From Plasmodiophora brassicae (Eukaryota; Endomyxa; Phytomyxea; Plasmodiophorida; Plasmodiophoridae): DNA of 64,000 bases. Numbering within the stretch: position 1 is the first letter of the stretch; every line of letters starts with the position of its first letter. The position numbers and the translations under genes were made by a program. The DNA is taken from assembly GCA_039704465.1 (NCBI GenBank), contig JASFAU010000004.1, forward strand, positions 930,001 to 994,000, in the 5' to 3' direction. Shown in pieces: positions 1 to 64,000 of the stretch. The notes under the pieces are model-generated. The model did not search any database and had not been told where the DNA came from. It was given only the letters and a program-made list of their open reading frames with translations.

Positions 1-1211
1 GACAGGACGAACGGATCACGCCTCCAGAATCGCAAGGTCTCTTTGAGGCTGGCCCAGCAATCCGGGGACATCCTCACAAATGGGAGCACCTCCATAGGAG
101 TCGGCACCGCCAGAAGACGGTCGATAACTGCCATCAGCCGATCGTACAGGTATGGAGGCATGACTACCCCGACGAACACATAGTGGATCAGAGCGGCGAG
201 CTCGATGGCGTCAGGCACCGTCGTTGCCTGGTCGATCGTGTACGCGCCCAACTCCCACAGCAAGTGCACAACGATCAGGTTCCTGGCGAAGATCGGCATG
301 ACGATGTCGTTCACGACGATATGCATTCGCAGGTGGCCCCAGATTGGGTGGTCATCAGCAGGCCATTCGCTATCGTTTGTCAGGGACATCATCTGACGTT
401 GCACGTCCAGCAGCGTAGTGAAGACGTGGCGGGCATCGCCAACGCCGCCGAAGAAGAACGACAGATTCCTGAGTTGGCCCTCGTCCATCTCTGCCAATAG
501 CAAAGCCGACCGTGTGTCCTCACGAGTCGAGCCATTTCGGCGAAGGTGCAGCCCGTTCGGGTCGTCGCGATCGTCCTCCTCGTCGTCGCCCTCTTCCAAC
601 GTTCCCGACATGGCGCTGGTTGCATCGTCATGTCCGACCGGGTAGTACTCGAACATGTTCGTGATCCGGTTCGGACGATACCGAGGCAGACGATTCAGCA
701 GCCCACGATGACATCCGATTCGCATCGATTCGGCAAAGGCTTCGTTCTGCGCCTGGTGATGGGCGAGCTCTTGCGCGGACGAATGCAGATCATGGACGTC
801 CTTCGGCACGTCATGCGTCGACATCAACGTCGACAATTCCGCTAAGCATTCGTGGAAGTTGCCGTTGAAGTACAGGGCTTTCGCCACGCGCAAGCGGTTC
901 TTGTCGAGCAGGTCGGGCAGTTTGGCATCATCAGACCTGGCCGCCATGGCCTCACGAACGATCTCAATCGCGCGACGCGATTCATCGACGCAGGCATCGT
1001 AGCGGCCCATTTCGAAGTAGCACGCGGCCAGGTTCGATCGATAGACAGCGTTGCGCGGCGACAGGTCGATCGCGGCCCGGTAGGCGCGCACCGCCTCGCC
1101 GAACCGCTTCTCCCGGTACCTGGCGTTGCCTAGCGCCTTCAGATCGTTGTCCGACATCGTCGACGGCGCCCGCCCCGACTCCCCCTCACCGTGCGACGAG
1201 GTTCCCGACAT
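1..1211 (-). CDS. TPR plus DUF4470-like protein, 3' end outside window
   Basis: An uninterrupted minus-strand frame runs from ATG at 1211 off the left edge (403 codons, partial). Residues about 18–80 read as tetratricopeptide repeats (LGNARYREKRFGEAVRAYRA, then AVYRSNLAACYFEMGRYDAC). The later part carries LRNLSFFFGGVGDARHVF followed by an IVVNDIVMPIFARNL segment, which resembles the DUF4470 domain. That domain occurs in fungal MYND proteins and at the N-terminus of the dynein assembly factor DNAAF3. A second in-frame Met lies 18 codons downstream. The partner, reaction and true C-terminus are unknown. TPR is fairly sure; DUF4470 is a recognition from memory. Confidence 0.7.
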   Translation of the reverse strand, partial: MSGTSSHGEGESGRAPSTMSDNDLKALGNARYREKRFGEAVRAYRAAIDLSPRNAVYRSNLAACYFEMGRYDACVDESRRAIEIVREAMAARSDDAKLPDLLDKNRLRVAKALYFNGNFHECLAELSTLMSTHDVPKDVHDLHSSAQELAHHQAQNEAFAESMRIGCHRGLLNRLPRYRPNRITNMFEYYPVGHDDATSAMSGTLEEGDDEEDDRDDPNGLHLRRNGSTREDTRSALLLAEMDEGQLRNLSFFFGGVGDARHVFTTLLDVQRQMMSLTNDSEWPADDHPIWGHLRMHIVVNDIVMPIFARNLIVVHLLWELGAYTIDQATTVPDAIELAALIHYVFVGVVMPPYLYDRLMAVIDRLLAVPTPMEVLPFVRMSPDCWASLKETLRFWRRDPFVL

Positions 1212-1534
1212 GGCACCCTCCGCCGCGGTCTGACCACGCACGGCCCACTGTCGCCAAAGGGAGCAGCAGGCAGGTCAGCAACGAGCGCGCAGACGGTGCG
1301 GTCGTCTCCTTCCCCTCCCGCTCTCAGCATGCTGTGCTGACCTGAGGCGACGACGTCCTAGGGACGGCGGGCGCTGGCCCTCCTCGAGGATCCGATCGTG
1401 CTGGTCACCGATTGCGCTGTGGACGCGGCCGTCCAGCCGTCGCTCTGGATGGCCATTTCCGGGAAGCAGGACGTCGATGCGGGTTGGGTACACCTTGCGT
1501 ATGCGGGTTTGTTGACGGTAATAGAGTCAGCGCG

Positions 1535-3066
1535 ATGTCGCACGGAAGGCGACGATCGACGGCAGCGGCGACGGCCAACGCAACCCCGGCACCGTCGTGG
1601 CGTGTCGGGCGCTCTCTGGCTGGCGTCTGTGCCGTCGCCGCTGCTGCTGTGTCGCTGGGTGTCATCCTTCAATGGTCGGGGGCGCCCGAACCTACGACAC
1701 GTGGCCTGACGCCTCGGGCCATCATCGCGGCACATCAGAGGGCGGCATCGGAACCGCCGACGCCCGCCTCGAAGGCATTCCCTGGCCAGGTCCTGGGATT
1801 CGTAACGCCTTGGTTGACCTGGGAGGCAATGCTGCGCTGGCTTTCGTTAATCTAAGCACCAATGGTACATTGCCAGGAACCCAGACGGTTATGATGTCGC
1901 GAAGGTCTACCGGCGCAAGTTCACCATGATCAGCCCGGTATGGTTTCAGATTCGACCCGAGTACGTCTGCGAAGATCGTGCGTCGACCACCTGCATGTGA
2001 ACGTCTCACTGATACGCCATTGTCAGAGCCATCATCACCGGCGGGCACGATGTCGATCGCCAATGGGTGAACGACGTTCGCGGAAACGATGGCCTCGGCC
2101 CGAAGATCGTTCCGAGGTGCTGACCACCATCCGTGATTGGCGCTGTGAGCGTCGTTGACGTTACTGCCCACAGGTTCAACATGGAGGGGTTTGACGGCCA
2201 GGGAATGGCTGCTCTGCTGACGGAACCTCTCCCGACGATTCGTGCAGTCGTTGAACAAATCAAGAAGCACGATTTCGACGGCATTGTGCTGGAAATGACT
2301 GAGGCGTTGTTGCTGTCGAAGCGAGTGCAAGCGTGGGTTCGTGAGAGGCAGGGCGGGGAAATGCCCGATCTGGTGGGCGCCTTTGTGGTCCCTCTGGCAA
2401 CTAGCCTGTCGGCGCTCGGCAAGGCTATTACTGTGGTTGCCTCTCCTCACGAGCAATTGTTCTCACAGTACGAAACCGCATCTTGACGCGTTTCCATTTC
2501 TCTGATGGTGTGAATGTGGCCCTAGGCACGACTTGAAGCGTCTTGTACAACATGTCGATCAGATCGCTGTGATGACTTACGACTACAATGACGATCATCT
2601 GATCGGCCCGCTCGCTCCGTTCCCATGGGTGTCAACAGTCATGAAGCGCCTGCTCGAAGCCGTTCCAGAGGACCCTGAACGACTTCTACTGGGATTGAAC
2701 TTCTACGGCCAAGACCACGTTGGAGAGTTCGGGACAAAGATGTCGGAAGCACCTCGCGCAGTCGTTGCTCATGATTATATCAAGGTCGGGAGCTAGCCCC
2801 TTTATTGTCTCGTCGGTACTCAGGCGAGCCATTTCCTGGTACAGATCCTGGAGAAGTCTGCCACACCCGATACTCCACTCACGTTTCTCGACGAGGAGAA
2901 GGAGCACTTGGCGACGTACCGAGACGCCAAGGGCCGCCGGCACACAGTCATTTACCCCAGCACGTTGTCGATCAAGAGCCGTGTCGACTTGGCGCGTAAG
3001 CTACGCACGGGCATACAGATCTGGGAGATCGGCCAGGGACTGTCACAATACATGGATCTGCTTTAG
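1535..3066 (+). CDS. CHID1: Chitinase-domain-containing protein 1-like (GH18)
   Basis: Six exons (1535–1812, 1877–1960, 2027–2116, 2174–2467, 2526–2784, 2824–3066) join to 415 aa without stops. An N-terminal hydrophobic segment (about residues 27–45) looks like a signal peptide or anchor. Then come family landmarks of CHID1: GQVLGFVTPW, GYDVAKVYRRKFTMISPVW, DFDGIVLEM at the position of the GH18 catalytic strand, IAVMTYDYND, LLGLNFYGQD and a C-terminal IQIWEIGQGL. Known CHID1 proteins are secreted or lysosomal and bind saccharides and LPS, with doubtful chitinase activity. Introns are 39–66 nt. The 3' end lies about 75 nt from the convergent WD-repeat gene. Confidence 0.88.
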
Positions 3067-3141
3067 AGATACAGGACCACATTCTCGCTCTCTTTAAAGA
3101 TCGCCCATTGTCATCAGAGACGATAACCCCGAAGTGGCGTT

Positions 3142-4618
3142 CTATATGCTGTCTTCTCCGACCGGTGCCTGACGCCGTGCGACCTGTTCTGCCACCTTGG
3201 TCATGGACTCCGTCATCATGTTCGCGAACGCGGCAAATGATCGATGAAGCTCCAGGAGCTCCTGGTTGGCATGGTGGAGGCGAGCGCGTAACGCTTTGAC
3301 GTTCTGTAATGGCCAACCTTGTTAGTTGCTCCCCGCGCCACGCACCGGCATGCCTCGTTACCTCTTGGACGGATACGCTGTGATCGACATTCGTGACGAC
3401 GTCCTCTGGAAGGGGAACGCGTTCTGGCAACGGCAACAGGCGATCCTCGTTCGCTGCCTGCCTTGTCTTCGTAGGCTCGCGTCTGTCATGCGTGGTCGTT
3501 CCTCGCTCGGGCCCGACGAACACTGGATGTGGACGCTCACGGCTATCGTCCCGAGGCTCCTCCTCGCATGGTTCGCTGGGCACGAATTCACGCAGGACCG
3601 TACTTTGGCCAGTTGACGCCAGCAGCAATGCCGCCAGCGTGTTCCGACTCGAGCCCTTGACCAGGCAGACGTCGTCGGCGATGGCCGAGCCGCTGGTGAA
3701 GACCAGGTCCCAGTTGAGCAGGTCGGCCAACGACGGCGGGACGATGTCCGCATCGCCCACATGGGCAATGAACGGCCAGAACGAGATCGTCGTCGGCGAC
3801 GCGACCACCATGGCCGCGTTCGCCGGGAAATCGCTCGCCGACCTATTCATCAGCTTCAGACCAGGCCGGTCGGCGATCGCCTTGGCCGCCGGTAGAGCCG
3901 GCAGTGACACCGGCCCCATGATCCTCCGGATCGGGTCGTCGGCGCGCCCCACCGCCGGGTACCGCTCCAGGCAGTCGCCGCCCGGCGCCGAATAGACCGA
4001 CAGCGAGTTGTCGGCATGGCCGGCGACGATTGTCGTCGCCGAGGCGAACGCCAGCGACGTGACCGCCCCGGGGCAGGTTCGAGTCCAGTGCAGGCGCACG
4101 CCTTCATAACAATGGACCTTCCGGCCCTTCCCTAACGCCACGTACCTGCCCGACGCCGCACAGGTCGTCCCACCTTCCTGCAACATGGCCAGGGTCCCGT
4201 TCCCGATGGCGATTGCCGTCCCGGTCGTGGAACACGCCACGGTCGTGTCCATCGTCATCGCGATCTGCGCGATCGGCGCCGACCCGCACGGGTACGCCGT
4301 CCTGGACTCGACGAGGAAGTCGACGTTGGCGACGGCGCGGCACAGGACGGTGACCGTCAGCACGTTGCCAAGGGAGTCGCCGATCCCGACGACGATGGTG
4401 TGCGGGCGATGCCCATGGGCGGTGACGGCCAGAGCCGTGACGGGCGCGCCGTGATCGATCCGCAGGCGCTGGGCGGCCGCCCCGTCGGCGCCGATCGCGA
4501 ACACCGACACGGAATCGTCGGCGTCGCGCGCCACGACTATACGGCCGGCCGAGGCGACCAGGTCGCTCTGCAGGCGGAGGTCGATGACATCCCGAGTCGT
4601 CACACGCGACGTCATCAT
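3142..4618 (-). CDS. WD-repeat-like beta-propeller protein with coiled-coil tail
   Basis: Two exons (4618–3362 and 3303–3142, 58-nt intron) give 472 aa. The N-terminal two thirds alternate hydrophobic strands with turn motifs such as VTSLAFASATTIVAGHADNS followed by LSVY, as in a degenerate WD40 propeller. After a charged linker (about residues 350–410) the second exon encodes a helical, heptad-rich tail (LRARLHHANQELLELHRSF). I do not recognise the family. The propeller-plus-coiled-coil layout recalls some nucleoporins and trafficking adaptors, but nothing specific supports either. The ATG at 4618 is preferred because upstream lies a CA-repeat leader. Confidence 0.6.
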
Positions 4619-4642
4619 GTGCCCCCCGGTAACGTGACTGGG

Positions 4643-4662
4643 CACACACACACACACACACA
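4643..4662. repeat. (CA)10 microsatellite
   Basis: Ten CA units lie between the end of the ODAD1-like gene (4704) and the start codon of the WD-repeat gene (4618). On the minus strand this is a GT run within its short leader/promoter. Confidence 0.95.
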
Positions 4663-4703
4663 ACGAAGGTGGCCCCCTTCCTGGCACGTTTACACGTTGC
4701 TGT

Positions 4704-6469
4704 TTAGAACGCGTTGGACGCGCTGGACGGTGCCCTGCGGCCGCCGGACGCGTACAGGTCGTCGGGGGCGTCCAGGTCGTCGTCGTCGCCAAAGGTGCCG
4801 TCGGGCGCCACGATCTGGACGGGCGCCGGCTTCCTGACTTCGACGAGCTTGACGCGCTCGGCGTCGGTCATGTCGTGGGTCTGCAGGTACCGGTTCACGA
4901 GCCGGTTCGTGTGGTTCTCCATGCGGACCAGGTACTGCTCGAAGTTGGCCTCGTTGACCTTGACGTCGGGCGCCAGCGGGTCCCCGCTGTCCAGCGACAG
5001 CGCCTTCATGAACTTGGTCACACGTTTGATGATCAGGGCGACCGTCTTGTTGGCGCGCTTGACGACCGCGCTCTGCTCCGCGATTCGCGATTCGGCCGTC
5101 TTCTCGCCGGTGACGATCTTCTCCAACGCCTTTCGCCGACGCACCTGCTCCTTGCTGACCGCCTTCATCTGCAGGGCGCGACGCTGGGCGCTCATCTCGA
5201 TGGCCTCGGCCTCGCCGGCCTCGATCTGGGCGTTGATCTCCGACAGGCGCGAGAACAGGTGGAAGTTGCTGTTCTCAGCGCGAACGAACGCGTCGACGAT
5301 CTTGTCGATCGAGTCGATGCCGGTCGCCTGAAGGACCTTGGCGATCGCCGCCTCCTGCTCCCGGACGTGTAACGTCCGTTCACTGATAAGGTGGCGCGTC
5401 TCCCGGACCCGATTCTCAGCGCACGCCAACCGGGCGGTCGCTTTCGACTCTTTGGCGGCGTCGCCGCTGATCGCATCGCTCATCTTGACGTTGCGTTTCT
5501 CGCGGGCGCGCTGCATGTCCTTCATCATCTGCGCCTCCTGCTGGATGCTGTCCTCGGTCAGCAGACGGGCCAGCTCGTGCCATTCGGCCTCGATCTTCTG
5601 CAGTTCGACGAAGGCGGTGTCCTTCATGACGGCGAGGTCCTTGGTGGTGCGCTCCTTCGCCTCGAGCATCTGCAGCGTCTTCTGCATCATGACGCTCAGC
5701 TCGTCCTTCGTCTCGTGCAGTTCGAGCTCGTTCCGGTGCACGAGACTGTCGAACGTGGTGCGCTCACGACGGAGGTCATCGATGGACTCCCGCATGGCCT
5801 TGTTCTGCGACAGCGCCTCGCTGAATTTCACTAAGGCCTGACAGAGGCCGGCAGTCAGGAGAAGATGCAAGGGGGGGCGCTTGCCAGCTCTGCTTACCGA
5901 GTCGAGCTTGCCCTCGTCGACCAGAAGGCGACGCTCCATGTAATGGACGCTGTCGCGGGAGCTCAGAGCGGCCAGCGCCGCCTTCTTCTGTTCGATGAGA
6001 AGGACGCGCTGCTTGTCGATTCGCTTGTCGATGTCGTTCAGCTTCCTGGTCTCGTGCGCGATCTTGGAGTGGTACCGCTCGGCCTCGTCCTGCATGCGAC
6101 CGATGCGCAGGCCCAGCGAATGCCGGATCATCGAGTGCTGCTTGTCGGTCTCCAGCCGCAGGTCGTCCCTCGCCGTTAGGCTGATCTCTTTGAGGCGGGA
6201 CAGCTGTAGCATCTTCACCTCAGCCAGGTGCCCCGTCGACACGCCGGCCTGCTTCCTGTGCAATTCGATCTGACGAAAGCGCCGCTGCAGGGAATCAATG
6301 TCGGCTTGGACCGAGTCGAATCGCTGACACAGTGCCAGTCAGGGTGCGGGCCAATGTGGAGTACCAGGGGACCTGCCTTGGCCCTGAGAGCGACGGCGTC
6401 GACGGTGGCTTCCGGCGCCTCTGCATCGCTGCCGTTCTCATTGATGGCATCAATGTCGACCATCGCCAT
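4704..6469 (-). CDS. ODAD1: Outer dynein arm docking complex subunit 1-like (CCDC63/CCDC114/ODA1)
   Basis: Three exons (6469–6365, 6323–5898, 5837–4704; introns 41 and 60 nt) give 554 aa, almost entirely coiled coil. Around residues 350–390 the sequence IDKIVDAFVRAENSNFHLF followed by SRLSEINAQIE corresponds to the conserved ODA1 stretch (in relatives: EEQNFSLFNYINELNNEI). A second landmark is the start EFDSVQAD-like helix and LRRERTTFDSL. The C-terminus ends in an acidic DDDDLDAPDDLYASGG tail. ODA1/ODAD1 docks outer dynein arms on axonemal doublets, so the organism should have a motile flagellum. The exon 1 boundary is the least certain part. Confidence 0.82.
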
Positions 6470-6614
6470 TGCGTCGTTGACGACAGGTCGCGCCCCCGAG
6501 GAGTGTCTACTAGGGTGACAATGCCAACCCAGTGTACCTTGTCGATCGCAGGCGTGCCGCGTTTAACAAGAGAGTGTAGCAGGAGCGCAGGACCGTCTGT
6601 GTGTATAGATTGCG

Positions 6615-7455
6615 CTACTGATGGACCTCAATGCCATGCTTGACGGCCCACTTACGGGGCGGTCGGGCCAGTTTCGGCAGGATGTCGAACTTGTCGGGAT
6701 GCAGGTGGGCGCGTAAGCCCAGCCGGTTGAAGTACGTGAACTGGATCGCCCCGCCATTCTTCTCGATTGCGTACTGGGCGGTCTTGGACGCCTCGGTCAC
6801 CTGAATGTTGATCTTGCGCTTGAACTCCTCCATGCCTGTGCCGAGCAGTTTGATGCCATGCTCGACTTTGCCAACGATCCCCGAATCATGCAGGATCTTC
6901 GTCGTGATGAGGTCATCCGGGTTGATCCGCCCTGCAAACAACAATGAATATGCTGACAGGTGAGGCACGCCCATTGGACAACAGCACCTTCATTGATGTA
7001 CTCCTGGAGGCGGAACAGGTTCAGCGGCGAGTAGTCCGGTTTGTTGCTGAGCGGGAATCAATCAGAACGATGCCGTTGTCCGTTCAGAAATGGCTACATA
7101 CGATTTGAAGCCGCGCTTGGGGATGCGTTTCGACAACGGCGTCTGTCCGCCCTCAAACCCGACGCGAATCTTGCACCCGCTGCGCGCCTTCTGCCCTTTG
7201 TGGCCGCGTCCACTCGTGCCACCTAGACCCGTTAACGACCCTGCCGTGCTCGCGCGCTAAACGCCGACAAGTACCTCGTCCCGAGCCCTCACCGCGCCCG
7301 ACCCGCCTCCTCTGCTGACGCGACCCGGGGTTGTCCGCCAGGTTGTTCAACGCCGCCGGGCTCGCCACCGCCTCCGCTGGCGTCAGGATGTGGACCTGCC
7401 GCGCCGACAGCGCTGTCGCCGACGTCAGCGCCCAACGCCTGACGGCACCCCACAT
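6615..7455 (-). CDS. MRPL15: Mitochondrial large-subunit ribosomal protein uL15m
   Basis: Four exons (7455–7275, 7222–7102, 7046–6988, 6931–6615) with 52–56 nt introns give 225 aa. A basic, Arg/Ala/Ser-rich N-terminus ([20 protein letters not shown]) looks like a mitochondrial presequence. It is followed by the uL15 hallmark: [20 protein letters not shown], then [34 protein letters not shown] and the [11 protein letters not shown] segment. The C-terminal domain ([28 protein letters not shown]) also matches. Start 7455 is chosen because it begins a targeting peptide; a Met further upstream (7548) is in frame. Confidence 0.92.
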
Positions 7456-7776
7456 GACCTCGTTTTTCCACTGCGCGACTGCCGTTCGGGCCTTCGGGGA
7501 GGAGCACGGGAGCACCCCAACCCACGACAACGGCGGACCAGACGCCAAGCGCGCACTCGACGATCGCCAGTGCTGCAGTAAGTGGTTGGTGGGTTGCAGG
7601 TGTGTCTACCTATGGACGTGCAACAGACCTGCCAGTCGTAATATGAGTGTATCATGGAAATAGGCAGTTCGGGAAGGTCGACAGATGAACCCACGACTCC
7701 GCTCCTGGAGAATGCCGTTGACTTGTGATCAGGCGACATTGTATTGGAAGTTAGGCCGACATGGAAGGTCGGCTGG
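7456..7776. other. Intergenic, upstream of uL15m
   Basis: About 320 bases between the uL15m start and the end of the next minus-strand gene. Open frames here are short and lack any recognisable domain; I see no RNA gene or repeat. Confidence 0.5.
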
Positions 7777-8176
7777 TTACAGCTGCTTGTCATCGAGGAA
7801 GTGGCGCATGCTGCGTAGGTCTTCGCGGATCAGGCCGACGGCGTCGGCGGCGACGTGGAGTTTGGCGTAGGCGGTGTACGCTTGCGTTTTGTCGAAGTCG
7901 CATGGCCGGGGGCACGCCTCGATCTGTTTCGAGACGGCGCCGCGAACGCGCTGCACCGTGTCGACGAATTCCTGCATGATTGGCGCTGCTCGGGAGACCG
8001 CGTCGGCACTGACGCCGGTCAATGCCTGTAACGCGTCACTAGCCAGGTCCATTGCCGATGCCAGCTCCTGTACGGAACGCGTGTGTCAGGCCACATAGCT
8101 CTCCCGTCCAGTGCAAACGAGTGTGAAGCGCGACCATTTCTATGGACGTCAGCAACGCATCGCCGTCGCCAGCCAT
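7777..8176 (-). CDS. Small helical protein, possible Mediator subunit 11
   Basis: Best model has two exons (8176–8135 and 8067–7777, 67-nt intron) and 110 aa. It reads as two or three long amphipathic helices with no TM segment. The pattern, an initial LLTSIEMELASAMDLA helix, a central IMQEFVDTVQRVRGAVSKQI helix and a C-terminal LHVAADAVGLIREDLRSM helix, parallels remembered MED11 in order, spacing and size (about 117 aa). MED11 is a head-module subunit of Mediator in the nucleus. If exon 1 is wrong, translation could start at the Met at 8052. The identity is a weak-signal inference. Confidence 0.45.
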
Positions 8177-8629
8177 CCGTGGCGAATGCTCCGGACGGCA
8201 ATGCACGCCATTGGGTGACATACAGTATTTAAACGAGTGGTTCCGTTGTGTATTTCGAGGAGATGCGGGTAACAACTTAAGTCATTGCTACTTGAAGCGC
8301 CGCAGGGAAGGTGAGCTCGATGCGCCACGGCCCACCGACAACCGGCTGGAACTGGCAGGTGTCTCTGCAAGCGATGACAGGCTCAGCGCATTGTGTTGCA
8401 GCCCCGTGGGCACGGCAGGCATACCGCCCGTGAGCTGGGCTCGACTAGATGACATTGGTGGGCGAAGCGTGCCCGGGCGCGCCCTCTGTGATGTCGAATC
8501 AAATGCATGCACGCCGACAGCGAAATCCAACCAGGGACAAACGACAGCAATACGCACTGGAAAAGAAACTCAATACACCAAACCTCAAATGTTTCCTTGT
8601 CCTCGCCTACGACGTTCGTTAGGATTTAG
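8177..8629. other. Intergenic region
   Basis: About 450 bases between the candidate MED11 gene and the MLF gene. Open frames of 60–160 codons exist on both strands but are compositionally poor, Cys/Arg/Pro-rich and match nothing I know. I see no feature here. Confidence 0.4.
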
Positions 8630-9278
8630 CTAATTCGTCCAAACTGACGGGAATACCATACCATTAGTCTCCCGAACCCGTCGTCTGGTCTCCAGATGAC
8701 CGTCGGGAGCCATTCGAGTTTCACTGGACACAGTTGTGGCCCGCCCAGAACTGTCCGCGTACGACATCACTGTCGACGAAGAGTAATGCGTTCTTGGGAC
8801 GTATTCGATCGGTTCTTCGGGTTCTTCGGCGTCGACTTCTTCGGGTTCTTCAACGGATACAATCGAACGACGACGCACCGGATTGTGATGCTCGCCTTCA
8901 TCCAATGGGATCTCCTCGATCAAAGGCGGGCGGCCACTGCGCTGATGCAATTCAGGCGAGTCCGCGAAAGTGATTGGAATCTCCCTCAAAGTCAGACAGG
9001 TGGCCATGTCGACAAAGCGGATATGACGCACCTCTCGAGCGTTGCTAGCTCTGGCTGCCGGTGGAACCCGTCGCGAGGGTCGTGGCGATGGGCCGAATCG
9101 GAAGAAGCTATGCATGGGCATTTGGAAGAATGGGTCGTCGTCAAAATCAAAGAGGTCGTCGTCGAAACTGCCCCGTTATACGTCAGCGCCGGGCCAGCTG
9201 GATACAAGGTACGCCAACTTACAAGGATTCGATGTGGCGACGCATCGACTCGAACGGGTCGAACGCGCGACGGCGCAT
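8630..9278 (-). CDS. MLF1: Myeloid leukaemia factor (MLF) family protein
   Basis: Two exons (9278–9223, 9167–8630; 55-nt intron) give 197 aa. The short N-terminal exon (FDPFESMRRHIES) continues into FFDDDLFDFDDDPFF, the acidic/aromatic start typical of MLF proteins. The C-terminal half has YSSSTVMSYADSSGRAT and a METRRRVRETNG-like stretch (LETRRRVRETNG), the MLF core. Disordered, low-complexity composition fits the family. MLFs bind 14-3-3 and Hsp70-type partners and shuttle to the nucleus. A GTGCGT…GAG segment in the middle could be a further in-frame 51-nt intron. Confidence 0.8.
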
Positions 9279-9744
9279 GGCTGCCCTCGGCGCTGGTGCT
9301 GTTGACCTCACCGCGGACACTGGGAACGTACCCGTACCGCGATCGGTACCGCAGCCACAGTCCAGTGGTACCAGGACTGCCAATCGGAATGAAGCACGCA
9401 AAATCTCCACTCACTCGCCTCCCCGTTCAAGGCAGCACTTAACGCCTATCATATTGGAGTGCTGGGCGCCATTGATGTGTGTGCCCGAAGCAAACCGGTC
9501 TTGCTAGGAGCACGTTAGGGCGTGAATATCTTCGCCCTACCCGTTTCTGCTGTACGACTGTGGCCCATGCTGATGCCTTGCCAGTGCGGTATTTCATCGC
9601 GTCGTGTTTTCGGCGCAAGCAGAAAACGGCAGAGTGTGCTTCGGCTGCGGAGCTAACGTTGCAGCGTCCTCCTCCACCAGTGCCAGTTGGAAGGTATATC
9701 TTCGGTGACGGGAAGAGGGTCCTCGCGTCCGCGGGGTATCGGAC
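9279..9744. promoter_or_regulatory. Divergent intergenic region (MLF / Miro)
   Basis: About 465 bases between two divergently transcribed genes, so both promoters should lie here. I find no clear TATA box or repeat and no supported gene. Confidence 0.45.
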
Positions 9745-12417
9745 ATGACGAAGGCGACTGTGCCAGCGACGTGTACCGCAGTACGGACGGTGGTCGTTGG
9801 TGATGCCGGGTGCGGGAAGACGAGCCTCTGCAGTACGCTTGTGTCCGAGGCGTTCCCGACGACGGTCCCGCGAGTGCTGCATCCGATTATTGTACGATCC
9901 GTTTCGGAAGCCATTCACTGGAAAGCTGACTTTCCGTAGGTACCTCCAGATATCACACCCGACAAGATCAGGCTGACACTCGTCGATACATCGTGTAAGT
10001 CGGCGACCAATCTACAATAAGTTCGATGAATCCCGAGTAACCTTTTTCCATTAGCGAATCCTTTGGACTCGGACAAGACGGAGCGGGAAGTGAAGCAATG
10101 CGATGTGGTTGTCCTTGTATGCGCTGTCGACCAAGCTGATTCGCTTGATCGTGTGACGTCGTTCTGGCTGCCTCGTTTCGCCGAGCTCGCAGTCGATGTA
10201 ATCCGAAACGAGGTCATTGTTTGCTGCGCGCTGGTGGTATGACACTGCTGGTTCAGGTTCCGATCGTTCTTGCTATGAATAAGATTGACCTGGTTGACAT
10301 GCACGAGCGCTCTCTGTTCTCCAAGCGGTTTAATCCGCTGGTGAAAGATTTCAAGGTTCTTTTGTTGTCTTTCGTCTTTTTCTTCTTCCCCAATCGTTTC
10401 TGGTTCAGATTACCATCTGCATTGAGTGCTCGGCCAAGGTGCAGATTCATGTACCAGAGGTCTTTTACAGTGCACAGAAGGCTGTGACGCATCCCGTTCA
10501 GCCTTTGTTTGACCGCGCCACCAAGGTACTCTGAGCGTTATAGTAATGTGGAATTGGCTATTAACTTGACCGAAAGTCGTTAACGACTCCATTCATCAAG
10601 GCCCTGACTCGTATATTTCGGCATTGCGATGCTGATATGGACGGGAAACTGTCTTCATCTGAGCTCGACTCGTTCCAAGACCAGTGTTTTGAAGTACCTC
10701 TCAAGCAGACCGATATCGCTGCGATAAAACGCCTCTTGTGGCAGAAGGTCATGCCCTACCGAATGTTGTCTGTGCTCGGCTGATACATTTTCAGGATCAT
10801 TCCTATGTTCGAGATGATGGCGTGACTTTGGACGGGTTCCTGTACTTACAGCAAGTCTTTATTGAGCGTGGCAAAACGGAGACGCCTTGGCGGGTGCTTC
10901 GCCATTTTGGATACGACAACGCTCTTCGCATCAAGAGCGAGTACATTGACCGTTTGTGTGGCGCTCATGTACAGTGTACTGCTGAGCACCACTACGAACT
11001 GACTGACAATGGGTTACGGTTCCTTTATAACATGTTCAAGCAATTCGACAGGGACCAGGTATGGATTGTGGTCGGGCGCAGTCGTCTAGTGTCTTACGTT
11101 TGCCCAGGATGGCGTTCTTAGCCCCGCTGAACTGGAGGAGATCTTCTTCCCATACCCAGGGGGTCCTCCGTTTCCAGAAGGGTACAGCGACTATGTCGCT
11201 ACGGATTCCACAGGCTCGTTGACCATGTTTGGGTGGCTGTCGCAGTTCGCGTACGTGAATGTCGTTCTTCTGTGTTCAGGTGCTTAATGCCATTATGTTA
11301 TGTAGGCTGCTGGCGTTTTTCGACGTCCGTCAGGCACTTCAAACGCTGACGTTCATAGGCTATCCTGCACAGTCTGTCAGCGAGTGTGCCCACCTTGTTA
11401 AGAAAGGCTCTGCGTCGGCATCACTTCGCAATGCAATTCATTGCTTCGTCTATGGTTCGACGAAGTGCGGGAAATCAGGTAACATCAAGTGCATAAATTG
11501 GACGTTGAGGTTGAATGGCTGTCCACAGCTTTCCTGGACCGTTTGTTGAATAAGCCTGTTACCTCTGCCCATCGCCACACAAGGTCACTGCATACAGGTA
11601 TGCGTTTAGTGCGAGGTTATTGGTTCACGGGACGACTAACCGGCGACTAGTTTGCAACATGGTCGATGTCCCCGACATATTTGAAGCTGGGGATGAGAGT
11701 AAATTTCTCATCATGACGGAGGTATCCTGGTTTCGTCGGCCCATTACGCGCAGGATTCTCAGGATTGGGCTAGGTTCCAGCTGATCCCGCGATCGTGGAT
11801 GACACGGCAGCGAACGAGGTTCCTCATTGCGACCTCGTCCTGCTTATGTACGATGTTAGCGATCCCCATTCTCTTGCGTATGCTCACAATCTAATCCGGA
11901 ACAAGTAAGTTTCGCTTACGGAACGCAGCTACAGCAGCAAGGGCTAACACGAGCATCAATGCTGATCAGGCTGCCGTATACGGTTCCACATATCCTGTTG
12001 GCTTTTAAATCCGATAAGCCGGCCGTGGAACAGATTGCAGATGACGATGAAACCGAACTGTCTCCAGCTGCAATATGTCAGACCTATGACCTGGTCGCAC
12101 TCGCATCTGGGGCGTATCGCCAAGACCTAAACGGCTTGTTTCGGAACTTGACGGAGGCTGCCCTGTTACCGTAAGCAAAGGCGAAATGCATTGGGAGTAT
12201 GGGACCTGACATCGTTTCCTTTAGCGGGGGATTTCTGCCATCGACGCCGACGCAGAGACGAAGACGACGAATCTTCTTGTGGGCAAAACGCGCACTTGTA
12301 GCTACCGTTTTCACATCGGCTGCTGTGTACGTCAACGTCCGATTTGATCTGCTGGGACGCGTCCACAAGATGGCAACGTCTCTACGCGAACCATCGAAGC
12401 CGGGCCGCACAGACTGA
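9745..12417 (+). CDS. RHOT1: Mitochondrial Rho GTPase (Miro)
   Basis: Fourteen exons with thirteen 45–70 nt introns. Order: N-terminal GTPase (VVVGDAGCGKTSLCSTL P-loop, LTLVDTS, LAMNKIDLVD), EF-hand 1 (DADMDGKLSSSELD), linker, EF-hand 2 (DRDQDGVLSPAELEEIF), second GTPase (VYGSTKCGKSA P-loop, LLMYDVSDP, LLAFKSDKP) and a single C-terminal TM anchor (ALVATVFTSAAVYVNV) before a basic tail. This is the complete Miro architecture. Miro sits in the outer mitochondrial membrane and couples calcium to mitochondrial movement and ER contacts. It is the most intron-rich gene in the window per kb. Confidence 0.93.
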
Positions 12418-12517
12418 ACCTTGTACAAAAATTGAATAAACCGCAACGACTTCTGAGGCTTCTGAATGATCGTCGACATCACAACCGATTGGTGCGACGG
12501 CGACGGGGTTTGTCGCA

Positions 12518-12786
12518 ATGAAGGTGCGCTCCGCCGTGAAGTTGATGTGCAAGGAGTGCCAGTTCGCGAAGCGCCGCGGTCGCGTCTTCGTCATATGCAA
12601 GAAGAACCCAAAGCACAAGCAGCGGCAAGGTTGGCGGACCCATCCCTGTCACTTCGCAACCTCCGCTGACCCGTCTGGTTTCCAACAACAGGTTTCGCCA
12701 CGTATCCTGCGATGGAAACGTCCCCGTTGGCAGCGGAAACGGGCTCCACGGGCTGGACTAGTTGGTTCTCGAAATGGTTCTCCTAG
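12518..12786 (+). CDS. MRPL36: Ribosomal protein bL36 (mitochondrial type)
   Basis: The first 38 residues are nearly the whole family: [20 protein letters not shown], then [16 protein letters not shown], with the zinc-binding C-x2-C and C/H residues. A GT–AG segment of about 62 nt right after RQG can be removed to give a short 33-residue tail ending at 12786 (total about 71 aa). If it is retained the frame runs to 12790 with an Arg-rich tail instead. bL36 is one of the last proteins to join the large subunit. No targeting peptide is evident, so mitochondrial location is inferred from the lack of any plastid or bacterial context. Confidence 0.85.
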
Positions 12787-13077
12787 TTAACAAACATAAC
12801 GCACAATCGGCCGTAGATACTACAGTCGACAGTACCGCGTTTCAGCGTCGTCCCCCGCCAGATAGATATGGGACAACTGTTTGGACGAAACGCCCAGATA
12901 TACGTTTGGATAGCGGGTCTGAATTCGGGTGAAATGACACGCCAGGAATGCACTGTCGTATGGAAGCAATTCCGGTTCGTACGGTGTACCGTGGCCCGCT
13001 GGCGTTGGGCCGGGGCGGTCCCATGGTGCGCAACGGGCGCACCTCGACCGGATGGGCGAGCGAGGATCACGACGACG

Positions 13078-14839
13078 ATGCCGCCAGGCGACAATCGGTC
13101 AGACAGCGAGCCGCCGAGCGATGGTGCGCGCGCTGACGTTCAGGTGCAGGAAGCGACGGCCAGACGCATCGACCTAGTGGAGCAGGAGAACTTCAATTTG
13201 AAACTCAAGATCGCGTACCTGAACGATCGCGTCTCGGAGCGGTTCCCCGTGTCCGTCCAGGATCTCGTCAGGGAGAACGCTGAACTCGCAATGGCCATCA
13301 AGGAGAAGGATCGCCTGCTGGGCAAGGTTCGCAATTCGATCACGACTCTGCAGGCCGACAACGAACTTCTTCGCGCCAAACAAACCATCCACAACGAGGA
13401 CGAGGCCGGCCTGCACCTGGAAGAGGTACGCCTCGTCCAGGAAGCTTCGCGCCAGAACGAATCCGAAATTCAGCGTCTGCGCGTTGAGCTGTCGGAATCC
13501 CGACGCGGTGCAGAACGTGCTATGCAGGACGCTGAATCTGCCCGAATTGCTCTCAAAGATGCCGAACAGAGTGTGCAGGACGTCAAAGGAGCGCTGACCA
13601 GAACGCAGACCGAGCTCGTGCAGACGACAGCGAGTCTGGCGGAGGTCACTGCTGCCCGCGACCGGTTGCGGAATGAGCTCCAGGAGGCCAGGAATTCGTT
13701 GGCGGTGACGCGGGCAGAGCTTGCCAAGGCATCTGCCGATGCAATGGATGTCGACAAGCTGAAAGCGGAAGTCAGTCACCTGCAGAGGGAATTGGCGCGC
13801 AAAGACGACCATCATGAACGGGCACGTGCTGAGTTGGAACGTGTACGTGCCGAACTGGATCGAGAGCGTGCTGAGATCGACCAGACGCAGCGGCGTATGC
13901 AGTCGGAGATACAGGCCTCTCGAGAATCGGTCGCCAGTCGTTCCCGGGAACTTGCCAAGGCTGCTGAGGAGATCCGGCGTTTCGAGGTCGAGCTTCGGGA
14001 GGCAGCGCAGAGGGAATCGACGTTGCTCAAGGAACGTGACCGCTACAAGGCGTCCTTCGATGAGGCGTCGAAAATGCAGGCAGCCCTCGAGGAAGCAGTG
14101 AGGAAGCAAGCCGCTTTCGAGGAAGCAGCGAGGAAGCAAGCCGCTTTCGAGGAAGTAACGAGGAAGCAAGCCGCTTTCGAGGAAGCAGCGAGAAAGCAAG
14201 CCGCGTTCGAGGAAGCAGCGAGGAAGCAGGCGGCTTTCGAGGAAGCAGCGAGAAAGCAAGCGGTCACGCCATCACCTGGTCACACGCCTGTGATTGACGC
14301 GGTCGACAGCGACGGGGACCGCATTCGCGAGATTCAAAAGGTTCTTCGGAAACGGGATGCCGCCATAACATCGCTATCGGCGTCCATGGAGCGCATCATT
14401 AGCGCTTTGGACAATCTTCGGATACCCAGTTTCTGGATTGGTCCAACCGACGATGAACCACGTCTGGTGTACAGCGATGACACACGGCCCCCGGTATTCG
14501 ACGGCTCCGACCTGACGCACCTCGATATCGTCGAGGCGTGGGTCCACCGAAAGGTGTTCCGGCTGAAGAAGATCAGATCCTCGTTGAAGTTCGCGTTGGA
14601 GCAGGTCTGCAGAAACGTCCACTTGCTGTCCGCAGTCGTACTGACCGCTGTGAGGACAGGTGGAGAAGCGATGGACCGAACAACTCGACGCCTTGCGGCA
14701 CTGTGTCGAACAGGAGCACAAGCGGGTCGATGCGCTGCAGAAGGTCGACCGTGCTGCGCCTCGGCCGGGATCCGTCGCTGACAAGCTTCATCGCATCCAG
14801 CATGAGCTGCGCTCGACGTCTCAGCAGCTGTTCCATTGA
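13078..14839 (+). CDS. CM1-motif coiled-coil protein (Centrosomin/Mto1-like)
   Basis: Two exons (13078–14604, 14660–14839) give 568 aa. Near the N-terminus (residues about 38–60) VEQENFNLKLKIAYLNDRV is a clear CM1 motif, known in Centrosomin, CDK5RAP2 and yeast Mto1/Spc110 to recruit or activate the gamma-tubulin ring complex. The rest is long coiled coil with a block of six tandem 10-residue units (EEAARKQAAF type, residues about 338–396). A conserved-looking folded segment follows (FWIGPTDDEPRLVYSDD). Start 13078 was chosen because upstream sequence is low-complexity and the CM1 lies close to it. Likely at basal bodies or MTOCs. Confidence 0.78.
14089..14264 (+). repeat. 30-bp in-frame tandem repeat, about 6 copies
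   Basis: Six consecutive 30-nt units encode EEAxRKQAAF in the CM1 coiled-coil gene. Units differ at only a few positions (for example VT for AA in unit 3), so the expansion is recent. Each unit adds ten residues, which shifts heptad register. Confidence 0.93.
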
Positions 14840-14962
14840 CTCCCCTATCGTATTACATCAGTTGTGGCGGTACACTGGGCTGACATTCGTTCCTCGGGTC
14901 GGCGTCGGGTCGGGTCCGGCCGGCGTCACCTGCGCCACGGACTCCGCAGAGCAGTTCACGCG

Positions 14963-16037
14963 ATGTCATCGTTATTCCGGCGCGGTCGCTCAACGGGTGT
15001 TGTCGGTGCGCCCATCGATGGGGTACGCCGGGCCTCCAACGGCCTATACGTCACGTCGACAGGCATATCGGACCTGGACCATGCCGTTGGCGGTGGCGTT
15101 CCTGTCGGATCCATCGTGCTTCTCCAGCAAGACGAACCGTCTGCATACTACCTCACCTTTCTGCGGTGCTTCCTCGCCGAAGGCGTCGCCCGAGGTATAT
15201 GTAACGCCATTGCTGTCGACCGCTCGTTGTATCTGACCGTCCGGTACAGGTCACTGCGTCGTTGATGCCAGCGTTGGGGAGTCTCCGGCTGATTCACTGC
15301 CGTTCGTTGTCACATCTGGGAAGAAGGCGTCGAAACGAGTCACGGTGAACGACAAATTCAAGATCGCGCGACGATATGGGCATTTGGTCGACCCGCGCGC
15401 TGGGCCGTCGGCGCTGGCGCCCGCACACAACAGCCTCTCGTTCGATCTGAATCTCCCCATGCAGGAGGAGATCGTCGATGCGAATCGTCCACTGCGAATC
15501 GACGTGTCTTCCTTTCCGTTGGACTCTGACCTCATCGAACGGATCCGGTCGCAACTTATCAACAGACGATGTGGCCCTGGCGGCACACTCGGGCGTATCG
15601 TTTTACATTCCGTTCGTCCTGTGACAGACACGCGCGCGTTCCTTCGTTTCCTGCATGTTGTGCGGGCACTTGCGCGCTCACACTTCGCGGTGGTTGTCGT
15701 GTCGCTACCAACGTATCTGATGCAGAGCGACCATGTCGAACGCATCTCTGCGATGTTCGACACGATCCTGGACCTGCACAGCTTCGTGGGTCGCCGGTCG
15801 CCCTACGGCCCCTCGCACGATGGCCTCGTGCAGATCCGTAGGTTACCCACGATGAACACCTGGAACGTCATCCGACCTGAATCCATCGAGTTCCTGTTCA
15901 AGATCCGGAAGAGCGAGGTCGTCGTCGAGCGCGTTTCCATGCCTGTCGACAGCAGCTCCAGAGCGGGTGACGCTCCTAGTGCCATTGCCGCACCGTCCGC
16001 CTGCTCTGGAGACCTGCCCGTTCAGCTACAGTTCTAA
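14963..16037 (+). CDS. ELP4: Elongator complex protein 4 (PAXNEB family)
   Basis: Two exons (14963–15194, 15250–16037; 55-nt intron) give 339 aa. The N-terminal RecA-like part has GISDLDHAVGGGVPVGSIVL followed by LQQDEPSAYYLTFLRCFLAE. The middle has VNDKFKIARRYGHL and LRIDVSS. The C-terminal part includes ALARSHFAVVVVSLPTYLM and HDGLVQIRRLPTMN. These are family landmarks of ELP4, which with ELP5 and ELP6 forms the hexameric ring of Elongator that modifies wobble uridines in tRNA. Cytosolic. The usual Walker residues are degenerate, as in other ELP4 proteins. Confidence 0.85.
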
Positions 16038-16107
16038 CATAACCTTCATGTACCTTGCGAATTCGTTAGGCGTCGATCATATAACGGTACGTTAGCACAA
16101 TACTTCA

Positions 16108-19095
16108 ATGGCTTCCTGGGCGGCGGTTCTGCGTCCGGGTCGTCGGGAACCCATCGCAGCCAACAATAATTACGCCTTGGACCTGCCGCCCAACCAGCAA
16201 CAGCCTGTGCCAACGCCTCGTAGAACGTTCGCGCAGTGCACCGCCGCCACCTGCTCCCCGTTGACACCCTACGTAGGTACGATGCTGTTCACTCGGCGCG
16301 GTGCCAGTCTGGACGACGATTGTTCCAGAGGATGTCAGTGGAGGCCATGGCGGAACTTGAGCGGAAGTTCCATGAGCTGGGCGACACCGTTGACGTCGCC
16401 GAGCTCGCGTCGTTCGTGAACGAACCCGCTGATCGCGAATCGGTCCGCATGGCGTTCGCCGACATTGACACAGGCAATCGCGGACGCATCGCCTGGGACG
16501 ATGTCGTGGCGTACGTCCTGGCCAGCGCACCGGCTCCCCCCACATCGGCGAAATGCACAAGGTATCGCACGTCCACCGACTGTGTCGACTGTCGCGTGCA
16601 CCGCCTTCCTGTTGCCGTTCTGCAACCCTGCCAGGACCTCAACCGCCTGGTCTCGTTCGATCGCAACTCCACGACCGTGAACCTGTTCTCTCGCGACCTT
16701 CGCTTGCGATCCACGGTCACGAACGCCCACGCTGGCGAACTCCTGTCAGTCGACTACGTTCCCGGGCACGAATTTCTGGCGACATCGGGCGCAGATAAGA
16801 CGCTGTGTTTCTGGAGGTTCGACGAAGACGACTATGTGTGGCAGGCCAGCCAGAGATGGACGTTGCCGCGATCCCAGACCGCCATCCGGTACTGTTTCGG
16901 CAACCTGTACGACGTCATCGAAGCGCCCGTCTGCGTCAACGTCGACTGACCGGGCTGTGCCAGGCACTCGGCAAGCTCGACAGGCACTGTAACGACGTGG
17001 AGCGTGGCCCGAGCCGAGCGCCGAGCCGCGTTCGAGGTCGGCTCCCCTGTTCTGCATATCGGGTCCTGGCAGGACCTGCTCGTGGTATCGGCCATGGATT
17101 CGAGCGTCTCGCTGTGGGACGCTGGGCACGGCGAGATGCGCCGGGTGCGCGTGCTACGCGGTGCGTCCCACGCACCCGTGACTGCAACCACGTGCTCGGC
17201 ACGCACCCAGCTGCTCATCAGCACGCCGGCGAAGGGGCCCGCTTCGATCTGGGATGTTCGTTGCGGAAGTAGCCGCCCGGTCGGGATGGTCACCTTGGAA
17301 TCCAAACGCCAGTCGTCCGGCCTTGTTGGCGTTGTCGACATCCCGATGACGCTCGAGGTCGGTGTTGCCGACAGTACCGGCGGCACTGGACTGTAGGAGC
17401 GTCTGCACGTGCCTGCAGACTGAACGCTCACACGATGCTATTTGCGATAGGTTCGACCTGAGGAGGATGGCTGTGGTTCAGCAATGGTCATCGTGGTCAG
17501 CGGGGTTGCCAAGGATAACTGCGGTCGCGGTTGTCCCTGGGACGAGCGACCTTGTCGTCGGTGGCACACGCCTCGTCCGATACTCGCGATTGGACACCAC
17601 CGATAGTGGCACGACATCCGCCGACGACCATGGCCCCATTCTCGCTGTCGGGGTACGTGCCGCCCATTGCCATGCCCCACGTCGGCTAAACCCGCCCATC
17701 TAGTACCTGTTCGATGTCCTGGAGTTTGTCATTGTGTTCGCCTCGGGTTACGTGGCGCTCAACGCGTTGACCGGCCATCGCCTACGTTCCATGCCCGCGT
17801 TCCTGGACGATGACGACCCGGACTGTGGATGGAACGTGCTGCCCGGTGCCCAGGCGGCGTGCGCCTCTGTGGACACCTCGAAATCGTCGTTCTGGGTTGG
17901 ACGGTCGGATGGAACCTTGGCCAGGATCCCGACCAGATCTGTGGCGGCCTCCCTGGCCGAGTCGCAGGGCGCCGTGCAGGCGCCCCGATCTGGACGGCAC
18001 ACCGCGCCGGTCACCATGGTGGCGGTCGACCAAGCGAGCGGGGCTGTTGCATCATACTCGAACGCGTCCAGGACCCTGTTCGTTCATCACGGAGACGAGG
18101 CACGACAACGTGAAGATATGTACGCTGTGGCCTTGGCGGCTGGCGCTGACCTGGTTCTCGTCGCGAACGGCACTGGTGGCATTGAAATCTACCTTACCGC
18201 CGATCTGTCCCTGCGTTCCACGTTGTCGTCGCCGTCGTCGTGCCCGATCCAGGCAATGGCCATTGTTGCGAACGGCCACATGATCGTAGGCGGCGATGAC
18301 GCCGGCAGCGTATTCCTGTGGAAGGTACCCTCGTCGAGAACCGTCAAACCAACTCCTCCGGTCTGGTCGCGAATGGACCCGACGGCCTCGTCTGTCACCG
18401 CTATCTGTGTCGATGGGTCGTCACTGTTCTGCGGTGACGCCGCTGGGCTCGTCCAATGCGCCGATCTGCGAGGCCTGGATGTCGTCGACAGATACCATCG
18501 ACGGACGTGGACAACCGAACCGATACGAGGACTGATGGTTTGCCGACAGGAAGACCCCGGCCACCCCGTCCTGTTGGCGTGGACAGCCTCAATTGTTATC
18601 ATGGCGGATGCAGGGACCGGTGAAGCGCTGTGCCGCCTGGACCCCGATGCGGCCAGGCCAACGGAAACGTCCGTTTGTCGAACAGGTGATTGTGACGATA
18701 TGATGATGAATGGGGTTGTCATGTGGCGCAGGTGGGCATTTCACCCTGATATCGCAGCGCATCGGCAAACGCGTCGCGATCCACAAGCCGTCGTTGCTGG
18801 TCGCAGTGGACGACCGTCGTCGGGGATCGCCAACGTGGTTGAGAACGACGTTCAGGAAGCTGGGCAGTCGACGTGCGCGGTGCATGAGGCGGCGCATCCG
18901 GGGCGGCATCTGTCCGCCAGGGACAGTCGTCGCCGACTGCATCGGCCTTTACACCACCACCCCAGATCTGCGTCGTCGTCACTGCACCTGCCGCCTGCAT
19001 CGAGCAAACGCGCGTCACGGATCGCAACGGCCGCGTCCAGGCTGGAGTCGGTCATGACGTTCCTCGAGGGGCACCCGCATGGGTCCAGAAGATAG
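16108..19095 (+). CDS. EF-hand/WD40 protein, WDR49/WDR64 type
   Basis: Five exons (16108–16272, 16308–16906, 16964–17357, 17419–17652, 17704–19095) give about 927 aa; the first intron is only 35 nt. An EF-hand-like pair (MAFADIDTGNRGRIAWDDVV) precedes at least ten WD repeats, for example GHEFLATSGADKTLCFWRF, SASSTGTVTTWSV, LVVSAMDSSVSLWD and GHMIVGGDDAGSVFLWKV. This order is seen in WDR49/WDR64-like proteins, several of which are axonemal. The last 130 codons are Arg/His-rich. An alternative 43-nt intron near 18717 would change the C-terminus and end at 19057. Confidence 0.7.
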
Positions 19096-19239
19096 CGCCG
19101 GGCGCCATGTGGCGCTTGTCAGTATTCTGTAGTATTTACCGTACGTAACAATGATCGGAGAGATGATGATGGCGTCAGTCTGCAGTCGGCACACTGGTCA
19201 CCAGAAAGTGCGCTGCGCCGGCTGCGCGGATTTTTGTAG

Positions 19240-20688
<1,449 letters not shown>

Positions 20689-20780
20689 GCGACGCCGATG
20701 GCCGACGTCCACTGTCTGGTGGGTCTATCGAAAATATACATCCACATACTGTCCCTAACAGCCACGAGCGCCACCACTGC

Positions 20781-21776
20781 ATGGAGACAGACAGGTCACA
20801 TCTGTCAACCTGGGTACCATTGTTCCGTTCCGCCGCGACGGAAAAGGCGTCGCCAGGTATGCCGTCCTCGTCGGCCTCCCAAGCTATGATGGGGAGCGAG
20901 GCGAAGCGCCATCGGGGGACCAACTTCACAGATGCGGAAGACGTCCAGCTGGCGCGCTCGTGGCTGAGTGTATCGCGGGACTCTGCGACAGGATCTGGCC
21001 AGCCTAAAGACGCGTTCTGGATCCGCGTTGAGGCCCACTTCTGCAGGAACACCACGGGTGGCGTGCGGTCGGCTCGTTCGCTGCAGACGAAGTGGAGCAC
21101 GATCCAGCGCGGCGTCTCCAAGTTCGCAGCCGCGTTCGCGTCCGTGAAGGCTCTCGACGAATCTGGCGCCGACGACGAGGAACAGATCAGCAAGGCCATG
21201 GTGCTGTACCAACAGACCAGCCCCAGGAATGCCTCGTTCGGATACCTACACTGCTGGCGGGCCCTGAGGACGATGCCGAAATGGCAGGATTTGCGATCGA
21301 GACAGGAAACCAACCCGTCCAAGAATCCCCAGACCAAAATCGTCGACAACAAGGACGTCGCTGGGGTCGGTAATGCGTCCTCTACCCAGGTATCGAATCG
21401 CGGGACCAAACTGGACGAGAACAGGGTCGTCGCGCCACCCGCCCAGACATTGTCGGGCCGAACCGCCAGTGTGACGGTTGGTAAGGCTCGGAAGAAGCTA
21501 GCTGAGCATGCTGCTCTGCAGTCTGCTATGGCCCAATCGATGGCTGCGAGGGCGGCTGCGTTTCATCTACAGACCCAAATGTCGCTGTTCACCGTAGACC
21601 TGGACAGCCTGGATCCCGACGGTCAGGAGTATCTGCGACTGGCTCGTCTCAAGGCGCTGGAGGATGTGAAGCGTTCCATGGTCCAGATCGAGCGAAACGG
21701 ACCCGATGGCGACGTCGCCGATGACACTGGTTCTTTCGAAGAGGATGCAGACGCGACAGGAGGATATCAGGCTTAG
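20781..21776 (+). CDS. Myb/SANT-like protein with NAM-associated-type domain
   Basis: Intronless, 331 aa from 20781 (a later Met at residue 27 is also possible). Residues about 45–140 (NFTDAEDVQLARSWLSVSRD, then FWIRVEAHF and LQTKWSTIQRGVSKF) match the Myb-like domain of plant and oomycete families annotated as 'No apical meristem-associated C-terminal'. The second half is Ala/Gln-rich helix, then LTRLKALEDVKRS-like and an acidic end. Such proteins are often the DNA-binding partner or relic of PIF/Harbinger transposons, but no transposase or terminal repeats are seen here. DNA binding is inferred. Confidence 0.65.
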   Translation: METDRSHLSTWVPLFRSAATEKASPGMPSSSASQAMMGSEAKRHRGTNFTDAEDVQLARSWLSVSRDSATGSGQPKDAFWIRVEAHFCRNTTGGVRSARSLQTKWSTIQRGVSKFAAAFASVKALDESGADDEEQISKAMVLYQQTSPRNASFGYLHCWRALRTMPKWQDLRSRQETNPSKNPQTKIVDNKDVAGVGNASSTQVSNRGTKLDENRVVAPPAQTLSGRTASVTVGKARKKLAEHAALQSAMAQSMAARAAAFHLQTQMSLFTVDLDSLDPDGQEYLRLARLKALEDVKRSMVQIERNGPDGDVADDTGSFEEDADATGGYQA

Positions 21777-21956
21777 CGCGGTTGCCCCTTGTACTCCGTT
21801 TATTCATCATACGCCCGACACGTTGCCGAACGTCTGCCTTCGTGTAATAGCGATGATATCGTTACACCGTGCTCCCCTAAAGCTTTTACGACGCAGAACG
21901 GTATATACCTCGGTCTTCATTGACAACTGTTATTCGGGGCATGGCCACCAGCGACC

Positions 21957-22339
21957 TTAAAGGCCAATACCACTGTCCTGGCGGTTGAATTGTTCGTCGA
22001 ACAGATTGGTAGCCGCGTTCTGGTGGACGAGAGGGGGTGGCTGCTGCACGTTTTCTTGGTTCGCTGAACCGGTACTGGAAGAGCTCCCGTCGTCGGTGTT
22101 AAACAAATCGATGGCTGCGTTCTGGCGGACGGGAGGCTGGGGCTGCTGAAGGTCTTGTTCATTCACTGAGGCATTGCCCGGAAGATATCCTGTACAATGA
22201 TGATAAGTTTACTGTGGGAATGCAAACCGATTGGCATACCCTGCGCGTTGTTTCCTGCGAGATGGATCATCGCCGAACCGGACGTGATCATGCCAAGGAC
22301 TGTCAGAACGAGGACCACATCAGAGAAAGAAGTCGACAT
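21957..22339 (-). CDS. Small secreted protein with internal repeats (effector candidate)
   Basis: Two exons (22339–22240, 22189–21957; 50-nt intron) give 110 aa. Residues 1–23 (VVLVLTVLGMITSGSA core) form a strong signal peptide. The mature part is 87 aa, polar, Gln/Asn/Ser/Pro-rich, without Cys, has one N-glycosylation sequon, and contains two copies of a motif QQPxPxVxQNAAxxLF. It matches no family I know. Size, signal peptide and repeat content are those of host-directed effectors in parasitic protists. The splice join is canonical and the frame is continuous across it. Confidence 0.6.
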
Positions 22340-22482
22340 TGTGCGGGACCTAGTGCCAAAGCAGAGGAGAACAGGCGGTTGTTACAGACGACAGTTTGTC
22401 AGACTGACGACAGTGGACCTCGTCGGCTTCGACAGGAAGGCAGCCGCACAATTCGCTGGACCTCGGCCACGCAAGTCAATTG

Positions 22483-22986
22483 ACCGCGCCGACCGCGGTT
22501 TCGGGTTGACCAATGACCGTTCCTGTGGTTCCGGTCCTGGGAACGTTCGGGGTTGAACAATGATATTGTCGTTTTCATCCAAAATGGAATTTCTTGCGAC
22601 GGTTGTTAGCCGTGAGTCCAATTATCGCGACTGGTGAGGATTGCCCCGGATGGCCAAAAATGCCGTACGCCGCCTGCGACCAGCGCGGGTCCGGTTGCCA
22701 GCTATTGGACCCGCGATGGTGTCGTCCGGCTCCGGCGATCGTGCATACGCTACCAGCATCTCCTATCACACCTGGACGAACATTTGCAGCATCCTGTCCC
22801 TGTATTTCGTGGAAGCTACAGGTTTCAAGTCAAACCAGCCGAGCCACCGCGCTCGCGATAGTTGGTGCCAACTATCGCGAAAAAACTGCGTGGCGATGGT
22901 TGATAGTCGGGGCGATTGCATTTCGGACGGCAATCGCCAATACTACGTACATACCGTAAACTCTGATGCGCTATGCCTAGCGCATC
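22483..22986. repeat. Cluster of perfect inverted repeats (hairpin array)
   Basis: Successive perfect hairpins: 22483–22488/22494–22499 (6 bp arms); 22684–22692/22707–22715 (9 bp, loop 14); 22853–22865/22868–22880 (13 bp, loop 2); 22911–22919/22930–22938 (9 bp, loop 10); 22965–22973/22978–22986 (9 bp, loop 4). The arms differ in sequence from one hairpin to the next. No supported gene overlaps except the possible start of the following hypothetical gene. Nothing like this density is seen elsewhere in the window. Confidence 0.75.
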
Positions 22987-23476
22987 CTGTGCAGGCCCGA
23001 ATTTTGAAGATCGCAGCCACAGCATGGTCCCAATCCGACAGCAGACCGGCGATGTCGCCCGTCCCATGTTGAGGTTTTAGGGATCGAGGTCGGCAACCGT
23101 GGACGCTGTTGTCAAGAGCACGCCGTGTGCGGATCTGCCCTGGAACCAGACAGCATCGTCCGGTTGCGCACTGTTCAAATCATTAATGGTAAGTCATCCC
23201 TACTTCTTCGACGATGTGACGATAACGATATCCCCTGATGAGGGCAACACCGAGACCGCAATTGCCGTTTATCATGTGAGGAACTCGGTGTATGGTGGGA
23301 ATCCTGCCCAGTCATTGCGAGAGCCAACCGATTCGACAACCGACTTGCAAAAGTTGTCGAATTATACGCTCGCTTTGACAACGTGTACGACCGTCGATGG
23401 TCGCATCGCTATGCACGTTGTATTCTGCTGTAACACGATCAATTTATTTCTTCAAGTAGGGAAAGTCACGAGCTAA
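22971..23476 (+). CDS. Hypothetical Cys-containing extracellular-type protein
   Basis: A frame open to 23476 starts after a plausible acceptor (TTTTAG, 23080) and can be joined back through a 59-nt intron to a Met at 22971. The product has about 140 residues, eight Cys and two N-glycosylation sequons (NQT, NYT). It contains STPCADLPWNQTASSGC and NYTLALTTCTTVDGRIAM, as in a secreted or ectodomain sequence. A GTAAGT…GAG stretch of 54 nt at 23190 might be an in-frame intron. No signal peptide is visible in this model, so the 5' end is probably incomplete. Function unknown. Confidence 0.3.
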
Positions 23477-24149
23477 GGCATGCTCTTGGAATCAGTCCAG
23501 GCGATAGCCCCAGTTCTCGCAGTGACTGGATTATCCATGATGCCACTTGCGGACGTGTTGTGGATCCGAGTTTACCCTATCACAGGCCGAAGCATCGAAC
23601 CATTCATTGGCAGTGACGGCAACTGCTATTGTCACCCTAAGCGTCGATGAAGATGTCTTGCGCGTGTTCACATGCTTCGAGCCAGCATGGTCGATCGGCA
23701 AAGTTATGCAACGAAATGCGCGCCTTGCACCGATGCACGTCGCCAGCATATCAGAATGGCCAGCTTGTCGGCGTTCATAATGGACTGGCGGGAGCGCATC
23801 GCGGTCGAGCAGCGAACGCCTGAGGCGGCAATGGTTTAAATGTTCCGGCCTGCTCGGAAGTCTGCAGCTCGCATCCCCTCTCCCCCCCCCCCCCCCCCCC
23901 CCCAAAAAACGCCGCATGTCAGGGCAAAAAGTCAAACAAAAACGTACGTCGCTGCGAAGTTCTTTTTGCATTGCTGGGGACCTCCTTGTGGACCTCCCCA
24001 CTTGTTTTGCGCAACAGACAGATAGTGCGCAAGTGACGGTCCATATCGCGGTCCAGACCCCAGCGCGACCCGTCCCTACTTGCGACGTGACGCGTGTCGT
24101 CGTCGCCCCGGTCGCCGCCCCAGACTACGCGGCGGAGTCCACGGAGGCG
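23477..24149. other. Intergenic with 22-nt poly-C tract
   Basis: About 670 bases without a supported gene. It contains C22 at 23882–23903 followed by A6. Short open frames on the plus strand around 23540–23780 lack recognisable motifs. The promoter of the trehalose-phosphatase gene should lie in its right part. Confidence 0.5.
23882..23903. repeat. Homopolymer C22
   Basis: Twenty-two consecutive C residues followed by AAAAAA. The true length is uncertain because polymerases and base callers slip on such tracts. Confidence 0.95.
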
Positions 24150-25180
24150 ATGCCATACAGCAAGTCGGCCCTCGTCTTCACGACAACGTTGGCGGTCGTC
24201 GGCGGTGCAGCCACCCTGGCGTCGAACTGGTGGTCGAGCCACCGGAAACCTGCTTTGGAGGACGCCGCTGTCGAGCCCCCGCAGCAGTCGTTGTCAATGA
24301 CGACGGCGCTCGATGGCGTATGGATCCCACATGCGATATCGCATTGGAGCACGATCCAGCGTTCTCTCGACGGCAAGACCATTGGCATCTTCCTGGATTG
24401 TATATTGCTGCGATTACTGCATGCTCTGGTATCGGTGCTGACCCATTGTTCGTGGTAGATGATGGAACGTTGACGCCAATCGTTAACAATCCGCAAGATG
24501 CATTGCTGAGCGAGCGCATGCGCGAGGGCCTTCGACGTCTGGCATCGATTCACGAAACAGTGATCGTGACAGGCCGGGGTCTGACGACGATTCGCGATTT
24601 CGTTCAGATGGACAACATCTACTACGCTGCCTCGCATGGATTCGACATTTTCGGGCCTAATGGGACCTCCATCGAGCAAGTCGGCCTTGACGTTCTTCCG
24701 ATCCTGGAGTCACTATTTGAAGATCTACAGCGACGACTGAGGGCGGTACGGGGCTGCCTGGTCGAGAACAACAAGTTTTCCTTGGCAGTTCACTATCGGA
24801 ATGTGGCACCAGACGACCGTCGCCTAGTCGAGATGACCGTGACGGAAGCCATTGCGCCGCTCTCTGACCATGTCAAGAGAACGTCAGGCAAGCTTGTCTG
24901 GGAGATCAGGCCGAGAAAAGACTGGCACAAGGGTGCTGCCGTTGAGCGCATTGCATCCAGGGTGTTCGGGGACACACCCGTTGTCCCCATATACATCGGC
25001 GATGACACGACGGACGAGGACGCTTTCAAGGTCGTGCGTGCGCGTGGCGGTGTCTCGATTCTCGTCAGCAGCGTTGTCCGGGACACTAGCGCGAGCTATT
25101 TCGTTAAGGACACTGAGGACGTCTACCGTGTGCTCTGCCTGCTGTGCGAAGTCCCTCCTGTCTCAAACCGCAGTGCGTAA
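24150..25180 (+). CDS. Trehalose-6-phosphate phosphatase (HAD family), membrane-anchored
   Basis: Two exons (24150–24399, 24459–25180; 59-nt intron) give 323 aa. The intron interrupts the HAD motif, restored as IFLDYDGTLTPIV. Later motifs are VTGRG (motif II), GKLVWEIRPRKDWHKG (with Lys) and YIGDDTTDEDAF (Mg2+-binding motif). These define plant-type TPPs that convert trehalose-6-phosphate to trehalose. Unlike most TPPs it has an N-terminal hydrophobic segment (residues about 7–28, ALVFTTTLAVVGGAATLASN), so it may be anchored with the catalytic domain on one side of a membrane. No synthase domain is fused. Confidence 0.9.
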
Positions 25181-25803
25181 CCAAGGTGTTCAATGAAATC
25201 TATCCCATCGACCATGAAAACGCCAACGTGTCGTCATGGTCGATGGCCATATGCAGACGAGGTCGGTCCCATTTGATGATGTGCGCGAATACGACTCGTC
25301 AGGCGTGATAAGTGTGCGACCGAGAAAGCTTGGCGGCCAAACAAAAAAGGTTACATCACCATGCGGTTCCCCGGTGGTCCCCCTCCCGAGTACTGGACAG
25401 GCCAAAGACCATTTGGCTTCGCAATTCGGAATGAGATACGGCACATTCGGTCTTGTATGAACGTAACCGGATACCGCGACGCGGCAGGCGCCCTGTGACG
25501 ACGTGGTTGCATGCGGTTCTCAACAGGATGTGCAATAGAACAATGGGTGTCGAAACGGGCATGTGTGCATTCATTACCGGTAAATCGTCGTCATAGTTTT
25601 GGCCGGCTAGTGTGGCGATCGGTGACCCTCGTGGTTGGTTCGCGCAACGCCGCTTGCGACATAGCGGCCGATGAGCGTGGCGGTGGCTGAGCGATATGCC
25701 CGGCCCCACGCCAAACGTTTGATGGCATGGGGGGCCGGCATCTATGGAGAGATGGGTCGGGGAAACTACGATGGCCAAGTGAGCGGGCCGCGATTCGTGG
25801 TTG
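25181..25803. other. Intergenic region
   Basis: About 620 bases between trehalose phosphatase and the RCC1 gene. A 209-codon minus-strand frame covers part of it but overlaps the RCC1 first exon and shows no domain. No RNA gene or repeat seen. Confidence 0.4.
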
Positions 25804-27481
25804 ATGGTCGACCCGGGATTGCTGATTTCTCTGTTTGAGAAAACGCCTGTTGAGGTCCCTGTCGAGGACGGCACGCCTGTTCGGATTGCTTGTGGTTGGG
25901 CGAATTCCATGGCAATACTCGACGATGGCAGCACGGTCGTGTGGGGATGGCCAAACGGTCCGCATTGCCCTGCGTTCAACAGCAATATCAGCTAACGTTG
26001 CCTCACTACGCTTGATGCAGATTACAAGACGAGCATATCGGCTGCCATATTCTACAAGAGAGTACCCTGGTTGATGCGACGGTTGCAGAGGGTGGAGTTT
26101 CTGGGATTTCTAGCGTAGGGCCAAGACTTGTACGAGAGAAGAGCGTGTCTTTGTTCTCAATATTCGTAACTGTCAGGTTCCGATCGGGCCAACTGTGGAC
26201 TGAACGTGTTGACGGGCTGTCGTACGTCGAGAGAATCAGTAGCGGCGCGGGCTGGAGTGCTGCCGTTACGCGTAATGGCAAGCTGTTCACGTTTGGCGAT
26301 GGGTTCTACGGGCAGGTACGTCTCTCTGCGTGTATATTGTCGGTCATTGTCGAATCACGTACCGTTGTTCATGGTCAGCTCGGTCTGGGTCCAAAGACGC
26401 TTACATCCGAGCCTCGCGAGGTCCAAGGCGACTTTGATGATGTGGGGGTTCGTGATGTTGCGTGTGGCTTCACACATACGCTTGTATTGGCAAATGATGG
26501 GGACGTGTATTCGTGCGGTCGACTGGATTGCTTCGCGGTCGGGTAGGCCACAATGCACTGACGTCTAACGTGTCCGGGAGGTATGATTTACCATTACAAC
26601 AGGATTGGCCATCCGCGTGACCACTACGCCAAGGAGATTTTAAATTACTGCACCGTTCCTCGCAGCCTTTCCAGGGAATATCGACGAATGGACCGCACCA
26701 ACGAGCCTTTCATGGGGCCTGTTGCGCAGATCGCTGCTGGCAGAAATATCAGCGCGTTCGTCACTGAATCGGGGCAACTGTGGACATGCGGTAAGAACGA
26801 AACGGGCGCGCTCGGCACCGGGGACTTTGAATCGCACCCGATCCCCGTCCGGATCGAGGCTCCGTTCGGAACGGAACGTGTTCGCAAAGTCGCATGTGGC
26901 ACATACCACATGATTGCGCTGACCGACTCGGGTCGTGTTTTCACATGGGTAGGGTTGAGAGCAACGCGTCGCACACCTAGCTCTGATGGTGATCAGGGCG
27001 TCGGCAACCATGGGCAATGCGGGCGGTCGCCTCGCACCGGGCGCCTCAACCCGAAGAGTTATGGGAATCGTCGTTCCCACGAGTCGTTCACGATTTACTC
27101 GTTCCATCCGGAGCAAATCCTGCCATGGGTCAACGCACGCGACGTCTTCGCAGGAGGTCACTACAGCGCCGTCATCACCGATGATGGCCAGTGTCTCGTA
27201 CTTGGTGGCTCGGCGGACGACCCGGACGCGTTCGTCCCAAAGATGCCGTTCGGTGCCGACGCTGTCGAATCCATTGGTACGTTCGCCTGACAGGAACCAA
27301 TCTGCCGAGAACAGCTGATTTCCACAACCCAGGTTTCGGCCTGATGCACGGCCTGGCCATTGTACAGCCCGCCACGTCGCCCGAAGGCAACCAGCGCGCC
27401 CAGGCCGCTCTGGACGAGATCCAACGACAGATCGGGCCCCAGCATACCATTGCGGGCGCCTTCGACCACCTCGTGCTCTGA
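25804..27481 (+). CDS. RCC1-repeat (seven-bladed propeller) protein
   Basis: At least eight exons. RCC1-type blades are evident: VRIACGWANSMAILDDGSTV, SSGAGWSAAVTRNGKLFTFG, DVACGFTHTLVLANDGDVYS, IAAGRNISAFVTESGQLWTC and VACGTYHMIALTDSGRVFTW, each followed by a G-x-G turn. The clean joins include a 60-nt intron at 26545–26605 restoring CFAVGIGHPRDH. Between blades 1 and 2 the only stop-free canonical join needs an 11-nt microexon at 26119–26129. The last 65 residues form a helical tail outside the propeller. RCC1-like proteins act as Ran GEFs or scaffolds; nothing here decides which. Confidence 0.75.
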
Positions 27482-27680
27482 CTGGCCGTAAACAATAACG
27501 AACACTTGCCGTCGTACTCTGGAATGCTCGCTTGTCGTGTGGAACGGGCAACTGGCGTACCGCTGCCCAGTTGGGCCAGCTCGGTTATGTCTTTATTTTA
27601 GGGCGCAGGTCGGCGACGCAAGACGGCCGTACCGCCGGGTCGCGGCGGGACGCGTCGCGTGTCAAACCTCTCGGCGCCGC

Positions 27681-29030
27681 ATGTCGTCCGGCGAGAACGA
27701 TGACGAGGACGGGTACCGGGGCCTATTGGAAAACATCCGTCACCTGCTGATGGAGCGCCGGCCGGCCGACCCGCTTCGGTACCTGCAGACCGTCCTGGAC
27801 GAGCGCATCGAGCAGCGCGATGTGCGGCGCCTGGGTTCGTCGGGCGAGAACCTGGCGCCGCCCGGCGGCCTCGTTAAGCACTGGGACGCGGAACGGTCCA
27901 CGTTCCTCGGCGTCGACGTCGGCGGGTCGCTCAGCAAGATCACGTTCTTCGAGAGCAACGACGACCCGGACTCGGCCGTGGCCGCGTTCGTCAAACGATC
28001 CGAACGGTATGGGTCGACTGGATTCCGCGATCCCGCCCTGTCGTTCGAGTGGCGCAACGGGCGGTTCCATTTCCTGACGTTCGAGACGCGGCGAATGGAA
28101 GGCGCGATCGAGATGATGCGCGCGAACGGCCTGCTGAAGACCGGGGAGACCCTGTTGGCCACCGGCGGCGGCGCCCATAAGTTTTCGGAGACGATCCGAT
28201 CACGACTCGGCCTGTGCGTCGTCAAGGGCGACGAGTTGCACTGCCTGCTCTGGGGGATCAACTTCCTCGTCCAGCACACGCGCGACGAGTGCTATTACTT
28301 CGCGAACCCTCAGCGCCCGTCGATGCTGGAGACGGCGCCGTTCGACATGACGCAGGGGTCCGCGTTCCCGTATCTGCTTGTTAACATCGGCAGTGGCGTC
28401 AGCATTCTCAAGGTCGATAGCAACGACTCGTTCCAGCGCGTGTCGGGTACCATGATGGGCGGCGGCACGTTCTGGGGTCTCTGTCGCCTGCTGACGAAGT
28501 GCAAGACGTTCGAGGAGGCCGTCGAGCTTGCCAGCAGTGGCGACACGACCAAGCTGAACATGCTCGTCCGCGACATTTACGGCGGCGCCTACGAGGCGTT
28601 CGGGTTGTCGGCCGACACTGTCGCCAGTGCGTTCGGATTGCTGGGCGTCAGCGAGGAGGCCAGGAATTCAGTGACGGAAGCGGATATCGCCAGGGGGCTG
28701 CTGGACATGATCGCGCAGAACATCGCCCAGCTGGCGTACCTCTGCGCCCGCAAGTACCATCTGACGCGGCTGCTGTTCGTCGGCAACTTTCTGAGGAAGA
28801 ACCCGCTGTCCATGGGGTCCATCTCATTCTCCATCGATTACTGGTCGCGAGGTGTGGCACGAGCGCTGTTCCTACGTCACGAAGGCTACTTTGGGTCGAC
28901 GGGCGCCTTCTTCATCGCCGACGATGATCCGGTGGTGGTCCCGAGAGGAGCCTTGAGCGAGGACCATCGTACAGACGCCCAGGACGGAAGGGTGGGCAGA
29001 TCAACAAATGCTATGCCGACGTCAGAATGA
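27681..29030 (+). CDS. PANK: Pantothenate kinase (eukaryotic type) with N-terminal RIIa-like domain
   Basis: Intronless, 449 aa. The kinase core (residues about 70–430) has the ATP-binding FLGVDVGGSLSKITFFES, LLATGGGAHKFSETI, YLLVNIGSGVSILKV and GGGTFWGLCRLL, all typical of type II PANK, the first and limiting enzyme of CoA synthesis. Ahead of it residues about 12–42 (LLENIRHLLMERRPADPLRY, then LQTVLDERI) look like an RIIa/DPY30 dimerisation-docking helix pair. Start 27681 is the last Met before that segment; an upstream extension would be Arg-rich and unlikely. The feedback-binding region appears complete. Confidence 0.88.
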   Translation: MSSGENDDEDGYRGLLENIRHLLMERRPADPLRYLQTVLDERIEQRDVRRLGSSGENLAPPGGLVKHWDAERSTFLGVDVGGSLSKITFFESNDDPDSAVAAFVKRSERYGSTGFRDPALSFEWRNGRFHFLTFETRRMEGAIEMMRANGLLKTGETLLATGGGAHKFSETIRSRLGLCVVKGDELHCLLWGINFLVQHTRDECYYFANPQRPSMLETAPFDMTQGSAFPYLLVNIGSGVSILKVDSNDSFQRVSGTMMGGGTFWGLCRLLTKCKTFEEAVELASSGDTTKLNMLVRDIYGGAYEAFGLSADTVASAFGLLGVSEEARNSVTEADIARGLLDMIAQNIAQLAYLCARKYHLTRLLFVGNFLRKNPLSMGSISFSIDYWSRGVARALFLRHEGYFGSTGAFFIADDDPVVVPRGALSEDHRTDAQDGRVGRSTNAMPTSE

Positions 29031-29098
29031 GACCGACGATTGACCGTATTGAAGGCGCAGCACTATATAACCGCTCGTTGGTTTCCGTTTGTGGGTCT

Positions 29099-30796
29099 CT
29101 ACAGATTGGAATGCTGAGCGGTGCGGCCCACCTGAGCGACCCGATCACCGTAAACTCGACCGGGCGTACCGGACAAAGATCCACGTCGGCTCATGACGCG
29201 TTGCACGTCACTGGCCGCAATCTGTCGACATTCCACCGCCGGGTTGTACCCGAAGCGCTTGCGCGGATCCTCGTCAGGTCGCGACTCGGCGCCCGTTTCC
29301 AATGGCTGTGCAGGCCTCCCATAGATCGTTAGCACCACGGCACCACCCAGCCCAATGTTATGCTGGAGAGCCTTATCCGCGTTTGGCACCTGACGCGGTC
29401 CTGCCCATCCTCTACAACCGCGCGCCCACCAGCGACGATCAGGCCTCCGTCAGTCCCCGCGGCGCGCCAGCGACGTACCTCAGCTGCCAGGACAGCTCGC
29501 AGCACTGTGCTAGGCCAGTCGCGCCAAGCGGATGCCCCTTGGAGATGAGGCCGCCCGACGGATTCACAATGGTGGCCCGATCCTGCGGTGACGGTTCCTT
29601 GGCGCGGAACTGCGGCAGCGTCGTCGCCCCCGACATTGCGTATTCCGCCGCACGACCCGGCGGGCACAGCCCGAGAGCGTCGTACGTGATCAGCTCGTTC
29701 GCCGAGAAGCAGTCGTGCAGCTCGACAACGGACACATCAGCGGGCGTGATGCCGGCGGCGGCGTACGCTCGACGCGCCGCCGTTCTCGTCATGTCAGCGC
29801 CGGCCAGCTCGACGCATGACGGAGGCTTCTGGCGGGCAGGGTCGAACGCCATCGTGGAATCGGTGACGAGCTCCTGCGACAGGATCTCGATGGCCTGGCG
29901 CTGGAGCCCGTGCCGGACGACGAATTCCTCGTCGGCAACGATGGCACACGCAGCCCCATCTGACGTTGGGGAACAATGCAGCAGGGTTAGCGGGCCGACG
30001 ATGCGGCGAGCATTGCGGACGTCGTCAATGGACGCAGGATGGTTGTGCTGCGCGTATGGATTCAGCGTGCTGTGGTTGTGGCTCTTCGCAGCGATGGCAT
30101 CGAGCGCTGCTGGAGGGCCACCGTGCTGTTCAAGGTACTCGACACCGGCGTTCGAGAAAATCTGAGCAGCGAACGGCGCCTTGGTGTCATAGCCGCGCAC
30201 CGACGCCATGTCCTTAAGGAGTCTACCGAGCGGGTTCGTCCGGTCCTTCCAGACAGTTGCCAGTGAACCAGGGGCCATCTTCTCGAAACCGAGAGCCATC
30301 GCACACGATGTTTGCCCGCAGAGAATGGCCTGCCTTGCTACATACAGAGCAGTAGACCCCGTTGAACAGTCTAGCGAATTGGTGGCCAAGTAAGCGAATA
30401 CGGAAGTGGCCAGCGTGCCCCATGACATCGTACTGTTATTAACATTGACGATCGGGATCTGCGTTAGGCCCAGCTCGTACAGGCAGCGCTGTCCACATGT
30501 CGAGTCGCCTGGCGAAATGCTGTGAGACGATGTCCACGGCTTCAGCAGCGGGAACAGGGCGTACCATATACGTATCCAACAGCGGCGAACCCGATATCGT
30601 CGTATGTCAGGTTGGCATCAATCAGAGCCTTGGTCGCCGCTTCGACCGCGTAATCCGGATAGTCAACGTCCTAGAACCGTCGCATCGTCACACCAGGGGG
30701 ACGGCCTCTCTGTCCACACGTTGCGAGTACCTTGCGACGTCCGGGCTTATCGAAATGCGTCATGCCGACGCCGACAACAAAGACGCGCTTCCCCAT
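29099..30796 (-). CDS. SCP2: SCP-x-type 3-ketoacyl-CoA thiolase
   Basis: Five exons (30796–30731, 30670–30565, 30508–30434, 30370–29479, 29411–29099) sum exactly to 483 aa. Landmarks: [16 protein letters not shown] at the N-terminus, [31 protein letters not shown] with the acylated Cys, [32 protein letters not shown] with the catalytic His/Cys region, [19 protein letters not shown] and [17 protein letters not shown]. There is no SCP2 sterol-carrier domain after the thiolase. Instead a 70-residue tail ends SNL, which resembles a weak PTS1. It cleaves 3-oxoacyl-CoAs, probably branched ones, in peroxisomes. The stop lies 68 nt from the convergent PANK stop. Confidence 0.92.
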
Positions 30797-31155
30797 TGGC
30801 GACCTCGTCAACTCACGACGCCTCCCGGCGCTTAACGAGGTGGACGATTGCCACCTTGCGCCGGCGTCTCTCCCGAATTCCCGCAGCGCGCCCCTCAACC
30901 ACAAAATGGAGGGTGCGAAACGTGGCAATGATTGGCCCCGCCCTGCGCCGTGCTGCTGACTGTTCGTCGGGTCAATGGGTCACGGACGAGCTGCACGCGG
31001 ACGCAATGGTGCGATGATGATTCGGGGAGGTGGTCGTTGGGCAGCGTGTGGGAGCGGGCGTGCCGTGGCCGGTCTTGTGGCCATGATGTCGATGCGATCG
31101 CGGGGTCGATATCTGGTACGGTGGCAGGTCGTGCAAGGGCGCGACCAGCGACACG
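30797..31155. promoter_or_regulatory. Divergent intergenic region (thiolase / K+ channel)
   Basis: About 360 bases between two divergent starts; both promoters are expected here. GC-rich, with no clear TATA box, repeat or gene. Confidence 0.45.
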
Positions 31156-34100
31156 ATGCGGCCGGCGTCGGACAGCGTGTTGGCGCCGACGAGAGTCGTC
31201 CTGGACGACATGGAGCTGCGGGCGCTGAACAACCTCGAATACGAGCAGGAGATCTGCGATAACATTTCCAGTTATGGTCGCGAGAAGTACCTGCAGTTCG
31301 TGGCCATCATCCGTAAGGACCGCAGGGCGTTCACGAAGACGCTGGCGCTGCTCGAGTCGCGCTTCGTTCGGAAGTGGTTCAACGTGGCCACCGCCGTAGG
31401 CACCCAACGTCTCTGCGTTGCGGGTGAAGACCCAGCTGACCTGGTTATAGATCGTGTGCGCCGCCAGTGCTGTCATACAGGTCGTGTCAACGTACAGGGA
31501 GACCTGGTCAGGGGGCTCTTTGTACACTTCCAGTGGGAACCGGGTCAGAATGCTACTCTGCCGTGATTGAGTGACCGCGCCTTGATTCGTGTCCCAGGCG
31601 GCTTCTACCGTCCAGTTCATCATCAACGTCTACGCTGTGGTCGCGTACAATGCCCAGATCAGGTTCGGCGGCATACATTATATCAAGTCGTCCCGAGGCG
31701 CCCTCGGCCTCGTGACGACCTTCCCAATCGTCCTGTCCGTATACGATCTGATCCAAGCCGGCGAACCCGACGCTCTGGCATGGCTGAAGTATACAGCCGT
31801 TAGAGTTTGTAGTGGCCACAATTCACACGTGGTATGACAGGGTCATCTATATGCTACGGATCCTGCACTTGCATGACATGGTCGACTTGGTTACGAACCG
31901 CGTCATTCGTCAGGCGCTGACAATGGCGATCGTGTGCACAACGCTGATCTTCGTATCGGGCAACCTGTTTTTCTACTTCGAGCGCGTCGAATCGGACAGT
32001 CATGTTACCATCCTGAACAGCGTGTACTTCGTATTCATGACCATCACGACCACTGGGCTAGGCGGTGTACGTGTACGCAGCTCCTGTGAGTCCTCTCGAC
32101 ATCTGAGTGTATTGCCTGCAGGTCACACCAACGGCGATCGTGACGAAGTTCCTGGTGCTTCTCACAGTCGCCACCGCCTTCTGGATCGTTCCGTTGCAGC
32201 TTCACGACCTGGTTCAAGCAGTATCGGCGTCGAGCACCCACCCATACGAGACACGCAGGTTTGGAGGCAAGGGACATCACGTCGTCGTTATCCTGCCGTC
32301 GGAGGTCACTGCCGACGAGATCGAGGAGTTCCTCAGCGAATTCTTTCATCGCAGTCACACGCCCGCCATGATCCACGTCGTCGTCCTGTCTAATGCGACG
32401 ACACTCGACGCTGTCATTCCCGAACTCAAAATCAGACCGTATTACAGGTAATTCATCGGGGCACGTCTTCGCTCAGGGCGCACGTCTAATGTTGCTGCTG
32501 GAACAGGTATTTGACGTTCCTCTCTGGATCTCCGCATGAGGATGTCGACCTTCAACGGGCCGCCCTGTCGCAGTGCCGCTCTGTGTTTATCCTTTCGCGG
32601 CGGTCGTGCCGCTCGCGTGACCATGAAAACGATGAGGACGTACAGGCGCTGCTGTCAGCGGTGTCGGTGAAGAACTTCTGCCCGTGGGTCCCCGTTGTCC
32701 TGCAGACGAACAACCCACAGGACGACAATGTCCTGTGGCAGAACCTGTCCATGTTCCCCAACATCCAGCTTCTCATTACGAAGAACATGAAGATGTCATT
32801 ACTGGTTCGTTGACGACAATCGGTCCCTGTACGTTTATCGTTGACGCTGCGTTAGGCTGGAACCTGCGTATGTCCTGGATTACACGTGCTTGTCAGCAAC
32901 ATGCTGCAATCATTTGCTGCAGACGATGACGTCCATGACGAGTGGCACAAAGAATGTGAGGTGATTCCCGGTTCTATACCGTGCTCTGGTATGAATGTCT
33001 TGGCGATGCAGATATCTTCGGGTCAACGCATTCCATCTATCCGACCGTGTTCGGGGCTCATTTCCACGGCAAGACGTTCCTGGAGAGCGCCGTCGAGATC
33101 AAGCTCAACCTGGGCGTCCTGCCCATCGCCATGCCTGTCCGAAATCAGCAGTCCAAGGCGACTGAGATCGTCATTAATCCCACGTCCCACATTGTCAGCG
33201 AAGGTGAACTCGTCTATGTTATCAGCCGTGATCGCGCCGAGGCTTGCAAGGTGGGCCACAAGACCCCGCTGAGGTGACCTCCAAGCGTTGTACTCAGGTT
33301 TGCGACAACAGGTGGCCATGTACCCAGTCGCATCTGCAGACGAGAGAACGCAGGTTGGTCGCCTGATATGTTCGCCGGCCAGTAGCTCTGTGGTCTGACG
33401 TCATGGAACCAGGCGCACGCGTTCTCGACGAAGTTGCAGAATTCGATTGCGCTGAGTGCACTGTTCCAGATGGACAGTTCTGTCAGTACGTCGGTGCCTC
33501 TGGTGCATCGGCGGGGCATGAGCATCGCTAGAGCGAAGGTGCCGGTGGTGCAATGCGTGAACTTCCAAGGCCACATTGTGGTCTGCGGGCACATCGACTT
33601 CTCCTTGGGCGAATTCCTGCGGGGATTACGCCGACAGGCCCTATCGAAATCGATCCCCGTTGTTATCATTGTCGAGAGCATGCCAGCTGACGACCTGCTG
33701 CAAGCACTGGCGTGCACTCCCGATGTCTTTGTGATCATCGGCAGCCTGGGCGACTTCGACGTCCTCGACAATGCCAACCTGGTGAACGCCGACTACGTGT
33801 TGCTGCTGTCGGATCCGTTCTCGCAACGCATCAGCGACGTGCACCAGCAGGTCGTCCAGGTCGACTTTGAGAACATCGTCAACCTCCTCGCCCTAGAGAA
33901 TTACGTGCACGCCCGTTCCAGCCACGTCGACACGAACACGCTCGTTGAGATCATCTTCATCAGGTGGGACCTCGTCGCGTTTGGAACCTGCTGCATACCG
34001 TACTGATAGTGTGCCCAGCAACCTTCGATTCATCCGGCCAAACTTCATGTATACCGAAGCGGCGTTCGACGATCTGTCCAGGTGGACTCCCGAGGTACGT

Positions 34101-34989
34101 CTGCCGCAACTAGCCGCTGCGGATGGCAAGATCCATGCTAGTGGGATTCTGCAAACGCTCGCAGCGATAAGGTACTAGAAACGGATACCCAGGCACGTCT
34201 GTATACTCACCTGTCGTCCATAGCTTCTTCAACCCGCACATCGTCAGTGTCATGGACGCGCTGATATTCGGGACTGCGACATCCGCCCTGGACGTGCACA
34301 CCAGCCTCCTCAAAGCAAGGGCCCCTGCATCCTACATGCGGATCGTCCTGGTGAAGGTCCCCAAGCCGCTGCACGCCAAACCGTACGGCGAGCTCGTCAG
34401 TACGTTGTCGAAGGAGTTTGGCGTTCTTCCCATCGGCCTGTTTCGAGGACGGAACCGGCTTCGTGCCCCGGTGCCGTACGTGTTCACCAACCCGCCAAGC
34501 GGAAGTCCCGTATGGTTCGACGACTACGTCTACGTCCTGGCGCCTGTCGCCGGCGAAGCCAACGACCAAGCCCAGTGTGTCCGCATGCTGCCCCAGGTGG
34601 ATGGCGCTGCCGAGCGCATCGTCAAACAGCACCTGCCCATCGTCAAGTCGATCTACAGGGAGCACCAGCCGACGATGACCAGCGCCGTGCACATGTTCCA
34701 GCGCGCCCTCCAGTCCACCGACTTTGAAGAGGAGCGGGAGCTGTTCGAACCGGATTCGTCGACCGGCTGGCTTCGTCAGCTGGTGTCGTGGTGGCGTGGT
34801 CGTCACCGACCCGCAGCCATGATGGCGCAAGCGCATGACTTCCGGCAGTTCATGAAGGAGCGCAACCAGCGCATGGCGACCGTCGTTGTGGACGACCAGG
34901 CGGCGCAGGGCGACACCCATGCTGGCGCGAACGCCAGCAGCAGCGACAATTTCCACATTGTCGTGGAGTTGGCCGGCAATAGCGAATAA
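31156..34989 (+). CDS. BK/Slo-like potassium channel with two RCK domains
   Basis: Roughly 13 exons; checked ones are 31156–31383, 31451–31543, 31598–31738 and 31797–32066. S1 (IVCAASAVIQVVSTY), S2–S3, S4 (VIYMLRILHLHDMVDLV), S5 (ALTMAIVCTTLIFVSGNLF) and pore helix plus S6 (FLVLLTVATAFWIVPLQL) are recognisable. RCK1 follows (HHVVVILPSEVTADEIEEFL; YLTFLSGSPHEDVDLQRA; GTCVCPGLHVLVSNML) and RCK2 (HIVVCGHIDFSLGEFL; ISFFNPHIVSVMDALIFG). The selectivity filter reads TTGLGG rather than TVGYGD. The RCK1–RCK2 linker (33245–33395) needs a 22-nt exon in my best model. Channels of this type are gated by cytosolic ligands such as Ca2+ or Na+. Confidence 0.82.
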
Positions 34990-35304
34990 AATACAAGGCA
35001 TAGCCAGAGGCGAACGCGATCGCCGAACGGTACGAACAGGGGATCGTGGTGATATCGTCGATGGGTTGCCGCTGCTACCCATAAGCGCCGCCATGCTCGG
35101 CTTCCCGCCTCTGTTCGTCCACCCGCTTGGACCGCGGCAGCGCCGTCGTCGGTTCCGGTTTGCAACGGCCCCGTCTGGGAACAAGGTCCCGCCTGGGTCG
35201 CCGACCCTGGTCCCACCCATCAGCCGGCTCCAGGTCGACGGCGCTGCGCTGGGGTCGGCGGCTCGTACGGGCAGGCGGGACGGCGGCGACGACGACGACG
35301 ACGA
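34990..35304. other. Intergenic / low-complexity region
   Basis: About 315 bases after the channel stop. It contains a run of GAC triplets near 35289–35304 and short open frames on both strands, including a minus-strand frame with a hydrophobic start, none of which I can support as a gene. Confidence 0.4.
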
Positions 35305-35661
35305 TCATAGCAGGTGGAGGCGCGTCAAGGTACCGGCACAGGCGGCGGCAACGCCTCTGCAGGGCCAGGGCGACCTGAACTTCGTGATCGGGATGAAGCT
35401 TGTCAGCGCTGAGGTCCCTGGCGATATCGAGGCGAAATGCAGAGGCGCCAAGCTGCCCGCCATAACGTCACCGGCGCCAATGACGGCGGTACCGCCGGTG
35501 CCGATCTCTATCGCCATGCTTGCCAGCAGGTCGGTGTCACGTTGCGAACGGCGAACGGCCCGAGCCGCACCGAAACGTAAGCCGCCGAAGAAGAGCACCA
35601 AGGCGCCGAACACGGACAGGGCACCAGCAGAACCGTCCGCCTGGACGGCCACCGATATCAT
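35305..35661 (-). CDS. Hypothetical small membrane protein
   Basis: A 118-aa minus-strand frame with one predicted membrane segment near the N-terminus (ALSVFGALVLFFGGLRFGAA) followed by a basic stop-transfer (ARAVRRSQR). It lies 55 nt downstream of the TRMT1 stop on the same strand. The remainder is small-residue-rich and matches nothing known. It could continue through a further exon. The opposite strand is also open here, but its product is Pro/Arg-rich and less protein-like. Confidence 0.35.
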   Translation of the reverse strand: MISVAVQADGSAGALSVFGALVLFFGGLRFGAARAVRRSQRDTDLLASMAIEIGTGGTAVIGAGDVMAGSLAPLHFASISPGTSALTSFIPITKFRSPWPCRGVAAACAGTLTRLHLL

Positions 35662-35715
35662 AGGCTGGGATTACACATAACCAAGTACGACGTATTTGCG
35701 GTGTCGGTATTGTAC

Positions 35716-37257
35716 TCATGCAGCGACTTCTTCGTCGACGCGTGTCTTCTTCAACCCATCGTCCTTGGCAGGGGACACGGCGGGCGCCCCTCGTTTGGCC
35801 CGCGCCATTGGCCCCCAGTTCTCAGTCGGGTTCGACGGGTACTTGCCGACGCCGGCCGATTCGGGCACGATCGTGCAATCCACTTCGGTCCGCATGTCCC
35901 GCGACAGGATCTTGTACCCGGGAGCGTTCTCGTTATCCGCCTTCTTGACGGGTCGCTCACGAACCCAGTGACGGATGACGTCCCAGACGACATGCAACGG
36001 AGCATCCGTCTTGATGGCAGTGGGAAGCGTGTGAGAGCGCGACACACGATACCCGGCGTTGATCAACGCTGAACGGACACGTTGAGCGGGTGGCTGTTCG
36101 CAGTGGACGGTGTGGCACATGGACGCCAGGCACATGAACAGTGGAACATCGTGCAACTCGCCCTGCAAACCGTCGAGCATGCCCTGCAGGCGCGTTCGGG
36201 TCGCCAGCGTGCAGGTCGGGCTCGACACGACCGCTTGCAGGCGGGCGAGGAACGCGACGTCATTCATCGGCGCCATCCACCACAACCCGCCCATCTTGAA
36301 GACGGAATCGCATTCCTTGCACCGATTGCCGGTGTCCGGCGCGTGCGCCTGGGTGAGCTCGTTCGCTTTTCTGGATTTGGGCTGAACGGCCGGCACGACC
36401 TGGAACGATTCGCACCCGCTGCACTGCCAGACGCTGCCCAGCTTCTTAATGGCATCGTTGGCGCCCTGTTGGGACTTGCGCACGCGAATGAACAGCCGAA
36501 CATAGAAGTCGATGTGCGCCGACGCCAGCGGCTCAATGACGAGACCATGTCGGGCAGCAATCTTCGACGACAACATGCGTCAGCGACGGCACGACGACAT
36601 ATCAACGTTTCTCGTTACCTGCGATACGAACGAGAGCACGATCCTCAGCGCCATCTCGTGGCAGTACCGAGCCCGGAGCGGCATGGCGCCGTACTTGGCC
36701 TGGCATTGCATGGGTTTGGACCCGGCCAGGACAGCAATGTCTGTGCAGGTCACGCAGAGCAGACCGCCGGAACGCAACGCCTTCAGGGCGGCTTCGATGA
36801 AGTTGTTCGCAGATCCGTATGGGTCCAGGTCGACGATGTCGACGCGGTCGCGCCCGCGATGATGTTCCGCCATGACCGCGTTCGCGTCTGAACATCGTAC
36901 CTTGATACGCGAGTAGTCGCAGTCGTTACCGTCCAACTGGGCATTGTGGGCAATGTTCCGCTCGATGGATTCGACGGCACCACGATCCAGGTCGTTGGCG
37001 ATGATCGTCCCAATGTTCGGGCACTCCTTGGCGTATCGAAGAGAACGCAGACCGGTTGCGGACAGCGCCTCGATGACGGTCAGTGGCGTCGTGCGCCCTT
37101 GTTCCGTCAGCAGATCGTTATACGCCGTCAAGGCGGCCACAGACAGGTCGCGATTCACGACCTGAGCCGGATTGTAGAAGACGTCCTTCTGCCCGGCGGG
37201 CAACAGGATCTGCGCCGACCCTTCCGTCACCGTCGACCATGCCGGCGCTGTCGACAT
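35716..37257 (-). CDS. TRMT1: tRNA (guanine26-N2)-dimethyltransferase
   Basis: Two exons (37257–36619, 36561–35716; 57-nt intron) give 494 aa. N-terminal motifs: VTEGSAQILLPAGQKDVFYN, VIEALSATGLRSLRYAKE (SAM site), IIANDLDRGAVESI, VDIVDLDPYGSANNFIEAAL, GGLLCVTCTDIAVLAG. The C-terminal half has HIDFYVRLFIRV and a zinc-binding region (CSGCESF…CKECDSVF) before GGLWWMAP. It methylates G26 of tRNAs. The frame stays open upstream to 37431 and encodes LLRLARRVARV, which resembles a mitochondrial presequence, so a dual-targeted longer form is possible as in yeast Trm1. Confidence 0.94.
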
Positions 37258-37592
37258 AGCGGGCGCTCGACAGGCTCCCGTTACCCTGGCCACTCGACGG
37301 GCCAGACGCAACAGCGTTCCAAGTATCGACGTCCACCCCGTTCCTGCGACGCTGCAGGGCCGCGACTGCGCCGCGCAGTTTCCCTGACTGCAGGACTGCA
37401 GCGTGGCGGCAGGGCTTGAGGGGCGCATCACTCTTCACTCCGCCGCGTCGGGTGTGCAGACCTACACATTGCCGCACATAGCAGCTGCAACGCCATCGCC
37501 ACAGTGCGCGCGGAACCGCAGAGCCGAAGCTTCTTTTTTCTCACTGACACAATCATCGTCGTACGCAATAGTAAAATACATTGGCCGACGGT

Positions 37593-38040
37593 TCACGTGG
37601 TTTCGAGAGCAGATGCAATTTCGCGGACGACGGACGCTACACGGTCGATCGGTCTGCCGATGATGGCTGTCCCTGAAAGGAAATTGCGAAGTCGTATCGG
37701 GACCACGGTTTGGCAGCAGTTGCCTACCTGAGTTCCAGTTTACGATCACCGGGCGCTGCATGCGCTCCGGGTGCTTGATCGCGATTTCTCTTAGCGCCAG
37801 ATCACCTTGCTTCTTCTCCTCCTCCGTTGCATCGCGAATGATCGCTGCGTGGTCCTCCTTGGACAGCATGTCGAATACGTCGACCATGGTCGGACGCGGC
37901 GGCGGATCCGCACCAAAATCCACCACCGCAAACGCCGTCGGCGGCAGGCGCTGCGCGAACAGATCGACGCACGCCCTGCTCTTCGAGCACGCTGGCCAAT
38001 GCAGAATCGTCACCGGGATGCGCCTCGCTGCTGACCGCAT
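37593..38040 (-). CDS. ArsC/Spx-family thioredoxin-like protein
   Basis: Two exons (38040–37728, 37672–37593; 55-nt intron) give 130 aa, close to the length of bacterial ArsC and Spx. It starts with a strand then LHWPACSKSRACVDLFAQRL, where C-S-K-S-R is the ArsC-type active-site Cys followed by helix 1. MQRPVIVNW and TAIIGRPIDRVASVV match the ArsC C-terminal strand (RP-I/V… IGRP). Bacterial relatives reduce arsenate with glutaredoxin. Whether this one does is unknown. An upstream in-frame Met at 38124 would add a basic extension. Intron presence shows it is nuclear-adapted. Confidence 0.72.
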
Positions 38041-38205
38041 CACGTCACGCAACCAATGCCGAACGTGATTGGCCGGCCCGGTTTTGATGGAGATGAACTG
38101 CCGGCAGCCCACGCCCACGGCCACTCAGCCGGACGATGTCATTCATTTTTTGGAATTGACGCGCGCGCCCCGTCCTGACTGGTGCGGCTACCGCAGTGTG
38201 CGGCG

Positions 38206-38734
38206 ATGGGTGACCCCGAGGAGTCCATCTTCCGGCTGAACGTCAGTGAGATTGACAGGAAAGTGCCAACCAAGGCGTGTCCGTCGACGCCCGCCCCACT
38301 GACGAGGACGATGGATATGGGCCCGGCGCCGTCGCCATCGCTGGCCGTATCGCAGTCGCCGCTGGTGATGCTGTCCCCGCCGCCTGTCCCGGTTCGCGTT
38401 CGGGGACTGCCTTCGCCGACCCCGCCGAAGCAACCCCCACCAAAGTCTGTGCCGAGGCCGAAAAGCATCGTGCGACCGCGCGTTGGGATCCCGTCTGCAC
38501 TGTCCCAGCACGCCGACGAAAACAAGCCGTCGTCTAATTTCATCAGCCGCCTCGAAGCAGATCAGAAACCGGCGTCGGCCGCTGCGTCGACGTCCCAGCA
38601 GCAGTCATGGAGTCCTGTCCACGCGCGGACGCTTCGACAAGGTAAATATGCGCTTGACACGTGAACATTCGTCCGTTGCGTTTCCCGACATGGCGGTTGT
38701 AGATTCCGACTGGATCAAGCAGGCGAAGAACTGA
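38206..38734 (+). CDS. Proline-rich hypothetical protein
   Basis: Two exons (38206–38641, 38703–38734; 61-nt GTAAAT…GTAG intron) give 155 aa. Residues about 28–100 are Pro/Ser/Val-rich (repeated SPxP and PPP, for example PPPVPVRVRGLPSPTPPKQP). The C-terminus is short and charged (DSDWIKQAKN). It is probably disordered, and PxxP cores could bind SH3 domains such as that of the nearby NOX protein; that link is speculation. No family recognised. Confidence 0.5.
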
Positions 38735-38779
38735 TGTACAGCATAAACGTACTGCGCATGTATTCAGACGACCAAGGCG

Positions 38780-41700
38780 TCAGAAGTTCTCGCGATGCAG
38801 TTTGAAGTACGTGTTCGTGATAGTGTTGCTGTGCGATTCACATGCCTGCCATTGGGTGGTCAGCGCTGCCGATATAAGTGTCGCGCTGACACACGCGAGA
38901 CGACCCACTTTCTTCAGGTCTTTGCCGATACGTGGGTTGCCGCAGAACGCGACGCCAATGTTCTGACCAACGTGCCTGCTGTAGACCTCCTCGAAGCGAG
39001 TGTCCCATTGCGGGCGCCCGTTGTATACGAGCACGTTCCCGAGGCGCGTAGGTCGGTCACTTGGGCATTTGAGAGCCAAAAGCATTTGCGACTCCGTCCA
39101 AGGTGCCGCTTTCTTCTCCACCGCGTCCGGACTGGCGCTGAGATGCGCCCCCCAGAACGCAATGTCGTCGGTGATCGCCGGCACCGCGTACGTGAAATGG
39201 CGAGGCGTCGACGTCACGTACACGTGGATCTCGAATGTCTTACTCTTCATCGACGTGTCCTTCAGCAGCGCGTTGTGTATGGCGTCATCGGCGTCCTTCA
39301 TCACGCGGATAAACCAGCGGAAGGAATCCAGCTCGCTGTGCGACACTATCCAGCAGAAGTACCTGAGATGGCGCAGCTCAGTACCTGGTGCTGACACATG
39401 TGTGGGCTCTTACGCGTGCTCAGGGAACGTTGTACCGATCGAGAACTTCCATCGATGGTGGACAATGGACCTCAGGGTTGCCGAGACGGGCTGGCACGAT
39501 TGGCGCTCCGTGTTAGAGGTTGCCGCTGCACCCTCCGTTTCCCAAACGGCTTACTGTGACACCGATGCCGGCCCCAATGATCATGTCGACGGTGTACTCG
39601 GCAATGTGCTGCGTTGGTGCAGAATGTGGGCCGTAGATGCAAAAGATCTGCTGTCCGTCTGGGCCGATCACTTTGCCTTTGCTTCTCGCATTGGTGAACT
39701 TGGCGTAGGACGCGTTAGGCGGTATCATTAGCTTCAGGTACTCGGTGACCTGTTGTTGTGCGGAGTGAGACATTCGGGGGGGCGTAACGGCCGCGTTGTT
39801 GCGCTGACCTTTCCCGTCCAGGAGCTGGGACCCATAACGCGCATGTGAACAGACACGTCCGCTTCCTGGGGTGCAGACGAGATCGTAAACGGATGCCACT
39901 GCCCGATGCTGACATGCGGGCAGTTCAGGAACAGGTACTGGCCCTCCTTGTATCCGTCAGGGAACGCACCATCTCTCTCGAACGTGATGCACAACACCTA
40001 TCACCACAGCCTGTCAGCGCCACCGGCCCATAGCCGAACGTGTCGATGTTACTGACTTTCCCCATGTTGTTGACGCTTGTTAAGGTGACGCTCCGATACG
40101 CAGATCGGTGCCGATAGATACGCTCGGCAATGTAAATCGTCATTGGTACGATGAGCCACTTCCAATAGTTGGGATTCAATCCCGTGCGCCCATGCGCCAC
40201 CAGCAGCACGAAGAACAGGACGAACAGGTGGTGGGTATTCCAGAACAGCTCGAACTGGAAGTGTTTGACGTTCGGCATCGCCGCCCCGTACATGAGCGCC
40301 ATGATGACAAAGATCGTTGTCCCGGACGCCCATGGCCAAATGCCAAACAGGGCCATCGTGTTCTGCACCGCGAACCCGTAGTTCAGACAATGGAAGAACG
40401 CATGGCCAACAGCGAAGATCAGGATTAGGTACGCAACGCGCTTGTGGAACGTCAATGCCTGTCGAGCAGACAACACATATGAACTCGCCCTGGAGCGCCA
40501 ACGCCAGTTGTCTGTACCTTGTCGAGCGGGAACACTTGCAGGACAGTACGAAGAAGTTTCTGGGTTGCCGTCTGCGACTGTGTCGACAGGTCGTACAGGT
40601 AGCGGATGAACGTGCGGCAGACGGGGATCAGGATGATTGCACAGTTGAAGTCGAGCATGTACCCGAACTGGCGCGAATCAAGAGCACACACATAAGGCGT
40701 TCGATAGAGACTCGGGAACAGGCGAGCCGTACCATTTTCGCGAACGGTACGAACATGGTGAGGGCGTATGGGGTCTGCTGCATTCCAAGGACGTTGTTGT
40801 ACCAGATGATGAAGCCGGATGTTCCGATAAGAACATTGGATGCGACAAACAGGATCACGAAGATGATAGTGCCCATACCGTTCTGCTCTTGCAGTCGTCT
40901 CAGGGCGCCTGAAGTCGCACGTACGATAAGCAAGTCTCAGGCAGGTTGGTGACCAAATCAATGTTGACCTTGGAAGCGGTATTTCAAGGAGGCCTGTGGC
41001 AATGCAGGTCCCGCCTTGGGCGAGCCGCCTTCCTGAAGGAACTGCTCCCCAAGTAGGGCGGATGCAAGGTTGGCGGCCGCAACAAAGAAGTAGGATACGG
41101 CGGCCATCTGGATCAGCTGCGTGTACATGAGCGGGACGGCGACCAGCGTGTACGTCACCGCACGTATCGGGACCACTGACAGGAACGGTCAGAATGTCGC
41201 TGCAGACGACTGGGTGATCCGCGCTTACTGGAATTCGTCCTGAGTATCCATCGCTTTTCGACGACGAACGTGGCGATGCCGATAAGCAGCCCGTAGATCG
41301 AGAGCAGCAGTTCGGTCCCTTCGACGTCGAAGTTGGGCTTGTCGCCAACGCAGGCCGCGATTTCGGCAATGGAGACGACGGCGACGACGACCCCGGATCC
41401 GAGGCCCATGTTGGTTGCCCATAAGCCGAATCGCGTGGGCGACGACACAAACTCTTCTTCAAACTCTGTGTACGCGCCATCAGCCGACCGCGGCGAACGT
41501 TCACTGCTACACGACATACGGCTCTTTGCTGGTTTGGTAGCGGCCGACTGGTATTTCTTCTGAGTCTTCACTGACGCAGGTGGACTGGGGGAGCCACCGG
41601 GCACGATCGCGTCTTGCGTTGTCGGCGGAGCAGCCGACGCCGCAGCGACCTCCTCGACAAAGTTCCCGGGAAAGTACCCGACCTCGCCTGTCGCACAACT

Positions 41701-41890
41701 GCGACCCTCCCACCTGGGCGTCGCACCGAATCAACAACTACGCGTTATACGAGCCCGTCAACACGTGGCACCATCCACTCTCGTCTTTGCGTATGATCTC
41801 AACGGTTTCGCCCTCTTTCAATGGGAGCTCGGTTGACGCCTGCGACTGGTATTCATAGAGCGCCCTGGCGATGCACGGCGCCTTGAGCAT
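38780..41890 (-). CDS. NOX: SH3 – p22phox-like – NADPH oxidase fusion
   Basis: Ten exons (41890–41751, 41713–41229, 41175–40969, 40908–40733, 40667–40518, 40458–40057, 39997–39809, 39749–39555, 39490–39436, 39384–38780) sum exactly to 867 aa. Residues about 5–70 are an SH3 domain ([24 protein letters not shown]). Residues about 130–270 resemble p22phox: four hydrophobic helices, with VEKRWILR and [14 protein letters not shown], then LLGEQF. From about 278 follows a gp91phox-type core: haem His pairs H391/H405 and H462/H475, FAD motif [16 protein letters not shown] motifs GAGIGVT and [14 protein letters not shown], ending FKLHRENF. It should pass electrons from cytosolic NADPH across a membrane to O2. 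Confidence 0.88.
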
Positions 41891-42360
41891 GGCGCAAAGA
41901 CGGGACACGTTAAACAACGATAGCACAGTATACTGGTACCGCTGTCTCGATCGGCACCCGGTAACATGGAGCAGTACGAGTCGCATGCCAGCACACTGCT
42001 CCATTGTCCAATACTAATCACGCCCTCAACCGCTACACGGCACTTTGGCCTGATGATATCGTCGGCGAGGGACAGTGGCGCTGCCGGGGAGCGGCTCGGA
42101 ACGGATTTATTGCGGACGGCACCCCCACCGTTGTTGTTGCGTTGTTGCGCTCGTGCCTTCTGGTCACTGTTGGCGGCGATAGCGATATGGGCAGTCAATG
42201 ATGAAAACCTCGAGTGTGCACCACTGTCGTCTGTCAGCGGTGTGTTGTCCGAAGCCCGTTGGCATCACACGGGACGGGAGTGGCGACTGCAGTCGCTGGC
42301 CAGCGCAGGCGCGGACCCGGCGGGAACTGTGTGACTGCATGTCATGCAGTCGCCGTGAGC
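41891..42360. promoter_or_regulatory. Upstream region of the NOX fusion gene
   Basis: About 470 bases. The NOX frame remains open to 42004 without another good start. Beyond that I see no repeat or RNA gene; the promoter of the minus-strand NOX gene should lie here. Confidence 0.4.
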
Positions 42361-42754
42361 TCAAGCGCCACCAATCGCCCACCGGCCGCCTGCACGTGGA
42401 CGCTTCGTGTCGGCTCCCGGCGTCCAACAGCCTCGGCGTGCTGCTGGTAGGCAAGCGTGACTCACGCACCAGTGTTCCGGGGATTCGGGATCAATCTGCT
42501 CGATCGTCCACGATCGGCCATACTGGTAGCCGTCCATCATGCAGGGCGGCAACGCTAGCCGTAACGCGCACGCAGGTGCCCAAGCGCCACCAGATCCGGC
42601 CCCCTCCCAGGTAGGCTGTGCCACGTACCCCGTTGGCCACGGTGCCCCTCCGCGGCGCGCCCCGCCTGCCGCGTCCCTGTCGCGCACAAGCGAACTGCGC
42701 GACGCGCGCACAGCGTTTTGCCGGCGCGTCCACCGTCGTGGCCTCGTGGGACAC
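42361..42754 (-). CDS. Weak hypothetical gene
   Basis: Minus-strand frames from an ATG at 42754 can be joined by a 71-nt GT–AG intron into a product that contains YGRSWTIEQIDPESPEHW, a stretch that looks protein-like. The rest is Arg/Gly/Ala-rich. Ends are uncertain: without further splicing it stops at 42361. No family recognised. It may be a spurious product of GC-rich composition. Confidence 0.25.
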
Positions 42755-42889
42755 ATTCTTCTTTAGCGTTCGGCAGAGCGTGACACGCGGCGGGCGGGCT
42801 TATCGCGGGCGTCGCCGGCTGAGGGGACCGGGGCCAGCCTTACCGCCGCCGCCACTGACTTAAAGACTTTTTACTTGCAGACTGCGATC

Positions 42890-43291
42890 ATGCACGACGG
42901 GAAGAAGCAGCGGACCGTGCCCCACGGCCTGTCGCGATCAACCCGCGAGCTCGCGTGCTCATGCATTGTCTTTCTGCTACTATGGTACGCCTGGGGCTTT
43001 GTCGTTAATGCTATGATTCGTGCTGTACTTATGGACGTTGTGTGCAGTCTCTGGATGCACTGTCAGTGCCAGCAGGTGTCGCCCGCCGATCGCAATGGGT
43101 TCCCCTGTAACCTTTTCAACGCCGACGCCGACGGGACGGCGCTCGCGATAGTCCCAGTCGACCCGATGCCGACTGCAGCATCATCAACAGCAACAACATG
43201 GTGCGGCGGGCAATCGTGCCCCAATCTCCAAATACCGCCGTCAATGGGCGTTAGTCTTTTCTTCCTGTCCGTCTTCGCCTTTGCAATATAA
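42890..43291 (+). CDS. Small Cys-rich membrane/GPI-type protein, paralogue A
   Basis: Two exons (42890–42984, 43048–43291; 63-nt intron) give 112 aa. A hydrophobic stretch (ELACSCIVFLLL, residues 20–31) ends at the intron and is followed by CLWMHCQC, a spacer with D and then FPC. The C-terminus is a hydrophobic run (VSLFFLSVFAFAI) that ends at the stop codon, as in GPI-anchor signals or a tail anchor. It shares intron position, phase and the C-x-WMHxxC…FPC pattern with the next gene. No known family. Likely at the cell surface. Confidence 0.6.
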   Translation: MHDGKKQRTVPHGLSRSTRELACSCIVFLLLWYAWGFVVNAMIRAVLMDVVCSLWMHCQCQQVSPADRNGFPCNLFNADADGTALAIVPVDPMPTAASSTATTWCGGQSCPNLQIPPSMGVSLFFLSVFAFAI

Positions 43292-43603
43292 TCACTGGCA
43301 CCCGATACATCGACGTACCCCCAATACAGTCTCTATTGATTGGACAATCCCCGCCGGCTGGCTTAGGTAGATGCGATGGTTGCGGAAGTCCTTCCGGTCG
43401 TGTCACAATAATAATTCTGGGACTTATCGCGAATCGGGAGCTCGATGAGAACGCTGCCGATGTCACAGGGTTTGCAGATGGCTGGCCACGGCATCCAACA
43501 CGATCGTGCTCATTTCTAGAACGTCACAAACTGGCTAGCCCTCACAGCTATCTCGCCCACCTATTGGTCCGATTCATGGATTTGCGGTTCAAATTGAAGC
43601 GCG
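43292..43603. other. Intergenic, possible paralogue remnant
   Basis: About 310 bases between the two paralogues. A frame near 43370–43440 encodes GRCDGCGSPSGRVTIIILGL, which loosely resembles the hydrophobic C-terminal end of paralogue A and might be a decayed copy. The signal is too short to call. Confidence 0.3.
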
Positions 43604-44087
43604 ATGGCGACCAAGATCACGAGTTATCATGCGGATGGACAGGGTATCGGCAAAATTGTTCTGGAACAGCACCGTTTCCTGTTTCTGTTTACGAACCGCG
43701 AACTGACCCTGATACCTTCTGGAATAACGTCCCATCATACCACCTACTTGAGGGCAGCCACGGCGCCTCCACGAAGCGATCAACACTACGGTCGCTTGCT
43801 GGCATCATGGATCCTATACCTAGCCGTGTGGTATGGGCGGCGTAGATCGCGGCTATGAGAACCGCCATTTGTCACAACCGCGTTTCAACAGCGTATGGAT
43901 GCACTATCATTGCGAGAACGCGCAAGCCACCGACCAGGCCAGGTTCCCGTGCGCCGTCGTCCGCTCCAAACCCGCGTCTAGCAAGGCGATCGGACGAGAT
44001 TGCAATCGATACCCGAGCACGGTCCGCTATTCGCCATCTCTAATCGTCAGCGTTGGCTTCATGATCCTGTTGGCCTTCATCATATAA
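43604..44087 (+). CDS. Small Cys-rich membrane/GPI-type protein, paralogue B
   Basis: Second exon 43892–44087 follows a 61-nt intron (43831–43891). Exon 1 is open back to an ATG at 43604, giving at most 140 aa, though the true start is uncertain. LLASWILYLAVC is the hydrophobic segment ending at the intron, then VWMHYHCENAQATDQARFPC, and a hydrophobic C-terminus (SLIVSVGFMILLAFII) up to the stop. Relative to paralogue A the intron phase (2) and the Cys/WMH/FPC framework are kept while the rest has diverged greatly. Confidence 0.5.
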
Positions 44088-44116
44088 AAAGCAGATCTGT
44101 TGTGTTAGGGCGATGG

Positions 44117-46313
44117 TCATTTCCCGCCGACATACTTCTCAGGCGCCAGCATTTTCTCGGGGCGGACCCATTTGTCGAAGTCTTCTTCAGAGCAGACGCC
44201 CAGCGCCAATGCAGCCTCCTTTAACGTCGTGCCCTCTTTATGTGCTTTCTTGGCCGCCGCAGCGGCATCTGAACAGAATATCAGAGCAAGACAAGGGTTC
44301 CAGGGCCATCGGGACGTACTGTCATATCCAATGTACGGGTTCAGCGCCGTAACAAGCATAAGCGATTTGTGCAGCAGGGAGTCGATCCTCTCTTCATTCG
44401 CATCAATACCAGCAATGCAATTCTTCGTCAGCGAGCGACCTGCAAAAAGGTGAGCCGTGAGATAGGTCAATGGGGGCACGACTACTTACAGCCATCGCCC
44501 AGCAGCCTGATAGACTGACACAGGTTCCTGATGATGACAGGCTTGAAGACTGTGTCAAACACCGGATTAGACTTGAAATATGCAGGGGAACGATGCCCAC
44601 ACCGTTCAGCTGGAAGTGACCGTTGGACCCTGCTATACTAACGGCAGAATGGTTCCCCATCTACAACAATGTTACATACATCCCAACCGCAACGAGAAGC
44701 CGACACACCACTTGGCAGGCAACCATTGTAATTGCCTCACACTGCGTCGGATTCACCTTTCCCGGCATGATTGAGCTTCCGGGCTCGTTTTCAGGAAGAC
44801 GAAGTTCACCGAGGCCACATCTAAGAGGCATATAATAAGGAGCCAGCGATTCATGGGTCGATCTGTGCGAACCGGGGGCCACTGCCCAGGAAACGGATGT
44901 CATTGGCGATCTTCATTAAAGACACAGCAACGGTGTTCAGCGCACCGGAGCAGTGAACAAGTGCATCATGCGCAGCGAGAGCTTCAAACTGCCAAAAGCA
45001 ATTAGATACCCAGATATAAATGGTCGAACTCTGCGACCTTGTCGGTTGCAGTCACGAATGGGAGCGACGTTAAACGACTGATTTCGGCTGCGACAAGGTG
45101 GTCGAACCCGACGTAGGTGTTCAGACCCTGTTCAATGTATGAGCCAGTTATTGGTCGTGTCACTTGTTGATGGCTGGTAACCTACAGATCCGACTGCCGT
45201 GCCACCCTGCGCCAGCTGATACAGTTTAGGAAGCGACTCTTGAACCCGTTGTATGCCGTACTGAATCTGAGTGGCGAAACTGCAGAATTGTGTTAAACAG
45301 GCCCAAGCGGAAAGGTAACGATCTGGAATCGAGTTACGCTCCAAATTCATCACTCAGCCGGAGAGGTGTTGCATCCTGTGTATGGGTCCTCCCGATCTTG
45401 ATGATGTGCTGTACAAAAAGCAAGGGTCACAAGTAATGAAGGAACCGTTGCAAGGAAACGAAACCTTGAAATCCTCTGCCTTTGTTTTAAGAGCGCCATG
45501 CAGTTCTTGTAGGGCAGGGATCAAACGATTGTGAATCTCATTGCATGCTGCAATGTGCATGACTGTTGGGAACCTAATTGCCCTTAGCCATGTTACGACG
45601 ACAACGGAAGTGGATTCTGGCATACGAGTCATTCGATGACTGGCTCATGTTAACATGGTCGTTGGGGTGCACTGGTTTCTATAAGGGTGAACAATTAGTA
45701 ACGGCTGTAGACAGGAACGCTATGTTATGTGGTACCTTGGAGCCGATGACGCCACCGAGGATCTCAATGGCGCGATTCGAAATCACTTCGTTGGCATTCA
45801 TGTTGGACTGCGTCCCCGAACCTGTCTGCCATACGACCTATTTGCAACAGATGCAATCAGAGCGCGCCCTGTGCAATTGATATATTTTCACACGAGTGGG
45901 AAGTGCTCATCGAGCTGGCCGTCGATGACCTCATCCGCAGCTTGACAAATCGCTTTTGCAATCTCAGGTTTCAGACCGAATTGCTGGTTGACAGTGGCCG
46001 CAGCCTTCTTCAGGACACCAAAAGCTCGAACTACAGGTACAGGCACTGGAGGCAGTCAGATCGTTAGTAGGTTATTACTGAGCGCATGGCATGACTGGGG
46101 CAGCTTACTGCGTTCGCGGTCTCCACCGATATCGAAATTCTGAATGGACCTACATAGGCGAAACGTCAGGCACGCTGGGCCGGCAACCCAATTCGACGGC
46201 TGGAAGGCGTACCGCTGCGTCTGAGCGCCCCAGTACGCAGACGCTGGGACATGGATCTCTCCAAACGTATCGCGTTCCACGCGAGTCTCCGCCTGGTCGC
46301 GCCGATCAGCCAT
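44117..46313 (-). CDS. FH: Fumarate hydratase, class II
   Basis: Around eleven exons separated by 50–60 nt introns, in the AT-richest coding part of the window. Landmarks in order: [96 protein letters not shown], the fumarase signature [31 protein letters not shown] and [17 protein letters not shown]. It interconverts fumarate and malate in the TCA cycle. The start at 46313 gives a protein without a targeting peptide; upstream MLGRVFRRSS could be a presequence, but no in-phase splice connects it. Confidence 0.92.
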
Positions 46314-46627
46314 CAACCCGGGGACGCTTTCCGTACCGGCAGACAGACCCTGCTGATCAACGTACGGATTTGACAGGCCATACCGTCGTGCGACGAGCGA
46401 CGGAACACGCGTCCAAGCATGGAATCTAGCACACCCGGTACGATTTGAGCCGCAAGGCCGAGGGGGCACTGGAATTCAAAAATTTCGTCCAAAACGATGG
46501 GGTCGACTGCACTGCCCCGCGGGCATTGCCGTTTGCCGACGCGGGCATCGACCACCGATAAAGACTGTTTCTGGGTACCATTCAATGTTTGCAGAATTGG
46601 GCTGTTATGATGTAGGGACACGTTATT
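46314..46627. other. Intergenic upstream of fumarase
   Basis: About 310 bases between the fumarase start and the SF3B5 stop (both minus strand). The fumarase promoter is expected here; no motif is clear. Confidence 0.4.
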
Positions 46628-47087
46628 TTATTCCTGGTCTTTGGAGGTTTTCAGCACTGGCTTGTGCAAAGGGCCGCACGGTTGGACCATGTTCTAAACA
46701 GACAAGTAGCGATGTCCGTCAGTGGGCTGCCAAACCTATAGCTGTTTCATTGGAACCGACCATCAGAAGGTTGTACTTGATCGACCCGATAGACTCGTTC
46801 TCGGCAATCGCGAAGTAGGCCGTTAACGGTGCATGCCCGATGTACGACGCAAGCGAATCCCGATGTTGATTCGCCAGCCATTCGCTGCAGAACAACCGCA
46901 GACGGGCACAACGGTCAGTCATTCGGCTTCAGACCTCATCGGCTCATCATACTATTTACTCAAGTCGGCATGTCCGGTTCCGACATATTTCATCTGAAGG
47001 TGCTCAAGCTGGCTGTTAAGGCTGAACTTATCCTAACGGGGATTCGGTCAGGGCTGCCCGTATCCACCGCAGGCCGTTCCATACCAT
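46628..47087 (-). CDS. SF3B5: Splicing factor 3B subunit 5
   Basis: Four exons (47087–47085, 47032–46953, 46884–46761, 46693–46628) sum to 90 aa, against 86 in human. Exon 1 is just the ATG. The product has LNSQLEHLQMKYVGTGHADL, then KYEWLANQHRDSLASYIGH, YFAIAENESIG and the QPCGP C-terminal motif, all hallmarks of SF3B5 (SF3b10), a small subunit of the U2 snRNP SF3b complex that contacts SF3B1 and SF3B3. All three introns (52, 68, 67 nt) use GT–AG, and the phases agree. Confidence 0.9.
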
Positions 47088-47482
47088 GGCGGCCCACCCA
47101 ATCACGGCGACGACGCCGGCCTATCACCAACGGACTTCCGTGTCAGGGTGCGCGGTCCGGCGAACTGGGCCCGGTGCGCGGTATCACTTATCTCGGCACT
47201 ACATCACGATCAGTCACGCCTGTCTTCAACACTAGACAACACGGGGAAATTTTATTGACTTCGGCGATGGGGAACGTCTTCGATAAGCCAAATATGCAGC
47301 TACGGCAGCGAAAGCCACGACAGCGTACGTTCGTGTTCGTTTGGTGTTACTGTTCGGCTGCCTAGAGGTTGACGATTGACCGGAAGCGGGTACGCCGCCT
47401 TTCAAAAGTAAGAGGGACGAGCCGCTGACAGATCTAAAACACGCGCAGTTAAGAGGGTGGCACAGCGCATCGACACGGCGAC

Positions 47483-48022
47483 CTACAATGCCGAAACGAA
47501 CGCCATCATCTGAATGGCTTTGAATAAACGATTGGGCAAGTTCCGCGTGTGCCTCAGCTGAAGGAGGGCGAGCGTAGCAAACCCGCAAAGGAGAACCCGA
47601 TACATAGCAGGATGTACTGCCAAGAGAGGGTTCCTGCGCGCATACATCTCGATCCACGATTGCAGAAGGTTTCGAATTCGCCGCTCTGCGACCTCGACAA
47701 CAATTGGCGCTAGGAACGGCGTCTGCGATGGCTCAGGCACCGATGGATGTACAGGCGGACGAACGGCGAGGCGACGACGAATATGTGTCGGCAGAAGGAG
47801 ATTCGATATCGGTTTCGGGACAACGTTAATTACGCCATTGCGAGTTATGGTGCGTCGAACACCAGCCGGCAATCGAGCAATTGCACGCGCTGTCTGGTCC
47901 GAATCCATCTGAAGCCCAACAACAATAGCGCCATCAACGATGTCACCAACGCGGCTTATAATGCTTCTTGATACATCAAGGAGGCTCCTAACGTGAGCAA
48001 CTGTCAAATACAATGCTGGCAT
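47483..48022 (-). CDS. Hypothetical protein with a C-terminal hydrophobic helix
   Basis: Minus-strand frame from ATG 48022 to a stop at 47483, 179 aa. It is rich in basic helices (HIRRRLAVRPP; IRNLLQSWIEMYARR) and has one hydrophobic stretch near the end (MYRVLLCGFATLALLQL). Downstream another frame (to 47232) encodes a TM-like YAVVAFAAVAAYLAYRRR and could be a further exon, but I could not find an in-phase canonical junction. No family recognised. Confidence 0.4.
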   Translation of the reverse strand: MPALYLTVAHVRSLLDVSRSIISRVGDIVDGAIVVGLQMDSDQTARAIARLPAGVRRTITRNGVINVVPKPISNLLLPTHIRRRLAVRPPVHPSVPEPSQTPFLAPIVVEVAERRIRNLLQSWIEMYARRNPLLAVHPAMYRVLLCGFATLALLQLRHTRNLPNRLFKAIQMMAFVSAL

Positions 48023-48041
48023 AGGAATCGTTGACAGCTCG

Positions 48042-48353
48042 TTACATATTGACAAGCGATTGTTGGATGTGAAGAGGAAGTACAGATGCTAATCCACGCG
48101 ACTGGGCGAAGAATATGAGCGCAGCGCATGTAGCCGAGAAAGATACGACAATTAGGATAACCGCCGAACGCATGTCGGCCGGCATCGCACTCCAGAAGGT
48201 TAACAGGGCCGACACCAGCGACGAGAACGCAATGCAGAGCAGAGCCATCATCGGCAGCAAGATGCTAACAGGTTTTAGTCGAGGCTGCCTCGGCGCCGGC
48301 ACCCCGCCGACGACTGTCGTCGGCTGCCATCGCGGCCGACCAGCCCCGGACAT
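48042..48353 (-). CDS. Hypothetical two-span membrane protein
   Basis: A 103-aa minus-strand frame with two hydrophobic helices (SILLPMMALLCIAFSSLVSA and AVILIVVSFSATCAALIFFA) separated by a short polar turn, after a Pro/Arg-rich N-terminus. Upstream, MSDIPAISSIDFVARIE could be a first exon joined by an unusually long 140-nt intron. It sits just before the preceding hypothetical gene on the same strand. Family unknown; hairpin-type ER membrane proteins look like this. Confidence 0.4.
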   Translation of the reverse strand: MSGAGRPRWQPTTVVGGVPAPRQPRLKPVSILLPMMALLCIAFSSLVSALLTFWSAMPADMRSAVILIVVSFSATCAALIFFAQSRGLASVLPLHIQQSLVNM

Positions 48354-48463
48354 GGGTATAATAATCGCGTCGACGATTGCGCAATCCGCTTTACTCGATG
48401 CGTGCGACAAAGTCGATGCTACTGATTGCTGGGATGTCGCTCATCGCCCGTCAATGCATCGCG

Positions 48464-49242
48464 CTACAGGCCTCGGTCGTGGGAAGAATTACAGGGGGTG
48501 CAGATAGCTGCACCGTCGTTTGAGGTTGACAGCCATTCTCGCATGGTCATGTTGCGGAATATGAGAACGATGTGCAGGCAGGTTAGGTACCCGGTCGCCA
48601 TTGCTGTTGATATTAGTCCTGCAAGGACCAGCATGGCAAGTTGTAGTATCGCGAAGTTGTGGACCATCTCGAAGCGCAGGGTCCGTACAGCGGCGTATGT
48701 GCACAGAGCCGTCGTTGTCATCTCGTAGAGCAGATAGAGGGCAAGGTTATCCTGGCCACAACCTGGCAATGCAGTGTCAACCCCCAACCAGAAACACATT
48801 CGAATGAAAGCAGACAGTTAGCAGTCACGACGCAGTGGTGATCCATTCGACGAACGCAGCGCTGGCATGTACTGCAGTGGTGCGACCGCGGGGGACACCA
48901 CGCTTGGCACGTGGAGCAGAAGCGATAGTCGGGCCCTTTGTCGGCCTCCAAGTCGCTGGCCACATAGCCAGGATGCGACGCGCATAATAGGGCGTACATG
49001 GCGATATGTAACGCAATGGCAACGAGTTCCGCCCTGGAAACGCTCGCAATGCACCAGAGCCCTGCTGTCAGCACCAGTTCATATGCCATCACCAACAACC
49101 TCGTCGCCATTTTCTGATGCTTCAACCTCTTCAGCGCTAGGCACGCGCAACCTCGTCTCTCATCCAGGCAGCAGACATTCCTGTCCTTGTATACAGACAA
49201 CTCCCTCTTGAAGTCGTGCCCTTCATAGCGGGCGGCAAGCAT
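48464..49242 (-). CDS. DHHC-type protein S-acyltransferase
   Basis: Two exons (49242–48816, 48762–48464; 53-nt intron) give 241 aa. After two N-terminal helices (LLVMAYELVLTAGLWCIAS; LVAIALHIAMYALL) comes the Cys-rich domain: FCSTCQAWCPPRSHHCSTCQ, then VRRMDHHC with the catalytic DHHC, and NCCGQDN restored by splicing. Two more helices follow (LQLAMLVLAGLISTAMA). The four-TM DHHC layout is complete, so it should attach palmitate to membrane proteins at the Golgi, ER or plasma membrane. The ATG at 49242 is preferred over a later Met that would shorten the N-terminus. Confidence 0.88.
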
Positions 49243-49335
49243 CCGCACTGGCGTCGGTCGGTCGTACGAACCAAGTCCAAACGTTCAGCGAAAACCGTTC
49301 AGAGTCCAGTGGGGTTCGGTGCGCACTGGCTGCGG

Positions 49336-49353
49336 CGAGAGAGAGAGAGAGAG
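49336..49353. repeat. (GA)9 microsatellite
   Basis: A GA run about 110 bases upstream of the LC8 start codon, within its leader or promoter; CT on the other strand. Confidence 0.9.
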
Positions 49354-49447
49354 TGAAGTCGAGAGTGGATCCGTCACAGCGGTTTTTGGTGGCTCGCGGG
49401 TGTGTGAGAGCGCGCGCGGTCGTGTCGTCGGGGCGCAGCAGGCCTGA

Positions 49448-49932
<485 letters not shown>

Positions 49933-50233
49933 CAGACGTCAGACTTCGTTTACACCTGATGGGATCCAACCGAATCGCCGATGAGCAGGCCACTCGGCAA
50001 CCAACTCAGGTTCTATCTTTAGATCGATCTATTTCTTGAATCGAAGGCGGTTGACAGGTCCGTCAATCGGCAAGCAGAACCATTACGGTTTCCAGCCTGT
50101 TGCGCGTTCAACGCCTGCTTGGACTGGAACGCATCGCAACGTCGTCGAGAGATTAAGCACGGGTTTAATCTTGGAGATTGATCAACGGTGGTCCGGAACG
50201 CGTCGTCGTCTGCCGGCAGATTCTATTCTAATC

Positions 50234-50494
50234 ATGGCGTATCACATCGCGCTGTACCCGGACTGGGACAGGAAGGCGGCGTTCTTTTCGGCGGCCATGG
50301 TCCTAATTGTCATTGGCCCCGTCTGCATATTCCCATTGACAATCCTTGTCTCGGCCGCTGAGCTTAGCGAGAACATCACCGATTCGATTCTGCAACCAGC
50401 GCTACCGACTCCCGAGGCGGAGATGCAGGCCCTCTTGGATAAGGTGCGAGCGTTATACTCTTCGGCGCCCTACGTCTTCTCCCAGGTGACGTGA
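50234..50494 (+). CDS. Hypothetical single-span membrane protein
   Basis: Intronless, 86 aa. A short cytosolic-type N-terminus (MAYHIALYPDWDRKAAFFSA) leads into a strong hydrophobic segment (MVLIVIGPVCIFPLTILVSA), followed by a polar helix with one N-glycosylation sequon (NIT). Resembles small organelle-membrane or complex accessory subunits in layout, but no family is recognised. It lies 63 nt upstream of the RING-type gene. Confidence 0.45.
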   Translation: MAYHIALYPDWDRKAAFFSAAMVLIVIGPVCIFPLTILVSAAELSENITDSILQPALPTPEAEMQALLDKVRALYSSAPYVFSQVT

Positions 50495-50557
50495 GATGCG
50501 TGTTATTTTTCGATTGGAACGAGCGTGACACTGCTGTAGACGGTAAGGTTCCTAACC

Positions 50558-51083
50558 ATGTCCTCAAGAGAGTTCCCAGAGAGGAAGACGGTGAATGAAG
50601 GCATGTACAAAACCGCGGCCAATGTCATGATGAACCGGCCTCTGTCGCGTGATCCCTTAACCATTGGGCGGTTGAAGGGACTGGTGGAGATCGCACTGGT
50701 GGCCATTTCGATGAAAGAGCAGGAAGAAAAGATGATCAGGGTGCGCCAAGACGTACAGCGCCAGTCGTATCGTCTTCCTCCTGACGATGATTTGCTTTAC
50801 TGTACTGGGTATGTTATAAATCGTAATGCCCGCTATGCGGTAAACGCTGATATCTCCGATATGCAGGGATAACTCGACGAACTCGTGCGTTTGCTGTAAC
50901 GAGCCCTTTAGTCAAGAATGTCTCGTTTTCAAGTACCGATGCAACACCCATGCTGCACATACGTCGTGTGCGTGCGACCGAGCTGATGAACAGCCGGACC
51001 TGGATCCAAACTCGTGCAGCATTTGCTGTCGCGATACGGTTAGTCCAAAGTACCAGAATATGTCATGCTTCGTTGGCCATTAA
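50558..51083 (+). CDS. RING-like zinc-finger protein
   Basis: Two exons (50558–50808, 50867–51083; 58-nt intron) give 155 aa. The N-terminal part is helical (TIGRLKGLVEIALVAISMKE). The second exon carries a RING-type pattern: CVCCNEPF, then a C-x-TH-x2-H-x2-C core (RCNTHAAHTSC) and SCSICCRD, i.e. paired C-x2-C with central His residues. RING domains usually recruit ubiquitin-conjugating enzymes, so this may be a small E3 ligase. A GTTAGT donor in the last codons could shorten the C-terminus and end near 51118. Confidence 0.55.
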
Positions 51084-51402
51084 TACCGTGCCTTTGCAGA
51101 CCGGCCCTGACGCCTAGTCGTACCGCTGGTACTGGTTCCATATGCGCCTACTGTCGAAAACATCCCTTGCAATTTGGGCATGTTTAAAAGTGTGCACCGT
51201 AATCGTTCGTTTACCAATCGAGTGTCGCGTCAAAATGCCATTGCTTGCGTGTTGCGTCCCCTGGCTGTTGGCTTGTATTGCATCAGGATGGAATAAGATG
51301 CAGGCGCCGTATGGTAGCAGAGGTGGCATTCGTTCCGGCAGCGCCCATGAGTCACGAGGTCATACACGAAAACCACAGCGTCTGTGAAGAACGATCGTCG
51401 AC

Positions 51403-51852
51403 ATGCGGCCAATGCCTGCTTTGTGGTGGCTGATACCATCGTTGATCGCGGTTCGCGCTGCTCTGCAAGGACAGCAGCCCTACGTGGCGTCCCTGCGCTT
51501 GCAGCTGGCCGAAGGCGTTATTGTCTTCCCATCGTCATCGCCGGCAACGTTCGGTATGGGATCGACGTTCTGTATGCAAAGAAACGCCACCGCTGTCAGC
51601 CTCGCAACGTTGCAGAAGGTCGCAAACGACTCCGCTGCCCGTGGCTCGTCTCTGCAGGCAGATTTGTCAACGATGTACCCAGACGTATCGCGTTCGGGCA
51701 CGAACCGCTTCTGGATGGCACCCGCCCCGAACGCGACGGACTGCCTGGCCGTCGACGTGTCCCCGAGTGGCCTGACCCAGACGTCCTCGCCGTGCTCGAC
51801 CTTGCTCCTCATGCTGTGCTATGGCACGATCCCCAACTACGACCAGAAATAA
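51403..51852 (+). CDS. Secreted protein, C-type-lectin-like C-terminus
   Basis: Intronless, 149 aa. MRPMPALWWLIPSLIAVRA is a signal peptide. The mature region has five Cys and three N-glycosylation sequons. The C-terminal part (FWMAPAPNATDCLAVDVSP, then SSPCSTLLLMLCYG) has the W…C…C…C spacing of the end of C-type-lectin-like folds. No membrane segment or GPI signal. Either an adhesin/lectin or a secreted effector; the lectin assignment rests on weak pattern similarity. Confidence 0.55.
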   Translation: MRPMPALWWLIPSLIAVRAALQGQQPYVASLRLQLAEGVIVFPSSSPATFGMGSTFCMQRNATAVSLATLQKVANDSAARGSSLQADLSTMYPDVSRSGTNRFWMAPAPNATDCLAVDVSPSGLTQTSSPCSTLLLMLCYGTIPNYDQK

Positions 51853-51931
51853 CCATGACGCTTTATGCTGCACGACCGTTGGTTGAGCGAACCCATTTGT
51901 GGAGAATTGCGCAGCCAGCTCGTTGCGTACG

Positions 51932-54900
51932 ATGACGATGACGGTGGCAGAGGCGCGTCAGGCCATGGCGCACAGTCTGAACTGCCTGCTGCAGGGCGGG
52001 CCGGATCGGAACCGGCGCGCCCAGGCGCTCCGGTCGTTGCGGGCGACTCTGGGCGCTGCCGGCGTCATCGGCGACGCCCGGCGGGTCGATGTCGATGTGG
52101 CGTCGCTCGTTACCGATGCGACGTTCCTGGATGCGATTGCGGCGGGGCTTCGAGATCCCAGCGAGAACTGTCGTACCCTGGCCGTCGCGTTAGTCAACGA
52201 GTAGGGTTGGTTGCCGCTCATCGTTGGTATCGTTCGTTGAGCGCTGCGTGCGTAGCCTGGTGTCGCCTGGGTTGTGCGGCTTGCCCGAGGCGGTGCATGC
52301 GCTGTTCACGGCGGTCGTCGCGATATGCGCTGAGCGCCTACAGGCTGTTGCTATCGTCGAACCCGCCGAAGAAATTCGCTTGGCCTTGCTGCAGGTCCTT
52401 GCGAAGGTTACGGGTCTGGCGGATTCTGCCCTTGTGCAAACTCAGGCCGAATCACTGGCCAGGACGGCATCGCGTGTCGCCTTGGACCCGTTTCCCGACC
52501 TCAAACTGGAGGCGTGCGCGCTGACCCGCCATGTCGCACGACAAGCGCCGTCCTGCAACTTCGACCAGGTCATTCCTGTCGTACTTGCGAACCTGAAACA
52601 TCAGCGCTCGAAGGTCCGCCTGGAAAGCCTCTCTGCGTTAGGAGCGATTGCCCAGGTGTGATTCATCGTGTGTGCGGTTCTTCTCAAGTAGACGTTGTAA
52701 CACGTTCCCCAGGCGGCGGCAACCCTTGGAAAAGTCGTGCCGCAGTGGATCACCGAAAGCTTCATTCCGGCGCTGGGCAGCCTTGTTTACGATCACTCAG
52801 GACCGGTACGGATCGCTGCCTGCACTGAGGTCTGTTACTATTTAACGACCAACCGGACCAGTTCTGACGCTTGGCACGCAGGCGGTTAGCATTGCAACGA
52901 ACTTCGACGTGCCGAATGGAAGTTCAGTGCTCTGCAGCCTGCTTATGGTCGTCCTTTCAGCATTAGCCGACTCCTCAGATGACGTTCGCCATCAGGCGGA
53001 ATCCAACTGTAAGGTGTCCCTAAATGGTATGTATCGCTGTCGCTCTGTACTGCGTTCGCTGACATCGTTGAAATCAGACTCTGTCTTTCTGGACAATTTG
53101 TCGTCACTTCTCAACTCCCAGGTCAGTGCATCCGAAAGTCCAGCACGTAAATGTGTACTCACAGTCTTCTAGCTGATTGGGTCACTGTCTGCTTGGACGG
53201 TGGCCGTAAGACGCAATGCAGCGTGCGCTCTGCGGACACTGGTTGGCCTCGTGGAACGAGACGTCACGGGTCACCTTGACAAAATTGTTCCAAGCGTTGC
53301 TCGTGCAGTGTTCCAGGAAGATGACCCGGAAAACGTTGCCCATTTATACGATGTGGCATACTTGATTGGCAAGTGTGCAGATCCGTGCGCTTCGCTGGAA
53401 ACACTTGTGAGAGGTAGATTGGCTGCGACCTCATTCGTGGATGTGTTCGTCTTAGCGATTTACAGTGTTCGATGATGCTACTGGTGTGGTCGATACGTTG
53501 CGCGCCAAGAGATGTACATCAGTCATTAGCGTGGTGTGCCACGTCCTCCGAGGCATAGGTGAACAAAACTGTGGGACTGAAGCTTCGACGGCATCTCTAT
53601 CCTTGTCGCAAATCTTGAAACACCGCTTCCTGTTCATCGATGCTGACGTGTCGCTTCGACGTGCAAGTCTAGACCTAATTGCGGCAATGTCTAATCATTT
53701 GCCATCAGTGTGCCCAGTTCTAGAGACTGATCTGGCACTAGCAATGCTGCTTCTATGGGATGCAAATGATAAGCATCTTCTAAAAGTGGCAGGAAATTTG
53801 TGTTCCTGTCTTCCGGAGGCCAGTCAGCCTTCGGCAGTGTTCGCACGACACTTCTTCGATGTGCTTGCATATGTCAGAGATAAAGGGTATTCCTGCAATG
53901 CGTTCATCGCGCCCATTGCGTACTGACAACAACACAGTGCTGCTGACGTGGAGGCTATCAGGTTGCTCACAGCTCTTGTTAGCCAGAGTGCAGACGCTAT
54001 GCTCGCCGTTCACGTCGAGGGATTACTGGACTGCTTTAGAGCTTTCAGTAACGACGGTTCCGCGCAAGGTTCGCACGCCAATCATCAAGTTGTCTTCTTT
54101 GTTATAACGCGAGTTTCAAAGGTGTCCCTGTAAAGTCAGCCATCTTGCTTATGATCAATACGATGCTCCAAACGACTGCTGCCATCACTGTCTTTATTGG
54201 TCGGAGGTTGTCTCGTGTACCTTTCTTCGTCTGATGTGCTCGCAGACTCTGTCGTTGATGAGTTTGTCGCGCCAAATCTTGTTTGGCAGGCCGGAAAGCA
54301 AGCTGGCGTTCTCAGAAGCCGGGCAGCTGTATGTCTACAGACGTGTTTCATCTCAAACCCGGAGCTACTGAGGACAGTGTCGTTACCTGTCCTTGCAAGA
54401 CTCTTTCCGCTTCTCTTGTCTGCGATCGATGACTTCGACGTATCCATTCGGTATGTTTGTTGTCTGCTGGTCTCAGTCTCAGGGCATTGATGTTATGGAT
54501 AGTCTCGCCTGTGTGCCACTTGTGCAGGCGATTATTTCGGGGCGGGCAGACTTCAACGTTCCTCCTAAAACTATGCAAGAGCTGCTCCTGAGGCTTGATG
54601 ATTCTGATGACGATGTGAGAATCCTCACTTGCTCTGCCATTGCTGCGCTTGTGCTTCGTGGTGATAACTGCTACGGGATGGCCTCTGTATGTTAATCGCT
54701 GCGCTCAGTGCCTAATCTGACTTGCTACCCAGGACGACGATGTTGTTCCGCCATCCTTGAGTTCGATTTGTTCGACAGCACTGGTTCATCTTGACGATCC
54801 AAATGCAGATGTCCAGCGTGCTGTGTACACCATGCTTTCTGCTATTCGGGATCGCGATGCGGAGAGTGCATCAGCTCTTGTCTCCGAAGTCAACAGCGTA

Positions 54901-54984
54901 ACGAAACGCCTCGGCAGCAGTCCGAAGCTAGCGCTCCTTGAGCAGCTGTTGACGAATCCTGTTGACGCCCGGCAGGACAGTTAA
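51932..54984 (+). CDS. DNAAF5: Dynein axonemal assembly factor 5 (HEAT-repeat)
   Basis: About ten exons. HEAT repeats span the length. N-terminus: LLQGGPDRNRRAQALRSLRA and CRTLAVALRCVRSLV (after removing a 52-nt intron). C-terminal family landmarks: FVAPNLVWQAGKQAGVLRSR with AAVCLQTCF, then LLLRLDDSDDDVRILTCSAI and ALVHLDDPNADVQRAVYTML, which parallel DNAAF5 (HEATR2) in order and spacing. DNAAF5 is a cytoplasmic factor needed to preassemble outer and inner dynein arms. Middle exons (52860–53200) were joined less securely. It extends the flagellar gene set of the window. Confidence 0.82.
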
Positions 54985-55040
54985 TTTAAACATTCCTTTA
55001 TATAGTTTATGTCGCCGACATCACATGTCTGACGGTGAGC

Positions 55041-57404
55041 TCACCTCGGAAGCATAATAGCGATCCGTGCGCCAGACGTCGTCCAAGGGCGGTTCATGAT
55101 GTCTCGTATGCGCTCCAGGTCCTGTTTCGCCAGAGCAGCTTCGTTTGGGTCTGGGGCGGGCATTGCCGGATTCCATCCTCGCGTATGCTCGTACAACCAC
55201 AATCCGCCGAACGCTTTCTCCAGTGCCTGGATCGCCGACAGCGGTATCCGCATTGCACTCTGGCTTAGAACCTCCAGAATGGCACCGCACTGAGCGGCCT
55301 GCGAATGAATGGCACAGACGTGCAAGAGAGCAGTCCAAGACTCCGCATTCGGCGTCAATCTGGCGACGTTTCGCATCTCATCGAAGACCCTTCGACATGC
55401 CTCCCAGTCGTTCCGCCTTTGGTGCAGCATTAGCAACGAGTTCCAGCTATCCAGTGACGGAGAGATCTTCAGAGCGGCCATCTCCCGGGTGATGCGGTCG
55501 GCAAACTCAGCATCAGCGTCTATCGCAGCGAGCCGTAAGAGCCGGTTTCTTGGACTTCGAAATGTTCGGCAAGTGTCTCGCTCGACAATGTGCAACCACG
55601 TGACGGCCTGTTGAGCACCGAACTCCTTGTAAATCATTCCGACCGCCTCAGTGATCGCAGCGCCCGTGGGCCTAAGCGGACACGAGCTACTGAGTTCGAT
55701 GCGGAGCTGAATCGGCAACCATACGTCTTACCGAATATCATGGCGACGAAGTTCGTAATAAGCGCCCCATTGCGCGTCGAAAGCAGAGCATTTGCCTGCG
55801 ACAACCATAACGGCATCGAGCAGCGCCGGCCAATGCCGCCCCGTCGCCTTCATCCGCATGACGCCTTCAGAGAGAAGCTCGGCGTAAAGGCGGTGCCTTG
55901 TCATGTCGGAAGGAGGTTGAATAACTTCCAGACACATATGGCGAATGGCGATGCTGACAATGACTGACGAATGCCTATTCAGTACAATGATACAACATTC
56001 AAAGCGCTTGTTAGCGTACCGTCGGGAACGACATCATGTGCGAGCATGCACCGCCAAGCGTCGGTAAGGTCAGCTGCTGTCTTGCACGCGTAGAAGAGAC
56101 GTGAGTACAGCAAACCGTCCACACCGCTAGTGGCCTGATTAACGACCTTAGAGCACTCGGCAAAGTCGAACGTTAGACCACGAGCAACTGCGCTGAGAGC
56201 GACCGCGTCTTTCGGGGCATGCGCAGGCCATAGAGATGCAAATCTCTGAGCAGCACGGGTATCGCCTACCAGGCCTGCCCTCCAGATCATAGTCGTCAAC
56301 GTGTGCAGACTTGGAGAGCGATACGCAGCAAGGCGCATGCAGAGGTCAAACTGTTGTCTGCGGGCGAGCCAAGAGGCAATGACAGCGCAATCGTGATCTT
56401 CCATAACCATTCCCGGAGGGATTGCTTCGAAATGTCGCGCGAACTGGTCGAACCGGGACAGCGAAGCGAGACGCTTCAACAGAAGCGCATAGGTAAAGGC
56501 TGACGGTTGAATATGTTCTGCGAAGGTCGCGGATGGATCCACGCTGACATGGAGAAGCGCCTGGGCGGCATGCCCGTACAGAACTCGATTAGAACTACGA
56601 CGACATCTCGAAAAGATGAGGTTTTCGACGATTTGCCGTCGTTGCTCGGTCGCAGGCGAATTCCGAGCAATGTGCACGGCAAGACGGAGCGACGTCCTAG
56701 TATCAACAGGAAGCCTGAGGTTGTTCATGCACTGGAGAAGGCTCTGGCATCTCGTAGTTTCACCCATGGCGTTGAACAGCATGATGAGTTGAATGAAATC
56801 GTTCGCGCAAGGGTCGGGCAGCCGTCCCTTGAAGTATGAAACGCGGTCCCAGTTACAGGTCTGCTTGGCAGAACGACTATCAGTGGCGCAGACGCCCCAG
56901 TACACACATGGCGCTTCGTACCGAGCAGTGCGCATCCATCGTCAGATAGATAGCGGTGTAGGATGCTGGCGAACCAGTCGCATCAGGAATGCTCTCCAAG
57001 ATGCGCTCCATCTCACAGAGCACATCAGTGACAGGGCGCTTTCGCCGTACCAGCTTCGGGTGACGCAGTTCAAAGGCCATGACGGACAGCAGGATCTCGT
57101 AGACGACCATCTCCCGGCGCATGGCCTCCGGCAAACGTTCAACCATGTACTCCAACGATTCGCGCGTGTGCGCCCCGGCCTGCATCAGCAGTCTAGTCCA
57201 ATCCATCCTCTCCTCGCGGAACGCCACATTCCTCCGCCCCACCAGGTAGTCGGCCTTGCTCGCCAGCTTCGACCCCTCGAACTCGTGCGTCCGTGTGCGT
57301 TTGCGCGCCACCATCGGCAGGCGATCCCGGTACGACATCGACAGCGCGCGTACCGAGGTCGCCGCCCCCGGGCGCACCCATCCCCGGCACCGCCTGTGCA
57401 GCAT
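55041..57404 (-). CDS. Pentatricopeptide-repeat protein, probably mitochondrial
   Basis: Four exons from ATG 57404, with introns near 56860, 55970 and 55700 joined in phase, about 730 aa. The start MLHRRCRGWVRPGAATSVRA is a likely mitochondrial presequence. The body is helical-hairpin repeats: DFIQLIMLFNAMGETTRCQS, AFTYALLLKRLASLSRFDQF, DSWNSLLMLHQRRNDWEACR and SWTALLHVCAIHSQAAQCGA fit the 35-residue PPR pattern with N/T/S at helix-A code positions. PPR proteins bind organellar RNA for processing or translation. No DYW or SMR domain. Confidence 0.78.
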
Positions 57405-57576
57405 CGAGCGGTCAACTCCCCCCGACACGGACCACTTGTCAAATGACTGCCCAACGCACAGCAGCTGCCTTCGGGGTCGACCGCATGCAGCCTCCCCCCA
57501 CCGGTTCGCTGCGCACTGCTGACCACAAAACCGCGGCCTGGCGCACCTACTATTGCATATTCACTGACCGAACGGT

Positions 57577-59191
57577 TTACGAATGTGCCATGGTCGTATC
57601 GTGCATGCGGGGCGATCCTGCGTATTCGGTCCTGGGTATGATCCAGATGTGGGAGAGCAGGCAGATGCCTGTCGCGAGGGTCGTCGCGATGTACGCCGCG
57701 CCGTAGCAGGCGGTGCCGGAGCAGTCGCGGCCGGTCGAGTGCGCCTCGTACAGGTACCCGGCGAGCAGGTTGAACGACATGGACCCGAGGCCGGGGCCCA
57801 GGCTGAGCAGACCCCAGATTTTGGAGAAGTCGCCGATCGGGAAGGCGTCGGCAGCGATTAGCGGGAACAGCGCCCAGATGCTACCGCAAACGAACGCGAA
57901 TCCGACCGTCGCCACATAGATACTCTACCCACCATCATGAGATATGACGTTATAATGGATCAGCGCGTTGACAGCCCACCGATAGCGTCGAGAGTGACGT
58001 GAGCGCGATCAGACTTGAACCTAGACCTATTAGGCTGACGACTGCAGATACCCATCCTCTACGAGACCGATTGAAACGTCATGTTCGCAATCGTCAGCAT
58101 GAACCAGGAGCGGATCCAACCGGCGAACGGCGACCCTGTCCGAGGCAGCCACCAGTAACCGGCTCGTTCCTTGCGACGCGGCCGACAGCAGAATGGCAGA
58201 CGATGTGGATGCCGCCTGCGACCCTCCTTCAATCGAATGGATGAGGTTGCCGACATTCCATAAATGGAAGGAGCCAGCCCCGCCGAGCAAGAAAACGTTG
58301 CACAGCAGTAGCCAGAACACCGGCCGAACAATAGCCGCTTTCAGCGCTTCAGCCAGACCTCCCTTGCGGCCTGAGTGCAACGTGTCTGAAACATCCACTG
58401 ATTGCAATAACGACACCTGTTCCGTTGACTGCTGGTTGAAACGTCGCATAAACGTAGTGGCGAATATGCCAGCGGATGTAAGCAACCTATGCATCGGGTC
58501 AGCCATTCGAATAACCTGTTTTCCGGCCCGGTCACTGACACGACGAAGAAGGCAAACAGTCGGGAAGGGCGCTTAGGCTCCAAGCGGAACAGCGGCAGCT
58601 GGTACGCAAACACCAACGGGAACGCAGAGAACGACGCCACCGAGACGACAACAGACACCAAGGTTCCTCGGATCGTCCGGGGGCACGACTGACACGTTCA
58701 GACGCCGTCGGTCAGTGCACGCCCCCCTGATGGCAGATCGGATACCGAACCGACCACGACAATATTATCCAGGCCGACAGCGAACGCCAGTCCTACAGGA
58801 AACCGTTCGACATCGATTGGTGTAGATAACCCGCAAACGCGGGACGTGTACCTGTTCCAACGCCGACCAAGAAGAAGCTCAGGCTAATGGCCGCGACGTT
58901 GGCGAACGGGCCGCCGAGTCGCATAGCGGCCAGGATATACGCGTACCCTGCCGCCAGCATGACGGTCGAGATGGCGCAGTTCTGCCTCTGGCTGCATCGA
59001 TGGATAAGGTATCCATTGACGGGCCCGAGGCACGACCCGACCATGAACACGCTCGCGAGGACCTCCATCGACTCCTGATATAGCCCCAGGGTCTCCTTCA
59101 AGTCCTCGGCCACCAGCGAGAACACGTTCTCGGCGCCGCACGACACCATCAGCAGCATCGATGCCGCCACCGACCACGTGTCGACCGACAT
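57577..59191 (-). CDS. Major facilitator superfamily transporter (nodulin-like/NFD group)
   Basis: At least five exons, about 430–470 aa. Start 59191 begins directly before the first helix (VAASMLLMVSCGAENVFSLV). Later helices: VFMVGSCLGPVNGYL, ISLSFFLVGVGTG, VFWLLLCNVFLLGGAGSFHL, then TVGFAFVCGSIWALFPLIAA, FSKIWGLLSLGPGLGSMSFN and a final helix. The FSKIWGLLS…G segment and the glycine-rich loops are typical of nodulin-like MFS proteins. Substrate unknown. Exon borders in the middle were not all resolved. Confidence 0.7.
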
Positions 59192-59347
59192 GGTGACGTG
59201 TCACGGACCCCACTAACGGTGATGGCCTGTCGCTTGGCAACCCGAAAAGACGCCGCCGTACCACCTCGGGGACGCACATCCGCTGGGCCCCCCCGGTTTA
59301 TCATGCACAACTGATAACCGTGATGATGGCCAAGGTCGACGCTGGGC

Positions 59348-60532
59348 TCAGGGGCCGAAATGGTGGATCTCGCGCAGCCATTTCAGGGCAGCCTGACCGA
59401 GCAGTTGGTACCCTCTGAAGAGCAGTTCGCCGAGTCTCATGACGGCCTTGGGGATTCGGTTCATGCCGCAGACCTCACAGCCGCGATCCGGGAACATTTG
59501 CAGGGCGCACTGGTACAGGTTGCCCAGGCAGCGCGGCTCCGGCTGGATTGCCTGGGCCGTGCACTCGAGGTCGAAACAGCACACGACGGTGTTCGGCTCC
59601 GTGGTGGGGAAGTACATGTCGCCCGACACCTTGTAGTACTTCCGCATGTGGTACCCGACAATCAGGAGACTGAACCAGCCAACCAGGAGGACCAGGCAGA
59701 ATTTGTTGATAGAGGTCACATATAGAGACCCGTCACTCGCCTGGAGAAGTGGCTGAAGGCACACGTCAGACGCGTGAACGGGTGTGAGATGACGAACGCC
59801 CGTACACAGTTGGCATTCAGGGAGGCCAGCGTCACCCAGGAGTACGCTATAACGAAGAACATGAATACGTGTACAACGGTAGTCAAGTACGGGACGAGTT
59901 TCGCCACGAAGACCTGGCATTTGCCGGTGCGAGCCATGGCCACAAAGTCCTCATGGTACAGCCTGAGGCGACATTCCACGTTAGAACGTCATCAACGTGC
60001 GTCGTCGTGTCTGGGCACTTAACGATGCCAGCGAGTTCGTGCTGATGCCGCCCACGAGTTCCAGCAGGAACTGTACCGCTGCGATAACGCCGATGTAGAC
60101 AAAGCTTTTGCTGACGTCGCTGGTGAACGTGGCTAGGCACGACGTCGGGTCGCTGCAAGTGCCCAGGTCGGCATTGGACACGCAGCCGCCCAACGCGTTG
60201 CAGAGGAACGTGCTCTCAGTGTTGCACTGGGCACAGTTGCTGCACGTTGGCGCCAGGCAGATCTGCGTACCCTTGTGCTCGACCAGGGCACACGGCTTCG
60301 TCTGGATCTTGAAGCGGTTCCAGCAGGCCACGATCACGTAGAGGTAACAGAACACTTTCAGGAACTGGTAGGACGCCAGCCATTTGCCCGAGTTCACCAT
60401 GCAGTCGGTCACCTGCGGCAGGGCGCTTCGATTCACGTCGGGACCCAGCAGGAGTTCCGCATCGCCCCTGCCCTCGCCCTGGTCCACGGCACCTTCGCCA
60501 AACGATCGCCCGCCTCGATTCACGACCTGCAT
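59348..60532 (-). CDS. Cys-rich multi-span membrane protein, family not recognised
   Basis: Three exons (60532–59997, 59962–59806, 59740–59348; introns 34 and 65 nt) give 361 aa from the first ATG. TM segments: FLKVFCYLYVIVACW, FVYIGVIAAVQFLLELVGG, LTTVVHVFMFFVIAYSWVTL and FCLVLLVGWFSLLIVGYHM. Between TM1 and TM2 lies a loop with ten Cys (CLAPTCSNCAQCN, CVSNADLGTCSDPTSC), probably luminal. A second Cys cluster (VVCCFDLEC, CEVCGMNR) is in the C-terminal tail, where it could bind metal or be acylated. The true start may be in an upstream exon. Confidence 0.6.
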
Positions 60533-60751
60533 CGCGTGCAGCACCCACCGGTCCAGGGAAGCCCTCTGACCCCTGACCGTCCCTGGATCTGTGTCAGGAC
60601 GCAAGTAGTCATAGGGGCATCGACCTGGTTGCGCTTCGCTCCCATCCGCTCATGGGTGCGGCAATCTGCACCCCTGCTGTCGGAGGAGGAGATATTTCAA
60701 CGCGAGGGAATGCGTTGAACCTGGTCGTGTGCCACGTTCGCAACGGTCCGC

Positions 60752-62978
60752 ATGGACGATGATTGCCCCTGGACGGACGAACGTCTGGCGGCCGTCCAAA
60801 CGTCGTTACGATCGTCCGGGCACGGTTTCGTCGATGGGTCGTTCGGACAGGACCGGTTCAAGTGGGGCAAACTCGACAAGGTGAAGGTCCACTGGCGACG
60901 TGTCAGCGAACTGTCGTCGACGTCGACCTTGTTCGGCGACGTTATCGACCCATCTTCCGTTCGCCAGGGTCGCATCGGCGATTGTTTCTTCATTGCGGCA
61001 CTCAGCCTCCTGTGTTCGTCAATGGCGCCGCCTAAATGCCCAGCCGTCGCTTAACGCCCGCCTTCGCCCAGGTTCAAAGCCCGACGCCATTCGCCGCCTC
61101 TTCGTCACGCCCGACATCAACCCCGAGGGCCTCTACTGCATTCAGTTCTTCAAGCAGGGACGCTGGCAGCGCGTGGTACCTTGGACAGCGAGTTGGCCGG
61201 TAACGTGACGCATCTGAAGAGGCCTGAACAGGTAATCGACGATTACCTGCCTGTCCGGCGGGTCGTCACCAAGTCAGTCGAGCCCCTGTCCAGACCCGAC
61301 TTGATCTGACAGGTCCGACACAGAGGCCGGACGTCGTACAAGTTCCTGCTGGGTCGTAGCACGCTGGCGAACGTGTTCTGGGTGTCGCTCGTCGAGAAGG
61401 CGTACGCGAAGCTGTACGGGTCGTACCGTGCCATCAGCGGCGGCAACGTCAGCGAAGCCCTGGTGGACCTGACAGGGACACCCGTCCACGACTACAGCCT
61501 GGACGCCACCGACTTCAAGGAGAAACAGTTCTGGGCACACCTCCTGGACGTGTGCGCCCGCGATCGCCTCGTCGGATGCGCCATGTGCCGCCCGCCATCT
61601 GCCGACGACGACGACGACGACGACGACGGCCAGGCGTCGTCACCCAGTGGCATCGTTGCCAACCACGCGTACTCGGTACATAGCGTCGTTCGCGTTCGGA
61701 TTGATGGCAAGATCCGGCGCCTGCTCCAGGTGGCCCGAGACGACGCCTGATTATGATATTGGCGCCCCTCCTGACCCGCTTACGTCTCAGGTCAAGAACC
61801 CGCAGGGGTCGTCGACGTTCTCAGGGGCGTTCTCGTCGCTGACGGACGACGCCAGGCGAGTGCTCGGGGACGCCGCCACCAGCCAGACCGGCGGCGGCAT
61901 GTTCTGGATGACGTGGAACGAGTTCCGACGCGAGTTCAACCGCGTGTACGTGTGCCACTGGGCGACGGCGCTGTCGGCCTGTGTGCAATCGTCGTGGACG
62001 GCCACGACGTCGGGCGGGTGCACCGACTACGCATCCTGCAGGACGAACCCGATCTTCGTCGCCGCTGGCGGTGTGGTTGCCATCGGCCTACAGCAGCGCG
62101 ATCGACGATTCGGCAGACCGAACGAGCCGATCACGTACCCGATGATCGGGGTCACCATCCTCAGGTCGGGGCGTCGTTCTTTGGGGGGCCGTCCGTCCGA
62201 CTGACACACGACGGGGGACAGGATGCCCACCCCGCCTGACAACCCGTTCGTCATAACGTCACCAGACGACATTGTCGCGCGCACGTCGTTCTGGAACAAA
62301 CGGGACGTGGCCATCGAGGTCGGCCGCCTCGAGCATCCCGTTCTCGTCATGCCATCGACGCATGCCCCGGGCGTCACCGGTACGTCCCGGTTGCATCCCT
62401 GCTTGGGCAACCGGGACTCATCGATTGCCGACGAAGGCGACTTCGTGCTGAACGTGTACACCGCTGCCGGGTCGTCGGCGTCGTCGTCGTCGGGCGAGCC
62501 GTCGTCGATCCAGAAGCGGCACACCGACCTGCTGTCGGTGTCGTGCGACGGCGAATGGTCGGCGGGCTCGGGCGGCGGCCCGTCGTCCGCCACGTTCGCG
62601 TCGAACCCCAAGTTCGTGCTCAGCCTGGACCCCGACCAGCAACGCCCGCCGCAGGAGCCGGTCACCGTCTTCATCGGCCTGCGGCAGGATTCGCCCGCGA
62701 ACGCCCGCGCTGGCATCGGCGTCGTCGTCCTGCGCCGGGCCCAGTACGCGCTGGAGGCGCTCCAGGGGCCCTGCGCCGCCCTGGACCGCACCTGGTTCGA
62801 AGGCAAGACGACGTTCACGAACAGGGAGGAGGTCAGCCGCGTCCTGACGCTGTCGCCGGCGTCGTTCCCCGTCGTGATCGTCCCGTGCACCTGGGCGCCG
62901 GCCACGTCCGCCTGCGCGTTCACATTGACGGTCTACGGGAGGCGCCCGTGCCGCCTTCGGTTGCAGGAACACCGATAA
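60752..62978 (+). CDS. Calpain-type cysteine protease
   Basis: Seven exons. The papain-like core has the full triad: Cys in VRQGRIGDCFFIAALSLL, His in GIVANHAYSV, Asn in LLQVKNPQG (restored by splicing). Supporting motifs: WRRVSELSSTSTLF, GRWQRVVIDDYLPV, SLVEKAYAKLYGSY and FWMTWNEFRREFNRVYVC. Two C2-like (CBSW) domains follow, each ending in FVLNVY/FTLTVYG. A run of eight Asp (codons at 61600–61627) sits in the loop before the catalytic His. No EF-hand domain. Calpains cleave proteins in the cytosol in response to Ca2+. Confidence 0.9.
61600..61627 (+). repeat. GAC triplet repeat encoding poly-Asp
   Basis: Eight or so GAC codons in the calpain catalytic domain, between the Cys and His motifs. 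It is a slippage-prone microsatellite in coding sequence. Confidence 0.9.
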
Positions 62979-63015
62979 ACGGGGGCCGAGGGGGCCGTCA
63001 CACACGAACGGGGCG

Positions 63016-63908
63016 ATGTGGCGGTTCCTGCTGTACGCCCTCGTTGCCGTCGCGGCCTTCCTCATCGGCGATCGCCTCGGCGCCGCCCGCCACCAGCGCG
63101 TCGTGGCGGTCGGCGCCGCCGTACCCGCCACCGAGGCCGTCGTCGCCTACAGCGTCGACGCGCAGTCGACCGCGAGCGCCGTCCGCCAGGCGCAGGCGGT
63201 CCCGTTGGTGTACGCCGGGTGGACGGCGCGGTTCTACGTCGACGGCGCCGTCCCGCAACACGTGCTGGCCGACCTCCGGCGGTACAACGCGCAGGTCGTC
63301 GCCGTCGCCGACCCGATGGCGCGGTCGGCGCCGCCGGGTCTGTGGAAGTACCTCGCCGCCGCCGACCCGGCCGTGCACCGCGCCCTGTTCCGGGACGCGG
63401 GCGCGCCCGTCTCGACGCGCGAGCTGATGGCCGTCCACGACTGGATCGACTCCGGCCTGCCGTTCCACGTCATGCACGACCAGTCGGTGCCGCGCCGCGC
63501 CCCTCCGCCCCGCCCCCGCGCCATGCACTGATTGCTGGGCACCACAGCCCCGACCACAAGGCGCGCGTCCTGCCCGGCCTGTTCGACGCCGACTGTGTCG
63601 CGCTGCGATCGAGGATGGACGTCCAGGCCAGCCTGGAGCAGGCCGGCGGCGTCGACGAGTGGCTGGAGGAGCGCCTATGGCCCGTGATCCGGGACAGCGT
63701 CCTGGACCACAACGCGTTCGACTGCGCCGCGTCGAACGCGACGACGCCGTTCCCGACGCCGCGCGAGTTCCACGGCGACTACGTGGGCAGGGTCGGCGAC
63801 GACGCGTACGACAGCGATAGCGACTACGTCCGGAACGGCCTCGACATGTTCAGCAAGCGCATGGTCGATGCGCGGTGCCGCCTGCGCCCCGAGCACATCT
63901 TCGGTTAG
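63016..63908 (+). CDS. Type II membrane glycosyltransferase-like protein
   Basis: Two exons (63016–63482, 63548–63908; 65-nt intron) give 275 aa. A signal anchor (FLLYALVAVAAFLIGDRLG) starts the protein. VPLVYAGWTARFYVDGAVPQ, LFRDAGAPVSTREL, HDWIDSGLPFHVMHDHPDHK and a C-terminal LWPVIRDSVLDHNAFDC plus FPTPREFHGDYVG define a family seen in protists, algae and giant-virus relatives. It has a D-x-D-like site (here RDAG) and His-rich motif, and is annotated as glycosyltransferase-like. Start 63016 is 38 nt from the calpain stop. Golgi location is inferred. Confidence 0.72.
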
Positions 63909-63940
63909 CAATGAAGGCCCCCCGGGGGAGGGGACGCGAA

Positions 63941-63969
63941 GTGAACCCATCGATGGGTTGCGGGTTCAC
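63941..63969. repeat. Nested palindrome at right edge
   Basis: A perfect 16-bp palindrome AACCCATCGATGGGTT (63944–63959) lies inside a hairpin with arms GTGAACCC and GGGTTCAC (63941–63948 / 63962–63969). It is just downstream of the last gene; role unknown. Confidence 0.85.
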
Positions 63970-64000
63970 GAACGCCCTCCAGCGATCGGGCGGCGTACCC

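Follow-up and report, generated by a model that had tools for sequence, protein, structure and literature searches.

The window, by which we mean the whole stretch of 64,000 nucleotides of Plasmodiophora brassicae DNA analysed here, carries on its minus strand (41890-38780) a gene of 11 exons whose 841 residues comprise an SH3 domain, then a probable four-helix p22phox-like unit and then a complete NADPH oxidase (NOX) core, which animals have as individual proteins. Judging from sequence comparisons and structural models, we consider it likely that the product is a single-chain, NOX2-like NADPH oxidase, with a p22phox-type bundle packed in cis and an SH3 domain for docking. The first-pass annotation had already read this locus as one gene for all three parts, and relatives with the same fusion bear this out: the full layout recurs in a paralogue on contig C7 and in the database protein P0003, and a further database protein, P0002, has the last two parts.

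The reading frame opens at an ATG at 41890 and closes at a TGA at 38780. Canonical splicing and a length of 868 codons had been proposed for it; all ten introns are indeed of the GT-AG type, but the length was not reproduced, as our best model has 842 codons including the stop. For comparison, P. brassicae genes have a mean of four introns, with a mean intron length of 60 bp (PMC4471660). Two earlier splice models of 864 and 843 residues were superseded by the 841-residue model, and the use of another acceptor for intron 1 breaks the reading frame. The 843-residue version, identical to the final one except around residues 660-673, was used for the Pfam analysis, the search for PDB relatives, the protein search, alignment A1 and the prokaryote search. 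The features of the gene are as follows.

38780-41890, minus strand: whole gene, 11 exons; 10 of 10 introns GT-AG, 51-65 bp
41890-41751, 41698-41229, 41175-40969, 40908-40733, 40667-40518 and 40458-40057, minus strand: exons 1-6
39997-39809, 39749-39555, 39490-39414, 39362-38909 and 38845-38780, minus strand: exons 7-11
41647-41866, minus strand: SH3 domain, residues 9-64 (Pfam PF00018, E 1e-10; PF07653 over residues 8-64), split by the intron 41750-41699
41437-41646, minus strand: Ser/Pro/Lys-rich linker, residues 65-134, with one PxxP (residue 84)
41033-41436, minus strand: p22phox-like four-helix unit, residues 135-251, split by the intron 41228-41176
40909-40968, minus strand: intron between the p22-like part and the NOX core, 60 bp, GT-AG, phase 1, with an in-frame TGA starting at 40960 inside it
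40877-40908, minus strand: conserved coding stretch before the annotated NOX start (KIREDNQVG in the paralogue, MREQNKVG in P0002; P0003 less alike)
40874-40876, minus strand: ATG that opens the public model PBRA_003057, coding here for the internal Met284, which the paralogue and P0002 replace by Val
38780-40908, minus strand: NOX core (Pfam PF01794, PF08022, PF08030)
38846-38908, minus strand: tenth intron, 63 bp, GT-AG, coding in PBRA_003057

The NOX part matches the public P. brassicae model PBRA_003057 (579 residues, 38780-40876), with differences at the splice junctions. PBRA_003057 begins inside the fused gene, at the ATG at 40876, and retains the tenth intron (38908-38846) as 21 residues, whereas its removal in our best model agrees with the database proteins P0002-P0004; the junction 39413-39363 is placed as in PBRA_003057. 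With its internal Met start and a 63-bp intron kept, PBRA_003057 needs re-annotation.

As the first-pass annotation stated, the catalytic part is of the gp91phox type and has the four haem histidines as well as sites for FAD and NADPH. These are borne out by Pfam and by alignment to NOX2. The histidines H386, H400, H457 and H470 were assigned by alignment to human NOX2 (101/115 and 209/222) and are invariant in an alignment of three proteins; the same motifs occur in the C7 paralogue. The FAD motif HPFT lies at residues 550-553, the NADPH motifs GAGIGVTP and CGN lie at 637-644 and 809-811, and ENF forms the aromatic C-terminal end. Among solved structures, human NOX2 is the best relative of the core (E 5e-44), followed by NOX5 (1e-35) and DUOX1 (9e-28), and no EF-hands of the NOX5 or Rboh type are among the seven Pfam families listed for the whole protein. 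By eye, the TSST motif through which NOX2 contacts p22 is not kept.

The paralogue came up in a protein search within the P. brassicae genome, with a weak match for its SH3-p22 part (E 0.004) and a strong one for its NOX part:

L031:1631-4716 (G000:C7:951130-954215): paralogous SH3-p22-NOX gene, 13 exons, 800 residues, ending in LHKENF

In this search, the order SH3-p22-NOX occurred only at the window gene and at the C7 gene. Of the aligned residues, the two share 19 out of 60 in their SH3 domains, 39 out of 122 in their p22-like parts and 309 out of 566 in their NOX parts; by eye, the ALYDY motif of the paralogue's SH3 domain is degenerate. The degree of identity in the NOX part, the openness of all 11 exons and the retention of the haem histidines and of the FAD and NADPH motifs all speak against a decayed or unexpressed gene copy devoid of oxidase function, a reading that we regard as extremely improbable. 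Among the database proteins, P0003 (1092 residues, from a contig of 3726 bases) combines the SH3 domain, the p22-like unit and the NOX core in one protein, and P0002 (785 residues, from a contig of 3143 bases) holds the p22-like unit and the NOX core without an SH3 domain, its N-terminus being possibly incomplete. P0003 has a long Gly/Met-rich repeat (GMGMGMGN...) between its SH3 domain and its p22-like part, which is absent from both P. brassicae genes. At most about 8000 candidates were scored in each protein search; at this depth, the p22-like region retrieved only P0010, an open frame of the window gene's own exon. Pattern searches yielded 78 matches in viral contigs, none of them confirmed, and 44 in prokaryote genomes, with three distant NOX loci.

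As one open exon (41698-41229) holds both the C-terminal half of the SH3 domain and the first two p22-like helices, the connection between these parts needs no splice, and the join to be defended is that between the p22-like part and the NOX core. The first-pass annotation had bridged this gap by an in-phase GT-AG intron of about 60 bases. Its length of 60 bp and its phase hold, and 40968-40909 is the sole in-phase GT-AG join of 40-75 bp among donors lying no more than 120 bases before the TGA and acceptors as far as the ATG; on its own, however, such a join is weak evidence, because at least one was found in 1134 of 2000 shuffled segments. This count, together with the public start at ATG 40876, would suit two neighbouring genes, one for SH3-p22 that ends at TGA 40960 and one for NOX that begins as in the public model, but only 81 bases separate the TGA from the ATG, and P0003 and P0002 hold the respective parts in single proteins. 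Moreover, two of the three relatives conserve the residues encoded ahead of the annotated NOX start (LQEQNG here, IREDNQ in the paralogue, MREQNK in P0002), P0003 less so, whereas the Met itself is not conserved. In the paralogue, the p22-like part is joined to NOX via a 56-bp phase-0 intron, and the NOX exon follows an in-frame stop without an ATG before the first NOX helix, although a short first exon may have gone unseen. We therefore regard two separate genes as very unlikely. The paralogue, P0002 and P0003 lift the join above chance, and with this second gene and these two database proteins sharing the layout, fully or in part, the predicted SH3-p22-NOX join is very probably genuine.

The assignment of residues 135-251 to the p22phox type is supported by profile, residue and model evidence. 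In a profile search of the PDB, p22phox proteins are the top matches of the unit, and hhalign aligns it colinearly with p22phox over 104 columns, a result equalled in none of 600 shuffles, with a hhalign probability that varies with the settings (89.5 vs 63.7). W140, Y182, E194, R208 and E247 are invariant in four proteins, and of these, E194 and R208 align with the core residues Glu53 and Arg90 of p22phox. Conversely, the Pfam p22phox family PF05038 is listed for none of the four proteins at E <= 1, p22phox is not among the six matches at E <= 1 in a single-sequence PDB search, and NCBIfam has nothing for the p22-like part. The family match that the first-pass annotation proposed as a check appears at the level of profiles and core residues, but not with PF05038 or a single sequence. 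A six-frame search of the P. brassicae genome with PF05038 found none and is uninformative, because none of 14 control genomes matched either; it is possible that the genome encodes a diverged separate p22phox. A full-length AlphaFold model from a three-row alignment reached a mean pLDDT of 43.1 and was not used.

One might argue that the fusion is real but that the four helices belong to an unrelated tetraspan module with a mere likeness to p22phox. We find this unlikely, given that p22phox provides the top profile matches, that the alignment is colinear and unequalled in shuffles, that the equivalents of Glu53 and Arg90 are invariant and that the fusion partner of the unit, NOX, is the very enzyme which p22phox serves. 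The loop between E194 and R208 has just 13 residues here, much shorter than the 36 residues between Glu53 and Arg90 of p22phox, a loop in which the polybasic stretch of p22phox lies; this stretch was not found in the fused gene. In p22phox, it is conserved (Kawahara and Lambeth 2007, PMC2121648). The p22-like tail of the fused gene also carries one +xxPxxP motif, KAGPALP (residues 257-263), in a place comparable to where p22phox has the tail that binds p47phox. Such a motif is absent from the paralogue and P0002, and in P0003 it occurs at a different place.

The SH3 domain had been likened to those of p47phox and Noxo1, a comparison that does not survive: its best PDB matches are PACSIN3 and Src, both above p47phox. 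Nor does the layout of p47phox and NOXO1 (PX plus tandem SH3) recur, as there is one SH3 domain, and no PX among the Pfam families listed. By these matches, the domain is generic and not specifically p47phox-like.

Several other loci were noted along the way. Contigs C11 and C6 encode ferric reductases with apparent DOMON domains (labelled by eye); at the C11 locus (L036, G000:C11:252500-261500), the ferric reductase has apparent DOMON repeats, and some 2.8 kb ahead of the ferric-reductase match, on the other strand, there are PX-domain matches. Contig C3 has a NOX or ferric reductase, matched by the fused proteins in tblastn in their NOX part only. By eye, a match on contig C1 resembles a cytochrome b5 reductase-type protein and adjoins tubulins; next to it lies a tandem pair of closely similar tubulin-like open frames (L039, G000:C1:187000-193000). 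The window itself has a single Rfam match at gathering scores:

25348-25468, minus strand: 5S ribosomal RNA gene, 82.9 bits

How might the fused protein work? We infer superoxide production, membrane topology, cis packing, independence from a separate p22phox and control by the SH3 domain. The N-terminal SH3 domain would reside in the cytosol and be followed by the p22phox-like four-helix membrane bundle, which would end in the cytosol and lead through a short cytosolic linker into the NOX core. The known topology of p22phox, whose four helices leave both ends in the cytosol (PMC9568551), would allow its C-terminus to be fused to the N-terminus of NOX through some 30 linker residues. The bundle is most likely packed against the membrane domain of NOX in the manner of p22phox and NOX2, which bury about 7400 square angstroms, mainly via TM3-5 of NOX (PMC9568551); folding and stability would thereby be ensured in cis, at a fixed 1:1 ratio. 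Electrons from NADPH would travel via FAD and two haems across the membrane and reach oxygen at its other side. The SH3 domain is most likely a docking point for a proline-rich cytosolic partner or regulator, or possibly, in this gene, for its own p22 tail with KAGPALP; such self-docking is speculative, because the paralogue and P0002 are without the motif and that of P0003 is elsewhere. Most likely, an obligate heterodimer has been turned into one chain.

In humans, NOX1-4 share p22phox as a partner. It is treated as a separate subunit in the available portions of PMC2121648, PMC3591440 (Zhang 2013), PMC9421330 (Massari 2022) and PMC5758549, and its origin is called unknown in PMC3591440. In the titles and abstracts searched, drawn largely from open-access journals, we found no description of a p22phox-NOX fusion. 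According to the part of Massari 2022 considered here, p22phox and its cytosolic partners are restricted to opisthokonts (PMC9421330), whereas Dictyostelium CybA is listed as a p22phox homolog (PMC5758549). A p22phox-like unit fused to NOX in Rhizaria challenges the opisthokont-only view as worded there (PMC9421330), and hints that p22phox is older than this 2022 survey says. We lean towards the view that the fused gene represents a natural, conserved and self-contained oxidase with p22phox and SH3 built into NOX, which a plasmodiophorid has in two copies and at least one other organism shares; p22phox would then exist outside opisthokonts and amoebozoans and would therefore be either an ancestral eukaryotic NOX partner or a gain by transfer. 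Since the public NOX model hides this fusion, similar ones may go unnoticed elsewhere. A one-chain oxidase would be useful for structural and engineering work, and offers a direct test of the role of p22phox when dissociation is impossible.

Among known systems, fungal NoxA and NoxD/Pro41 are, to our knowledge, encoded by separate genes and without an SH3 fusion. The NOX is calcium-independent, and its membrane partner is termed the fungal p22phox homolog (PMC9421330). Dictyostelium NoxA/NoxB and CybA likewise provide NOX2 and p22phox homologs outside animals and fungi, but in separate genes (PMC5758549). The NOX of Naegleria gruberi has an SH3 domain in the same protein, but inside the NADPH-binding domain, and the portion of the source considered reports no p22 part (PMC3591440). 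NOX4-p22phox, which needs p22phox only, sets a precedent for a minimal unit of p22 plus NOX (PMC9421330), but it consists of two proteins and is without an SH3 domain, unlike the fused P. brassicae chain. Human NOX2-p22phox (flavocytochrome b558) is alike in its four haem histidines, its FAD and NADPH sites and, as predicted for the fused chain, in its p22-type four-helix partner with cytosolic ends; it is built of two proteins and receives its SH3 domains in trans from p47phox, whereas P. brassicae has one chain, with its SH3 domain in cis.
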